The notes under the pieces: model-generated | Database searches by the model: none | The model's input: the letters and a program-made list of their open reading frames with translations, nothing else | Told to the model about the DNA's origin: nothing | Part shown: piece after piece, positions 1-64,000 of the stretch | Numbering within the stretch: the first letter of the stretch is position 1 | How the letters are laid out: each line of letters opens with the position of its first letter | Translations under genes and position numbers: made by a program | Origin: Balamuthia mandrillaris | Taxonomy: Eukaryota > Discosea > Longamoebia > Balamuthiidae | Length of the DNA stretch: 64,000 nucleotides | Direction of reading: 5' to 3' | Assembly (NCBI GenBank): GCA_031835245.1 | Contig: JAVKOQ010000085.1 | Location: forward strand, 124,001 to 188,000

Positions 1-344
1 GGAGCAGAAACAGCAGAAGAAGAAATATAGAGGGAAAGGGCCAACATTATAAAAGGAGCACAAAAAAAGAGAAAGAAAGAAAGCGTTTATCGTGTCGTCG
101 TGGACAGATTTTCTTCCTCTCTTCGTACTGCTCCTCATAGGTTGGTAAAATTTGGCTGAAATTTCCTTTTTTTGACCTGATCGTAAGAATTTCAGGAGGA
201 AATAAGTGAAACGGACAAACCAATAGGAATTAAGTCCTCGTAATTGTACGGTATATTTTCCACCAATATCGCTCTGCCACATCATCAATTCTCCGTTAAT
301 CGGCGATATATCGGAGCTACGGCCATTAAATGGAGAATTAAAAA

Positions 345-3300
345 ATGCCTCGAAAAAAAGACGCACTATCCAGCGAGCCAACAGCGCTGGAGGCGCTGAA
401 CCACATACCGCAGAGAGAGAGAGCAATGAAAGAGGCAGAAAAAGCAGCGCCGTGGGAAGCATTACCTTCGCCAACGACAGCCTCATCCACATCCACGATG
501 GACAAGTCGGTGAAAACGAAAAAGCTGTACAACAGCGGATCTTTTCCGAGTCCCGACGCGGAGACCAAAGCGGCGAAGAAGAAGGCCAAGAGAAGGACGG
601 TGCATGTCGCCACAAAGGCCAACCGATCGTCGTCCAAGAGCGTTGTCCTTCGGCCACCGCACCAGCAAACGAATGGGTAAACTCTATAGTGATAGGGATT
701 CTTTTTTCTTTCTTTCTCACATCTCTGTCTCTCTTTCACAAGGCTTGCATTGGCGGAGCAAAACGAAATCGTAGAGAAGAAGACACAGAGCAACAATAGC
801 CAGCGGCCACGACGAAGAAGAAGCCTCGAAGATATCTCCTCCCGTCGCTCGGTTGCATGGTTTGACTTCTTTCTTGTTCTTTTCCTGGTTCTTCTTCGTC
901 CTCGTCTTCGTCTTCGTCTTCTTCTATTTATGCTTCTGCTTCTGCTTCGTCTTCTTCTTCTTCTTCATTTCTCTGAACATAAAAACGAAAAAGGGGTGAC
1001 GACGGTGATAAGGAAGACGTCAGTATCGACAGCGGAATATGGAAGTCGGCAAACCAAAAGAAAAAGACTGTGAAGAAGAGGAAGAAACAGAAACGACAAA
1101 AGCAGAAAACCAAAGAAGACGAAGAAGACGTTGATGGTGATGACGAACAAGAAGACGAAGAAGACGTGGTGGATTTGGATGGACTATTGGCAGAGTTACA
1201 AACCAGCCAAGAGGCTGTTCGTTTGTTGAAGCAAAAGATCACGAAGCTCTCCTCTTCAGGCCATAGAACGCAACAACAATGTCAAGAGAAGCTGCAGCGA
1301 TTGTACTTGGAACAACAGAGACAACTGCAGATGCAAAACGGATTGTCTTCTGCCATCGTGAGCCACGAAGAGAACGAGGTGAGCGAGGAGAAAGAGAAGG
1401 AGAAAGAAAAGGTAAAGGAGGAGAAGAAAACAAAGCAGAGAAAAACACCATCGCATATCACTTCACCATCGCCTGTTCAAACGACTAGGACGACAACGAC
1501 AACGATAATGACGATGCAACAAACGGAAGAGGAGGCTATGGAAGTGGATAGTGTAGCAATGGAAGACGTGTCATATCCTTGGCAAGTGCTAAAGGGTTTT
1601 ATAGAGCAAAAGATGTGCCAAATGGAACAAGAAGGTACCTGTGGCGGTCCTCCTGATGCTGTTTGTGTCGCCGCCATTATCGATTTTCGCCGAGCAATGA
1701 CTCCCAAGTGAGTTCTCTCTTCTCTTCTCTCTCTTCTTATTTTTTGTTTCTTCTCTCTCTGATACTTACATACAATCAAAACAAAACAAACAGGTTGAAG
1801 TCACGTCAGTACCATCAAATGAAGCATCACTATACATTCACAGGAAGAGAAGCGGTCGATTTTATCGTTTCAAGAATGGGAGTCAACAGGGAAACAGCCG
1901 TCTTCATAGGCAACAAGATGATGCAAGCTCGCGTCTTTCGACACGTAACCAACAGTTATACCTTTTGCGATGAACCTGGGAAGTATTATTGCTTTGCGAA
2001 ACCTGAGAACTCTGCGTTGCATCTCCCTCAGCCGCTTTCTCCGTTCGTGGGTCATATCATCATTGAAACTCTTATGTTGGAGCCTTCTTGTCCTAAAGAT
2101 GCCCTCTTTACGGTTGTCTGCGATAATCAGGTCTTTTTCTCTTCTTGTTTCTGTTCTTTCTATGGCTCATGTGTTGTTATACGCAGAAGTTTAAAGTAAA
2201 AGCAATAGGACGACCAACCGAAGAACAACAATCACCAAAGGCTACAACCAAGAACCGAAAGAAGAAACCGGCGGTTACAAAAGAAGAAGATGACACTAGT
2301 TCTATCAAAAAACGTTCTGGTTCGCGTATCTCAGCCCAACGCAACAAGCTTGTAAATACGATAAAGCTTCGAAAGACGAGCAGAGCAAATAATAACAATC
2401 GCGCATCGACTATACAGGTTTTGGAGAAGCATCTTAATTCAGAAGAGACTATCAACAAAAATGAGAAAGCAAATAAGAGGAAAGCAGCAGCGGATGCATT
2501 GGTGCAGAGTTTTGCGCGATTGACATCGTCTCCAACGTTTCAAGACACTCTTCGATCCTATCTACTTCTTTCTTGGGGCGATACCGTCTATGGAGAGGAA
2601 GTGTTACGAGATGAAGATGACAACAAGAAAAGGACGGAAAAGAACTTCTTCTCGAAAGCAGAGGAGCAGAAGCTGGCAGAGATGGTGGCTCCCTGGCTGT
2701 TAAACAACCAACAGAACAAAACAAGCAAACGACTACGACTAAAGAAACGACAACCGTATCGAGAAAAGAAGCAGAGGAAAGAAGATGGGGACAAAGAAGA
2801 TATAATGGTTCGTTCTTACGAGGAACAGCGACCACACATCAAAGCATCTCAATCCTTGTCGCTTCCAACGTTGCCTCTTTTGAGCGCTGGAACTCGAACT
2901 CCAACAACTCCACCAAACACCAGCGATGATGACGAAGACGGCGAAGACTTTAAAGAAGATGATGATGTCGTTGTCATGAATGTTGAGTTCAATGCGCATG
3001 GCGAAAATGGAGATGACGTTGAAACGGAGAATTTTTGTAGTGTATTATCTGATAACAAACTTGAGGAAACAGGAGAAGCGGGAGGAGAACAGGAAGAAGC
3101 AGAGGAAAACCGCACAAGTACAGAAGAGGATCTAAGTTCAAGCAGTGCCAGCAGCACTCAAACTTCACAAGAAAACGTGGAAGACATCCTCTCTTCTCCA
3201 ACCCCACACGAGAGAAATGCCGATGACTCCAACGGGAAGATAAGAAAAGGACAAAAGACCTCCAGTTCTTCTTCTCCTCCTGCAAGCCCGTCCTCAGACT

Positions 3301-4688
3301 CTATTACTGACCTTCACATGATAGTATTTTGGCCCAACTCGGAACTCACAGTGAGCTTCCAATGCAGCTCTCATGCAAGCGGCAAAGTGCACATCCCCCT
3401 CAGCGATCTCAAAAACAACGGGGAACTTCAGGAGCTTCGCTTGCCCATTACCACAACCAGAAGAAAGTCGGTTGATGTGGGCACTTCTTCTGCTTCTTCT
3501 TTCTCCTCTTCTTCTGGCTCCCTCTCCCCTACCACAACTTTCTCCAATTCGACCGACTCCACAGAGAACCAACCCACTCTTCTTATTCGTTTGCGGTATA
3601 CTCACAACGCTACGGATGATGGCTTTGCTCTTCCGCCATTGCCGTTCGACAACTACTCAGTCCAGCTACGTACTGAAAGTAGGTTGACCCGCTATAACGT
3701 CTTCAAGACGGCTGGCCATCGGCCCAACCATCGATGCTGTGACCGTAACAACGTCTTTCCTGTATTGGATGAACTGGAAGAGGTGCACCCATCTCTCTGT
3801 TTTATTCAGTTTGTTCGTGTCTCTTACTCGTTTTGTTACTTTTCTCAGCCATACCCAGCAGACAAGTTAGCATCGGCTAATGGAGTGTTCTGGTACGGTA
3901 TCGGCAGCCTGACCAACGCCAATGTGGAGCTCTTCGTGCAGGAAGACTTCCGCAAGGAGGACTGGACCTGGATTGGCAGTGGCCAAACTGACAAACGCGG
4001 CAAGGTCGTCATTCCCATTCCTCCCGATGCGTCGTCCATCCAACGCAAACCCGGTCACTATCCAGTGCGCATGGTCGTACCTAAGGACCGTTCTGTGGCG
4101 GCTGGCTCCTTGTGGATCCTTCGCAAAGGCACTGGTGCTGTGGTATTTGACATTGACGGCACTCTCACCACAGGAGACATTCAAGTGGTTACTCAAACGG
4201 GACTAAACCTCATCAGCGTCAACTTTGACCCAACGCCTCAATCGGGAGCGGTGGCTCTGGTAAGAGCGTGGGCGGCCAAAGGATACCTCCCCATCTACTT
4301 GAGTGGCCGAGCGGGCGCCTTTTACAAGCTCACTCGCAACTGGTTGATAGAGCACGGGCTTCCTCCGGGCCTTATCGGCCACACCGAAACCCACAAGCCT
4401 ACCGTGCCGCTATGGGCCTCGGTAGGACGATTCAAGCGGGACTACATACGCGACCTGATAGACAAGTACGGTCTGCAGATCGGCGGAGTGTACGGCAATA
4501 CCAAGACGGACATAAAGGCGTATGAGCAGATGGGAATGGCAAAGGACAAGACCTTCATCTGTGGAAAGTTCGGAGGGAGAAAAGGCACCGTGGACGTTGG
4601 CAATGACTTTAACGCGCACATCAAGTATGTGATGGAGAACATCCCGCCTGCGACGATACCGGCACCTCTTTCTTGGACGTCTTATTAG
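345..4688 (+). CDS. DEP and LNS2 (lipin-like) domain protein
   Basis: Multi-exon gene. Exon 1 is about 345-676 and joins in phase to an exon at 743. Further coding runs to about 1711, then 1794-2130 and about 2188-4688. The N-terminus is highly basic and Lys/Glu-rich. The exon at 1794-2130 encodes a DEP domain (FTGREAVDFI then RVFRHV and YCF), a module that usually targets membranes or GPCR/G-protein complexes. After a long Ser/Glu-rich low-complexity middle comes a C-terminal LNS2 domain (from about 4130) with the HAD-type catalytic motif FDIDGTLT. The surrounding pattern (GAVALVRAWAAKGYLPIYLSGR, see parts) resembles the LNS2 of PITPNM/Nir proteins more than classical lipins, and I see no N-LIP domain. 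The DxDGT acidic residues are kept, so phosphatidate phosphatase activity is possible but not shown. An in-frame 66-nt intron (3783-3848) is likely, since removing it restores a smooth domain. Stop TAG at 4686-4688. Confidence 0.8.
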
Positions 4689-4702
4689 AAAGAAACAATA
4701 TG

Positions 4703-4703
<1 letters not shown>

Positions 4704-4740
<37 letters not shown>
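4704..4740. repeat. (GA)n microsatellite, 3' UTR
   Basis: About 37 nt of alternating GA directly after the DEP-LNS2 stop codon. It is purine-rich on the gene's sense strand, unlike the pyrimidine-rich tracts found inside introns. Confidence 0.9.
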
Positions 4741-4743
<3 letters not shown>

Positions 4744-4894
4744 AAAGAGACACGTTCTTTGGGGCTTCGATTTTTTCTTTCTTTGTTAAATAAATAGTGA
4801 TTTTTTAAAAAAAAAGGTCGATGGTTCAGAATATAGAGAATAAGAAAGCGGCTAAGTGGCAGGGATGAGGGGAGGCGAATAGTGTTTGGGATGG

Positions 4895-6877
4895 TTAGGA
4901 ATCATGGACCAGATGGGTAATGCTAAGAGGATTGCCTGACGGCCACCGATGGTTCTGTTCTGCTGCTATTTCTTTTTCTCGCTTGGGTTTGCGTTCTTCA
5001 TGCGATGATAACGAGGATGTTGCTCCTGAAGATGGCGATGCTTGTGACGATGATGACACGGATGATGGACGATCGAGATGATGACGCTCTCCTTGCTCCA
5101 GTTCGTTCTTGGTTGCTTTGCTGGCTCGAAGAGAAGGCGGCGTGAGGTAGGGAGGAGGATCCCAAACAAAGCCTAAAGCCTCCAGGCGGGCTGCACGGTC
5201 CTCTCGATAGCCTCCTGCCCTTTTCATTCTTCTTTGTGTGTGGCACCAGTTGCAGAGCTTGCCATCCATGTACTTCTTGGGGACGGTGCAGTGGCCGAAC
5301 TTGGCTTGGAAGGCCTGCAGCTCCTCGAACCGCCGTTCCCAGGTTTGGTTGAGCTCTTCCGCTCTTTTCTCCCTGTTGGAGCTAGCCCTTCGGCGTTTTC
5401 TGCCTCTGTTGGCTCCTCCTGCTCCAGCCTCTCCAGACGATGACAATGAGGATGATGTTGGATGAGAGTGGATTGCACCACTGGAAGAAGACCTCTTGTT
5501 GCTACGTTCGTGCTTCATGGGGTAATCTCTACTGCTGCTTCCACTGCCACTGCTCCAAAAACCTCTTTCTGTTGCTGCCTGTCCGCCATCCTGATGCATC
5601 ATCTTGCCCCTTACTTCACTCGCGCCTTTGCCTTGTTGCACAAAGAGCATGGACTCAACGGCCAAGGCATCTGCGCTCATAAACCTTCCTCGCTGTGATG
5701 GAGATTGGTGCTCATCATCCTCCTCGACGTAGTCTTCCTCATCATCGTCCTCATCGCTTGGCGCAGAGGATGAATCTGAAGAATAGCCTGTGGAAGAAGA
5801 CGATGAGGCAGCAGAGGACGAAGCAGAAGAAGAAAAATGTGAAGGTGAAGAAGCGAGTTTGAAGGATGGCGAGGAGAATGCTTGCTCATCCGCAGGAGAG
5901 CCATTCGTTCGAACTTTGATAATGGGGTTAGGAGAGCGTTTGTCTTTAAGTCGCTTTTTCGTTCGTTTTCTGGCTGGTCTTGTCTTTTGGCCACGTTGCG
6001 TCAAGCTGCTCTGCTTCTTCTGCTTTGCTAGATTGCTGTTGCTACCGCCACCTAAAAACTCCGCTCTTAGCTCTGCGAACCTCTTCTCGATGACCACGTG
6101 CAGCGTGTCGATGCGTGAGTGAAGCATCTCTATCTTTCCCAACAGTGCCTGCTGCATCTGCATCGGTTCAAACTCACCAACCATGTGGCTGCCTGAACCT
6201 GAAGACGGAGAAAATGAGGGGTGTTGTTGGGAACGAAGAGGCTGTTGTTGGTGTTGTTGGCGTAATGGCGAGCCTATCGTTGGGAGTTGGGGAGGATTCT
6301 GGAGAAATGCAGAGCCCTGGACGGAGGCTGCTTCCTCGGCCTGGCTGGCCAAGCGAAGCAACGAGGAAGGTGCCGGAAGTGCCGTGCTGTTGGGGGAGTT
6401 ACGGGAGGAGAGCTGCTGGCCACCGGCGGATGGGTTGGATCCGCCATCTTTGCCCCCGCTTCCAGGCCCCGCTCCGCCTCCGCTTCCCCCGCTGCCTCCT
6501 CTTTCAACATCTCCGCGAGGAAAGAAAGGAAAAGCAGGCATGGAGTGATGTCCGTCGCCCATCGCTTTGGGCCAGCCCGCAAACGATGATCCACTCCCGC
6601 TCCCGCTCCCGCTCCCGCTCCCACTCCCGCTCCCGCTTCGGCTGCCGGCTCCACTTCCCCCACCGCCGCCAGTTGATGAGTGATGGGAGGGTTGGTGTGG
6701 CTGAGGAGCGGGCAACGTCGGCGATGGCGAGGCCGAAGTCGCTCCGACCATCAGATGCACGGGATATCCCTGTGGAAACATCGCGACGGAGGGGTCCCTC
6801 GGTTGCTGCGGCAACAGAAATGGAGGTAACTGCATCATCCAAGTCTCCCGGCCATCCATGGGTTCATCCAAGGACAA
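4895..6877 (-). CDS. Helicase-associated (HA) domain nuclear protein
   Basis: Single uninterrupted frame of 660 codons, convergent with the DEP-LNS2 gene. The N-terminal two thirds is low complexity: a Ser-Gly dipeptide repeat (about 6590-6650), Gln/His-rich stretches, basic nuclear-localisation-like clusters (KKRLKDKR) and a Ser/Asp/Glu-rich block. Near the C-terminus is one helicase-associated domain (PF03457 type): WERRFEELQAFQAKFGHCTV, then LCNWCHTQRRMKR and RAARLEALGFVWDP. This trihelical, probably DNA-binding domain usually occurs in tandem or beside helicases. Here a single copy stands alone in a disordered protein, which suggests a chromatin or transcription role (inference). The start is the first ATG in frame; the absence of introns is unusual next to its neighbours. 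Confidence 0.75.
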   Translation of the reverse strand: MSLDEPMDGRETWMMQLPPFLLPQQPRDPSVAMFPQGYPVHLMVGATSASPSPTLPAPQPHQPSHHSSTGGGGGSGAGSRSGSGSGSGSGSGSGSGSSFAGWPKAMGDGHHSMPAFPFFPRGDVERGGSGGSGGGAGPGSGGKDGGSNPSAGGQQLSSRNSPNSTALPAPSSLLRLASQAEEAASVQGSAFLQNPPQLPTIGSPLRQQHQQQPLRSQQHPSFSPSSGSGSHMVGEFEPMQMQQALLGKIEMLHSRIDTLHVVIEKRFAELRAEFLGGGSNSNLAKQKKQSSLTQRGQKTRPARKRTKKRLKDKRSPNPIIKVRTNGSPADEQAFSSPSFKLASSPSHFSSSASSSAASSSSSTGYSSDSSSAPSDEDDDEEDYVEEDDEHQSPSQRGRFMSADALAVESMLFVQQGKGASEVRGKMMHQDGGQAATERGFWSSGSGSSSRDYPMKHERSNKRSSSSGAIHSHPTSSSLSSSGEAGAGGANRGRKRRRASSNREKRAEELNQTWERRFEELQAFQAKFGHCTVPKKYMDGKLCNWCHTQRRMKRAGGYREDRAARLEALGFVWDPPPYLTPPSLRASKATKNELEQGERHHLDRPSSVSSSSQASPSSGATSSLSSHEERKPKREKEIAAEQNHRWPSGNPLSITHLVHDS

Positions 6878-9101
6878 AACAAGAAATAAAATAGATATCG
6901 CCTCTTTGTGCTCTCGTTTTTTTCTTGGGTTTGAGGATGTGAGATGTGGTGATGGTGGTCGGTGGTTGAAGATTAGAGAGGGATGGTAGGGATGATGATG
7001 GGTGTGGATGATGACAAGGCCTGATCCAAGATGCTTTTTTTTTGCCTCTTCTGGATGAGTTTCGGGGTTTTTTTCGTTTTCTTCACGTAAGCGAAGAAGG
7101 ATGGGTCGTTCTTGCTTGCTTTCTTTCTTTGAGGGGGAGAGGGAGGATGGAAAGGTATCCCTTTGCCTGACTATCTATCTATCTATCTATCTATCTATCT
7201 CTGCCACCCAAACCAGCTGTTTCGTGAAATAAGAGAAACGAGAGAAGAAAAGAAAAGAAAAAGAAAACAGAGAGCAGCACAAAAAGAAAAAAAAACGGTC
7301 AGTATACTTTGTACAACCAGCAACCACCCACCCACTACAAAGTGACGTGACCCGATTATAAAATAAAAAAGAAATAGGACAAAAAGCACAACTCCACTGA
7401 CCTTTTTTTTTCCTTCCTTTTTCGCTTTGCTATGAGCCGGTTGAAGTCCGCTTCCGAACAATGTAAAAAAAAAAAACCGCACCTTTGCAAACCCAACTAC
7501 ACCACGACCGCTTCCCCCCTTCCCCCTTACTCCACACATGCACACGCAACCGATCTCTCTCTCTCTCTCTCTTTTGTTTTTATAACCACCAGACAAGTTA
7601 GTCAGTTTGCTGCCAAGGCCATTCCAAACAACAACAACAACAACACAATTACAAAAAAAAAAAAAACAAAAGATGTGTTGGTGAGAGCGTTGGGTTGTTC
7701 GCTTTGGGACGGTTTTTTAAAAACGACTTACTTTTTCACAAAACTTTTGGGACCACCGGAGGTGGTGGGTCTCTTTCTTTGTGTGCCGTTTTCCTTCTCT
7801 TTTTGATTTTGTTTTTGTTTTTGTTTTTGTTTCTGAATGTTTTTCTTTGGGGGTTTTCGGGTTTTGCAAAAACCATCCAGGCAGGTTTGCATCGGTAGAT
7901 TGGAGACGACGAGAACGACCCAGCGGTGCAGATGGTAATTACCGTTTCTCTTTGTTTGGAACCGGCAGCCCCGAAGCGACAAAATAAAAAAACAAACACA
8001 ACACGAGCCGCCGGCAGAGCCGGTCCTTCCATGGTGGTTTCCATGTTTTCCCGTGGCGGTCTCTTTTTTTAATTTTTGTTTGGGTGATGAGATAACAGAC
8101 AGCCGGTCAGACAGGACATCCCATGAAGGAGCGATTTGACAAGGCCCGCCGCCGGCAAGCACTACAAAAAAAGCGAGTAGTCCCTCCCTCTCCCTTGGGT
8201 TGTCGGTTTCCTTTCACCTCCTCCTTTCCGCCGGAACACAAGCCCGACCGCCAACCATTCATCCGTGTGCTGTCAGAGCACATTGGATGGAAGCGCTGTC
8301 TGCGTTTGACCCGTTGTATCACTGCTCTTCATTTTAAAAAGTATAAATGTCAATGGAAAGCAACAGCATTTCTCAGCTTTTTTTTTTCCTGCCTTCCGCC
8401 TCCTTCTGGTTTTGGGTATGGGCTGACCATGTTTAGCAAACCCAAAACAAGACAAAACCGTAAAGTTGTTGGCTGTGATTGGGTCATCGCATTTAATATT
8501 GGCGGAAATCGTCCGAAAATCCTTATTTGGAGAAACTGAAGATCGCGAGGCTTCGGTCTGCCTGACTACGCACCCGCCTTGAGGGTTTGGCTTTGACCCC
8601 AAAATAAAACCCCCAAGTTAACCTGAGGCAGGAGGATGAGAAGAGTATATTTCGCTGTCACCGCTACCAAAGGGGATCCCTTTTGTTTCCTCAACAAAAT
8701 CGTCTATTTCCCATACTACACGTTTTCAAACGAAGAGAGAGCTCCACACACAAGAGTGTAAGCCAGGTGCTCTCTGCTCCACCCTTTTTCTCAGCGCCCG
8801 ACACTACTGCCGCCTTAAAATTTTAGGAAGTTGCTGAGGAGTCATATCTGACACGTACAAATTCGGTGGAAAATCGGAAGAATTTATGCCGGGAAAATAG
8901 GTGGAAGTTGTCGACAAATGGGAACTGCGAAGAATGTTGGTTTGAAATTGGCCGAAGGTGCAAAAAAAAGTTTTCCCCGCACACATTTTTTTTTTGACAC
9001 AGCAACCTTTTCTTTTTCTTTTCGGTGCAGCGAGGGAGAGAGAAAAAACAAACCCAAACGCACGAATTAACAGAAAAAAGAGAAAAAGACAAAGACAAAT
9101 T
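6878..9101. other. Long intergenic/promoter region between divergent genes
   Basis: About 2.2 kb between the divergent HA-domain gene (-) and bZIP gene (+). It holds a (CTAT)n microsatellite, several homopolymer and CT runs, and short open frames without recognisable protein signatures (for example 8123-8539). A TGTCGACA palindrome lies at 8909-8916. I see no gene I can defend; it probably holds both promoters and 5' UTRs. Confidence 0.5.
7171..7202. repeat. (CTAT)n microsatellite
   Basis: About eight tandem CTAT units in the intergenic region upstream of both flanking genes. Confidence 0.95.
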
Positions 9102-10815
9102 ATGCACGGAGCGAGCGCACTACGCAGAAACAAGCATAACTCATCATCACCATCTCCTGGCAATGAGAGCCCGCAGGCAAGTAGTAGTGGAGGTGGCGGG
9201 GAGGAAGCGAGCGAGCTGAACTGGTCGGTGGACTCCTTCTTCAGCGAAGACGGCAATCCCAGCAAAGATCACGCCCTTTCCCCTGACAGCCACAATTCTT
9301 CCCGGAAAACCAGGGAAGAGACCCTCACCGCTGGAAATAGTGAGGGTCTTTGGGGCAAAAACAGTAGTGATGGAGTGACTACTGCGGAACAAGGAGAGGA
9401 AGAGGCCATGTTTTTGGCAGGACACAGCATGGATGAAGAAGACCTCTTCTCCATGTTCTTTAACCAGGAGGGGGGCAGCAGCTCCACCGCACTGGATTTG
9501 GAGGACATCCCACAACAAACTACCAGCGGTACCGCCTCCCCGGTGTCGCTTCCCCTTCTGTCATCCTCCGACTTTGCGGAGCTCTCTAACGCCTTGAGCG
9601 CAGAGGAGCTCGAGGGAGAGGGCTTCATGACCCTCTTTCCTTCCCTAAGCTTGTCATCATCGAGTGATGGAACGGAAAAGCCCCTCACTGATCTCTACCT
9701 TTCTGCCATGGATGTCCCGACAACCCCCTCTGCCCAACTGGAACAACAACAAGAATCTTCACAACTTGCACCCACTATCGATCCGGCAGAGGCCACCGCG
9801 AGCAACACCGCAGCGTTCCACGTCGACCTAACCAAGATCAAGGTGGAGCCCATCGAAGGGGAGGAACGCAACGCGCCAGTTTCCACAACTTCATCTCCTT
9901 CTGCAACTCACGCGTTATCATCCAACCCCCTACCTTTACCTCTCACAACCAAAGCAAAAACTGAGCAAACTTCCTCCTTTACTGCCCAACAAAACTCCAA
10001 AGCCAAGACGATTCCCACTCAACCTGCCAAACGAACCACCGCCGCCTCCACACGTAAGCCCAGCACTCGCCCAACTAAGAAACCCAAAGTGGAGCCCTCG
10101 GGAGCTGCTGATCCTTCCTCGCCTTTCTTGCAATCCCTGGTCGGCCTTTCCAGCACCGAACTGATGGAATATGCAAAGAACAACCCTCTGACTCCACAGC
10201 AGAAGTTGGAAATGAAGAAACAGATCCGAATGATGAAGAACAGAGAATCGGCCCAACTTTCGCGCGAACGACGCAAGGAGCATCAAAAGGAATTGGAAGA
10301 CATCATCGACAGAGAAACCCAACGCCATGCTGTTCTTTCAGAACAGCTCATCGAACTTCAAGCAGAAAATAGGGTATGCAGTAATCTTTTATCTTATTTT
10401 CTGCTCTTTTCTCTCCCCCTCTCATTTGTTTCTTTCTTATTTACTTTCCCCCTTTCTTACTTTTCGTGTCCAAACCAACATAAAGGTCTTGCAAAGAGAG
10501 TTAGAAGAGTTCAAGCAAATTCTTGAGAATAGTTATTTGGCTGAAGCCTACGCTAGATACAAGGCTGGTCTTCCTTTCACCAAAGAAGAACCTCACGCCA
10601 CAACAGCCTCTTCCTCTTCCATTGCTACCACCCCCCTTCCTGCTGAACTCGCAGTTGTGCCCAGCAGCAAAGCGAAGCGCCCGAGCCCCAAGGCAGAGAC
10701 CGCTTTTGCTGTGTACATGATGATCCTTCTCCACCACTTTGGCAAGCTGGCCGGCGAGGCTGCCGTCAACGCCTCCGCCAACGCTCTAGCCATGCTCCCC
10801 TCGACCAAAGCCTAA
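9102..10815 (+). CDS. bZIP transcription factor
   Basis: Two exons, 9102-10373 and 10486-10815, splice in frame to 533 aa. A long acidic Ser/Pro-rich N-terminus (probable activation region) precedes a basic region, IRMMKNRESAQLSRERRKEH, with the diagnostic N-x(2)-AQ-x(2)-SR arrangement. A leucine zipper continues across the intron into exon 2. The intron lies inside the zipper and has a GTATGC donor. After the zipper there is a Thr/Ser-rich linker and a moderately hydrophobic C-terminal stretch (AVYMMILLHHFG), too polar for me to call a membrane anchor. The family binds ACGT-core sites such as CRE; a perfect TGACGTCA lies about 330 bp downstream of the stop. The start is the first ATG after upstream stops. 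Confidence 0.88.
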
Positions 10816-11144
10816 AAATCCCAGCAAAAGCAAGAAAGAAAGAGAGAGATACTCTATTCTTTGGCCCAAACCTCTTCAAGGAGATCGCGGGCTAGCTCGA
10901 GAGAGGAGAATCGTGGAACCTTCCTTATTATTGTTGTTGTTGTTGTACAGTGAGCCGCACATCCTTGTGCTTGTACAGAGAGCGAGAAAAATGGGAGGCT
11001 TTGGATAGTATCCCCCGCCTTCTCAACAAAAAAAAAATGCTCGAAGGAATGAAAAGAGAAATTTGTGTTTATTATTTTTCTTTTGGTTTTCTGTTGTCGA
11101 ATGAAAAATCAAAGAAATGATCAAAATGTCATCTATAACACGGC

Positions 11145-11152
11145 TGACGTCA
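11145..11152. promoter_or_regulatory. CRE-type palindrome TGACGTCA
   Basis: Perfect 8-bp CREB/ATF consensus, 334 bp upstream of the SGF11-like start codon and just downstream of the bZIP gene. It is assigned by sequence match only. Confidence 0.4.
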
Positions 11153-11356
11153 TTATGTAGATCAAGTTTTACCAGGAATACAATTTTTCAAATTGAACAA
11201 AAAAAAAAAGAGCAAAGCCACCAACCAACCACAGAAAAGAAAAAGGTTTTTTTTTACTTTAACAGCCAACAACCATTTGTTAGTTGGGGGTCCTCCAGCT
11301 GCCCCTCCATCGCGTTCCTGTTGGTTTCGTTTTGGCTTGGTACAAGTAGGGTCACT

Positions 11357-11359
<3 letters not shown>

Positions 11360-11387
<28 letters not shown>
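11360..11387. repeat. Poly-T tract (28 nt)
   Basis: Homopolymer of about 28 T, about 100 bp upstream of the SGF11-like start codon; a likely place for length errors in assembly. Confidence 0.95.
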
Positions 11388-11485
11388 CGCCATCGTTTGT
11401 TTTTTAAAAAAATAATAAAAAACAAGAACAGGCTAGACGCTGCCGCTACTGCACACTTCTTCTTCTTCTTCATTCGTTCAAAAAA

Positions 11486-13081
11486 ATGGAAGGCAGGAAA
11501 AAGAACGGCAAAAAGTCGAGTAGCAGCAACCAGCGGATAAGCGCAGATGGCACCACCAAACCCAGCAATGGGCTTGCTGGCCGTTCCGCAAGGACACAGA
11601 AAAAACGGAGTTACGATGAAGAAGAAAAAGAAGAGGAACAAGAGGAGGAGGAGGAGGAACAAGAAGACAGGGCTCATATAGACACTGATGGAGAGGCGGT
11701 AAGGCTCACGACGGCCAAGATGGAGCTAGAGAACGGATCGGATGGAGACGCGAAACGGGTGAGCGACGCTGAACAAATGGCCCGAACGGCTGTATATAAT
11801 ATATATAACACCTCAACTACTCTTGCAACGACGACCGCCACCTCCACCGAGCCTTCCTCAGAGCAGTCCACTGCGCTTCAAACGCTGGCCTCAAGGTTGG
11901 AGGCGCTGCGAGAGGCTCTGAAGAAAGCGTCCGCTCTTGACGAGCAACAACATCAACAGACGAACGACGAAGAAACGAGCAGCGAACAGGACGTCAACAA
12001 TCATGACGACAATTCTCATCAGCACCGACCACCACAGGAGGCAATGGGGGTGGATGAGTTTGCTCTGGCGGCGGATATATTGACGCAGGTCATCGACGAG
12101 CTGAGCCTCGAGCTCATCTTTGACATGCACAAAAAATGCAAGCAAGGCCTCTTCTGTCTGAACTGCAATGCCATCTGCGGGGAGGCCATTCAAGGCACTG
12201 GTCGCGACATATTTGGTCATACCATCAACTCTTCTTCCTCTTCCTCTTCCTCTTCCTCTTCCTCCTCGTCGTCTTCTTCCTCATCTTCGGTGAGTGTTAC
12301 AGAGGTGGCCAGGTTTGACTGTCCGAATTGTCAACGGACAGTGGCTGCCTCCAGATTTGCGCCTCACTTGGAAAAGTGCATGGGCCTGGCCAGCTCCAGG
12401 CTTGCCGCTCGGGCGACCAGAGCTTCTCGTGGCATTCTTTCCTCCAACAACAACAACCACAACCACAGCAATAACAGCTCTGCGGGGATCGGAATGTTTT
12501 ATTACGGAGCAGCGGGAGGAGGAAGAGGACGAGGGAGAGGGAGAGGAAAAACAAAAGGCGGTGCTTCATCTTCATCACCTTCTTCATCTACAATGGCGAT
12601 GAAAGGATTGATGACACCATCGGATGGGGGAGGATTCTTTGAGGAAGAAGTGGTAGAGGAAGGCGGCAATCTTGGCAGTATGGAGAAGATCTATTTGGGT
12701 GGAGAGGAAGACAGTTTTTACGAGGAAGACGAGGATACCTCCGATCTTACTTATGGTGAGACAAGGAAAAGCAACGGCAGTAGTGGCAATAACAGCAAGA
12801 GCAAGCACAAAGGAGGAGCAAGCAAAAAGAAGAAGAAAAAGACGACCACAACAACGAAAGGATCGTCCTCGTCATCGAACAAAGGAAAGAAAAGAGTGAA
12901 AGAAAATGTTGCCAAAGTAGCGCTGATGGAGGAGGACCAGCCGGAAGCAACTGTGTTGGAGCTTACCAGCAAGGACAGTTCGGAGCGGAAACGGAGGGTC
13001 ATCATTCGGCCACCCAAGAAGGTGGAGAAGCCAAAGGAAACGGAGGAGGGTGGAAGGTCTTTTCGGTATCCCTCTGGATAA
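11486..13081 (+). CDS. SAGA deubiquitinase-module subunit Sgf11/ATXN7L3-like
   Basis: Single-exon frame of 531 aa. A central amphipathic helix ([20 protein letters not shown]) followed by CKQGLFC matches the Sgf11 N-terminal helix, which in other organisms packs against Sus1 and Sgf73 in the H2B deubiquitinase module. A Ser-homopolymer of about 20 residues then separates it from the Sgf11 zinc finger [22 protein letters not shown] (C-x2-C-x11-H-x3-C), which is almost identical to ATXN7L3 and is followed by the conserved [10 protein letters not shown] basic stretch. The family zinc finger contacts the nucleosome acidic patch. The extended acidic N-terminus and Lys/Ser-rich C-terminus make it much longer than yeast Sgf11. 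The catalytic partner (Ubp8/USP22) is not in this window. Confidence 0.88.
12232..12290 (+). repeat. Serine-codon repeat in SGF11-like gene
   Basis: TCC/TCT/TCG tandem codons encode a Ser run between the Sgf11 helix and zinc finger. It is in frame and may vary in length between strains. Confidence 0.85.
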
Positions 13082-13383
13082 AAAAAACTTACTCTTCTCT
13101 CTTTGCGTTACCAAGATCTGGAACAAGAAAGGGTGATCGGCCCAATGGGAAATCAAAGATTTGCCTGGATGTGACTATTTATGGAAAAAATCCAAAAAGT
13201 TTAAAATTTTGTCGAATTTTTGCACGTTTTTGGTAACCCCTTGCAGGAAAAAGGAAGAAAGAAAGAGACAAGAAGAGAGGAAGAAAACAGCGTTGTTTTT
13301 TGCGTTGTGGAAGAGAGAGAGAGAGCACAAAAACCGTGCGTTGTGCGCCTTGTCTTTTATCCTCGAAAAAAAAAAACAAACAA

Positions 13384-15092
13384 ATGAATAGCTATCAACT
13401 TCCAAAGAACTGGTACAATTTGGCTGCAGCTTTTTCCTATGGTTCGTTTTGCTTTTTGCTTTGAGTTACCTCAGTAGTTTTTTTTTGTTACTTTCGTTCA
13501 TGCCTTCTTCTCTCTTCCGATGACTTCTTCTCTCTTCTAACGGAACGGTTTGTCTGTTGAAGGCTTCTTCTCGTTCAGTGCGGTCATCGTGAACAAAGTG
13601 GTGTTGAGCAAATGGGACTTCAACTTCCCTCTCACAATGATTGCCTGCCAGATGATTGTCTCGTACGGCTTGTTGATGGGCCTTAAATCTGCTGGTCTCA
13701 TTTCGGTTCCAAATTGGTCCATGGAAACTGCAAAAAAGGTTTGCTTCGTTGTCTCTCGTTCTCTCCTCTCTCGGCTCGTTGTCTCTCTGGTTCTCTCGTT
13801 CTCTCCTTTTCCTACATTCTTGTTTCTCAAAGTTGCTCCTTTACTCGACAACCACAAAAGGCCTATCCATTGGCCCTCAGCCATTGCATCAACGTTATTT
13901 TGGGTCTCTCCTCACTCAGTCTTGTAAGCATTCCCATGTTTAGGTACCGTCACCCTGTTCCCCTCTCAAAAAGAATAAACAAGACGAGTTGTTGAACTCT
14001 TTTCCTTACGTAATAGCACCCTCCGCCGTACTGGCGTTGCTTATGTGATGGCCTTGGAATTCCTTTTGTTGAAGAAGCGCCAACCATCATCTATCATTGG
14101 CTCCGTTGGCCTTATTGTTTTAGGTAAGCTCTTTGCTCCATGGTTCTCTCTGTGTCGAATTGCTTCAATGTCCTCTTTTTCGTCATCTTCGCCATCTTCT
14201 TCTCCTTTTTCCTCTTTTTCTTTCCGTCTCTTCTTGTTGTGACATCGATGATTTCCTGCCACAATCTCATTGTTCTCCCCTCATCCCATCTTCCTAACTC
14301 TCTTCCTGTTGTTGCAAATTTAAGGTGCTTTGGTAGCTGGGTGGAATGACCTAAACTTTGATCTGTTCGGCTATGTGCTGACCTGCACGGTTAACGTGAC
14401 CACTGCTCTTGCTCTTACACTGATACCAAAGATTGGCAAAGCCGCGGACTTGGGACCGTTGGGTTTGATGCTCTATCAAATCACGTTGGGCTTTCCTTTG
14501 ATCGTTTTGGCCATCCTCATGAGCGGCGAATATGTAGACATGCTTGCTTATCCTCACTGGTCCTCTCCTTCCTTTTTGGTCCGTTTTTTAAAACCAGCCC
14601 GCTGTTGCTCTTGCTTTCGTTTTCTCTGACTTTAAGTGTTTTGTTTTGTTTTTTGCTTTCCAGATATTATTCTTTATGTCCTGTGCTCAAATCTTTGTGC
14701 TTAACTACTCCATTTTCTTGTGTACTACCGTGAATTCTCCGCTCACAACCACCGTTACTGGTACTAGAACTCTTTCTGCTCTTCACGATCAAAAATGCAT
14801 TTCATCTCATTCATTTTCCGAAACCTGTGATAACATAGGCGCGTTGAAGGACTGCGCCCAAACGGTTGGTGGCTTCTTCATCTTCGATTTGTCGATTCAA
14901 TTCTTCAATCTTGTCGGCATTTCCATTGGTATGAGCGGAGGCATCCTCTACTCCTATCTCAAATATCTGGAATCCGAAACCAGGAGCAAACCCGCACATT
15001 CTCCAGAAAAAGACGAGCCTCTTCTTGCGCCTGGACATATCATGGTGGACAAGTTTGCCGATGCCGACAAGGACGAAGAAGACCGACGCTGA
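13384..15092 (+). CDS. Nucleotide-sugar transporter, SLC35D type
   Basis: Seven exons (13384-13441, 13563-13738, 13861-13943, 14017-14123, 14325-14578, 14664-14760, 14839-15092) sum to 1029 nt, giving 342 aa with every junction in phase. The product is a polytopic drug/metabolite-transporter-superfamily protein. Family signatures are NKVVLSKWDF in TM1, the LGLSSLSLVSIPMF and STLRRTG region, and the C-terminal SPLTTTVTGALKD and MSGGILYSYLKY motifs, which match SLC35D/GDP-mannose transporter-like proteins. It should exchange a nucleotide sugar for its monophosphate at the Golgi or ER membrane; the substrate cannot be read from the sequence. The hydrophilic C-terminal tail ends in acidic and arginine residues. 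The first exon supplies a short N-terminus (MNSYQLPKNW). Confidence 0.88.
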
Positions 15093-15127
15093 ACGTTCTG
15101 CCACCCTCCCCTTTTTATTTTTCTTTT

Positions 15128-15138
15128 AGTCGACATAA
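15128..15138. promoter_or_regulatory. GTCGACATAA element upstream of eL18
   Basis: AGTCGACATAA, 170 bp before the eL18 start codon, resembles two TGTCGACATAA copies between UTP4 and the RRM gene. It is a candidate shared promoter motif. Confidence 0.3.
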
Positions 15139-15307
15139 ACATGTAGATCTAAAGATCGAAATTCCGCTTAAATCAAACGGCTATTGGCTGATTCTGTAAC
15201 TCCGATTTTCCGTAATCTTTGTCTGTCTGCATCACTCATCCTTCCAGCATTAGTCCATAAACTCACCAGGAAAAGCAGCGTTCCCCTTCGCTCCAGGACA
15301 GGCCACC

Positions 15308-16135
15308 ATGGTATGCTCTCTAACCTTGACTCATCTCCTTCTCTGCTGTTTGCCCTATCAGTCCCTAATCTTCCCCTTCCCTATTCCTATGATTTCAGGG
15401 TATCGATCTTCCCGTCAAGCACAAGAAGAACAAGAACAGGCAAGAGCCTAGAAGCGAGGATCCTTACCTCCGCCTTCTCATCAAGGTTTGTAATCTCCAT
15501 TGGCACTTGTCATGCACTCTACCGTACTCATTTTTTTGTATAGCTCTACAGATTTTTGTCCCGCAGGACTGACTCTGACTTCAACCGCGTGGTGTTGAAG
15601 CGTCTGTGCATGAGTCAAATCAACAGACCCCCTCTTTCCCTCAACAAGTTGGTTCGCTACACCAAGGGCAAAGAAGACAAAATCGCCGTTGTTGTTGGCA
15701 AAGTCACCGATGATGCTCGTATTTTGAAGGTTCCCAAGCTCACCGTGTGTGCTTTGAAGTTCACCGAGGGTGCTCGCGCACGTATCGTGAAGGCTGGCGG
15801 AGAATGCATCACCTTTGATCAGCTTGCTCTGCGTGCCCCCACTGGCTCCAACACTGTGCTTCTCAGGGGTCCTCGCAACGGAAGGACTGCTGTCAAGCAC
15901 TTCGGTGCTCCTGGTGTTCCTGGAAGCCATGCCAGGTCCTTTTTCTTTCCATCTTTTTTGTCTCCCCTTTTCTTTCTCTCGCCTCCTCTCTCTCCCTCTC
16001 TCCCTCTCCTTTCTTCACTTTGTCTTACACTTTCCCTCCAACTGGAACTATCAAAACAGGCCTTACGTCAGGGCCAAGGGAAGGAAGTTCGAGCGTGCTC
16101 GTGGAAGGAGAAAGAGCTGTGGCTTCAAGGTCTAA
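15308..16135 (+). CDS. RPL18: 60S ribosomal protein eL18
   Basis: Four exons: 15308-15310 (the start codon alone), 15399-15485, 15544-15935 and 16060-16135. They sum to 558 nt, 185 aa, close to the usual 188. The protein opens [12 protein letters not shown], contains [20 protein letters not shown] and ends [13 protein letters not shown], all typical of eL18, a component of the large ribosomal subunit. The ATG at the end of exon 1 is followed at once by a GTATGC donor. Splitting the initiator codon from the rest of the coding region is a pattern seen in many eukaryotic ribosomal protein genes. The last intron is pyrimidine-rich. Confidence 0.95.
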
Positions 16136-16509
16136 ATTTGAAGAGGGGATTTTTACTTTTCTTGCCTGTTCTGTCCAGCTCAATAAAACGCACCTTCGTG
16201 GTGCCGGTACCCACCTCTTTTTTTTTTCTTTCGGTTTTGTGAGGGGGCAGGGGACACAACAAGCTTCACTTGGGGCTCGAGTTGGCGTAAATTTTTGTTG
16301 CTTTCCATTGTCCCGTTAGAGCTTGCAGAGAGAGTGAAAACCTGTTGAGAAGCTGCTGCCGGTGTCTCTCTTTAGCTTGCGCTATCAAGTTTGAGGGGGC
16401 ACCTAGTCCGGTCTGCAAAAAAAAAAAAAGCTCAACAAAATAAAAAAAAGCAAAACTAAAGCCACCACCACAAGAAGAAAGGGAAGAGCGAAGAAACACC
16501 AACAAGAAG

Positions 16510-16773
16510 ATGAACGTTGCCTTGAGAAGGTTCCAAACCGGCAATGCGCTAATGGGAACTGGCGCTAGGAGTCCCGCTGGAGCGATGTGGAGGAGAAGGT
16601 ATTCTGCCCCACGCGACGAGATGCCCCCAGTCACTCCGTTCACTCCCGCCCGTCAGGCTTTGGTCGCTGGCACGTTTATTTCCATGGGCTATTGCTTCCT
16701 TGTTGCCAAGAGGTCCCACAAAGATCTCCTGGACCACTTCTTGCACGGAGAGCACCACGAAGAAGAACACTGA
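16510..16773 (+). CDS. Small single-pass membrane protein, probably mitochondrial
   Basis: Intact 87-aa frame. The N-terminus is Arg-rich and lacks acidic residues for about 35 positions (MNVALRRFQTG, WRRRYSAP), as in mitochondrial presequences. One hydrophobic segment (LVAGTFISMGYCFLVA) is followed by a His/Glu-rich tail. Size and layout resemble accessory subunits of respiratory complexes, but I cannot assign a family. It lies 375 bp after eL18 on the same strand and has its own A-rich leader. Confidence 0.55.
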   Translation: MNVALRRFQTGNALMGTGARSPAGAMWRRRYSAPRDEMPPVTPFTPARQALVAGTFISMGYCFLVAKRSHKDLLDHFLHGEHHEEEH

Positions 16774-17159
16774 ATCAAATTGTGCTACCTACAACGCCCC
16801 AGAAAAATGTTACTTAACATGTCTTAAGATTGAATCAGAAACAAACAAACCCCTTTGCCCAAGCTCTTTCTTTGTCTCGTTTAACGTTTTAGCATCAGCA
16901 ATAAGGAACTTGCCTAAGAACCGATCGTGACAAGCCCTGCATACATGCACCCATTGTCCTTAGATCTTCGTTCTTTGTTTGCACTAGTAAATGGGCAAAA
17001 TGACCAGCGACCGATCGAGGCGGCGCAAACTCCACCCAAAAAGAAGAGAGGACAAAAGTAGAATAGCATAACATATAAAGCAGACAAGGACGCAGATGTG
17101 ACTGAAGAGGAACATAGCCTGCTTTATTCTTTTTCAAAAAAAAAACACCCAGATGTTTT
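16774..17159. other. Intergenic between convergent genes
   Basis: About 385 bp between the small membrane protein (+) and UTP4 (-). I see nothing beyond presumed 3' UTRs. Confidence 0.5.
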
Positions 17160-19844
17160 TTAAGTGCCGTAACGATTCCTGTGAAGAGGGTCTGGGAAGT
17201 GAGAAATGATGCTGAGCCATGGCCTCTCCACAAGTAGCATGGTGTCGCCTTGGAGGAAGTCGAGGAAGAGCAGCGGCTTGAACTTGCTGACAAGCTTGAA
17301 GTTCTGGCTTCCCACGTTTTCGCTTTGCTCTTTAGCTTTCTTCTTCTTTGCCTTTGGGGGCTTGCCTCCGGTTCGGCTCTGCTCCTCTTGTCGCCTCGCA
17401 ACCGCCAACGTCGAACGCAAGGTAAGGTCTTCTTCATTTGGCAATGGCTTTCATGTGCATATAATATACAATTAGAAAAGATAAGGAAATGAGGGAAGAA
17501 AAGAGAAGTGAAACACAAAAAGAGAATGGTGAAAAAGGCGAGGAAAACAAACCAGCTCCAAATCAATGTGGACAAAGAAGGCAGTGCTGTAGAGGCACAT
17601 GGTGGAGGGTCTACTTGGGTTGAAGGCTATGCCTATCAACTTATCGCGGAGGGCCATGAATTGGGCGGGCAACTTGTTGCCATACTCCCTCGACCAATCA
17701 CTGAGGCGCTTTTCCTCCACATCGTAGAGGTAGAACTGATTGCTGGCGCAAACAACCACTAAAGTGGAGCCTCGCTGGTGGAACGCAAACGTGGTATGCT
17801 GCGATTCAAATATAGGTAACATCGTGTGGCACTGTTGTGGCGTTAGAAGTGTTCACAGAAGACTAGAAAAAAAGATAATCCCAGAGTACCAACCTGCAAG
17901 GTATCTAGGTTGTACACATAAATGTGATTGTTAAGATCGCCAGAGGCAAGCCACTGTCCATCCAGGCTTACAGCCAACGTGCAAATCGGAGCAGTTTTGA
18001 AAACACCACTCTGATTTGGCTCTGTTTTCGCTTCTGGTTGTTCACCTTCTGTACCAATGGGCACTGTGTCAAAGGATTGAGCTTGGTGCTGCGTGAATGT
18101 CTTAATGATGCGAGGTTCATCCGGAGCAACGAGGTCAACAATCTGGATGGAGCTTTCGTTGGTAGCAATAATTAATTTAGAGGAGTCGGGGGTAAACAAT
18201 AAACGATGGCCAGGCAAGACGTCGTAAGGGAGTGGATGCTTTCTAATGGAGAGAGACTCTTTCGCAGTAAATTCGTTTTTAATCTAACAAAGACGGCTTT
18301 TTAGTTAAATACAGCAGGTAAGAGAGCAAAATAATAATAATAACATACCACAGCGAGCTTGAATAATTTAGTTTGGGTGGCATCAGCACACGCTATCCAA
18401 GCCCCATCAGGAGATAGAGCACTGCACGCCAAGTTAGAGCCCTGTGTTTGTCGTAAGCACCATGGATGAACAAAGGCGAGAGCGGAATGGAAGAGAGAGA
18501 GAGAGAATCATTCAAAGCACAGTACCTTCATTTTGAGCTCTGCGACTAACTTAGGAGCACCTGTGGCGGTTAGTCGTGTTCCTTCTGGTACAAATGCTAT
18601 TTCTTCTGATGATTCAGCAGCCGCTACACATAGAAATGTTATTCTTGAACACCAAATAAAATGTAACAAAAAACCGAAACAAAGGAAACAAGAAAAGAAA
18701 AGAAAAAGAAAGAAGAGAAAGGGAACAAAGGAATTTACCTGGAGAGAAATTCCACAGCTGCAAGGAATGCTGGTACTGGCATAGAAGCAAAGATTTGGAG
18801 GAAGAGAGACTAAAAGGAGGATGATGAGAGAAGGGCGGTTGTTTGCGAGGAACACTGTCTATAAAGTCATGCACGGAGGCAAGACAGAGCTGTGTATCAA
18901 TTCCACCAGACACTATGAATTGATAGTACTCTGGTGTAGCTTCTGGTCTTCGATAATGCCGTTGTTGATGGAAGTGCTTTTTGGTAGAGGAGAGAAATGG
19001 GAACGGAGACGAGGACGGAGGGGAAACGGCCATGCACAGCACGTCATGGGTATGATTGCGACGAGATGAGGTATAGATCCAGTCCTTCTGCTCAGGGCCA
19101 GCAGCAGATTCTTGTCGTTCATGAACCACATACTGGAATTGAGCCATTTTGTTGTCAATGCCAGAGGAAAACACCATGTCCTCTTGTTGGTTTGTGGCAA
19201 GGGCCAGTACATCAGCCTTGTGGTTCCTGAATCCTTTTATGAGCGTTCCAGTTTTGCCGTCCCAAAACTGAGTTTTGCCCAAAGAGTCACCTGTTACGAT
19301 GGTCCAATCTCTGTTCACGAATGATAACAATAACTATTAAAACCCTTGTACAAAGAAACAAAGAACCAAAAGTGAATGGGCATAGACGTACTTGAGAACA
19401 AGAATGCTCCAGACGTTGGTTTTGCTTCTGCCAAAGCTTTCCACGGTAATACGCGAGACATTACGGCCCGTGTCAGCCTTCCACCGTCGAATGCTGGCAT
19501 CAGAGCCACCCGAGAACAAATCCTTTCCGTCAGGATGCCACGCTAGGCACAGTATTCTGCCTTTGCCCGCTCGTTGGAAGGAGCGCTTATACTGTAACTC
19601 TCCGTCCGAAATGTCAAAGACACGAATGCCATCCTCGCAGCCAGCCGCCAGGCTCTCTCCTGTCGGACTTGCCACCAAAGACCACACTGGACCGCCGAAC
19701 GAGTCTGTTCGGGCCTATGTAGCGCAGAAAAGAGAAAGGAGAACAACATTTAGAACGCGGTGTTGAATTTAAAAAAACGCAACAGAAAGAGCATAAAGAG
19801 AATGAGAGCAAGAAGAGAAGAGCAAAGACGTGATAAAGAAAGCC

Positions 19845-19890
<46 letters not shown>

Positions 19891-20330
19891 GCGAAGTAAA
19901 AAACCTTTTCGCAAAGTTTGCACAGGTCCCACTCTATGACCGTTCCGGAGAGTCCAGCGGAGAACAAACGTTCCCCACCCTGGGTTTGAAGCCATACCAA
20001 GCCACGAATAGCCTCACTAGCTCCCGCTATGCGCTGCTCATGAAAGGAGTGAAAAAAAAAGAAAAAGAACAAGTAGCCGAACATAAAGTTGGTGATCAGT
20101 CAACACTCCAAGGGGAAAAAACGCTCCAAAGAGCGCTCCGTAAGAAAAAGGAAGAAAGGGTAGCGCACCCGCTCCATATGCCAACCGTTCTGAACGTTCC
20201 AAATCTCAATGTCTCCGCTGTCCCTCCCCACCGCCAACAACGCTCCGGAGGGGCTAAAGGCCAACGCGCGGATGGAGGACGGCACCCACTCCAAGAAGCG
20301 ACAACGGTGAACCTGGCAAGGTTGAGCCAT
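17160..20330 (-). CDS. UTP4: U3 small nucleolar RNA-associated protein 4 (cirhin), WD40
   Basis: Multi-exon minus-strand gene. The start at 20328-20330 gives MAQPCQVHRCRFLEWVPSSI, matching the cirhin/UTP4 N-terminus (VHR-x-RF). Successive exons encode WD40 blades in the order expected: LAVGRDSGDIEIWN, LFSAGLSGTVIEWDL, SFGGPVWSLVASPTGESLAA, ILCLAWHPDGKDLFSGGSDA, SLGKTQFWDGKTGTLIKGF, HTHDVL, then FIVSGGIDTQL. Later exons hold the second propeller, ending HFPDPLHRNRYGT. The family belongs to the t-UTP (UTP-A) subcomplex that starts the small-subunit processome and couples it to rDNA transcription in the nucleolus. Introns carry (GA)n on the + strand, which is (CT)n in the sense direction. Exact boundaries of the central exons (18.2-19.0 kb) were not all resolved. 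Confidence 0.9.
19847..19884 (-). repeat. (CT)n tract in UTP4 intron
   Basis: Alternating GA on the + strand, that is CT in the transcribed sense of UTP4. It lies in the intron between the second and third coding blocks. Confidence 0.9.
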
Positions 20331-20482
20331 TGTATGATCTCCCTGACACACAAGCTGCTTTTAAAAGTCTTGGGGTCGCTCCCCTTGTTTTTTCTTTCCC
20401 CGCTCGCAAGCTCTCTCTCCACCAGCGAGAGAAGGAGGAGAGAAAAAAAATGAGAAAAAAAAGAGGTTCTTTCTTTCTTCCC

Positions 20483-20597
20483 TGTCGACATAATTTAATG
20501 CGGTCGGAACTGTTCACCTCATAGATGTCCCCCGAACGAGCTTTGTTCCATTAACCTATTACGTTAGTAGTCGACAGATCTAATTATGTCGACATAA
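20483..20597. promoter_or_regulatory. Three GTCGAC-centred palindromes in UTP4/RRM divergent promoter
   Basis: TGTCGACATAA occurs at 20483-20493 and again at 20587-20597. GTCGAC occurs at 20570-20575, all within 115 bp between the divergent UTP4 and RRM genes. An A/T-rich TTGATCAAAGATTTGATCAA segment follows. This is a candidate shared element inferred only from recurrence. Confidence 0.35.
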
Positions 20598-20969
20598 AAG
20601 GGGTTGATCAAAGATTTGATCAAATCGAATCAATTTGCGCAAAAGGAAAAAAAATAGAGGCAGGGGAGAAGAGGAAGGAAGGGGGAGAGACGAGGAGAAG
20701 GAGCACCCTTCTTCTTTGGTGGAGCGTTTTTTGTGTGTGTTTAGAGGCCAGAGGTTTGTCGGTTGGTGTTGATTGAGGTAGGTGGTGGCGGATCTAGCGT
20801 GGTTGCTTTCTTTGATTCGAGTGTGTCCTTTTTTTTTGTTTTCAATGTGATGTGTGGATCGTTTATTGGTTGTGGAAGAAGATGGGACCCAAAGGAAGAA
20901 CCAACTCCTTCATTTTGGAAAAAAAACTTTGTTGGAAGCTGATCGCTGTTTTTAACTCACTTCAAGGAG

Positions 20970-21584
20970 ATGGCGCTTGATCTGGACTCGAAGTTGGACA
21001 TGCCGCTGGACGAGGTGGCTGCTTCCTCTGCTGCCACTGCTCACGTTGGCGGAGGACGCTTCCACGGCGGTAAGCGCTACTCGTCACGCCAACAGGAGGC
21101 CAAGCCTTATACCCGTCCTTCTTCTTTTGCAGGTGGAAGAGGAGGTGCTACTAGCAGTGGACCCACCTGCCGCGTTTACTGTGGCAACCTTGACTGGTCC
21201 ACCTCGTGGCAGGACCTCAAGGACCACATGCGCAAGGCCGGCAACGTCGTTCGTGCGGACGTCTTCCTGGATGAGCATGGACGCTCCAAGGTTTATTTTA
21301 TGTTTTCTCCTTTTTTTTTTCTTTTTTCTTTTTGCGTTGGAAAGAGACAGCTTACTCTTTTGCTATCGCGTTTTCTTCACTGGTCGCTTTGCTGTACGTT
21401 CTATTTAGGGTTGTGGGTCCGTATCTTTTCTTTGTTTGCCTATCTTGATCAATCTATTCACCCATTGTACCTCTTCGCAGTGTTGTGGAGTACAGCACTC
21501 CCGAAGAAGCGCAACACGCCATTAACACACTTAATGACTCGCAAGTGGCTGAAGGTCAACGTCTTATCTTTGTCAGAGAGGTAT

Positions 21585-21626
<42 letters not shown>

Positions 21627-22254
21627 TTTCTCCTCTAACAAACCCTCAATACTCGCACAGGATCGAGAGGACAGAAACTTCTCGCAAGCGATCCAGCGAG
21701 GTCGGGGAGCTCCTCACTTTGGTGGAGTACCACGCGGCGGTGCTCCTTACTTTGGTAGAGGAGGAGGGTTCTACCGCGGCGGCCGTGGGGGTGGTCGCGG
21801 TGTAGGCCGTGGTGGCTTCAATCCTTTCATGGGAGCTCCACCAATGGTTCCTGGCGGTGTTTCAGCTCGCGGTCGTCAAGTCTTTGTTGGCAATGTACGT
21901 GTATCCCTCACTCTTTTTTTTTGTTCTATTCTCATCAAACAATGCGTTACAACAAACCGCCAAAGCTGCCATACACGACCTCTTGGCAGGATCTGAAGGA
22001 CCACTTCCGTTCTTGTGGTAACGTGCAGAGGGCTGATGTCCTTATGGAGGGCGGAGGACGCCCGAAGGGCCAAGGTATAGTCCTGTTCGAAACTGCCGCG
22101 GAGGCACAAAAGGCTATTGGTTTGTTCCCCAACGCCGTTGCGTTTCATCCCTTTCATAACCCCCCTCATTACTTCCCACCAAACAGCCACCTTTGACAGC
22201 ACCGAATTCCAGGGCAGGCTCATCAGCGTCCACGAGGATAAGTTCGCGCAATGA
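20970..22254 (+). CDS. Two-RRM protein with central RGG region
   Basis: Six exons: 20970-21290, 21409-21416 (8 nt), 21481-21580, 21661-21894, 21966-22119, 22187-22254. They sum to 885 nt, 294 aa. RRM1 contains [20 protein letters not shown] and, only when the 8-nt exon is included, the RNP-1 motif KGCGVVEY. An Arg/Gly-rich linker ([14 protein letters not shown]) separates it from RRM2, with [19 protein letters not shown] and RNP-1 KGQGIVLF. The protein ends SVHEDKFAQ. The family binds RNA (hnRNP-M/MYEF2-like or Gbp2/Hrb1-like SR proteins); the specific target is unknown. Transcription is divergent from UTP4. Confidence 0.88.
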
Positions 22255-22479
22255 AGGAGGGAAAATCACCACAACTGGTAGTCTTTGTTTTTGTTTCAGA
22301 ATTACCTAGTAAAAACACAACCGCTAGCACTGCCCGTTGCAGTTATGGAGGGAGAAGCATTGAGAGAGAGAAGAGAGAGAGAGAGAGGACGGGAGTGGAG
22401 AGAAGACACAAGTTCGCCGAATCATAAAGTGCAAGGGACCATTTATTTGCCTCCAACCAGCTGCCAGAGCCACCAGCGT

Positions 22480-23202
22480 TTAGATGATACCAATCTTGTT
22501 GGCTACGTCAAGGGCGTCGTAGTCAGGCGTAAGTCTCACGTAAGCCTTCTTCTTACCGTCGGGCCTAAAGTTAAAAAGGTAAGTTACGCCGTGCACATCT
22601 AAATGCTAGGCAAAATAAGGTGTTTGAAAACAAACCTGACGAGTGTGTTGATCTTCTCCGCCTTGATGTCGTACATCTTCTTCACAGCCTCTCTAATTTG
22701 ACCCTTGTTGGCCTTGAGATCCACAATAAATACCAAGGTGTTGTTATCTTCAATTTTCTTCATTGCGGACTCAGTGGTCAAGGGGTGCTGCAGAACTCTG
22801 TACTGATCCAACTTGTTCTGGCGGGGTACAGACTTCCTGGGGTAACGAGGAGAACGGGGCAGACGGAGAGTCTTGGGGCGGTAGAAGTGAGTCTTGGTGC
22901 GGATCTTGCGTGTGGACTTGGTGTTGGTGCCCTTTTGGATGGCCTTAACTGCACCAAGAGCCTTGGCCTTGCCGCCCTTCTGCTGGGCCTTACCCTTAGG
23001 GGCAGCCTTCTTCTGAGCGGCAACAGGGGCCTTCTTCTGTTCTGTGGCTTGGCCGGCAGTCTTCTTTCCTCCTTGATTGGTTGGCTTGGTCAATCAAATC
23101 ATCCTCACGCAAAAGAGGAGAATGAACTCACAACACCTAACACAAGCACACAACAAAAAGGAAGTAAACGCAGGACTGGTACATACCCTTGGCTTTCGGC
23201 AT
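22480..23202 (-). CDS. RPL23A: 60S ribosomal protein uL23 (L23a)
   Basis: Three exons on the minus strand: 23202-23187 (MPKAK plus one base), 23071-22636 and 22564-22480. They sum to 537 nt, 178 aa, if the acceptor is at 23072. The Lys/Ala-rich N-terminal extension is followed by the uL23 core: [60 protein letters not shown] and the C-terminus [11 protein letters not shown], all characteristic. It sits at the peptide exit tunnel of the large subunit. The first acceptor is pyrimidine-poor, so the first junction is the least certain part. The promoter region is shared with divergent ATG9. Confidence 0.93.
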
Positions 23203-23829
23203 GGTGCAGCTAACGGTTGGCTCACTTGGTAAAAGCTGAATAAAAGAAAAAGAAGGGGGAAGAAGAAACGCAGCGCAGGATGAGGATGGGGGAAGGTTGC
23301 CTTTTACGCAGGCCACGTCAGCCCAAACCCTCGCAGCCTCAGGGTACTCTAATGATCGAAGACCCCTCATCAGATCTTTGATAAACTCCGACGGCAATTT
23401 CGGAGAGAATTGCAGCAAAAGATAAAAAACGAGTTGAAAGAGGGAAGGGGCGCTACGTTTCTTTGACAGGAGCCTCTTTCTTGGGGAGAGGGGAGGCGCT
23501 ACCCTGGCTGGACAAGTAGTAGTAGAGTAGCAACAAGCGGGAGTTGTTGGTTTGCTGTTGGACAAAAAAAAAGCGGGCATAGGTTGCTCTGTTGGAAGGC
23601 AAGGGGAGGGGGGGGAGGGTGCAACAAGTTCCATTTTTGGACGTTCAGCCACAAAGCAAGGGGAGGGAGGCTCGCAGGAGAGGCGTGCTACTCTTTCTGC
23701 AGAAAGTAATCATCAAGAGGTGAGGTTCATCTCTTTTGTTTGTTGGCCTCTGTTTTTAAATTAGCCCCGTGGTTTTTGAACGTATGCTAACTTTTGTTGG
23801 AAAGGCGAGACTCTGTGACACAAAACATC
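23203..23829. other. Divergent promoter region uL23/ATG9
   Basis: About 630 bp between divergent starts. It is purine/pyrimidine-skewed, with a G-rich run near 23610. No gene is supported. Confidence 0.45.
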
Positions 23830-25174
23830 ATGGCCTCAGGCGTGGGCTTCCCGCTTCGTGCCATGCGTGGAGGCAAGGAGGTGGATCCTTCTGCCTTTTC
23901 CTTGCTAGAGGAAGGAGGGAATGAGGACATTGAGGGGGAGGTGAACACTTTGTTGGAGAGTCATACAGAGGACTCTGGTGGTCCTGTTTCAGACCTGGAT
24001 CGATTTTTTACCAGAGTACGAGGATTTTTTTCTGTGAACAGTTTATGTTGACGCATCAAGATATTCACCGTTTTTTCTTTTTTTTTCTATCCAAGGTTTA
24101 TGAGTATTATCGCCAAAAGGGCTTCCTTGCCATCGTTCTTTCTCGGGTTTTCAATCTTTTGTACGCTATTTTTTTTTCTCACCCCATTTTTGTTGATGCT
24201 TTGTTTTCCTTCTTTCTCCCGTGGCTCATGTTTGTTTTTTTGTGTTGCGGTTGAATAGTACTCTCGCTTTTGTAATATTATTTTCTACGTTTTTGTTTTG
24301 TTTTATCGACTATCACGTTCTCTTTGCTACAAATGACCTCCACCAAGCTCTGCTTCCCATTCAACTCAGCAGGTAATCTATCCACCCACCCCTTTTATCC
24401 TTTATCTATCTTCATTCTCATATTCTTCCAAATGATAGACTGCATCCACTGCTAGCTATCTTTCTGGCTGTGTTTGCACTCTTTTGGTTGTTGCAGCTGC
24501 TGCAATTGTTTTCAGAAATTAGAGACAAACGTGAGATCAAGCTTTTTTATAATCACACATTGAGGATTAGTGAGGTTTGTTTCTGTTTGGATGTTTGGTT
24601 TTGTTCTTACTAGTTTTGGTTTTCCTCTATTTGTTGAGTGCAATGATTGCTTTTGAGCTATTTATGGGGTGTGTTCTTATCTTCTCTTTGTTGGATTTGA
24701 TTAGGAGCGGCTTCAAACAATGGAGTGGGCAGAGGTAGTAGAAAAGTTAATAAAGGTGCCGCGGTTGTGCATAGTCAAGGAAGATCTTACCTCTCTAGGT
24801 ACGTTACTTTTTTTTTGTCTTGTGTGTTATTTGATATTGCTCATTCATTCCTCAATGTTGATCATATGCGCCAACTCTCCTCCATAGATGTGGTAAATCG
24901 TATTCTTAGAAAACAAAACTATCTCATTGCTTTGTTCAACCTCGACATTGTGAGATTTGGGCTCCCTATTCCTGGGTTACGAAGAATGACAACTCTTACC
25001 AAAACTTTGGAATGGAGCCTTTATCTCGTGCTTTCATATTCCATCTTTGGAAGAAACGAAGTGAAGCCTTCCGTTCTTATCAGAGAAAATTCGTTAGTCT
25101 CTCTCCTCTCCGAGTTTTTTTGAGAAGAGTTAATTAATTTTATTTCTCTCTCGTTCTCTCTGGCTCTCTCTGGC

Positions 25175-25224
<50 letters not shown>

Positions 25225-27019
25225 TCAAACCATGCGATACAGACAAAAAACAGCACGAAGGTATAGCCCACCTTTTTCTTGTTTGTACAATACATGAATT
25301 TTTTAATATCTCTGTTCTATCTTTAAATTTTGCTGTAGTTTACAATGGCGCTTCCGGCTCTTGGGGTTAGTAAGCCTCATCTTGTCCCCGTTTGTACTGG
25401 TATTCCTGCTAGCCTACTTCTTTTTCAAGTATGGCGAGGAATTGCGGAACAGACCAAGTTTCACTCTTGCCTCCCGTCAATGGAGTCGCCTAGCTCGTTG
25501 GAAATTCAGGTGCTTCAACGAACTTCCACATGCTCTTGAAACACGGTAAGTTCTCTGTGCATGTGCTTTGTCTTTAATGCATCGATCTGATATTAAGCTG
25601 TTATATGTTTCTTCAATAGATTAAATGCAAGCCACACAGCAGCCAATGAATATGTGGACCAATTTCAATCCAACATTTTGATGATTTGTGCTCGCTTTGT
25701 AGCCTTTGTGCTTGGCGCTTTTGTGGCGGTTCTCATCGTGATTGCTGTGGTGGATGACGAAATCCTTACCGAAAGTCAAATTGGAGGCAAAAGCTTGCTG
25801 TGGTATCTGGGAATATCTGGAAGTGTGTTGGCGGTAACACGGGCGCTCATCCCACGCGAAGGCCAAGTATTCAACCCAAAAGCAAAGTTGGATGAAGTGG
25901 TGTGTCACACCTATTACAAACCGGATACTTGGATTGGAGAGGAGCACATGTGGTGGGTCAGGGACGAGTTAGTGGAGCTCTACGAGTACAAGATTATGGC
26001 ATTTTTGCGCGAGTTAGTGAGCATTCTGGTTGCGCCGTTTATTCTCTTTTTTACACTCGGAAGCAGTGCTGTTTCACGTACGTTTACCCTTTTTCTGCAT
26101 TCCGTTATCGATGTTTTTCTAACACATATAGTATTTTTACAATGGTACAGAGGATATCGTCAACTTTTTCCAACACTTTACTGAGTATGTAGAAGGGGTG
26201 GGAAACATGTGCTCTTGTGCCAACTTTGAAACAGGTTTTGCCAAGCATGGCGACCACAATGTGCGCACTTTTGCCGCAAACGTTGTTGCTGTGATACTAA
26301 ATCTTCTCTCTCTCTCTCTCTCACAGTGGGGTTCGCCGGCAGCTCTTACTTTGAACAAGTTTGTGAAGACATCACAAGGCAAGATGGAAAAATCCTTTAT
26401 GGACTTTGTGGTATGTTCCCTTGTCTCACTTTCTCTCTAGTCAAAGGAGTCGTTTTTTCTCATACCATATTCCACTGTAGACCACTTATCCGTCGTACCG
26501 CCCATCTGAGCAAGGCGCTGATATTCTAGTCAAGCTTTCTAAGCACAGAGAAGCTGTTCTACGCTCTAAAGCAGAAGCTCATCTGGAAAGTAGCGGCTTT
26601 ATTGACACTAATGTACCGCTTCTCTCTCTCTCTCTCTCTCTTCTCTCTCTTCTCTCTCTTCTCTCTCTCTCCTGAACTTGTGCTAATTTAATGTGTCATA
26701 CAATTTGTAATACTACAGATGTTTGCCAGCAAACCAGGCACGTCCAACAGCGCCGGACCTTCATCTGCGCCATGGCGTGGCACAGCTGCTGTTAGTTCAT
26801 CTTTGCGTTTTAGTGAACCGCCATCGCTATTAATGGTTCTCTTCCTCTCCCTCCCACCCTCACCACATTGATGCTAACATTTTGTTACAGCAATCCTTCC
26901 ATGAAGCTCTTATGACGAGCGGGGCAAATATATTTGATGGTCTGGGCAATAGAGAGGGAAGCGACAAAAGTGACGATGAACTATCCGCAGGCCCTTCATC
27001 CTCTCCAACAGGACTATAG
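23830..27019 (+). CDS. ATG9: Autophagy lipid scramblase ATG9
   Basis: A gene of about twelve or more exons. Exon 1 (23830-24015) gives an acidic cytosolic N-terminus. The following exons give YEYYRQKGF, TLAFVILFSTFLFCFIDY, then ERLQTMEWAEVVEKL, NYLIALFNLDI, and the core LILSPFVLVFLLAYFFFKYG with LARWKFRCFNELPHALETRL, which are hallmarks of ATG9. Further exons carry LGISGSVLAVTRALIP and the EDIVNFFQHFTEYVEGVG region. An 18-nt exon (25243-25260) is needed to join the acidic loop to the RFRLLG segment in phase. ATG9 is the trimeric multi-pass scramblase on Golgi-derived vesicles that seeds the autophagosome membrane. The tail is Ser/Pro-rich. The stop TAG is at 27017-27019. Several introns carry (CT)n tracts. 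Confidence 0.92.
25183..25226 (+). repeat. (CT)n tract in ATG9 intron
   Basis: Pyrimidine microsatellite immediately upstream of the 18-nt exon. Confidence 0.9.
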
Positions 27020-27678
27020 TAGCAGCTTATTATTTTGTTCAAAATATATTACCTTGTATAAAAGATACACAAGCGAGAAGAGCCGTTCTTGTCTTTTTCT
27101 TCTTGCAAATAAAACGAAGGCCAACAAAAAAACCAAAGAAGAAAATAAATAAAAAAAGAGGTGGGTTTGGTGACAGCGTCTCAGGTTAGCAGTGTGAGGG
27201 GGGTGGGTATCCCAGCCAAGAGCTTATACCAGCCCTGGCCAGGACGCCCTGGGGTCTCCTCCCAATATTTCAGGGAGGAGTCGAAGTATTATCTTATGCT
27301 AACCGTCGCTGTATTTATCATAAATGTCTTGAGAGTCGAAGTAACCCGACAACATTCGCACCATACTACCAACACCTCCAAACGATACCAAGGCTCGCCA
27401 ACCCCTCTTTCAACACCCACAAGGGGCAAGGACGATTTGGTGTTGGGTTTCCACAAGAAAAAAATGAGAACGTGAATGCAGTGTGGTTTAGGTGTCGACA
27501 ACAATTCAAATTTCGACAACAACTTGATCGAATCCACTGATCGATTTGCTGTAATACGGTGCAGAAAATGTGCAGGAATGGTGGTCAGAACAGGGTTCAC
27601 TTCACACACACACGCAGCGAAGACCAAGAGGGAGGAGGAGGCAACAACTGCCAAACAAACAAACAAACAAAAAAAAGC
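27020..27678. other. Intergenic region ATG9/USP14 with GC-rich inverted repeats
   Basis: About 660 bp. The 27190-27290 part is more GC-rich than its surroundings and has short inverted repeats (CTCCTCCC/GGGAGGAG around an AATATTTCA loop at about 27257-27281). TGTCGACA occurs at 27493-27500. No open frame here shows a recognisable protein signature. Confidence 0.4.
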
Positions 27679-27954
27679 CATGGCGGACGGAAAGATCACC
27701 ATCCAGGTCAAATGGAGCAAAGAACAGCATCAAGTGGAGATAGACCCCTCTGAAACGGGCCTCACCCTAAAGTCCCAGCTCTACGCTTTGACCGGCGTCC
27801 CTCCTGACAGACAAAAATGTAGGAGAGAGAGCGGCTTTGCTTTTTCCCCCCTCACTTTTCCCCTCCACACTGCACAACAAAACTAACAACGCGGTTGGTG
27901 GGTTTCAATAGGGATGGGCGTCAAGGCCATCAAGACCGGCGTTTTGGGAGTCAG

Positions 27955-27987
<33 letters not shown>

Positions 27988-29535
27988 ACTGACACTGAGA
28001 TGTTGGTTTTTCCCATAGGATGACGTGGAGCTTGGTACGCTTGGCTTCAAGCAAGGACAACGAGTGATGTTGATGGGCACTGCTGGCGAGCTACCCAAAG
28101 AACCTGTCAAAACAGTGTTTGTGGAGGATCTCAGCGCTGTTGACATGAGCAAGCTTGTCGAGCCGACCCACCCACCAGGCCTCCATAACCTTGGCAACAC
28201 CTGCTACCTCAACGCCACCCTGCAATGCCTCAGATCCATTCCTGAGCTCAATACCTCCCTCACAAGGTTCTCCATCTCTCAACTCTCGAAACTCTCTTCT
28301 CTCGTTGTTATGCTCCTATCTCTTCCTGTTAGGCATTCATGTGTGTTGACATTTGTTTAGTTTTTCAGGAGCAGTCACAGAGTATCAGGACAGAGACACA
28401 AACCTGACAGCTGGCCTCAGAGATTTGTTCAAGATGCTCAATACTCACCATGACACGGTGCTTCCTATGGCCTTTGTGGAGCGCTTCCGTCAGGACTTTC
28501 CTCAGTTTGCAGAGCGGACCGAATATGGTTGGGCTCAGCAAGACGCAGACGAGTGCTGCGGCCAAGTTTTGCGATCTCTCTCCCAGAAGCTTCCTCCTCT
28601 CTCTTTGCTCTCTTCCGCTTCCTCTTCCACAAGTTCTTCTCCATCCTCAGGAAACAGCCTTGTCAACCAACTGTTTTCTGGAGAGATGAAAGTGAGAATG
28701 AAGTGCATCGAGGAAGGCGGTGAGGCGGAAGAGCCGACTGAGCAATACGTTCCCTTCTTGAAGCTCTCTTGCTATATTGGTAGCCAGACCAACTTTATGT
28801 TGACAGGCCTTAAAGAGGTAACTTTGCTTTCTCTTTTTATGTTCATTATCTTGACTCTAAAGAAACTGGGATTTTTCTTGCCCTCACCAATTCTTTCTCT
28901 TTGCAGAGCATGAAAGAGCCTTTGCACAAGAATTCTCCTATCTTAGGACGCGATGCCCTCTACGAAAAGCAGCAAGAAATTAGCAGCCTTCCCTACTATC
29001 TCACTGTTCAGTTTGTTCGCTTCCACTGGAAGAAAGGCAAGGATGTGAAAGCCAAAGTATTAAGGGTTGGTACCAAACAACCTTTTTCCCCGTTATTTTA
29101 GTTTTTGTTTTGTTGAAGCGCAGAAACTAACCTTCTTTTGTTCATACAGCCAGTAGAGTTTCCATTCGTGTTGGACGTCTTTGATTTGTGCAGCGAGGAG
29201 TTGAAGAAGAAACTGGAAGTGAACCGTAAAATCCTGGTGGCTCGTGACGAGGCCCGAACCAACCTTCAGTTGGCCAGGAAAGACAAAGAAAAAGATGGCA
29301 TGGACATTGATGAAGACAAGAAGAAAGAGGAAGAGGCATCTCTTCCTCCTTTGTGGGACCAACGTATGCTTTTCTCCCCCTACCTTCACTTTCTTTTTAA
29401 TCTATTTACATTTCTTCACAAATAGAACCAATGAAAAACGAGACCGGCTTCTACGAACTGTTTGCTGTGTTGACACACAAAGGACGTTCCGCTGACTCTG
29501 GCCATTACGTCGGCTGGGTAAAGCAGGGCGAAGGT

Positions 29536-29569
<34 letters not shown>

Positions 29570-29711
29570 TCTATTCCTCCTCTTGCTCCTTTTCTAATAT
29601 TGCAACAAAGACCACTGGCTGTGCTATGATGACGAAAAGGTGACTGACTGTAGGAACGACGACATTACCAAGTTGGTAGGCAAAGGCGGAGGTTTGTATT
29701 CCCTCTCTTCC

Positions 29712-29755
<44 letters not shown>

Positions 29756-29851
29756 CAACGCCTATTGACAACAATTGTTGTGTGGGCATGACGAACAGCG
29801 GATTGGCACATGGCCTACATCTGTTTCTACCGCACGAAGCCTGTTCAGTAA
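27679..29851 (+). CDS. USP14: Proteasome-associated deubiquitinase USP14/Ubp6
   Basis: About nine exons. The protein starts with a ubiquitin-like domain (MADGKITIQVKWSKEQHQVE, then DRQK and KAIKTGVLG), the part that docks on proteasome subunit Rpn1 in other species. The USP catalytic domain begins with the Cys box GLHNLGNTCYLNATLQCLR; the catalytic Cys is in GNTCYLN. A Ser-rich insert (about 28610-28660) follows. The His box is RSADSGHYVGWVK, then HWLCYDDEKV and the C-terminal AYICFYR. All catalytic residues are present. The family trims ubiquitin chains on proteasome-bound substrates. Introns at about 27955, 29540 and 29715 carry (CT)n tracts. It is tandem with ATG9 and convergent with UBE2T, 207 bp apart. 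Confidence 0.93.
29715..29753 (+). repeat. (CT)n tract in USP14 intron
   Basis: About 38 nt of CT, sense strand, in the last intron of USP14. Confidence 0.9.
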
Positions 29852-30058
29852 AATCACAACCAACTACAAAAGGCAGCACAGCAACAACGCTCAACTGCAG
29901 TATTTTGGCTTTTCGTTTCGTTTATTGCTTTTCTTTGCTGCAGTAAATAGGAGTTACAAGAGAACGCGTTTCTTTGTAGTTTGCGTTTGTCTTTTGTGTG
30001 AATGCAACGAGAAGTGTGATGTACAAAGTCAGGTTAAAGGATGATTAGGCTGACCAAC

Positions 30059-30920
30059 TTAGTCACTGGCATCTTCCTCTTCATCCTCTTCCTCTTCGCT
30101 TTCTTCCTCGCTTTCTTCCTCGCTTTCTTCCTCACTCTCCTCACTTTCTTCTTCCTCCTCTTTCCGCTTCTTCTCTTCCATCTCGTTGTTTGTGGAGACA
30201 GAAGTAGATGCGGCTGAGGGTTTAGCTCGCTTATCAGGTGGGGGCCGCCCTTCAACAGAGGAGGAGGAAGAAGATGAAGATGGTGAAGAGGAATTAGGGT
30301 GGGTGTTGGTGTCGTTTGAAGCTGAAAGCTGGTCTCTGGGCCGTTTTTTGTGAAGGAGCGTTGTGTTGGCAGCGTCGATGGCATACTTTGCAGTCCATGC
30401 CCGAGCTGTCTCCTGAAACTGTTGCGGATTGTTCATGAATACTTGGTTCTGCCAAAGAAAATGTTAGCATGAGTTTGGTGCTGTGTTTATTCCTTCTCCT
30501 GTGTTGTTCTTCTTGTTCCTTGCCAGGTCCTTTAAAGAACAAGAACAAGAACAAGAACAAGAAGAACAACACAGGAGAAGGAATAAACAAGAAGAACTAC
30601 GAGAACAAGAACAACAACACAACCACAACAGAAAAAGGAATAAGAAGAACGAGGAGAGGAAGAGGTACAATGTCTGCCATGAGAGGGTCTTGTGGATTGG
30701 GGCTGGACATTAGGGACTGTATGGAGGTCAGGACGGTGGAAAGGTTGAGGGAGGGCGTCCAAACTCCCTTTGGCGGCATGACAAGGGTGTCTAAGCATAT
30801 GCGGCCAGCCTCATCAATGTTCGGGTGGTAAATGGGCGTCAGGAAGTTCACTTTGGGCGGCTCGAAAGGATACCTGCTCAGACAGACAACAAAAAGAGAG
30901 AGCTTCAGTGTTTGAACGAC

Positions 30921-30951
<31 letters not shown>

Positions 30952-31238
30952 ACCACAGACCTTTCCGGCATGGTTATCAACAGTTTGAAGGTACCTCCTT
31001 CGTAGGGCGTGCCTTCAGCGCCTTGGATAGCTTTTTGTTGTGGTGGTGGTGGGTGTTACTAGTGCAAAGCCAAGCAGGAGGAATAGAGAACGGCAAAGAA
31101 AGAAAGAAAGAAAGGAATAACTCTCAGCGTACCAGCTTCAATTTCGGTGAGTGAAGAAGCATCCTTGGGCCAAGCAGAGATTCCAAAGGGCGGGTCCTCC
31201 TCCAACAATCGCAAGTCCTTCGTTGTGCGCTGCAGCAT
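30059..31238 (-). CDS. UBE2T: Ubiquitin-conjugating enzyme E2 T
   Basis: Four or five exons on the minus strand. The start at 31236-31238 gives [20 protein letters not shown]. The next exons give [20 protein letters not shown] and [20 protein letters not shown], with the HPN motif. The catalytic Cys is in GRICLDTL, followed by [16 protein letters not shown] and LMADI. After an intron of about 215 nt containing a perfect hairpin (30485-30588), the last exon gives [17 protein letters not shown] and a long Ser then Glu/Ser-rich acidic tail ending EEDASD. The core is closest to UBE2T, the E2 that monoubiquitinates FANCD2/FANCI in interstrand-crosslink repair. The tail is longer than that of human UBE2T. 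It is head to head with TERT. Confidence 0.9.
30485..30588. repeat. Perfect 34-bp inverted repeat inside UBE2T intron
   Basis: The left arm 30485-30518 and right arm 30555-30588 are exact reverse complements with a 36-nt loop, checked base by base. The arms are C/T-rich and G/A-rich respectively. Transcripts across it from either strand would fold into a long hairpin. Confidence 0.9.
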
Positions 31239-31303
31239 GCTCCCTCCTCCTCCTCCTCTCTCTGTTGAAAAAATTCCAGTAAAATTTTCCCCTGGAGAGA
31301 GAG
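31239..31303. promoter_or_regulatory. 65-bp bidirectional gap between UBE2T and TERT start codons
   Basis: Only 65 bp separate the ATG of UBE2T (-) from the ATG of TERT (+), so promoter and leader elements must be shared or overlap with coding sequence. The segment contains a (TCC)n run and an A/T-rich centre. Confidence 0.55.
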
Positions 31304-32330
31304 ATGAGCGAGAGGAGCATCCTCGGTGGGGCGAGCAGCAGCAGCAGCAGGTGCAAGCGCAAGACGCCTTCCCCTCGTGACGGCAAAGCGGTCAGCAGCA
31401 CCAGCGGTGAAGGTGGACGGACTGAAGAGAGCCAACAGCGGGCGGAGGAGAGGTCTCCACGCGCTGGGGCCAAGCGGAAGCGACGGCGAGTTCTTCCCCA
31501 AACGATACCGCCGCCACCGCCACCTCCTCCTGCAGCCACAACAACACCACCACAACCACCGGCACAGCAACATGAGGGTGGCCAAGGAGGCAGCAAAGGC
31601 AAGAAGAGGAAGCTGGAAGAGCACCTGCAGGAAGGAGCCACTGCCAGCACCTCACCTCCTCCTCGCACCAAACGCAAGCGCCCAAATACCGCCTCCACAA
31701 GTGCTCTCCCTTTGAGCGTTACGACCGACAACAAGAACAACAGCACAAAGCTCAAGTGCAAGCGCAAGCGCAAGCGCAAAGCCCGCCCCAAGAAAGGTGA
31801 GCCACCGCCATTGTCGTTATCGCGCATTCATGCCTCCGTCGGCCTGACCTCATGCTCAATGTTTTTTTTTTCAACGTGGTGAAGTGAACGTGCAGGTTTT
31901 GCAGCAGGTGTTCTCTGTAGCAGTGGACGAGGCTGCCACTGACGGCAAAGCCCACAACAACCTTCAAACCCTGCATCGCTATTTGCTGCACGCCATGGAA
32001 GCTTCCTCGGTCACTTCTTCCTCCACCAGCGCCACTGCTGCTACCGTCAATAATGCAAATACGAGCGCTTTCAGCAGCAACCGTAACAACAGAAAGCATA
32101 AGAAATGGGCCTTGTTAAGGGCGGATGACCCACCCGCCTATAGGGCATTGCTGACAGGGTGCCTTGTGGGGACGCTGGCAGAGGCTCCCCCCGCTGCTGC
32201 CATAGTCACTGACACGAACCAGAGATTCACGCAGGCTCAGTTGCTAAACCGGGTCCTAGAGACGTTGTTTCTTGGACGTTCTGGTGCTCCTCCCAACCAC
32301 CTCCTTGCCAAAGGCTATCGCAAGGTTATT

Positions 32331-32373
<43 letters not shown>

Positions 32374-35300
32374 TTTTGTTTTCGTTTTGTCACAAGGTGA
32401 TAACGGTTACATCAGCAACGACCAGGACAGGGACATGGGATGCAGAGCCTCTATGGCGTGGAGTGTTATTTTCCTAACACGCTTGTGAATGTGCTGAAGG
32501 GATCCGAGTGGGACCTGCTGCTCTCTCGCATAGGCGATGCCTGTATGCTCCACCTTCTTCTGCACACGTGCCTCTTCCTGCCGCTACCCAACAGCTGTTA
32601 CATGCAGCTGACAGGACCACCTCTCTCTTCGCTTCTGCTGCGCTCTGGACGAAAGTTGAAACGTCCTCCTTCCAAGCATCCATCAGCCTCGACAGCTGCA
32701 ACAAGCCCCACCAGAACGAACACGAAAGAGAAAGAGGATAACCATCCCACTGAATGGAGAGTAGAAAGTCCAAAAGATCCTTCCTCCACAACGGCTGCCA
32801 GGCTGGAGCGCTCCCGCATCTTTTATTCGAATCCGTTCAAAGGTAGAGGATTACCCAAACTACGTACGTAACGGCTTTTCCTTTCTCTCTCTTTATTTCT
32901 CTGGCTCTCGCTTTTTTTGAAAAGAATGGAAGTGTTAATGACCCTTTTGTGTTCTTTTCTTGATTGACAGACGTTTTAAACAATGTAAAAGCATCGAACA
33001 AAGGCGTTCATATCCTATTAACAAATATATTTCTTCAAGAGAAGAATTCTGCCAAATCTTTAGAGGAAGCAGGAAGCAGCCTAGCCAGCTCTTCCGATGG
33101 CCTTAAAGTTAACGTTGCCAAGGCACAACATTCTGTCAGCAAAAGGCATCAACAGCGAGTTCCTGCTCGCTTGGTAGTGGTGATCCCACTGCTCAAACGA
33201 ATTATTCAACGACACAACAAGGTTCAAAATTCGTACCACCGCGCATTGAACAGACACTGTCCTTTACCTCTGCCTCGCCATCTCCTTCCAACTGAATCAC
33301 CCGCATCGTTAATCCCATCTTCATCACGCAGCGCTAAGGGGATTACCTCGGTCTGTCTTGATGCTGATCCCAGCACACAGAGACAGCCAGAGAGAGAAGG
33401 CGCCATGGATGCTGACCTCTCTACTCCTGTTTCCATCAAAGAACGAAAAAGGGCTTTAAGCAGAGTTACAAACTACAACGATCTGTTTCAGTATCACTCT
33501 GCCTGCAAGTACGTCACTGCTTTTGTAAAAGCGGTGTGCTCCTATCTCATCCCTTTTGAGATGTGGGGCTCTCAGCATAACCTATCGATTTTTCATAAGA
33601 GTATGTTTTCCGGCACTCTATTCTTTCTCTTCTTCAAGGCCTTTACTGGATGGCGAATGACCATTGATTTATTATTTACAGATATCTATCGCTTTGTGAA
33701 GTCTCGAAGATTCGAATCACTTACTGTAGAACAAATTATGCAAGGAATGAAGGTAACCTTTGCGCAACCGTCGAGTAAGGACGTACTTTCGTATAACTCT
33801 CTTTGTCTCTCTCATGCAGCTTAACGACTGTAAGTGGTTAGATTGTAGCTCAAGAAAGAAGAACAAAGCCAACAAAGACAAGCATCAAGGCCACCTTCCT
33901 CCAAACGATGCAATAAAGAGGCATAAGTTGATGAAGTGTTGGCTGAGGTGGGTCTTTGAAGGACTTGTTGTACCGTTACTTCGTAACAACTTTTACATAA
34001 CAGAGAAGGCAACCACTGGAAAACGAATTTACTACTATCGAAAACCCATATGGGCGCGCGTCTCAACGTTGGCCATGCAGGAGCTTCTATCGCGAAGGAT
34101 ATTTGAAGAAATATCAGACGTGAGTATTTTTTTTTTCATCCGCTTTTATTATCACTGTTTTTCAAAAACTCGGACTGACCTGCCAACCTTTTTCATTTCT
34201 TCTTTACACACACGAAAATAGAAGGAAACTCAACGTCTTTTGTCTCGTCGCCCCTTTGGTTACTCTTTCCTAAGATTCCTCGCAAAGCAACAAGGCATTC
34301 GGCCCATCATGAATCTGGCATGGAAGCCATCCTTCTCTCCTTCCACTTGTGGCTTTGGCAAAAGCGTATCCCCGCCCGCTCACTCCATCAACACCATTCT
34401 CTCCACAACCTTCCACGTCCTCAACAGCGCCAAAGATGAACTGCCTCAGAACTTTGGTGGTTCTGTGTTCAGCTACAACGAAGCCTACGTTCGCATTGCC
34501 GGCTTTTTACAATCAGTTAGACGGAGCTACGCTCAATCGGGAGGTGGAATGGAGTCTACCCCTTCCACTCGGCCGCTTCCTGCATTGTACATGGTCAGCG
34601 TGGATGTTAAGCAGTCATTTGATAACGTAAATCAACACAAACTGTGGTCTGCTGTTATGCAGCTGTTGAACGGACAACGACGGGACCAGTATCTTGTGCA
34701 ACGATATGCTACCCACGTACCGATAGCTGCTCAGCAACGCATCCATAGCACCTACGAACGAGCTATCTCTCATCCTGCCCAATTTCCACAGTTCCTGCAA
34801 TTTGCCACACAGCGTGCCGCTACTTTGAAAAATGCTGTGCTAACTGATGAAGTTCGTTTTCTCTCTCTCCCTTTCGCCATCCTCCTTCTGTTCTTTATAT
34901 TCTCGTTGTTCTCTTCCTCGTTTCTCTCTCTCTCTCTCTCTTTGCTCACTATGTAGTTTGCCAATGTTAGGTAGTATACGCGCTGGTAGATAAATCAGAA
35001 ATCAAAAGGCTATTGAAAGAGCACATATTTAGCAATATAGTATGCTTGGATGGACGCTTCTATCGCCAGCGGAAGGGAATACCTCAAGGCTCTGTATTGT
35101 CTTCCCTGCTTTGTTCTTTGTTATACGGTTACATGGAAAACAATTGCTTGGAACATCTACCGAAAGAGGATTATTCTCTGGAAACTGGTAACGATCCTCT
35201 GGAGAACAAGCGCGATCCTGCCAAAGGAGTGTTGGTTCGCCTCATAGACGATTTTCTGTACATTACGACTTGTAAAGAAAAGGCAGAACGTTTCGTGGCA

Positions 35301-36396
35301 GACATGCAGGAGGGATATCCAGCCTATGGTTGCATGATAAACACTCACAAGACTCGTGTAAACTTTGCCACAGACCTTCTTCCAAAGCAATGCTGCTTCC
35401 TTCCAGGTCCCTATTCCATCACCTGTCTGATAACTTGATTTTAAGCTGATCCCCTCACCTCTCCTTATGTTTGCTTTTTGTTGTTGGCGCCAACCAACAG
35501 ACGATAAGACCGGAACTGCACCGTTCTTGCCTTGGTGTGGCTTACTTATCAACACAGTAACTTTGGAAATTATGGCTGATTACTCCAGATACTATGGCTG
35601 CGGTATTGCTTCCCCCCTCTCGTTCTCCTTGATGGTGCGGGATTTGCGTACTTATGACAACCATACTAATGCTGTAGAGATCGAGAACACGCTCACTGTC
35701 AAGTACACCGGAGAAGCGTTTAGGCAGCAGATGTTGCTTTCTATCCGTCCTAAATGCCACCCGTTGCTTTTGGACGGAAACGTGAACAGCGTGTTTACTG
35801 TACGGCTAAATGTGTACCAAGCGTTTTTGTTCTCTGCAATTAAGTACCACTGCCACGTCTGTTGTCTTCCGTTCGCTGTGGATGAACGAAACGCCTCTTT
35901 CTTCAATGGTAATTTTCTCACTCTCTCTCACTCTCTCTCACTCTCTCTCTCTCTCTCTCTCTCGCCTTTCCAAATGAGCAACCACCAAACACCCTTTTGT
36001 AACGGCAAACAGGAGTGATTGGAGATGTATTGGAGTACATGAACGTTTTGATAAAACTGCGGTGCACAAGTCCTGTGGCGCAGCGGATGGCCTGCTCTTG
36101 CCCTATCGCCCGCCATGAGGTTTACTGGTTTGTTGTTTCTTCGCCCGCCCACTCGTACCCCTGCATGTCACCCCCTCACCAACCCTCTGCTCATCTCTCC
36201 CCAACAACGGCCATAAAGGCTGGGCTACAAGGCCTATCTTCACGTAATGCAGCGAAAGCACGCAAGGTACGCCCCGATCGTGGCCCACCTCAAAGAAAAG
36301 TTGGGCAGCCTTCCAAAGAGCAAGCAGCTGGCCCGCCGCCTGCGCTTGGTGGTGCAACCCCACCGCAGCCCTGCCTTTGCCAACATGCTCTACTGA
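31304..36396 (+). CDS. TERT: Telomerase reverse transcriptase
   Basis: Eleven exons: 31304-31796, 31885-32324, 32416-32863, 32971-33600, 33682-33752, 33820-34119, 34222-34851, 34971-35406, 35501-35908, 36013-36127, 36219-36396. They sum to 4149 nt, 1382 aa, all in phase. Order of domains: a basic, Pro/Ser-rich N-terminus with several NLS-like clusters; a TEN domain (YRALLTGCLVG, YFPNTLVNVLKGSEWDLLL, NSCYMQLTGPPL); the RNA-binding domain with CP-type WGSQHNLSIFHK and LNDCKWL and T motif FYITEKATTGKRIYYYRK (about residue 752). RT motifs: 1 and 2 (GIRPIMN); A, MVSVDVKQSFDNV with Asp922; B', KGIPQGSVLSSLLCSLLYG; C, LIDDFLYI with Asp1097-1098; D; and E, LPWCGLLIN. The C-terminal extension contains HEVYWLGYKAYLHVM. 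All three catalytic aspartates are present. It adds telomeric repeats using an RNA template; that RNA is not visible here. Confidence 0.95.
32332..32370 (+). repeat. (CT)n tract in TERT intron 2
   Basis: Sense-strand CT repeat in the intron between exons 2 and 3 of TERT. Confidence 0.9.
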
Positions 36397-36886
36397 GTGG
36401 GTGCGTGTTCGTCAGCCGAAAAACAACAAACCATTGCGCCGATATTCTCCCTAAAGGAATAGTTCCCACCACCACCACCACCACCACCACCACCACCACC
36501 ACCACCACCACCACCACCTTTATTCGAAGATAGTTTGGGTGAAAGAGAGGAGAGGAGAAAGGAGAAGGAGAAGGGAGAGGAGGAGTGGCCAGCATTTGGA
36601 GGGGGAAAAGGTACCTACCCCCCCCCCCCTTTGCCCCCAAAAAAGGGAAAGAGGAAGCAAAGCAAAGAAAAGGGAGAGCCCCCTTATCTCTCTGCTTTCC
36701 TAACGAAAATAGACAGCAACACCACTTGGGGGGGGGGCCACCCCGTCTTTTCTGTTGCAGAAACAAACAAGCAAGGAGGAAGAGGAGGAGGAGGAAGGAA
36801 GCAGGCACAAGGAGGAAGGTCATACCACCTTTCTTCTTTCACCATCACCAAAAGGAAAGGGGGGAGGGGAGAGACGGCTTAGAAAG
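36397..36886. other. Intergenic: TERT 3' region and VTT promoter
   Basis: About 490 bp holding the (CCA)n microsatellite, a poly-C/poly-G-rich stretch (36620-36740) and A/G-rich leader sequence. No gene is supported. Confidence 0.5.
36466..36518. repeat. (CCA)n microsatellite
   Basis: About 53 nt of tandem CCA, 70 bp after the TERT stop codon. Confidence 0.95.
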
Positions 36887-37316
36887 ATGAAGCTGAAAGT
36901 TTTGACAGTGTTTAAGGTGCTCTCCCTGGCCCTGCTGCTGAGCATGGTGATTGCAGCGGTGGTCCTGCTCTTCGTGCCAGGCTCCCCGTTGGAAAGCATC
37001 CTGCTGACGTTCTTGAACTGGCTGCGGAGCATCCCCAAGGTGTGGAGCGCCCTCCTCCTGGGGCTCGTGCAGACCGTGGTGCTGGTGTTGATGCTGCCTG
37101 GCACGCCCCTGAACTTGGCTTGCGGGTTTCTGTTTGGGCCTTGGATTGGAAGCGCGGTCAGCTTGACCAGCACCGACCTCTCCGTCGTGATTTCCTTCTT
37201 GATCGCGCGGTACTTGTGCCGTGATTGGGCCGCCAAGCAAATTGGTACCTTTTCGGTTTCCCTCCTTTCGTTGTTTGTTTCATCCCTTGACTTTCTTGCT
37301 CTATCTTCATTCCGTG

Positions 37317-37365
<49 letters not shown>

Positions 37366-37871
37366 CTCCTATTGAAACAACAGCCCAACGACCAAAGTTC
37401 AAAGCGGTAGACTCTGCGTTGAGTAAGCAGGGCATGTACATCATTTTTCTCATTCGGTAAGCTTCTTTAAACCCTTTTTATTTTTTGTTCCTCGCCATAC
37501 TCACATACTCATGTTTCCTTGCGTTACATGCTATACAGCCTCTCTCCAGTGTTTCCTTTTGGTTTGTGGTTCGTTACACAGAGTCCCTCCTGCTTTTTCA
37601 CTTTTTTTTTTTGTGCTTCGCGTTACATTAGCTTGTCTTTTATTCCTTTCTTTCTTTTTCTCTTCATTCGGTCATAACTGTTGCTCTCTCTCTTCTGTGC
37701 TTTTCTCCCTAGTAACTACTTTTTCGCGTTGACGGAGGTTACCTTCCTTAAGTATTGGTTGGCCTCCTCCGCTGGTCTGTTTCCCTTTACGGTGGCCTAT
37801 TCTTACCTAGGTATCATCAGTGCCCTTGCTTTTCGTTGTTTCTTCTTAACTTTTTGCTATTCTCTGATCTT

Positions 37872-37907
<36 letters not shown>

Positions 37908-38329
37908 AAAACGTCAAAGGGTCGTTAATGCGGGAAATAGCAGACATCTTCACGGATGGCTCCAAAGGCAATGCCACCCAACAGATTATATTTATCTCTT
38001 TAGGTGGCCTACCTCCTCTTTATCTTATTTCTGCTCCTCTTTCTTACACCGCCCATGAATGACAAACAGGAGGAGCAGCAACTGTAATATCAGTGGTGTT
38101 GGTAGCGGTGATCACACGGCAGGCCCTCCGAAAGGCTACACTGGAGCAGCGCTCAGCAACCGCTCAAAGAGAAGCGGAGGAGGATTTATCGATGGACGAG
38201 TTGGAGTCTGGGCTTGCTAGTTGGCCAGAAGGCTCCTCCCTCCACGCCCGCTCTCCTTCCACGAAACGCAATTCTCCCACCACCACCGAAGATGAAGACG
38301 AGGAGTCTCTGCTTCTCGAAGTTACATAA
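36887..38329 (+). CDS. VTT/DedA-superfamily membrane protein (TMEM64/TVP38-like)
   Basis: Six exons (36887-37244, 37384-37456, 37539-37565, 37713-37810, 37920-38003, 38070-38329) sum to 900 nt, 299 aa. The 27-nt third exon encodes most of the signature RLSPVFPFGFNYFFAL, corresponding to the family's re-entrant loop motif (FPFxxxNY-x-xGLT). Other signatures are MLPGTPLNLACGFLFGPWIG and SAGLFPFTVAYSYLG. There are several hydrophobic segments and a final TM (ATVISVVLVAVI) followed by an acidic Ser-rich cytosolic tail. VTT proteins (TMEM41B, VMP1, TMEM64, Tvp38) act in ER/Golgi membranes, some as lipid scramblases; this one looks most like TMEM64/Tvp38. The activity is inferred from the family only. 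Confidence 0.85.
37322..37363 (+). repeat. (CT)n tract in VTT-gene intron 1
   Basis: About 42 nt of alternating CT on the sense strand. Confidence 0.95.
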
Positions 38330-38687
38330 AACAAACATCGTGCTCTTTTTTTTTTTCATTTGTTTTAAAAAAAACATCACCTTCTCTGTATCTCTCTCCC
38401 TCCCTCTCTCTCTGCTCTCTGCTCTCTCCTCTCTGCTCTCTCCACTCTCCTCTCCTCTCTGCGTTTGCGGTGAATGTAAATGAGGGTTAGGGTTAGGGTC
38501 AGGATATAAGGTTAGCGATGAGGGTTCAAGCTGCCCTGGGGCACGGTCCCCAGCGCCTCTCCCTTGCCTGTTGCTTCCTTTCTGTGTGCCGCGAGCAAAA
38601 AAAAAACCCAAACAGCCCCTCCCCCCCCCCTCCCCTCCCCCATCCCCTTCCCCTTCCCACACACAGTAACGCAACACAAAAACAACA
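38330..38687. other. Intergenic/promoter of fusion gene
   Basis: About 360 bp with CT-rich runs, a telomere-repeat-like motif at 38483-38498 and a C-rich block near 38621-38640. No gene is supported. Confidence 0.5.
38483..38498 (+). promoter_or_regulatory. Interstitial telomere-like motif AGGGTTAGGGTTAGGG
   Basis: Two and a half TTAGGG units, about 190 bp before the start codon of the sepiapterin reductase-adenosine kinase gene. TTAGGG is the telomere repeat of myxomycetes and vertebrates. It could be a telobox-like promoter element or a chance/relict insertion. Confidence 0.45.
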
Positions 38688-39356
38688 ATGCAAAGCTCAG
38701 CAGCAGCGTTGATCGTAAGCGGCGGTTCTCGTGGCTTTGGCCGTGCCGTAGCTCAGCAGTACGTGGAGCAGTGGCCGGTGCCCCAAAAGACTCTGCATGT
38801 GTTCCTGTTGGGACGGGATGAGGCCGCCCTCAAACAAAGCCAGCAGGAGGTGGAGCAAGCTGCTGCCGGCAAGGAAGGCCACTCCCTCGCGATTTCCACC
38901 ATTGTGGTTGATTTCGGCAATGCCGAGACTCTGCCCGCCGCTCTTGAGGCTGTCTTCTCTAAGGTTTGAAGCCCTTCTCGCCTCTCTCTGAGTGTCATCA
39001 CTTAAAATTATGCCAACGATTTGTGTCTTTCAACCGGATGAAAAATAGGTAGACGCCGGAGCCTATGACGCAGCGTGCTTCGTAAACAACCACGGAAGCC
39101 TGGGTCTGGGCACAGTGGAACAGTTTGGCGAGCAAGCCAAGTTGGGAGAGCTCCGCCAGGCCATCGACGTGAACGTGACCTCCGCGCTGGCCCTCACTGC
39201 TGCCTTCGTTAAGCACTTTGCTGGCAAGCAATTGACTGTGGTCAACGTGTCCTCTCTTGCTGCGCTGCAGCCATTCCCAGAGTGGGGCCTCTACTGTGCC
39301 GGCAAGGCCGCCAGAGACCAGTTCCACGCGGTTCTCGCTAAAGAGGTTTGATTCTA

Positions 39357-39407
<51 letters not shown>

Positions 39408-41111
39408 CTTTCTCTCCCTCTCGTTCTCTCTCTAGACGCTGTTAATAACACTTTGCGATTCTTTTTGTTATCGTTTTCGAAAAACGAAAACGAAGAAACC
39501 GGAAGTGCGAGTATTGAGCTATGCCCCAGGTGTTATGGATACTGACATGCAACGCATTATTCGCGAGGTAAGCACCCATAAAGAACAAAAAGAGTATTTC
39601 ACACGTTTGCACAACGAGGTAAAGTTCTTCTCTCTTAGTGACTCTCTCAGTTCCACTCTTCAATTTCTTTCACTCACTTACATTGACGCGGCGCAATAAA
39701 GGGGCGGGTACAAAGCCCTGTTGTTCCTGCCAGAAAACTGGTGCAAGTGCTTGCTGAGAACAGTTTCGAGTCTGGGGCTCACCTCGACTTTGTCAACGAC
39801 CTGATGAAAGGTGTGCTGCTCGGCGTCTGCAACCCATTGCTCGACATCTCAGCGGTGGTCGGTAAAGAGCTTCTTGAAAAGTAAGCTTTTTTTTTGCATC
39901 TGCCATCTTGTCCATATGTTTCTAACCTACTGTTTGCACGTGCGTAGGTATGGTCTCTCTCCAAGTAACGCCATTCTTGCAGAGGAAAAACACCTTCCCT
40001 TGTACGTACACCCGGTTCGTTTCTTTCTCATGCTTTCGGTTTCTCACCTTTTCTTTTGTTTCTTTTTATCTTGGTTTGCACGTGTAAATAGGTACCAAGA
40101 ATTGGTGTCCAACTATCCAGTGGAGTACATAGCAGGAGGTGCTGGCCAGAACTCCGTCAGAGCTGTGCAATGGATGTTGCGCGTGCCCGGTGCCTCCCGT
40201 TACATCGGTTGCATCGGCAAGGACAAGTTTGGAGAGACATTGAGGGCCGCTGCTGAGAAAGATGGCTTGGACGTACATTACCTGGAAGATCCCGACACAC
40301 CTACCGGCACCTGTGCTGTGTTGGTTACCAACAAAGACAGGTCTCTGGTGGCCAACCTCTCTGCTGCCAATTGCTACAAGAAGGACCATCTTGACAACAA
40401 CTTCTTTTTGGTGGAGCAGGCCAAGTACTTCTATGTGACCGGCTTTTTCCTTACTGTCTCCCCTGAAACGCTGTTGGCTATTGGCGCCCATGCTGCTGAG
40501 AGAAACAAGCCCTTCATGATGAACTTGTCCGCTCCTTTCTTGATCGACTTCTTCTGGGATGGCAAGATGGAGAAGCTGCTTCCTTATGCTGATGTTGTGT
40601 TTGGCAATGAGCACGAAGCTGCTGCCTTGGGTCGCAAAATGGGATGGGGTGTACGTACAATCCCACTATCCACCCCTCATTGCTTAGTTTCGGGTGGCTT
40701 GACTAACGAAATATATTTTAACAGGAGAACCTGAAAGAAGTGGCTGCTAAGTTGGCTGAAATGCCGAAAGTGAACACAGCACGCCCTCGTACCGTCGTAT
40801 TTACTCAGGGTGCTGAGCCGACTTTGGTATTCCATAATGGCGAGGTACTCTCCTCTCCTATCATCCATTGTCTTATTTGTTTTTTAAACTTGTGGGCAAA
40901 AAAGTTATTGGAGCTGGCAGTACCACCCGTGCCCACTGAAGAGATTGTAGACACAAACGGAGCAGGAGACTGCTTCGTGGGAGGTTTTCTCTCTCGCTAC
41001 ATCCAAGGAAGGCCCCTCACCGAGTGCGTGGAGGCTGGAAACTACTGTGCCGGTGTCTGCATCCGAACTGCCGGCATCAAGTTCGAGGGAACTCCCACCT
41101 TCCGGCCTTGA
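38688..41111 (+). CDS. Sepiapterin reductase-adenosine kinase fusion protein
   Basis: Eight exons (38688-38963, 39049-39345, 39496-39618, 39702-39880, 39948-40001, 40092-40650, 40725-40844, 40905-41111) sum to 1815 nt, 604 aa in one frame. Residues 1-266 are a short-chain dehydrogenase matching sepiapterin reductase: cofactor motif SGGSRGFGRA, then VNVSSLAALQPFPEWGLYC with the YxxxK pair in YCAGKAARD, VLSYAPGVMDTDMQ, and the C-terminus SGAHLDFVND. In place of a stop, the next codons are CTG ATG. ATG (39804, Met267) opens a complete adenosine kinase: GVCNPLLDISAVV, AGGAGQNSVRAVQWML, TGTCAVLVTNKDRSLVANLS, GFFLTVSPETLL and the catalytic loop DTNGAGDCFVGGF. The two halves should make tetrahydrobiopterin-type pteridines and convert adenosine to AMP. 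Both active sites look intact. An internal start at Met267 could also give free kinase. Confidence 0.9.
39362..39433 (+). repeat. (CT)n tract in fusion-gene intron 2
   Basis: CT repeat with TTTC interruptions, sense strand, inside the sepiapterin reductase half. Confidence 0.9.
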
Positions 41112-41485
41112 AAGCATCACCTTTCTTTCTGCCGGATGAAACAAAGATCAGCTTGATGGCTAAACTCAAACTGCGATGTGTGAGAGAAGAGAGAGAGAGA
41201 GAGAGAGAGTGCGCGGAGAGGAGAGTTCTCAGAGTGGAGGGTGGTCGAAAGGGGAGAGAGAAGGAAAGGCGATTTAGGGGGATAGGAGAGAGGACGGGAG
41301 AGAGAGGGGACAAAAATAGAAAAATGAGAAAGAAGAAGGAAAAGAAGGGAACGGAGAGAGAGACAGCAAAAGAGGGCCTCTTTGTCAGAACAACCCCCTT
41401 TTTTTTAAATTCGTATCAGCAGAGCTGAGTAGCAGCAGCAGCAGCAGTAGTAGAAATCTAGGAAACGCTCTCTTTGACAAATTAA
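41112..41485. other. Intergenic, purine-rich
   Basis: About 370 bp, strongly G/A-rich on the + strand, with a (GA)n tract near 41190-41210 and CAG/TAG triplets before the next start codon. No gene is supported. Confidence 0.5.
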
Positions 41486-42919
41486 ATGGCGCACTACGAG
41501 GAGCAGGAAGAGATTGAGACGGTGGGAGGTGGCCTCAACGTCACCCCTGAAGAAATCACCAAGATCAAGGAGATGTTGATGGACACCTCTTTGCCGGTTG
41601 CTCCCCGCTTTCGTGCTGTGTTTACCCTTCGGAACATTGGAGGCGAACTCGCCATAGATGCGCTCGCTGAAGGTATTATTGCCCCAGTCATCTTTGAATA
41701 ATCGTTCCTCCTCTCCATTCTAAGCGGGTCCTCTGTCTCTGTCTCTCTGTCCGTAAATACAGCTTTGATGGCAGACAAGTCCGCCCTGTTGAAGCACGAA
41801 ATAGCGTATGTGTTGGGCCAGATGCAAAACCCTCACGCCATACCCTACCTCAACCAAGTTTTGGCTGACGCTGAAGAAGACCCAATGGTCCGCCACGAGG
41901 TACTTTTCCTTCTCCACCCCTTTTTCCTGCCTTTTGTTGTGTTTTTCTTTCCTTGTTTTTTTTGGAGCTACTTCTTAACTTTGGTTGGTCTTTTCTTGTG
42001 GGGAGATAGGCTGGTGAAGCACTCGGCGCTATCGGAGACCCCAAGTCATTGGAGGTGTTGGAACGGTTTGCTACCGACCCCAGACCCGAGGTTTCTGAAA
42101 CATGTTCCTTGGCCATCGATACCATCAAGTACAAACTTAAAGAAAACAAAAAGACGTACGTTTCCTTCTTTTCCTACCTTTCCCTTCCCCTTTGTTTCTT
42201 ATAACCTGATGTACTCTTTATAACCACAAAGGCCAAACCACCCAAGCCCATACTGCTCAGTGGATCCAGCCCCTCGTTACAGCACTGATGATGTACAAAA
42301 GCTAAAAACTCGTCTGTTGGATGAATCCCTCCCGCTGTTCAAACGCTACCGTGCCATGTTCGCTTTGAGAGACATAGGTGATACTGAGGCTGTTGAGGTA
42401 TACTCTTGCCTCTCTCTTTCTCTCTCTCTCTCTCTCCAGCTGATCCGCTTCGTTCATTTTAATTTTGTGTCTTCATTTTTGTGTGGGTGTATCAATGCAA
42501 CAACAAAGGCGTTGGCAGCAGGCTTCAGGGACAGCAGCGCGTTGTTCCGCCACGAGATAGCGTATGTTTTGGGTCAAATGGCGCATGAGCACGCTGCTCC
42601 CTCCCTTACCGTCATCCTGAAGGACATGAACGAGCATTACATGGTCAGGCATGAAGCGGCGGAGGCCCTTGGTGCCATTGCCAGCTCGGAGATAATGCCT
42701 ATGCTCCAGGACTTTTGCAATGACAAGGAACAAGTTGTTAGGGAAAGCTGCTTAGTTGGTATGTTTGCTTTCTTTTTTTTTTCTTAATCCGAACAACCTT
42801 AACACCCCTTCATTACAGCGGTGGACGTTAGCGATTACAACACCTCGGACACATTCGAGTATGCCGACACCCTAAAAATCATACGAGAACAAGCGGCTGC
42901 TACTGTTGAGTCTTCCTAA
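41486..42919 (+). CDS. DOHH: Deoxyhypusine hydroxylase (HEAT-repeat diiron)
   Basis: About six exons. All-helical HEAT-repeat protein with the four His-Glu iron-ligand motifs: [41 protein letters not shown] and [14 protein letters not shown]. The two halves are pseudo-repeats joined by a linker ([15 protein letters not shown]), as in other DOHH proteins; the C-terminus is [16 protein letters not shown]. The enzyme hydroxylates the deoxyhypusine residue of eIF5A, completing hypusine. Splicing across 41885-42010, 42155-42231, 42395-42508 and 42759-42820 restores the conserved helices. Stop TAA at 42917-42919. It lies 374 bp after the fusion gene on the same strand. Confidence 0.93.
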
Positions 42920-43296
42920 AAACTGAAGTGAAACGGAACTATGCAATTGCGGCGATAATCTGCCGTGCCCACCTTGGGAGATTCATTTCCAATTCTTTAA
43001 TTTATTCAGGTTCAAAATGAATGCTGACCACCCTCCTCCTAAACTTTCTTTTTTTATACAACTGCCGCGGCGAAGGAGTCTTTCAAACCGTTGTTGATCA
43101 ACATGTTCTTTGCTGTAGGACCACGTTATGAACACGTGATGGCCACGAGGCAAACCTCGAGCGGAGAAGATACAAGCATATTACTGCACGACCGTAAACG
43201 GACACCGCCGAAAGTAACGCTGGTCCTCTCAGAGTCAGCGCCTTCACCGTCTGACCTGTGCAAGAAAAAAACAAAACCACAAGAAACAAGAAAAGA
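42920..43296. other. Intergenic, DOHH to Frizzled-like
   Basis: About 375 bp. I see nothing beyond presumed UTRs and the upstream part of an open frame that lacks an ATG. Confidence 0.5.
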
Positions 43297-45695
43297 ATGT
43301 CGTGGAAGGGAGGGAGAGGTTCCATCCAACCCCTCTGGGAGTGGGTGGTGTTGGCTCTGACAATGATGGTGACGGTGGGATTGTTTGAAAGTGTGCGCAG
43401 CCAAAGCTGCGAGCCGTATGCCGGCAGGCCCCTTGTTTGTAACAGTTTTTTTGGTGAGTCCGTTGGTCACCACCCTCTGCGGCTCTTCTTCATCGTGAAG
43501 CAAACCAACCGTTCAAAAAAAAAACCAGAAATAGGACAACCTATGTATGTGCCCAACGCAACGGATATGCCCTGGCTTGAGTCGGACTCGTCCCGTCTGG
43601 CAAACCTGATGGCCTCCCGATTTACTGACGAAGGTTCCTTTAATTGCAGAGACGAGTACTTTGGCCTGCTCTGCGGCACCTATTTTCGCCCTTGCTTGCG
43701 GGATCCAAGCGGTACAACCCTCCCTCTCATCATCCCATTCATTTCTTCGGCCTATAAAAACGCTTATTACCTCGACTATGATACGGAGTGTATGCTAACT
43801 TTGCTCAAACAGGGAATGCTATCCCATACCCTAAAAACACGTGCAGAGCGCGTTGCCTCTCGGCTTCGTTCCCATCTCCTTTGTAGTGCAATTCTCTCTC
43901 TCTCTCACATTGAAACTAACTTGCGTCGCGCTTGGCACTCCACTCAAGTGAATGCATGCCTAGCATTCCTTGAAGAAAACGGCTTTCCGCCGGGTATAGG
44001 CCTTTTCCTGCCATTTGATCCCCGCGAAACTCCGCTGCGATGCAATGAAACAGATGTGATATACGGCAGTCCGCCACTCTTTCCCGAAGGGGAGTACACG
44101 CAGCCCATTCCCACGGAGAACGGCACGTGGTCCTACAACCTAACGGTAACCTGCTCCAACCTAGGAGCGGGCCAACTGACCTGTCCGGAGCCGCTCCAAA
44201 GGCTAGATGACCTGGACATCTGCGGCTTCACCTGTCCACTCCCTGCCATGACGGAGGAGCAGTATAACACAGTTCAGATCATGCAAGGCGTGTTGGCATG
44301 GTTCTCCTACGTTTCTACATTCTTCGTGGTGATGTCCTACATGCTGCACCCCAGATTGCGAACCTTTCCTAGCAATATGTTGGCGATGACCTGCCTGAGT
44401 GCACACATCCTGTCTTTCGGTCTAGTGCTGCCCACAATGGCGGGCTACAACGAGGTATGGTGTGGCGGCGATGACCAAGAGTACAGTTCTCCGGAGCTTA
44501 ACTCGTTCTCGTCGGAGGCATTTTCCGTTTTGCGTCTCTCCATGAACAGTCCTCTTTGTACGTTTCAGGGAGTTATTCTTCACTTTGGGCTTGTTTCTGG
44601 TACATTTTGGTATGCTATGCATTGGACGCATCTTTCTGTTTCGCTTCATTGGGTTGTTGCTCCTGTGAGGCAATATTCTCTCATTTATGTTTTTGATGGC
44701 TGACTTCGACCAAACTTGCAGGTGGATATTTATAGCGCTGAACATGATCATTCAGCTGTATTTGGGGAAGAAGGGCGTTGCCACAGGCGTCAAAACGATA
44801 GTCTTCCAGGCGGTTTATCACACGACGACCTGGGGCGTGCCATCTCTCTTTGGCATCATTCTGCTGGGTGCCGACAAATTTGTTTATGAATCCTCCTCCA
44901 CATTGTACGTCCTTTCTCGTACTCTTCTTCTTCTTTTTCTTTTTCTTCTGTTTCTTCTTCCTATGCTAACATGGATGATGGTGCTGCTCAGCTGCTTTAT
45001 AACATCGGAGGATGACTTGGCTTGGCAGCTCTCCCTGTTCTTCGTTCCGGTGGGAGTGTTGATAGTGGTGGGAGGAATACTCTTCGTGGTGGCAATGGTC
45101 TGCATCTTCATGATAACGGCAGGCAACTCCAAGAAGAGGGCCAGCACCATTGTTATCCACGTCCGCCTGCTCTGCTTTCTCTTTCTCTTCCTGCTGATCT
45201 ACTCCTTCATCTTTGCGCATCGACACCTCCACCAGCGACGAGGACATTGAGGAGGGCTACAACAAGTACTACACCTGCCTTCTGCGAGAGGAGGATGACT
45301 GCTCCCTCAGCGAGGACGTCACCAAGTACGACCTGGTGTTGGCCAGGGCCTTCTGCTACGCCTCGTTGGGACTCTTCCTGGCCATTTTGTTCTGCCACAT
45401 GGACGTCTGGCGGTTATGGTGGAAGGTGATCAGCGCGGTGCGGGCGGGAGAGGGTTGTGCTCCACTCAAGGCCCTCACCTCCAGCTCCTTCTCTGGCTCC
45501 TCAAAAGCCAAAAGCAAGAGCAAGAGGAAAAAGGAGCGCAGCGGCAGCTCCAAGAAACTCGAGTTCAGCACCAGTTCCATGGTTTTGGGTATGCCATACC
45601 GCCTTTCATTCTCCCTACCTCTTTGTATCCTTCTCTCTTCAGGGATAAGACCAGAACTAAACTTTGTTTGTTGTGCAGACGACGTGGTGCCTTAA
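43297..45695 (+). CDS. Frizzled/Smoothened-like seven-TM receptor (Fsl type)
   Basis: The signal peptide or first hydrophobic segment (VVLALTMMVTVGLF) is followed by an extracellular Cys-rich domain (CEPYAGRPLVC, CRDEYFGLLCGTYFRPC, NACLAFLEENGFP), then N-glycosylation sequons and the first TM (MQGVLAWFSYVSTFFVVMSY). Later exons give LGLVSGTFWYAMHW-like TM3 sequence (from HFGLVSGTFWYAMHW), RWIFIALNMIIQLYLG, PVGVLIVVGGILFVVAMV (TM5), a TM6, and a last helix in DLVLARAFCYASLGLFLAIL. This matches the Fsl family of amoebozoans, which resemble Frizzled/Smoothened but whose ligands are unknown. The reading frame shifts by one base near 45205-45213, after TM6, and I see no good intron there. Exon boundaries in the CRD (43719-43950) are also unresolved. 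The Lys-rich tail ends DDVVP after a final intron. Confidence 0.8.
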
Positions 45696-45925
45696 CGCCC
45701 AAGTAGTGTTACAAAAAGTGGCAGCGATGGGGTGGGGTGGTGCACGTGTAACGTATAACTGTAACAAAGGTTGTGTGTGTGGAGGGTGGGACAGTGGCCG
45801 GAAGGGAGTGAATTGGCCACAGCACTCTCTCTCCTAACTTCGCTCGTCCCTTGTTTTCAAAAAGCTCGAGAAAAGGGTGGAAAAAAATAAAGAACAGCTT
45901 TGCTTTGGTTTAACAACCATCATCA

Positions 45926-46505
45926 TTAATTCTCATCGTAATTACACAGCTTCTTGTATGCTTCAACAAAAGCTTTTCGCGCCCTTTCGTAATCGCAACC
46001 ACAGTCTTCATGTTCAAACGTACTGTCGGGGTGAATCGTGACACTCACTTCATCCAATGGGTCGATAAAGAGTGTGAGCGCAGGCTCCCAACGGATGCCA
46101 AGTGAAGAACCATCAGCAGTGTCGAAAAACAGCTCTGCGTCAGGCAAGTCCTTAGCAAGCGCCTTGATGAAGGCTAGCTTGGGGATAGACACACCCAGCC
46201 GTTCACATTGGCCAACGATGTCTACCACAATCGCTTTCAACGAGCAGTCATCACTTTCTTCTTTTAAAAGAGTGGAACGTTATTCGAGACCTTACTGATA
46301 ACAGGATAAGGGAACATACTCTCCAATGCCATCGGCTGGGGGGACTCGTCTAAGAACGGCTTTTTCTCTCTCAGGTACCAGATAGGGGGAGCTGCTGGAT
46401 CACGTGGCAGTTTATCTGCAGATACAAAGTCCATTAGGCAGAGAAAAGATAAAAAAAAAGGAGTTGGTAAATACCGCGCTTCAAAGCTACTTCCCCCTGC
46501 ACCTG
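45926..46505 (-). CDS. Unrecognised small protein, 5' end unresolved
   Basis: At least three minus-strand exons join in phase: one ending near 46472, 46415-46320 and 46260-45926. They encode a segment with QLEQVQGEVALKRDKLPRDP, then PPIWYLREKKPFLDESPQPM, then CSLKAIVVDIVGQCERLG and IRWEPALTLFIDPLDEVSV, ending KKLCNYDEN. The product is acidic, with no TM or signal peptide. I do not recognise the family. The strong codon-level coherence across two introns argues that the gene is real. I cannot find a convincing ATG: the sequence upstream in sense is a (GA)n tract, so the first exon may lie further away. Confidence 0.5.
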
Positions 46506-47028
46506 CTCTAGTTGCTTTGTTTTCCTCTCTCTCTCTCTCCTTCTCTCTCTCTCTCTCTCTCTCTGGTCTGTGTGGGTTGCTGCTCACTGCTCGAAAACAC
46601 GTCTCAAATTTCACTAAAAAAGGAAAAGGAGAGGAGAGGGCAAAAAAAAAGAGGGAGAGAGAGAGGGAGAGAGGAAAAGGACAAACGAGAGAGGCCAAAA
46701 CGAAAAGAGAGCAAAGGAGAGGGGAGGAAAGGAAGGGACACCTCAAACAAGCATTTTTGAAAAAAAAGGAGGGCCAAAGACTTTGTGCCTCTTCAAAAAA
46801 AAAAACGAGCAGCTCCGTCTAGTCAAGCCCCTTATCAGGTAGGCACCTGTTGCAGCCATTGGGTGAGTTGGTAAGGTAGTACCACCTACCACTACGCAGC
46901 GAGTAGCAGCAGCAGCAGCAAGGACCTTTTCTTGGTTGAGGAGGGATCCCTTAGCAGGATTAGCAGTGACACTAACAGCAGCAGTGGCAAGTTGAGAGCC
47001 GTCAATTGGTACCTCACTCTTTGGTCGA
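46506..47028. other. Intergenic/promoter of SulP gene
   Basis: About 520 bp with a (CT)n tract (about 46528-46565), purine-rich sequence and CAG triplets just before the SulP start. No gene is supported. Confidence 0.45.
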
Positions 47029-50000
47029 ATGGATAATTGGAAACAGTGGGCACGCAACCGTACGGAGGACGCGCGCAGAGCCCTGTCGAGCGGTGCTTCT
47101 GCTCCTGCTGGAGGCACGAGCGGCCCTGGTGGAGGTGCAGGAGGAGCAGGAGGAGGAAGGCGCAGCAGCCTGGACGCGAGCGACAGTGCTAGCTCTCCCA
47201 CGCCTTTTACGGGCTCCTCCGCTGACGAGTTCGACCTGGAGAAAAACCAGCTGCGCTTGCCTCCTTCCTCCTCCTCCAGCAGTAAGCATAGGAGGAGGCG
47301 CAGACGGAAGTCCAAAGGCAGGGTAACCGAAAGGGACATTGACAACAGGAACGACGATCCCGAGAGTGAGGGCGAAGAACAAGACAAGGTCAGTACTGTA
47401 TCTCACAGTGATTGTGGTTGTGTTGTTTGGTCAATGTCCTCACTTTGTTACCATCACTTTTTGCTTGTGCTCTGCGGTCGGTAGCCCTGGTCCACGGCTG
47501 CTAAGCAGTATGGCATTTTAGTGGGAGAGGCAGAGGAGGAAGAAGTGGAAGCACTGGAATGGGATGAGTTCTTCAGATCACGAGCAGAGGAAGGAACCTC
47601 CGGTACTGGCAAGTTCCGTTCGCTCATGAACTGGGAAGTAACACGGGTACGATACTCTTTACATGCCGTCGCTCTTCTCCTCTCTCGCTTCATCTCTCTC
47701 TCCCCCTCCTCCTCTCTCTCTCTCTCTCTCTCTCGCTTTATCTCTTGCGCATATTCAGAAGAATGGCGAAGTCCCATTTCTAAATCGCTACCTCTCAGAA
47801 ACGATTAAGGTACTATTTACCTATTTTGAGCTGGCTGCCAAAGTATGATGTGAGGAACGATCTTGTATGGGATGTGGGTGCTGGCCTTGCTATTACTGCC
47901 GTTATTATCCCTCACAGCATGGCCATGGCCATCCTTGCTGGTCTACCCCCTGTCTATGGACTCTATACGGTTTGGGTAAGTTATGAGACCTTCGTTCTTG
48001 AGCGAAAAAAGATGGCTATGACTTACCTCGTTTGTGTTGAGCACAGATTTCAGCCTTAATATATGCGCTTCTTGGCAACAGCCGCCAATTGTCCATTGGA
48101 CCAGAAACTGTTACTAGTATATTGTTGGGTCTCACATGGACTAATCATAATGATCTCGAAGAAGAGGATTATCCCGTGATTGCCCACACCATAGCATTCT
48201 TGGTAACTTTCCCCGATGCCACCATAAGGCACTCGACCTCATTGATAGGTGGGCCAATAGCTAATACTTCATCTCAGGGAGGCTTCCTGCTTTTCTTCTT
48301 GGGTCTGTTTAGGTTTGGTTTCTTGGACAGCTTGCTCTCGCGGCCACTGCTCAGCGGATTTATCAACGCAATTGCTGTCATTATCTTCATGGAGCAGTCA
48401 GACATTATATTGGGAGTAGGCAATCCAAAGGAACACGGTTGGCATAAGATATCCCATATTTATCATCACCTGGAGCACGTGCACTGGCAAACCTTTGTTA
48501 TTGGTATATGCCTTCCTGCAATGTGTTGTTCATTTCTAACCGCCCCTCCATCTGTTATTTTTTTGTTCTTCTCTATTTCCCTGTCTTTCTTCATGTCAGG
48601 GTTGTTTGGAATCCTGTACTTGTTGTCCATAAAGATTATGAACACAAAGATTAAGGCATCTCAAACTACGAATCGCTATCTCAAGGCTCTTCGATTTTTC
48701 CCAGTAAGTGCTTTAACAAATTTCAATGAGCTTTTATGTGTGTTCCAATAGTATACTCTCTCCTCTATAGGATACGCTGGTGCTGGTAGGTACTGGCATT
48801 GTGGTCGCTTGGGCTTTTAACTGGGACGAAAAGGGTGTTACCATTTTGGGTACCATAAACAGTGGCTTCCCCCCACCTACTTGGCCTTTGAAATCTATCG
48901 GCCTTATCCAGGATTACAGTCAATCCTCTGTCATTATAGCTGTGCTTGGCTTTATTGGTACATTCTTCTCCCACCCTTTCATCTCATGTACTGCCTTCTC
49001 ATAGACTTGTTTGTAATTGTGTTTTTGGCGTGTTGCAGAGAGCGTCATTACTGCCAAGTATTATGCAAACAAAAATAAGTACTTTGTAAGTCCAAACAGA
49101 GAGCTGGTGGCGCTTGGAACAGCCAACATTATTGGTTCCTTTTTCCAAATTTTCCCTGCCTACGGTAGCTTGATGAGGAGCGCTATTGTGGACATGGCTG
49201 GAGCCCGGACACAGGTAGGGTGCCCTTCCTTCTGCTTGCCTTTTTTTTTCATGTGATTGAAATCTCGTACTTGCAGCTCTACCAATTGATTGTAAGCGCA
49301 CTGGTGCTGTTTACAGTGTTATTCCTGGGACCTTTGTTCTATTACTTGCCTAAAGTCATCCTTGCCTCCATCGTGCTAGTAGCAGCGCTGGGTCTTGTGG
49401 AGCTGGAGGATCTGATTTTCCTATGCCGCATCAAGGCATGGGGCGCCGTTGGCCTCCTACTCGGCACTTTCCTGGCCACTATCATCCTTGGTGTGGAATT
49501 GGGAATTGTGATTAGCTTGGGCATCTCTGTCTTGTACATAATCAAAAAAACGTCGCTGCCTAACATCGCCATCCTTGGCCGCATACCAGGCACCAACAAG
49601 TACAAAGACATTTCTGAATTTGACGATGCTAAACCCATTCCAGTATGTAATCCTCTTCTCCTTCGGTCCTTATTGCGTTTGTTAATATTTCTTTCCAGGG
49701 TGTGCTGATGGTTCGCATTGAAGAGTCCCTTTACTTTGCCAACATTGGCAAAATAACAGACATGTTTTCTCGATTTGAACGCTTTGGTGATATGACTGCT
49801 TTGCCTGTTTCCAGCGAAAATGGCGAGGAAAGTAAACGCCCTCCATTGCAAGCCATTATCATTGATGCCAGGGATGTGCACGAGATGGACGCAAGGTAAT
49901 TTCTTGGAAATCGATGTATCTATCTCACTTGTGTTAATGTTTGTTGACTTTTTGTTTGATTTCCCTTTAAAAGTGCCCTTCAGGTGGTTGCCGAAATGGC

Positions 50001-50358
50001 ACATGACTACCGAGAGAGATCAATTATTCTGTGCTTTGTGAAGCTGCGGAAGAAGTTACAAGAACTTTTCTTGCTGTCAGGCATTACAGACACACTCGGT
50101 GGCAAGGAAATGTTTTTCACCTCAACCCGAGCGGCGGTGGCTTGGCTACAGCGTCCTGTCAACAACACGACGGAATCCGTCGTGGTGATGCCCAAAGAGA
50201 AAGATAGCCCCTTAGGGGTAGGAGACAGCAGCCCCGCGTCATCTTCTGATGTTATTGGCAGCAGTCTCTCCACAACTGGAGGTTCAAATGGAAACCTGGT
50301 GGAGATATCACCAGCAGAGGGAGAGCACGTACTTGGCCCTTTTTCTGATGATATCTAA
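47029..50358 (+). CDS. SulP/SLC26 anion transporter with STAS domain
   Basis: A gene of about twelve exons. The long hydrophilic N-terminus is Gly/Ser/Arg-rich with an acidic stretch. It leads into the SulP signature (WLPKYDVRNDLVWDVGAGLA, ITAVIIPHSMAMAILAGLPP, VYGLYT), LGNSRQLSIGPETVTSIL, FLSRPLLSGFINAIAVIIF-like sequence (from SRPLLSGFINAIAVIIF), and GSFFQIFPAYGSLMRSAIVD. The final membrane part runs from FTVLFLGPLFYYLPKVILAS to LGISVLYIIKKTS. The cytosolic STAS domain begins near GVLMVRIEESLYFANI and contains AIIIDARDVHEMDAS. The family carries sulfate, bicarbonate or other anions; the substrate is undetermined. The tail is Ser-rich. Introns are short and mostly 60-110 nt. Confidence 0.92.
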
Positions 50359-50413
50359 GAATGTTGTTACCATCTCTCTATTTTCTTGAACAAACTCAAG
50401 GAAGCCAAACAAA

Positions 50414-50560
50414 ATGATTAGCTGCTTTGTGTCAGAGAACTCTTCGGCGTTTGCGACAGTGTTTTGGGTGGTACCTGTCGGGCTGAGCTTAGCTGTTGGT
50501 CTCATTCTCTTCGTGGCGAGCGTGGTCCGCATCATTATGATCTCCACGAAGGCGCACCAC
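50414..50560 (+). pseudogene. Frizzled-like receptor fragment (TM5 only)
   Basis: This segment encodes ISCFVSENSSAFATVFWVVP then VGLSLAVGLILFVASVV and RIIMIS. It lines up with the TM5 region of the Frizzled-like gene at 45000-45130 (CF-x-SE, VPVG, ILFV, I-x-MI). No other receptor parts flank it: upstream is the end of the SulP gene and downstream the frame soon enters a basic, non-membrane stretch. It is most likely a relict of a duplicated receptor exon. A still-used exon of an unseen transcript is possible. Confidence 0.55.
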
Positions 50561-50867
50561 CCCAAGAGCGCGGCTGGCACCCAGTGTAGGAGATGGAGAA
50601 GAGTGGAAGGCCGCAGGCTGCACCCGCTCTTCATTTGTCCCTGGAAGAAACCTTTGCGTGTGGTTCAGGATGTAGTGTGAAGACCCGAATAGAAACAACG
50701 AATTGGTCCCATTGATCGGCTTGATCATGGCACCGCGTTAGATAAAAAATATTAGTATTATTAGAATAAATATCAAGGGCAGAGGTCTCCTTTCTTCCTC
50801 GCGTTTGGTCCGATATCTCCTCATCAAGCCACCACTGCCTCAAACAAAAAATGGTGGAAGAGCCAAT

Positions 50868-52324
50868 CTAGAACTTGAGCGTCTTAGGGGCCTCCCAGAG
50901 GAAGTCGGGGTCGTTGCGGCCAAAGTGTCCGTGGTAGGCGGTCTTCTGGTAGATGGGCCTCTTGAGCTTGAGGTCACGGGCAATCACGCCAGGCCTAAGG
51001 TCGAAGTTGTTATGGATGATCTCCAGAATCTTCTCATCGGTGAAACCGTTCTTGGCGGTACCATAGGTATCCACAAAAACGGAGAGAGGGTGAGTCACAC
51101 CAATGGCGTAAGAAATTTGGACGAGGGCGCGGTTGCAGAGACCGGCAGCAACCAAGGACTTGGCGATCCACCTAGCAGCATAAGCAGCAGACCTGTCTAC
51201 CTTGCTGGGATCCTTACCAGAGAAAGCACCGCCACCGTGAGCTCCCCAACCACCATAAGTATCAATGATGATCTTGCGTCCAGTTAGACCGGCGTCTCCT
51301 TGGGGTCCTCCGATCACGAAACGGCCAGAGGGGTTCAAGTGATAGATAGTCTTTTCGTCGAGGTACTTCTCAGGAATGGAAGGCTTGATGACGTGTTCCA
51401 TGAGCTGTTCCCTGATGTCTTCGTTGGAGATATCAGGGGAGTGCTGCACGCTGATAACAACGGTGTGAACTCTTTGAGGAACCATGGTGCCGTTCTCGTT
51501 GAGATACTCTACGGTCACTTGTGTCTTGGCGTCGGGACGCATCCAGGGGCACGTTCCGTCGTTGCGCACCACAGTCATGCGTTGGCACAAACGAGTGGCC
51601 AACACATGGGTCAAGGGCATCATCTCCTCGGTCTCATTGGTAGCATAGCCGAACATGTGGCCCTTTGGTTTAGTTCAGAGGCAATCGTTTAGGACAGATT
51701 TTAAACTTCAAAAGGCACAAATAATACCTGGTCACCAGCACCAATGTCTTCTGGGGCCTTACCAACGTGCACTCCGCCAGCAATGTCAGGGCTCTGCTGC
51801 TCAATAGCGACAAGAACATTGCACGTCTTGTGGTCAAAGCCTGCAACACCGCAAGTGATAAATAGCTTGTGTGCAGTGTTTACATCTTTTTCAGGTCTAA
51901 AATAAACCTACCAATTGCCGAGTCGGTGAAACCAATTCGCTTCACAGTGTCGCGAACAACCTTCTGGAAATCAACCTGGGCAGTGGTGGTGATTTCTCCG
52001 AACACCAACACCATTCCAGTCTTGGAGGCGGTTTCTGCAGGGATGTCACGCACAGATTAGCCATGTTCCTATTTTAAGTTGTTTCAAAGATAGGAAAGAA
52101 ACTACATACCGCATGCAACCTTGCTTTCAGGATCGACGGCAAGGCAAGCGTCCAAAACTGCATCGGAAACCTGATCGCAGAGCTTGTCTGTTTCCCAAAG
52201 AAAAAACGGTAAGTTGCCGAAAACAAAAAAAAAATGAAAAAAAAGTTACGGAGCAAGAAAGTGCGGTACCAGGGTGTCCCTCAGACACACACTCGGAAGT
52301 GAACAGGAAAGTCTTGGCGGACAT
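50868..52324 (-). CDS. S-adenosylmethionine synthetase
   Basis: About six minus-strand exons. The start at 52322-52324 gives [19 protein letters not shown], then [52 protein letters not shown], the ATP-binding [15 protein letters not shown], and the large last exon with [20 protein letters not shown] and [19 protein letters not shown], ending [10 protein letters not shown]. All catalytic motifs of the eukaryotic/bacterial MAT family are present and the length is normal. It makes SAM from methionine and ATP in the cytosol. SAM-dependent methylation ends in adenosine, the substrate of the adenosine kinase half of the fusion protein 10 kb away. Confidence 0.95.
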
Positions 52325-53339
52325 GATGTTGAAAGGTGGGTGTAGGCTGTCTGTGAAGGGCAGGGGGGATTGGTGGTGGTGTGAACGAAACGCGAGGAAA
52401 CCAAAGAAAGAAAAACCAGACAAATTTGTTCTCCGGTGAGGGTGAGGCGCGTAAGGTGGGAAGAATTTTCTTTATGGGGATTTTTTAAGGAGGGCTCCCC
52501 TGTGTTACTCGTTTCAGGTACCTTATGGTCTTCCTATTGGCTGTCGCTGACTCCTCATTACCTCTTTTTTCCCTTTTTCGGAGTTTCCCTCACCTCGAAC
52601 CCTCGTTCGTGTTGTTCATCTTCGTCATCACCCCCCTTTCCCCCATCCTCTTTGTTTTTTTTTTTTTGGGCCAGTGGCAGACAAGAGCAAAGGCCTTGCT
52701 TTAAGAACACGCGCTCAGAGTTTCTTTAGTTGTTGGTGCGTTATCATTTTTTAGCGCTGTGTTTGTGTTGGCGGTTGCAAGTTGATGACTCCGGCATTTG
52801 TCTTAGTGTTTGTTTTTATGCAAACGTTGCCGACAAAAATCCGCTACCTTAAATTTATCACTGATTGTTCAAGACGCCATTGTCTACTATTGTGCGAGTT
52901 TTCTTCGTTTGTTAGGACGATTGCTAATCATACTTTTTCGTTTGCATTACAGAGCGACGAAACATGTGTCCCCCAAAAAAAAAAAAACTGCCTATCTGTT
53001 TCATATTTATTTCGAATAAAGCAATGTTTACTAGCGAAGGACGTACATCAAAGGGTAGAGAGGGAATATGGCCTGTCCTGCCTCCTCCAGAGCACATTCT
53101 CTCATCCACCAAAGCACAAAACCAACCGAGAGAAAGAGTACTCCCCTGCAGCACCGCAAACAAAGAAATAATAATAATAATACCCCAATTTAATTTTTTG
53201 CACACACAAGCAAAGAAAGTAAGGGCAGCTGCTGTGACCACAAAGAGGAAGAGGACACCACTATAGCTGGTTTGTGCCAATAAGTGGCAGCCGTAGTCCA
53301 AAGAACGAAGCAACTCACTTTGTTGGCGGTTGAGAGCTG
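52325..53339. other. Divergent promoter region SAM synthetase/RasGAP
   Basis: About 1 kb. The short frames within (for example 52782-53171) show no protein signature. It contains an ATA-repeat run near 53168 and poly-A near 52977. No gene is supported. Confidence 0.45.
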
Positions 53340-54544
53340 ATGGAAAACAATGGGTTGAGCTCCGGCGGTTACGCCAGTTATGGTGTGGGTGGTAGCTACG
53401 GTGGCAGCAGCGGTTCGGTTCCTGTGGCTGCCGCTGCTGCTGGCAGCAGTGCTGCCACCAATGCTAAGAAGACTAAGAAGAAAAAGGCCGTACCCAACTC
53501 CAAGTCGTTGGCCTCTCGCGTTAAGAAGAAGGTCAACATCAAAAAGACTCAAGTGCTGCAAAAAATGGGAAAGGAAGCCACCGACTACCTCCCTGAGTTC
53601 AGGGCCGACAATGAGCATGCCAAAGAACTCGCTGACCTCTATGCTGACTTCACAAAACTTGCCTCCCATGCCGTCAAAGAAGCTCAAGGTACGTCCTGCC
53701 ATTTCCTCTTTATGCAGTTCCTCAAGTAGCCTAAATAACACCCTCCAACTAACATCAACTCTGCCCCTGCTCCCTCTGCTAACAACAGCTTACAGTCAAA
53801 CTGGCAGAAGTCTGGCGGAAGCTATTGCAGAGCTGGGTTCTGCCGACACGTCCGACGAATTTGGTAGGGTCTCTGTCTCTCTGTCTCTCTGTCTCTCTGT
53901 CTCTCTGTCTCTGTCTCTGTCTCTGTCTCTGTCTCTCTGTCTCTGTCTCTCTGTCTCTGTCTCTGTCTCTGTCTCTGTCTCTGTCTCTGTCTCTGTCTCT
54001 GTCTCTGTCTCTGTCTCTGTCTCTGTCTCTGTCTCTGTCTCTGTCTCTGTCTCTGTCTCTGTCTCTGTCTCTGTCTCTGTCTCGTTTGTTGTGGCGGACC
54101 AGTATAATTGACGTACTATCAACCGCCTTAGGTGTTCCGCTGCAGAGGTTTGCTCAGGTCATCAAGGGCATGCAAGACAACCGCGATAACTTTGTACGTT
54201 AACAATAATGTGTTGTCGTATGAGTCCCAGTCTAATGAGGTTGGTCGTGGTTTTCTGATACAGTTAAAAGCAACCGAAGAATATTGTATTATGCCAATTG
54301 ACCGTTTTAACCGAGAAGACATTGCCGAAGCAAGAGTCTGTTCTCTTTCTGATACAATCCTACTCCTTCGGCCCTCATCCCCTAACTCGTTGCTTCTCCT
54401 TCACACGATTGCAGAAAACCAAAGCCAGATTCCGGGAGGCGCGAATCCAGTTTGATGCTGCCAACAACCAGTTGACGCCTCTTGTAGCCAAACTTGATAA
54501 ACCCTTCGAGTTGTTTCTGGTACGTGTTTGTTACTCACCATCCT

Positions 54545-54579
<35 letters not shown>

Positions 54580-56488
54580 GTTTTTGGATGCCACTAAATT
54601 ATATTTGGTACAGGCCTACACGCACTTTCACTATGCTCAACGGAAATACAATAAACGGTTATTGGAGGCATCGAATAAACTATCAGATGTAGTAGAAAGC
54701 AAGGAGTTTATGGTATTAGAGTACTTGGTCTACATGATGCAAACACAATTGCAGGAATTCGCTGTTTCCTACAACCAGCTATACGAGCTCGACAGCTATA
54801 TTGCACAGCTTCGCGATAGTATCAGTAAGGTACAACCGTTTTGTCGATGCCTCTGTGCGCGTTGGTCATACAATGCTTTATCAATATTAACACCTAGCTC
54901 AAACAAAGCAACGACAAGCTGCAGCAGTGCTGCGGAAACAACATGAAGAGACAAAGCTAGAAATGGCAATTAAGGCGGAAAAGTCCAAGTATCGGCCTCT
55001 AGTTGAGGTTTGTATTGTTGGTGATTCCATTCTGTGGACTGGAACACGCTAATTTGATCGCATATTCGCTGTTATAGTTGCTGGCCGCCCCAGATTTGGC
55101 TGTTACGAATGCCATATGCATATCTGCTGGAAGTGAACAGGCTGCTACTTTGGACACACTGGTGCGGATTATGGATGCTTACAAACTCACGCTACCTATC
55201 ATTAAACTCAGCATTACCAAAGAAGTTGACCCCCCCCCCCCAATTTTAATGATGCATCAAATCCCTACTTTCGCCCTTGCTATCTGGCTAAACTAACAGT
55301 AGACCTCCCAAATTTGCAGCCTCTGCTTCTACTCTATTCAGAGGCAACACCACACCAACGAAGCTAATGTCCACGTTCACGTTGCTTACGGGAATGCCTT
55401 ACCTCCAAAACTGTCTTCGCCCTTTCATCGATGAGATTATGGCTGATTGTTCCGGGTATGAGGTATGTTCTTGCAACATTGACCCAAATGTTTGGTTAAT
55501 TTGATATCTTGCTGTAGGTGAACCCTGCTAAAGCAGAACAAGAGGATGTTTCACAAAATATGCAAAAGTTGTTAAATATGTGTCAGCGCATAGTGGACAG
55601 AATCTTCGCCTCAACAGACGAGTGCCCCAGGTAACATGCCTTTGAGCCCGCCGTGTAACTAATTTCACACTGATACATTACTCTGCTCCCTTCCGCAATA
55701 GGCCTTTCCGAGTGATGGCAAATCATTTGCAAAAAGAGTGTGTAAAGAGGTTCGCGGATAGCAGACACAAATCCATCGGCGGTTTTATCTTTCTGCGCTT
55801 CTTTTGTCCTGCCATTTTATCCCCTGACTCTAGAGGTCTAGTAGAACGTGCGTTATTTGTTTAGCAAGCAACCGTTATTACCAAACAGTGATACTAACTT
55901 AGCGTTGTTCTTGTCAAACCAAATGCTAGCGCCGATGGCACCGGAGGCACGCCGTCCTTTGATTTTGATCAGCAAGGCCATCCAGAATCTGGCCAATGAG
56001 GTACCGTTTGGAGCTAAGGAGGAGTACATGAGCCCTGTCAACGCTTTCATCGAGAGAAACCAAGAGAGATGCAGAAGCTTTTTTGATGAGATAGCGGTAT
56101 GCCTTACTGCCTTCATTGCGTGCCAATGCTAACTATGGCAAGTATTGCTGTATGTACGAATGTAGACGGTCCCGGATGATGTCATGGACTACACGCCACT
56201 AGCCTCGATGGAACAGGTCAACTCCCACGAGATGCCCTCCATTCACCAATATGTTGTTAAGAATTTGGACAAGATAGCTAAGACCCTCGCTCTTTACGAG
56301 AACGCCGACTCTATCCCGTTGCTGGCCCACATACTGGTATGTATGGATGTAAGGTTGAGGGTGTGGATGTATGGATGTGAAGATGTGTAGATGTATGTGG
56401 AGGTGCCGTGGCCTAGCTAAGACACTGACCTGCGATACAGGCCCAACTCAGCGATCCAGAGGAACCACCTGTTGTTGTCAACAAGTGA
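53340..56488 (+). CDS. RasGAP-domain protein with N-terminal BAR-like helices
   Basis: A gene of about a dozen exons. The Gly/Ser-rich start and Lys-rich patch lead into a helical region (KKTQVLQKMGKEATDYLPEF, ADLYADFTKLASHAVKEAQ, GVPLQRFAQVIKGMQDN, FHYAQRKYNKRLLEASNKLS) that reads like a BAR-type membrane-curvature domain. The RasGAP domain follows: TLFRGNT carries the expected arginine finger, MPYLQNCLRPFIDEI follows, and GGFIFLRFFCPAILSPDSRG is the FLRF-x-x-PA signature. Its C-terminal helices include EARRPLILISKAIQNLANEV. The last exon gives AQLSDPEEPPVVVNK and the stop TGA at 56486-56488. The protein should stimulate GTP hydrolysis by Ras-type GTPases at membranes. One intron holds a large hexamer repeat. 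Confidence 0.88.
53868..54083 (+). repeat. (CTCTGT)n hexanucleotide satellite in RasGAP intron
   Basis: About 215 nt of CTCTGT units, with a more variable CTCTCTGT start. It fills most of one RasGAP intron and is pyrimidine-rich on the sense strand. Confidence 0.95.
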
Positions 56489-56761
56489 CAGTGCTACCTT
56501 GCAACCAGCACTACTGTGCTTTATCAAACTCGAACAGTCAGCTTGCTTTCTCTCTATGTACAACAATGCATTCATTCAATTTGACATGGCAGTGGGACAG
56601 ACACTGCTGTCATCACCAAGCTGCACCATACTTATTCCCAAGCGTCCCACCCGTCGTTGATATCGCCACCCTCTGCTGTGGTCCTATCATCATCGGAGTT
56701 GTTTGTCCCCTGCTTGTCCTCCTCAATGATTTCCTGTCAGGCAAGTGAAAGATGGAAAAGG
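56489..56761. other. Short intergenic gap between convergent genes
   Basis: About 270 bp between the RasGAP stop and the presumed end of the BSD gene. Nothing is recognised. Confidence 0.4.
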
Positions 56762-58021
56762 TTAGTAACAGGCAACGGAATTATAAGCCAACAAGCAGAA
56801 GTAGCCATGCACCCAATCGTCCTCCGCTAACAGATGGTCTTCAGCATACCCTTGCCGAGGGACCTGGTGGTTTTCGGTTGTGGAGTGTTGGAGCCGATTT
56901 TGAGAAGAGGGGGAGAAGGCAAGATGTGCAGGTCTTGGCATTACCGCCTCCACCGCCGCATCATCGATGCAACGCTGTGTGGAGACAGCAAACTGCTGGC
57001 AGTCGTCCATTCTGCGAAAGGAAGCGGCCTCGCTCTGAGCAGCAAAGCCAGGACTGCAGGCTTTAATTACTAGGTTTCTCTTTGTTGCGGCCGGTTCTTT
57101 AATGTCCGAAGAGTGGCGCGTTCGAGAATGTTGAATGTGGTAGTAGTATCTCTGCCAAAATGCCGAATGCGAAACCTTTCTTGGAACTAATTGATTGGCA
57201 AGGCAATGCCTTGTCATTCATTCTCTACCAAACAGAACATACTGATAAGACGATGAGCAAGAAACAAACCTGCTTCCTGGTACAGTTTCCGCAAGTCAGC
57301 TCTTGCCGAGAGGAGCAAGCGGACATCGACCGCCTTCTTCGACAAAGAAAATTGTTGGCCTGCAAGCGTGCATCGAGGAGGGGTTGATTGTTAGCTGGAT
57401 GGGTTTTCTGTGGGGAGGTGGTACGTACACCATGCTTTGAACTCTTCCTTCTCCACAGGTTCTTCCAGAAAGGTGTGCGAGTTGGCCACCAGGCGATATC
57501 CCTCCTCCCCCTCCTCTTGAGTCTTATCTTGGTTTACCTCTGCTCCTCTTTCGCTCTCGCCTTCTTTGTCTTTGTCTTGGTCCTCCTCCTCCTCCTCCTC
57601 TTCAGAGAAGCTTAGAAAAGTAGAAAGGGTAGAAGAGAACTCCGAAAATTGCTGCGAGAGCTGAGAGCTTTCCAAAGGAAGTTGTCGTTTGACGAGGCCA
57701 TGCGTGTCCTCTTTCAAGGTTTTTGTAAATTCTTGGAGGTCCTCTTTGCAAATAGTGAGTAGTGTCTCGGACTGGCAAAAAGTTGGTTTTGGAAAGGTTA
57801 GCAAGTGCAAGTGCACAGTTAAAACTAGAAAAGCGGCGGCGAGAACTGAACAAACGAACCTGCCTCATTACGTTTTCTAAAGTCTTATCAAGGAAGCCCC
57901 ACCAGCCGCCACCAGCACCAGCCGCTGCTCCCTCACTGTGGGAGTCGAAGGGATAAGCACCCGAGGAGGGGGCATTCATGGCTTCCTCCTGCGGGCAAGG
58001 TCCCTCGCCTGTGTGTTCCAT
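56762..58021 (-). CDS. BSD-domain protein (BSDC1-like)
   Basis: Minus-strand exons. The first (from 58021) encodes an acidic start and GGWWGFLDKTLENVMRQ. The next adds SETLLTICKEDLQEFTKTLK and a Glu-rich stretch, together the N-terminal helical module typical of BSDC1/synapse-associated-type BSD proteins. A split BSD domain follows: FLEEPVEKEEFKAW, then ADLRKLYQEA, then LVPRKVSHSAFWQRYYYHIQ, the conserved FW pair that names the fold. The domain's function is poorly known; related proteins bind membranes or transcription factor complexes. The sequence after the BSD domain (57100-56762) is open but unremarkable and may contain an unrecognised intron or end earlier. Confidence 0.75.
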
Positions 58022-58386
58022 GGCGCAGTCGCTTTAAGCGCGTGCAGTCACTGCGGAGGCGGCTGTTTCTGCCATGAGGGGTACTCTCTTAAAGGTGGAA
58101 CTACTTTGAATATTTTGATTGGAAGTAATGGGTTTTTCCAGCATGGGGGGTCACGGCATTTTTGGCCGCTAACTTGTTGGTTTTTTCATTTTTTTTTTTG
58201 TAAGGAAGAAATAGAAATACACACCTGAAGAGCAAAAGAACCATGCAGCAATACAGAACCAAGCTCCGCCATTTATATGCACACATGTAGCATGCACAAC
58301 AGAGGCTGGAGCACAGTTTGAAGGGAGAGATAGCAAGACACCATATGCACATGAAATAACAGCACAAGCACTTCAACTCCACCCAC

Positions 58387-58445
58387 TGATGGCGATGGCG
58401 ATGGCGATGGCGATGGTGATGGCGATGGCAATGGCAATGGCGATG
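58387..58445. repeat. (GGCGAT)n hexamer repeat
   Basis: About ten imperfect GGCGAT units (variants GGTGAT, GGCAAT). Confidence 0.9.
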
Positions 58446-58542
58446 AGTCCTCCATCCTTTCTCATCTTTGATGCCATGTTCGTTTTAACAAATAAAGAAA
58501 AGTTAAAAAAGACATGAAAGAAATACAAAGAAACAAACAGGA

Positions 58543-58630
58543 AAGGAGAGGAGAGAGGAGAGAGGAGAGGAGAGGAGAGGAGAGGAGAGGAGAGGAGAGG
58601 AGAGGAGAGGAGAGGAGAGGAGAGGAGAGG
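58543..58630. repeat. (GGAGA)n pentamer repeat
   Basis: About 17 tandem five-base units, G/A only, with a few length variants at the left end. Confidence 0.95.
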
Positions 58631-59113
58631 AACAAACCACTTTTGCAATGGTGTGGCCATTGCAACATGGAACGTAAGGAAAAATCCAAAGCATTAATTT
58701 CTAACTAAAAACCCACTTGTTTTGTTCATGTCGACATTAGATTTCTTTGTAGGCCGAAAAAGACAAAAGAAAAGACAACGGAGCACAACAAAAAGTGTCG
58801 TTTGGGTTTTTCTTTGAGTTGGTGGTGGAGGTGGTGGGAACTGCCTACAGGACAACGATATCGTGGAAAATTCGTGTCGTCATGAGTGGAAACCAAAGGG
58901 AAACTACGCGGCTAGCCGCCACGCGACGACATGAAAAATCAGAACAATTTGCAAGCAAATTCGGCCCCTAAAATTCCACCGCGCTGCTTGAGGGGAAACA
59001 AACAAGGCAACCTCGCTTGACAACTACGACCACCACTCCTCCTCCGGATCTTTTTCTCTCAGAGACCAACTCAAACCAACCAACACACAGCTTCCCCCCC
59101 CCCAATTTTCCAC

Positions 59114-61009
59114 ATGAAAATAGCGGTCAAAGCAGAAAGGAAACGCCAGGTAGAAGGCCTGAGAGAGATGTTTCAGGGCAGCGATCTTACCCACTCCGTC
59201 ATTGACACGGTGCTCGCTGTCAATAATGGCAACACAGATCACGCTGTGGACACCCTGCTAAACCTTGCCAGCGATCCCATGCGCCCCGTGTCAGCTGCAG
59301 AAGACAGCCCCTGCCTAGCTGCGGCAGCCAAGCCTCCTAGACTCTTTCCGAACAACAATGCTTCCTCTGCAGGCCCGAGCGCCCCCACAAGCAGCAACAA
59401 CAACTCCCCAGCAACTGGTGGTGCCTTGCCCAGCCAATCTATGACCACCCCAACCACCAGCAGCGAGGAGGTAATCTCAAGAAAGGCCTTAAGGAAGCAG
59501 TTCCTGGATGCACAGGAACGTGAAGAAAGACTGCTTTTAGAAAAGGCGCAAGCTCATATTGACATGGCCATGTTTACCTCTCCCTCCTTGCCTGAGGACC
59601 CCTCCCTCTACCCAGAAAATGCCTCCCAAGGACCTGAAGAGCTTTCAGCACTCATCGATTCTCCCCCCTCTCCACCTCTCATAGAGGAGCTCATTTTGGA
59701 TGAGCAGCTGTTGCCCTCTTCGCCTTCTTCTACCATCCACTCTTCTTGCGACGAGGCCAAAACAAAATTGGTTGCTCCTTCTGCTGCTCCTGCAGGCCAC
59801 ACTTTGGCCGTTAACTACCGGCTCGCGGGCAATGTTTCCCCTAGCAAAGGAGACTGGATTGGTTTGTTCAAGCGTGGGCAACCTTCGCATTCCAAGTACC
59901 TCGAGTACCACAAAACAGGTGCTTTTCTCTGCTATTCTTCCCCTTTCTCTCTTCTTGTTAATGTTTTTCCCAACAACAACCACAACAACATTTCCCCCAC
60001 CATGTGAAATTCAGATGGCAACCAAGCAGGCTCTCTGCACTTCACTGCACCAGGGGTGGGCACCTATGAGTTTAGGTACTTCTCAAAGGGTTCTTCCGTG
60101 GAAACCGCCAAGTCCAATTACCTTGTTGTAGGTTTGTGGTGCTTTTTCCTCTCATAACTAATAGAACAAATCATCTGATACGTTAAACATAGGCCCCCAA
60201 ATTCAACTTATTCCAGTACTAAATGAAGCAGAACACACCATCAAAGTACATGCACGCTACGTAATAGGACAAAAGCACAGCGGCGACTGGATAGGATTGT
60301 TTAAAGTACTACGATTTCCTCTATCTTCTTTGGGTTTCTTCCTTCTGTTCTTCCTTTGCCCTTTCCTCCTCTCTTAAATACTCCGTTGGCTACCTGAAAG
60401 TCAACAACTTAACTCTGCTTGCAGGCAGGTACCTACCACAATAAAGAATACATAGAGCAACAGCCACTTGGGAAGTGCACAACTGTGACCTTCAAGGCAC
60501 CAAAGCAACCAGGCCAGTACGAACTTCGTTATTTTCCCTCTGGCGCTGGCTACAATGACGTAGCTCGGAGCCCCTTAATCCGTATTGAAGGTGAGTGCAT
60601 TTTGCTCTTTTTAAATGCTCCTTGCTTGTAGCTTATTAGCCTCTTTAAACAGACCGTGATGTTGTCATATGTTGCCCTTCAAAAGTGTCAATTGGGTCAA
60701 TGGACAAGCTGAAAGCTAGCTGGAACATTTACAGTGTTGAGACTTCTTCCTGGGATTGGGTTGGGTTGTACCCGTTGAATGCGGTTGGAAAGAGAAGCTA
60801 TGTAGCCTGCCAATATGCTACAACCAATTCTTGCACATTTGATATCCCAGCTAAACCTGGAGATTATGAGCTTAGGTCTGCTTTTCTATTTATTTTTCAA
60901 GTTTGATTGCTTTCTCACTTTTGTTTTTATAAACTATAACAGGTACTTTTCTTATACAACTGCTTCACAAGTTAAGCGAAGCAACAAGATTAGTGTTGTT
61001 GTTGAATAA
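59114..61009 (+). CDS. CUE-domain protein with three SKICH-like domains
   Basis: About six exons. The N-terminus has a CUE/UBA-type ubiquitin-binding fold: LREMFQGSDLTHSVIDTVLA then NTDHAVDTLLNLASD. A Ser/Pro-rich linker and an acidic helix follow. Three repeats then each carry the SKICH-like pair of an aromatic-D-W-(I/V)-G-L-(F/Y) strand and a final G-x-YE-(F/L)-RYF strand: GDWIGLFKRG with GTYEFRYFSKG, GDWIGLFK with GQYELRYFPSG, and SSWDWVGLYPLN with GDYELRYFS. SKICH domains occur in CALCOCO/TAX1BP1 autophagy receptors and in inositol phosphatases. The protein joins ubiquitin binding with SKICH repeats, so a cargo-adaptor role is a reasonable inference. The stop TAA is at 61007-61009. Confidence 0.75.
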
Positions 61010-61574
61010 TGTTCGTTTTTTTAATCCATGTAATTAAGTTCAGCTTTTGTTAATTGGTCTACTGTGAAATAAAAAATACTTGTAACATGGTTGAATATTA
61101 TAAATGATACCAACAAGTTTTTGTGAAATCTTGCATTGATGAACTGATTTTGCCGTTTTCTTTCTAAGTTCCTTTATATCCATCCTTTCCGAGGATAGTT
61201 GAAATGCAAAAGAACATTCATACTTCAACCTGCTGCAATTTCTTTATTAATTTTATTAATGTTATTTACCAAACTTACCTATGAACACTTTTAAAAATCA
61301 TCGACTCAATTGTGGTGGGCAAGAGATATTGATAGGTCCAAGGGGTACCTCTAAAAAACAGGGACAGACAAAAAAAGCAGTAACAATGAGGCGTCCTTCA
61401 GGGAAGTAGTGGCAGACGATAAAGAATTAGCAAGCTCAGCCTACTAGCCAGCTAGCCCTCCAGCAGCGAGGAGATAAGTGCTGAGCTCACCCACCTCTCC
61501 TTATTATTTAGTATTGATGAGCCAAAGGAAAGCAGAGCTCCCTGCTGCCTGCAATAGCATTCAGCAACTGACCC
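61010..61574. other. Intergenic, A/T-rich
   Basis: About 560 bp, A/T-rich near 61040-61300, with no gene seen. Sequence character changes after about 61300: fewer CT tracts and a more even base mix. Confidence 0.45.
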
Positions 61575-63660
61575 ATGAAGAAGAAAAAACTACTACTCAT
61601 CAGGCCTGTTTGTCCAGTATTGACTGAAGTAATTTGCCAGAGCCCTAAAGAGTGGCAGAAAAAAACCATGGCAGAGCTGTTGGACATGCTCTTTCCAGGC
61701 GTAGGCTTCATGATAAAAAACTGCTACTTTGGCAGGGTATGCAAAGAGCTGTCGACTTGGCTTCTCTTGAAGGGTACATTGTTTGTTGTGTGGTGGTAAT
61801 TGGTGCTTGGCAAACTCATTTCCTGCCCTCCCTGCATGTGGGCCGTGAGAAGATGTTCTGTTCACAGGTGCAAATCTGGCTCCCGCAAAGGAAACAGTTT
61901 TTGATCCTTGCAATCACAGAAGTGCAACTGGGGCACCTGTTGTGCTGCCTTCATGATCCCCACTTTTTTGCCAATAAGACTGTAACGCAGGCCATGACAA
62001 AACAGGAGGAGGAACAGCATCGTGCCATCATGTCCCAAGCAGCACAAAAAAGAGAACCAGAAAACGAGAACAAGAAAGACATTCATTATGTCACCCCTTT
62101 GTTTCGGCAAAAGGAGATAGAACAGTGTTTTGGCAGTTCACTGTTTCACCAAGAGGTGAAGGAAAATGGTTGATCTGCAACAAGCCTCATCAAGGGTAGT
62201 GGCAGCTGGGCTCCAAGAAATGTTGCAAAATGTTTGGTTTTGCAGTGTAGGTGCTCCTTTGTCTATTAGTAATGTTCAGAGAGGGCCAGGTACATGTGAG
62301 ATCGAGTGTTTGACTGAAGACACTGCACAACAGTCAAGATCTCACCAGACATGCCCTTTCATGTAAATCTAGCTTTCTACCATGGAGTATCCATCCAAGG
62401 CACCACAACCACCAAGAAAAAACAAGACTGAAGACCTGATGTTCAACTTTCAATCTCCCACAACCAAGCTAGTGGTCATTTTGTACAAAACTCTCAAGTT
62501 TGCTCTGCCTTTCCCCTATGATGTTTTAAACAACTCATGCAAGGCAGCAGCCGTCATTCCTTTCCTTTTCTCTTTGTGGAGGTATCTGCAAAGGCCTTAG
62601 ATATCGCACAAACCGACCATAAAGATCACAAAAAGCTTATATGCATGCAACTAGCCTGGGACCTTGCTGCACTACTCGTTTGTCATACTACCTGCCCACT
62701 TTCTGTGAGATTCCTAAAGGCAGGGCCACCCACATAGCTGATACCCCCCTACCAAAGCACTAAAAGATAAAACACAACCCAAAAAAGATACATCAGATAG
62801 GCAAGCAACAAGACCAGGGAGGAACAGAGACAAAGGCAAAGACAAACGCAAAGGCCATGGCAAAGATAGTGTGGAGGACAGAAAAGGACAGGGAGGTGGG
62901 AAGGGAACAGACACGCAAGATTCTGGCTTTATTCCCTTGTTTGATTCCACGGAGCTGCAACCCGAAGCCTCAGCGTTGTTGGAGATACAAAACCTGCTTC
63001 CAGCAGACCTTTTAGCTGACATCCGTGGCTGGGTGCCAAAAGTGAGGGCACAGACAGCTTTGTTCTTGTAGGAAGTGCAGCCCCTCACATTTCTTCCAAC
63101 CCACCAACTGCCCAAAAAAGGGACGCAAAACATGGGTGGGCAAAGGGCCAGAAGGCAAGGTGGCCATCCTCAAATGCAGGAAGAAGCTCAACCAAGAGAT
63201 GGCCCTGCTCCACAAAGTCACGCCATCCCAACCTGCCCACCCCCCACTTCGCTGCAGAACGTCAGCTGCAGGACAGGAGGCATGCCTACTGGATGTTGGA
63301 CATGCAAGAAGCAGCTATGGGGCTGGCCAGTGGGGTGGTGTGTGCTTTGGCATGTGCAATGGACATTATGCACCTCCATAGCCATGGCATAAGCCACAGG
63401 GACATCAAGCCAGGGAATATCATGTGGGATCCAAGTACTCGCCATTGGGTCTTGCTGGACCTTGGAGGAATATGACGCCTTCCTGCCAGACACATGGAGC
63501 TTTGGGAGAAGCATGCAGGCAAACAAAGGTGTTGCCCCATAGGAGCATGCCAGTATTGAGCAAGCTACTGGAGGAGGCCACCCAAACCTCACTGCAGGCC
63601 CTCCCTTCATGAGGCCTTGCCTGAGCTGCAAGAACTCCTTCACAAGCTTCACTTAAGTTG
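61575..63660 (+). pseudogene. Broken nuclease/kinase-like effector or mobile-element remnant
   Basis: A run of plus-strand coding fragments in shifting frames with stops between them and no typical CT-tract introns. In order: 61652-62173 (unrecognised, with FLILAITEVQLGHLLCCLHD), 62430-62735 with a possible PD-(D/E)XK-type core (VEVSAKALDI and QLAWDLAALL), a Lys/Gly-rich linker, 62871-63071, then a protein kinase split by a frameshift near a C-run at about 63240. The kinase parts are GKGPEGKVAILK (Gly-loop and Lys) and HSHGISHRDIKPGNIMW followed by LLDLGG (DFG variant). It breaks at a TGA right after DLGG. A nuclease-then-kinase order recalls Crinkler/RHS-type or FunK1-type proteins; this is inference, and introns I cannot see are an alternative explanation. 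Confidence 0.5.
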
Positions 63661-64000
63661 ATGGACTAAAAGCAAGAATTAGGGGGAGAGAAAAGAAAGA
63701 ATCATAAGTATTGGTGTGAGTGATAATGAAAGATAGAAAATGCAGCACCAGCCCCATGGCAATTGGCCTAAAAAGAAAAGAGAGGAGAGGAAGGAGCTGT
63801 GCTGTACAAAATAAACAATAAAAGATATCAATATTATGGTTTCCTCGTTTTAGGTTTAATGAGTGAAAATGGGCATGATTGGGTGGCTGGATTGTTTTTG
63901 TGGAGAATAATATCATATCCAGGTTTCCTTAATCCTCTGAACGGGATGATGACATCAAATGTGATTTACTTTTTCTATGGAGCCAAGTAAGATAATCTGA
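63661..64000. other. Window end, nothing assigned
   Basis: About 340 bp with a short open frame (63799-63990) without recognisable motifs. It may belong to a neighbour cut by the window edge. Confidence 0.4.

Follow-up and report, generated by a model that had tools for sequence, protein, structure and literature searches.

Sepiapterin reductase and adenosine kinase joined in one continuous reading frame in Balamuthia mandrillaris

Sepiapterin reductase (SPR) and adenosine kinase (ADK) are two well-studied enzymes that ordinarily occur as separate proteins, as they do in humans. SPR is a homodimer assembled through a four-helix bundle; the active-site residues of the human enzyme are Ser157, Tyr170 and Asp257, and the D257H substitution abolishes sepiapterin reduction, according to PMC7520308. 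Residue numbers in mouse SPR are one higher than those in the human enzyme. Eukaryotic ADKs, represented here by maize ADK3 (8rpa) and the human enzyme (1bx4), are full-length kinases that carry a DTNGAGD motif. No description of an SPR–ADK fusion was found in the literature, as covered by titles and the openings of abstracts, and neither 'sepiapterin' nor 'fusion' occurs in the main text, supplements apart, of the Balamuthia transcriptome paper (PMC8569187). The preliminary description of this locus had called the fusion undescribed; that stands for the literature covered, but a public record labelled 'Adenosine kinase' already contains the protein, and EukProt has a second fusion. The domain combination thus appears to be unreported, with public data naming only its ADK half.

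Gene structure and the join

The window, by which we mean the whole 64,000-nucleotide stretch of B. mandrillaris DNA that was analysed, encodes a complete SPR and a complete ADK as one continuous reading frame at 38688–41111 on the forward strand. Rebuilt from the sequence, the gene has eight exons that sum to 1,815 nt, or 605 codons including the stop, and specifies a polypeptide of 604 residues with a computed mass of about 65.5 kDa. All seven introns run from GT to AG and measure 60–150 bases each, and introns 1–3 are positioned between codons. Pfam assigns PF00106 to residues 8–214 (92.1 bits, cut-off 26.6) and PF00294 to residues 288–594 (241.1 bits, cut-off 25.8).

The first three exons belong to the SPR half. 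Exon 1 (38688–38963, residues 1–92) contains the start codon and the NADP-binding SGGSRGFG motif, exon 2 (39049–39345, residues 93–191) contains NNHG and the catalytic S161, Y174 and K178, and exon 3 (39496–39618, residues 192–232) contains SYAPG and DTDM. The join itself falls within exon 4 (39702–39880, 179 nt), where the last 34 SPR codons (233–266), including that of the substrate-anchoring D261, run on in an open frame to the first codons of ADK. It reads ESGAHLDFVND-LM-KGVLLGVCNPLLDIS, where KGVLLGVCNPLLDIS is the start of ADK, without a stop, spacer or change of frame. The CTG ATG for L266 and M267 lies at 39801–39806, and the internal ATG (39804–39806, with C at −3) marks the ADK boundary. 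The remainder of the ADK half is spread over exon 5 (39948–40001, K292–L310, with K292 split by intron 4 and L310 by intron 5), exon 6 (40092–40650, L310 to residue 496, with AGGAGQN, PTGTCA, NLSAPF and GNEHEA), exon 7 (40725–40844, residues 497–536) and exon 8 (40905–41111, residues 537–604 and the stop), where DTNGAGD occupies residues 552–558.

These results bear out several points of the preliminary description: the in-frame passage from SPR into ADK within a single exon, the eight exons totalling 605 codons, the presence of both catalytic signatures (YCAGK(AARD) and DTNGAGD), and the assignment of the two halves to the SPR and ADK families, which holds by Pfam, TIGR01500 and PDB matches. 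Its myxomycete and plasmodial setting has to be replaced, as the organism is B. mandrillaris (Amoebozoa, Discosea, Centramoebida).

The join is real in the DNA and not a sequencing slip, because a second contig and a deposited protein agree with the reading frame of the window. The minus strand of contig C289 encodes the gene with the same exons and junction and no exonic indel, which answers the earlier concern that a base might be missing at the junction. Across 2.8 kb of alignment, C289 and the window differ at 85 columns, 74 of them outside exons and the other 11 in exons 6–8, with exon 1 identical; the coding sequences are equal in length, and ten of the 11 coding differences are silent, the remaining one being E501D. 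The public record P0001, 'Adenosine kinase [Balamuthia mandrillaris]', is the 604-residue fusion and equals the translation of the window except at E501D, where it carries the C289 residue. In three sampled stretches C289 was collinear with the window at about 89–99.9% identity with unaligned gaps between, and because the two align in order in this way we regard C289 as probably the other haplotype.

The genome searched is a draft assembly of 64.8 Mb in 775 contigs, and in a draft a missing base or a false join might merge two neighbouring genes into an apparent fusion. We consider such an assembly or gene-model artefact very improbable in this case, given that two contigs differing at many other sites share the junction and that P0144, the EukProt protein, which by its name comes from a transcript assembly, has the same kind of join. 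RNA-seq was, in addition, used in the annotation of what is probably the same assembly, the published Balamuthia ITSON01 assembly comprising 65.2 Mb in 841 scaffolds (PMC10471605). Public Balamuthia RNA-seq is listed in that paper under BioProject PRJNA975899.

Features of the two halves

The SPR half matches the NCBIfam sepiapterin reductase equivalog TIGR01500 over residues 7–263 with 208.0 bits, a margin of 1.5 bits over the cut-off of 206.55. The runner-up among NCBIfam models scored 122.5 bits, under its own cut-off of 292. As in SPR (TIGR01500; human structure 4hwk), the half has the reductase fold, the NADP motif, the S-Y-K triad, the pterin-anchoring Asp and the C-terminal SGAHxD, and it is about 36–38% identical to the mouse and human enzymes. 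S161, Y174, K178 and D261 align with S158, Y171, K175 and D258 of mouse SPR, so that all four residues are kept. Mouse SPR ends a few residues past SGAHxD, whereas the Balamuthia chain continues into ADK.

The N-terminal half might instead be a reductase that descends from SPR but acts on a different substrate, or might serve as a structural domain, and the narrow TIGR01500 margin, a long branch of 0.96 in the SPR tree and the key residues lost from the reductase half of P0144 all point in that direction. We regard this as distinctly unlikely: the triad and the anchoring Asp are all kept in Balamuthia, no NCBIfam model fits better than TIGR01500, and the genome has matches to pterin-pathway enzymes and to biopterin-dependent hydroxylase, yet no other SPR was found in it.

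The C-terminal half is, as judged from sequence and predicted fold, a full-length adenosine kinase and not a ribokinase. Its best PDB sequence match is an ADK (399.4 bits), with ribokinase-named chains reaching at most 54.8 bits, and its predicted fold compares with that of maize ADK3 at a TM-score of 0.94 (normalised by target) and 54% identity. Among the matches listed, solved plant and mammalian ADKs are about 48–54% identical to it. It shares full length and the DTNGAGD motif with the maize and human enzymes, and the last Asp of that motif, D558, is the residue that we take to be the catalytic base. Unlike these enzymes, the ADK of the fusion has no free N terminus, as the SPR C terminus leads straight into its first residues.

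AlphaFold, given an input alignment of 27 rows, predicted the fusion chain with a pLDDT of 89.9 and a pTM of 0.86. In the model residues 262–267 form a short helix that joins the halves, between a strand at 258–261 and another at 271–274. The weakest blocks (means of 54–64) are around residues 111–120 and 161–170, both in the SPR half.

Products of the locus and related genes in the genome

We think it likely, from sequence and predicted structure, that one gene gives rise to one mRNA and one bifunctional polypeptide whose two active sites are independent. The N-terminal half would be a working SPR, which uses NADPH to complete tetrahydropterin synthesis, and the C-terminal half a working ADK, converting ATP and adenosine to AMP. 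If the SPR halves pair as SPR does elsewhere, the product would be a dimer bearing two ADK modules. The bifunctional enzyme proposed in the preliminary description is therefore retained as the best-supported reading of a sequence and a predicted structure. Its further suggestion, that the fusion coordinates methylation with pterin supply, found no direct support. The SPR and ADK reactions have no common intermediate, so that any benefit of the union would lie in shared dosage and location rather than in channelling. Provided that both halves are active, Balamuthia supplies two pathways from a single gene. As to its origin, the fusion is likely to have arisen when two genes arranged head to tail lost the stop codon and the spacer that separated them, since the join is internal to an exon and a Met is kept where ADK normally begins.

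That Met also bears on whether the locus could yield two products, with ADK made alone from M267 or from a promoter near exon 4, or released by cleavage at the junction helix, and with the fused protein minor or short-lived. M267 occupies the position at which ADKs in the same clade start, and its start context is not evidently inferior to that of the gene that probably follows: the −3 position holds A at ATG1 only, C at M267 and T at the ATG at 41486. Because the probable next gene has T at this position, the context of M267 argues little. In the spliced frame M267 is separated from ATG1 by seven other ATGs, which makes scanning to M267 unlikely, and production of SPR alone would call for a stop or a poly(A) site, neither of which is offered by the junction exon. 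An AATAAA occurs at 39695–39700, just ahead of the intron-3 acceptor (39701); it precedes exon 4, and if used would leave an SPR fragment without D261. P0144, moreover, has no Met at its join. We consider two separate products unlikely on these grounds, and favour the single bifunctional polypeptide.

No second SPR or ADK gene was found in the 64.8-Mb draft with family and protein queries, run in six frames and exon by exon. The SPR half used as its own query gave ten matches, eight on the two copies of the gene and two weak ones at 31% identity; P0013 gave seven (six on the two copies, one weak at 29%), and all six given by P0132 fell on the two copies. A search with PF00294 returned 12 matches, four on the two copies and eight on contigs C3, C12, C378 and C16, where the matched regions had no tblastn match to the fusion protein at 1e-3. 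Several families related to the two pathways scored over their cut-offs: GTP cyclohydrolase I on one contig, the PTPS family in two places, biopterin-dependent hydroxylase on three contigs, pterin-4a-carbinolamine dehydratase with 13 matches, and S-adenosylhomocysteinase, which releases adenosine, on one contig.

Two minor observations arose from these searches. Weak pterin-4a-carbinolamine dehydratase matches of about 33 bits lie within open frames of 390–403 residues at C18:278281–278517, C555:26431–26667 and C575:16517–16726, and possibly represent another pterin-domain fusion. In contig C3 (569,775 bases), a sampled 6 kb at 420000–426000 has 21–34% GC and includes a PfkB gene whose reading frame contains four TGA codons. 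TGA encodes Trp in mollicutes, and the contig has the appearance of a mycoplasma-like contaminant or associated organism.

A second fusion and the history of the union

The EukProt protein P0144 (542 aa, with a Trinity-transcript-like name) combines an SPR-type reductase with an ADK that follows it immediately (PF00106 and PF00294). Its ADK half is 65% identical to that of Balamuthia, and the two reductase halves align over 190 residues with 79 bits. The joins read GQRYSYQTQ-KGSLLGF in P0144 and GAHLDFVNDLM-KGVLLG in Balamuthia, that of P0144 being two residues shorter. P0144 has a Met at 168 and the next at 279, on either side of the join at 209, and because none lies between them its ADK could hardly be started on its own. 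The reductase half is divergent, its highest identity being 28% (to P0037); Thr replaces the catalytic Ser, an equivalent of Asp261 is lacking, and the protein as predicted is without the NADP motif and about the first 60 residues. With these losses, and with a score of 81.5 bits on TIGR01500, its sequence suggests that not all fusions have retained SPR activity. The partly degenerate P0144 thus offers a natural series for testing whether the union is useful or merely tolerated.

The protein search with the SPR half (lengths of about 332–1057, 8,000 candidates scored) returned 12 proteins, among which only P0001 has both domains. The search with the ADK half covered lengths up to about 591, a range that excludes P0001, and among the best 120 of 5,337 matches a single protein, P0144, has both domains. 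Since the SPR-half search missed P0144, further fusions that are longer or more divergent may have escaped detection. A scan of viral contigs, limited to SPR patterns, picked out 36 stretches, none of which was confirmed.

An ADK tree of 32 rows (the two fusions and 30 proteins chosen from the best 120 of 5,337) placed both fusions inside one clade of 11 with support of 96/96. Within it P0144 groups with P0186, P0189 and P0190 (100/99), proteins that start at ADK. The two fused ADKs as a clade of their own were rejected by the AU test on this tree (p = 0.003), and a five-row group of both fusions with P0186, P0189 and P0190 was not (p = 0.088). A quick ADK tree of 82 rows gave the same grouping, the clade gaining P0199. 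P0136 and P0140, of the same clade, have a non-SPR sequence ahead of ADK, and the SPR half had no match among the best 120 of 5,337 ADK-search proteins except P0144. By sequence, then, near ADK relatives in the clade appear unfused, which suggests that the SPR–ADK union is not required there.

With both fusions in a supported clade but not sisters, either one fusion was followed by losses or there were two fusions. The near-identical join favours a single origin; against this, both joins fall at the natural ends of the two families, and a shared reductase half is not supported by the SPR tree (75 rows), in which P0144, with an end branch of 3.31, could not be placed and is not joined to Balamuthia. 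We offer only tentatively, as a doubtful but possible history, that the fusion arose once, in the ancestor of an amoeba clade, as a bifunctional enzyme coupling the output of pterin cofactor to the salvage of adenosine. It would then be the sole source of both activities in Balamuthia, the reductase half of P0144 would be decaying to a non-catalytic or repurposed appendage, and other relatives would have lost the fusion, leaving ADK free again.

Two further features flank the Balamuthia gene. A HEAT-repeat gene, presumably encoding deoxyhypusine hydroxylase, lies on the same strand from 41486 onward and probably starts about 375 bases past the fusion stop, and a short telomere-like stretch, GGGTTAGGGTTAGGGT, lies upstream of the fusion gene at 38484–38499.
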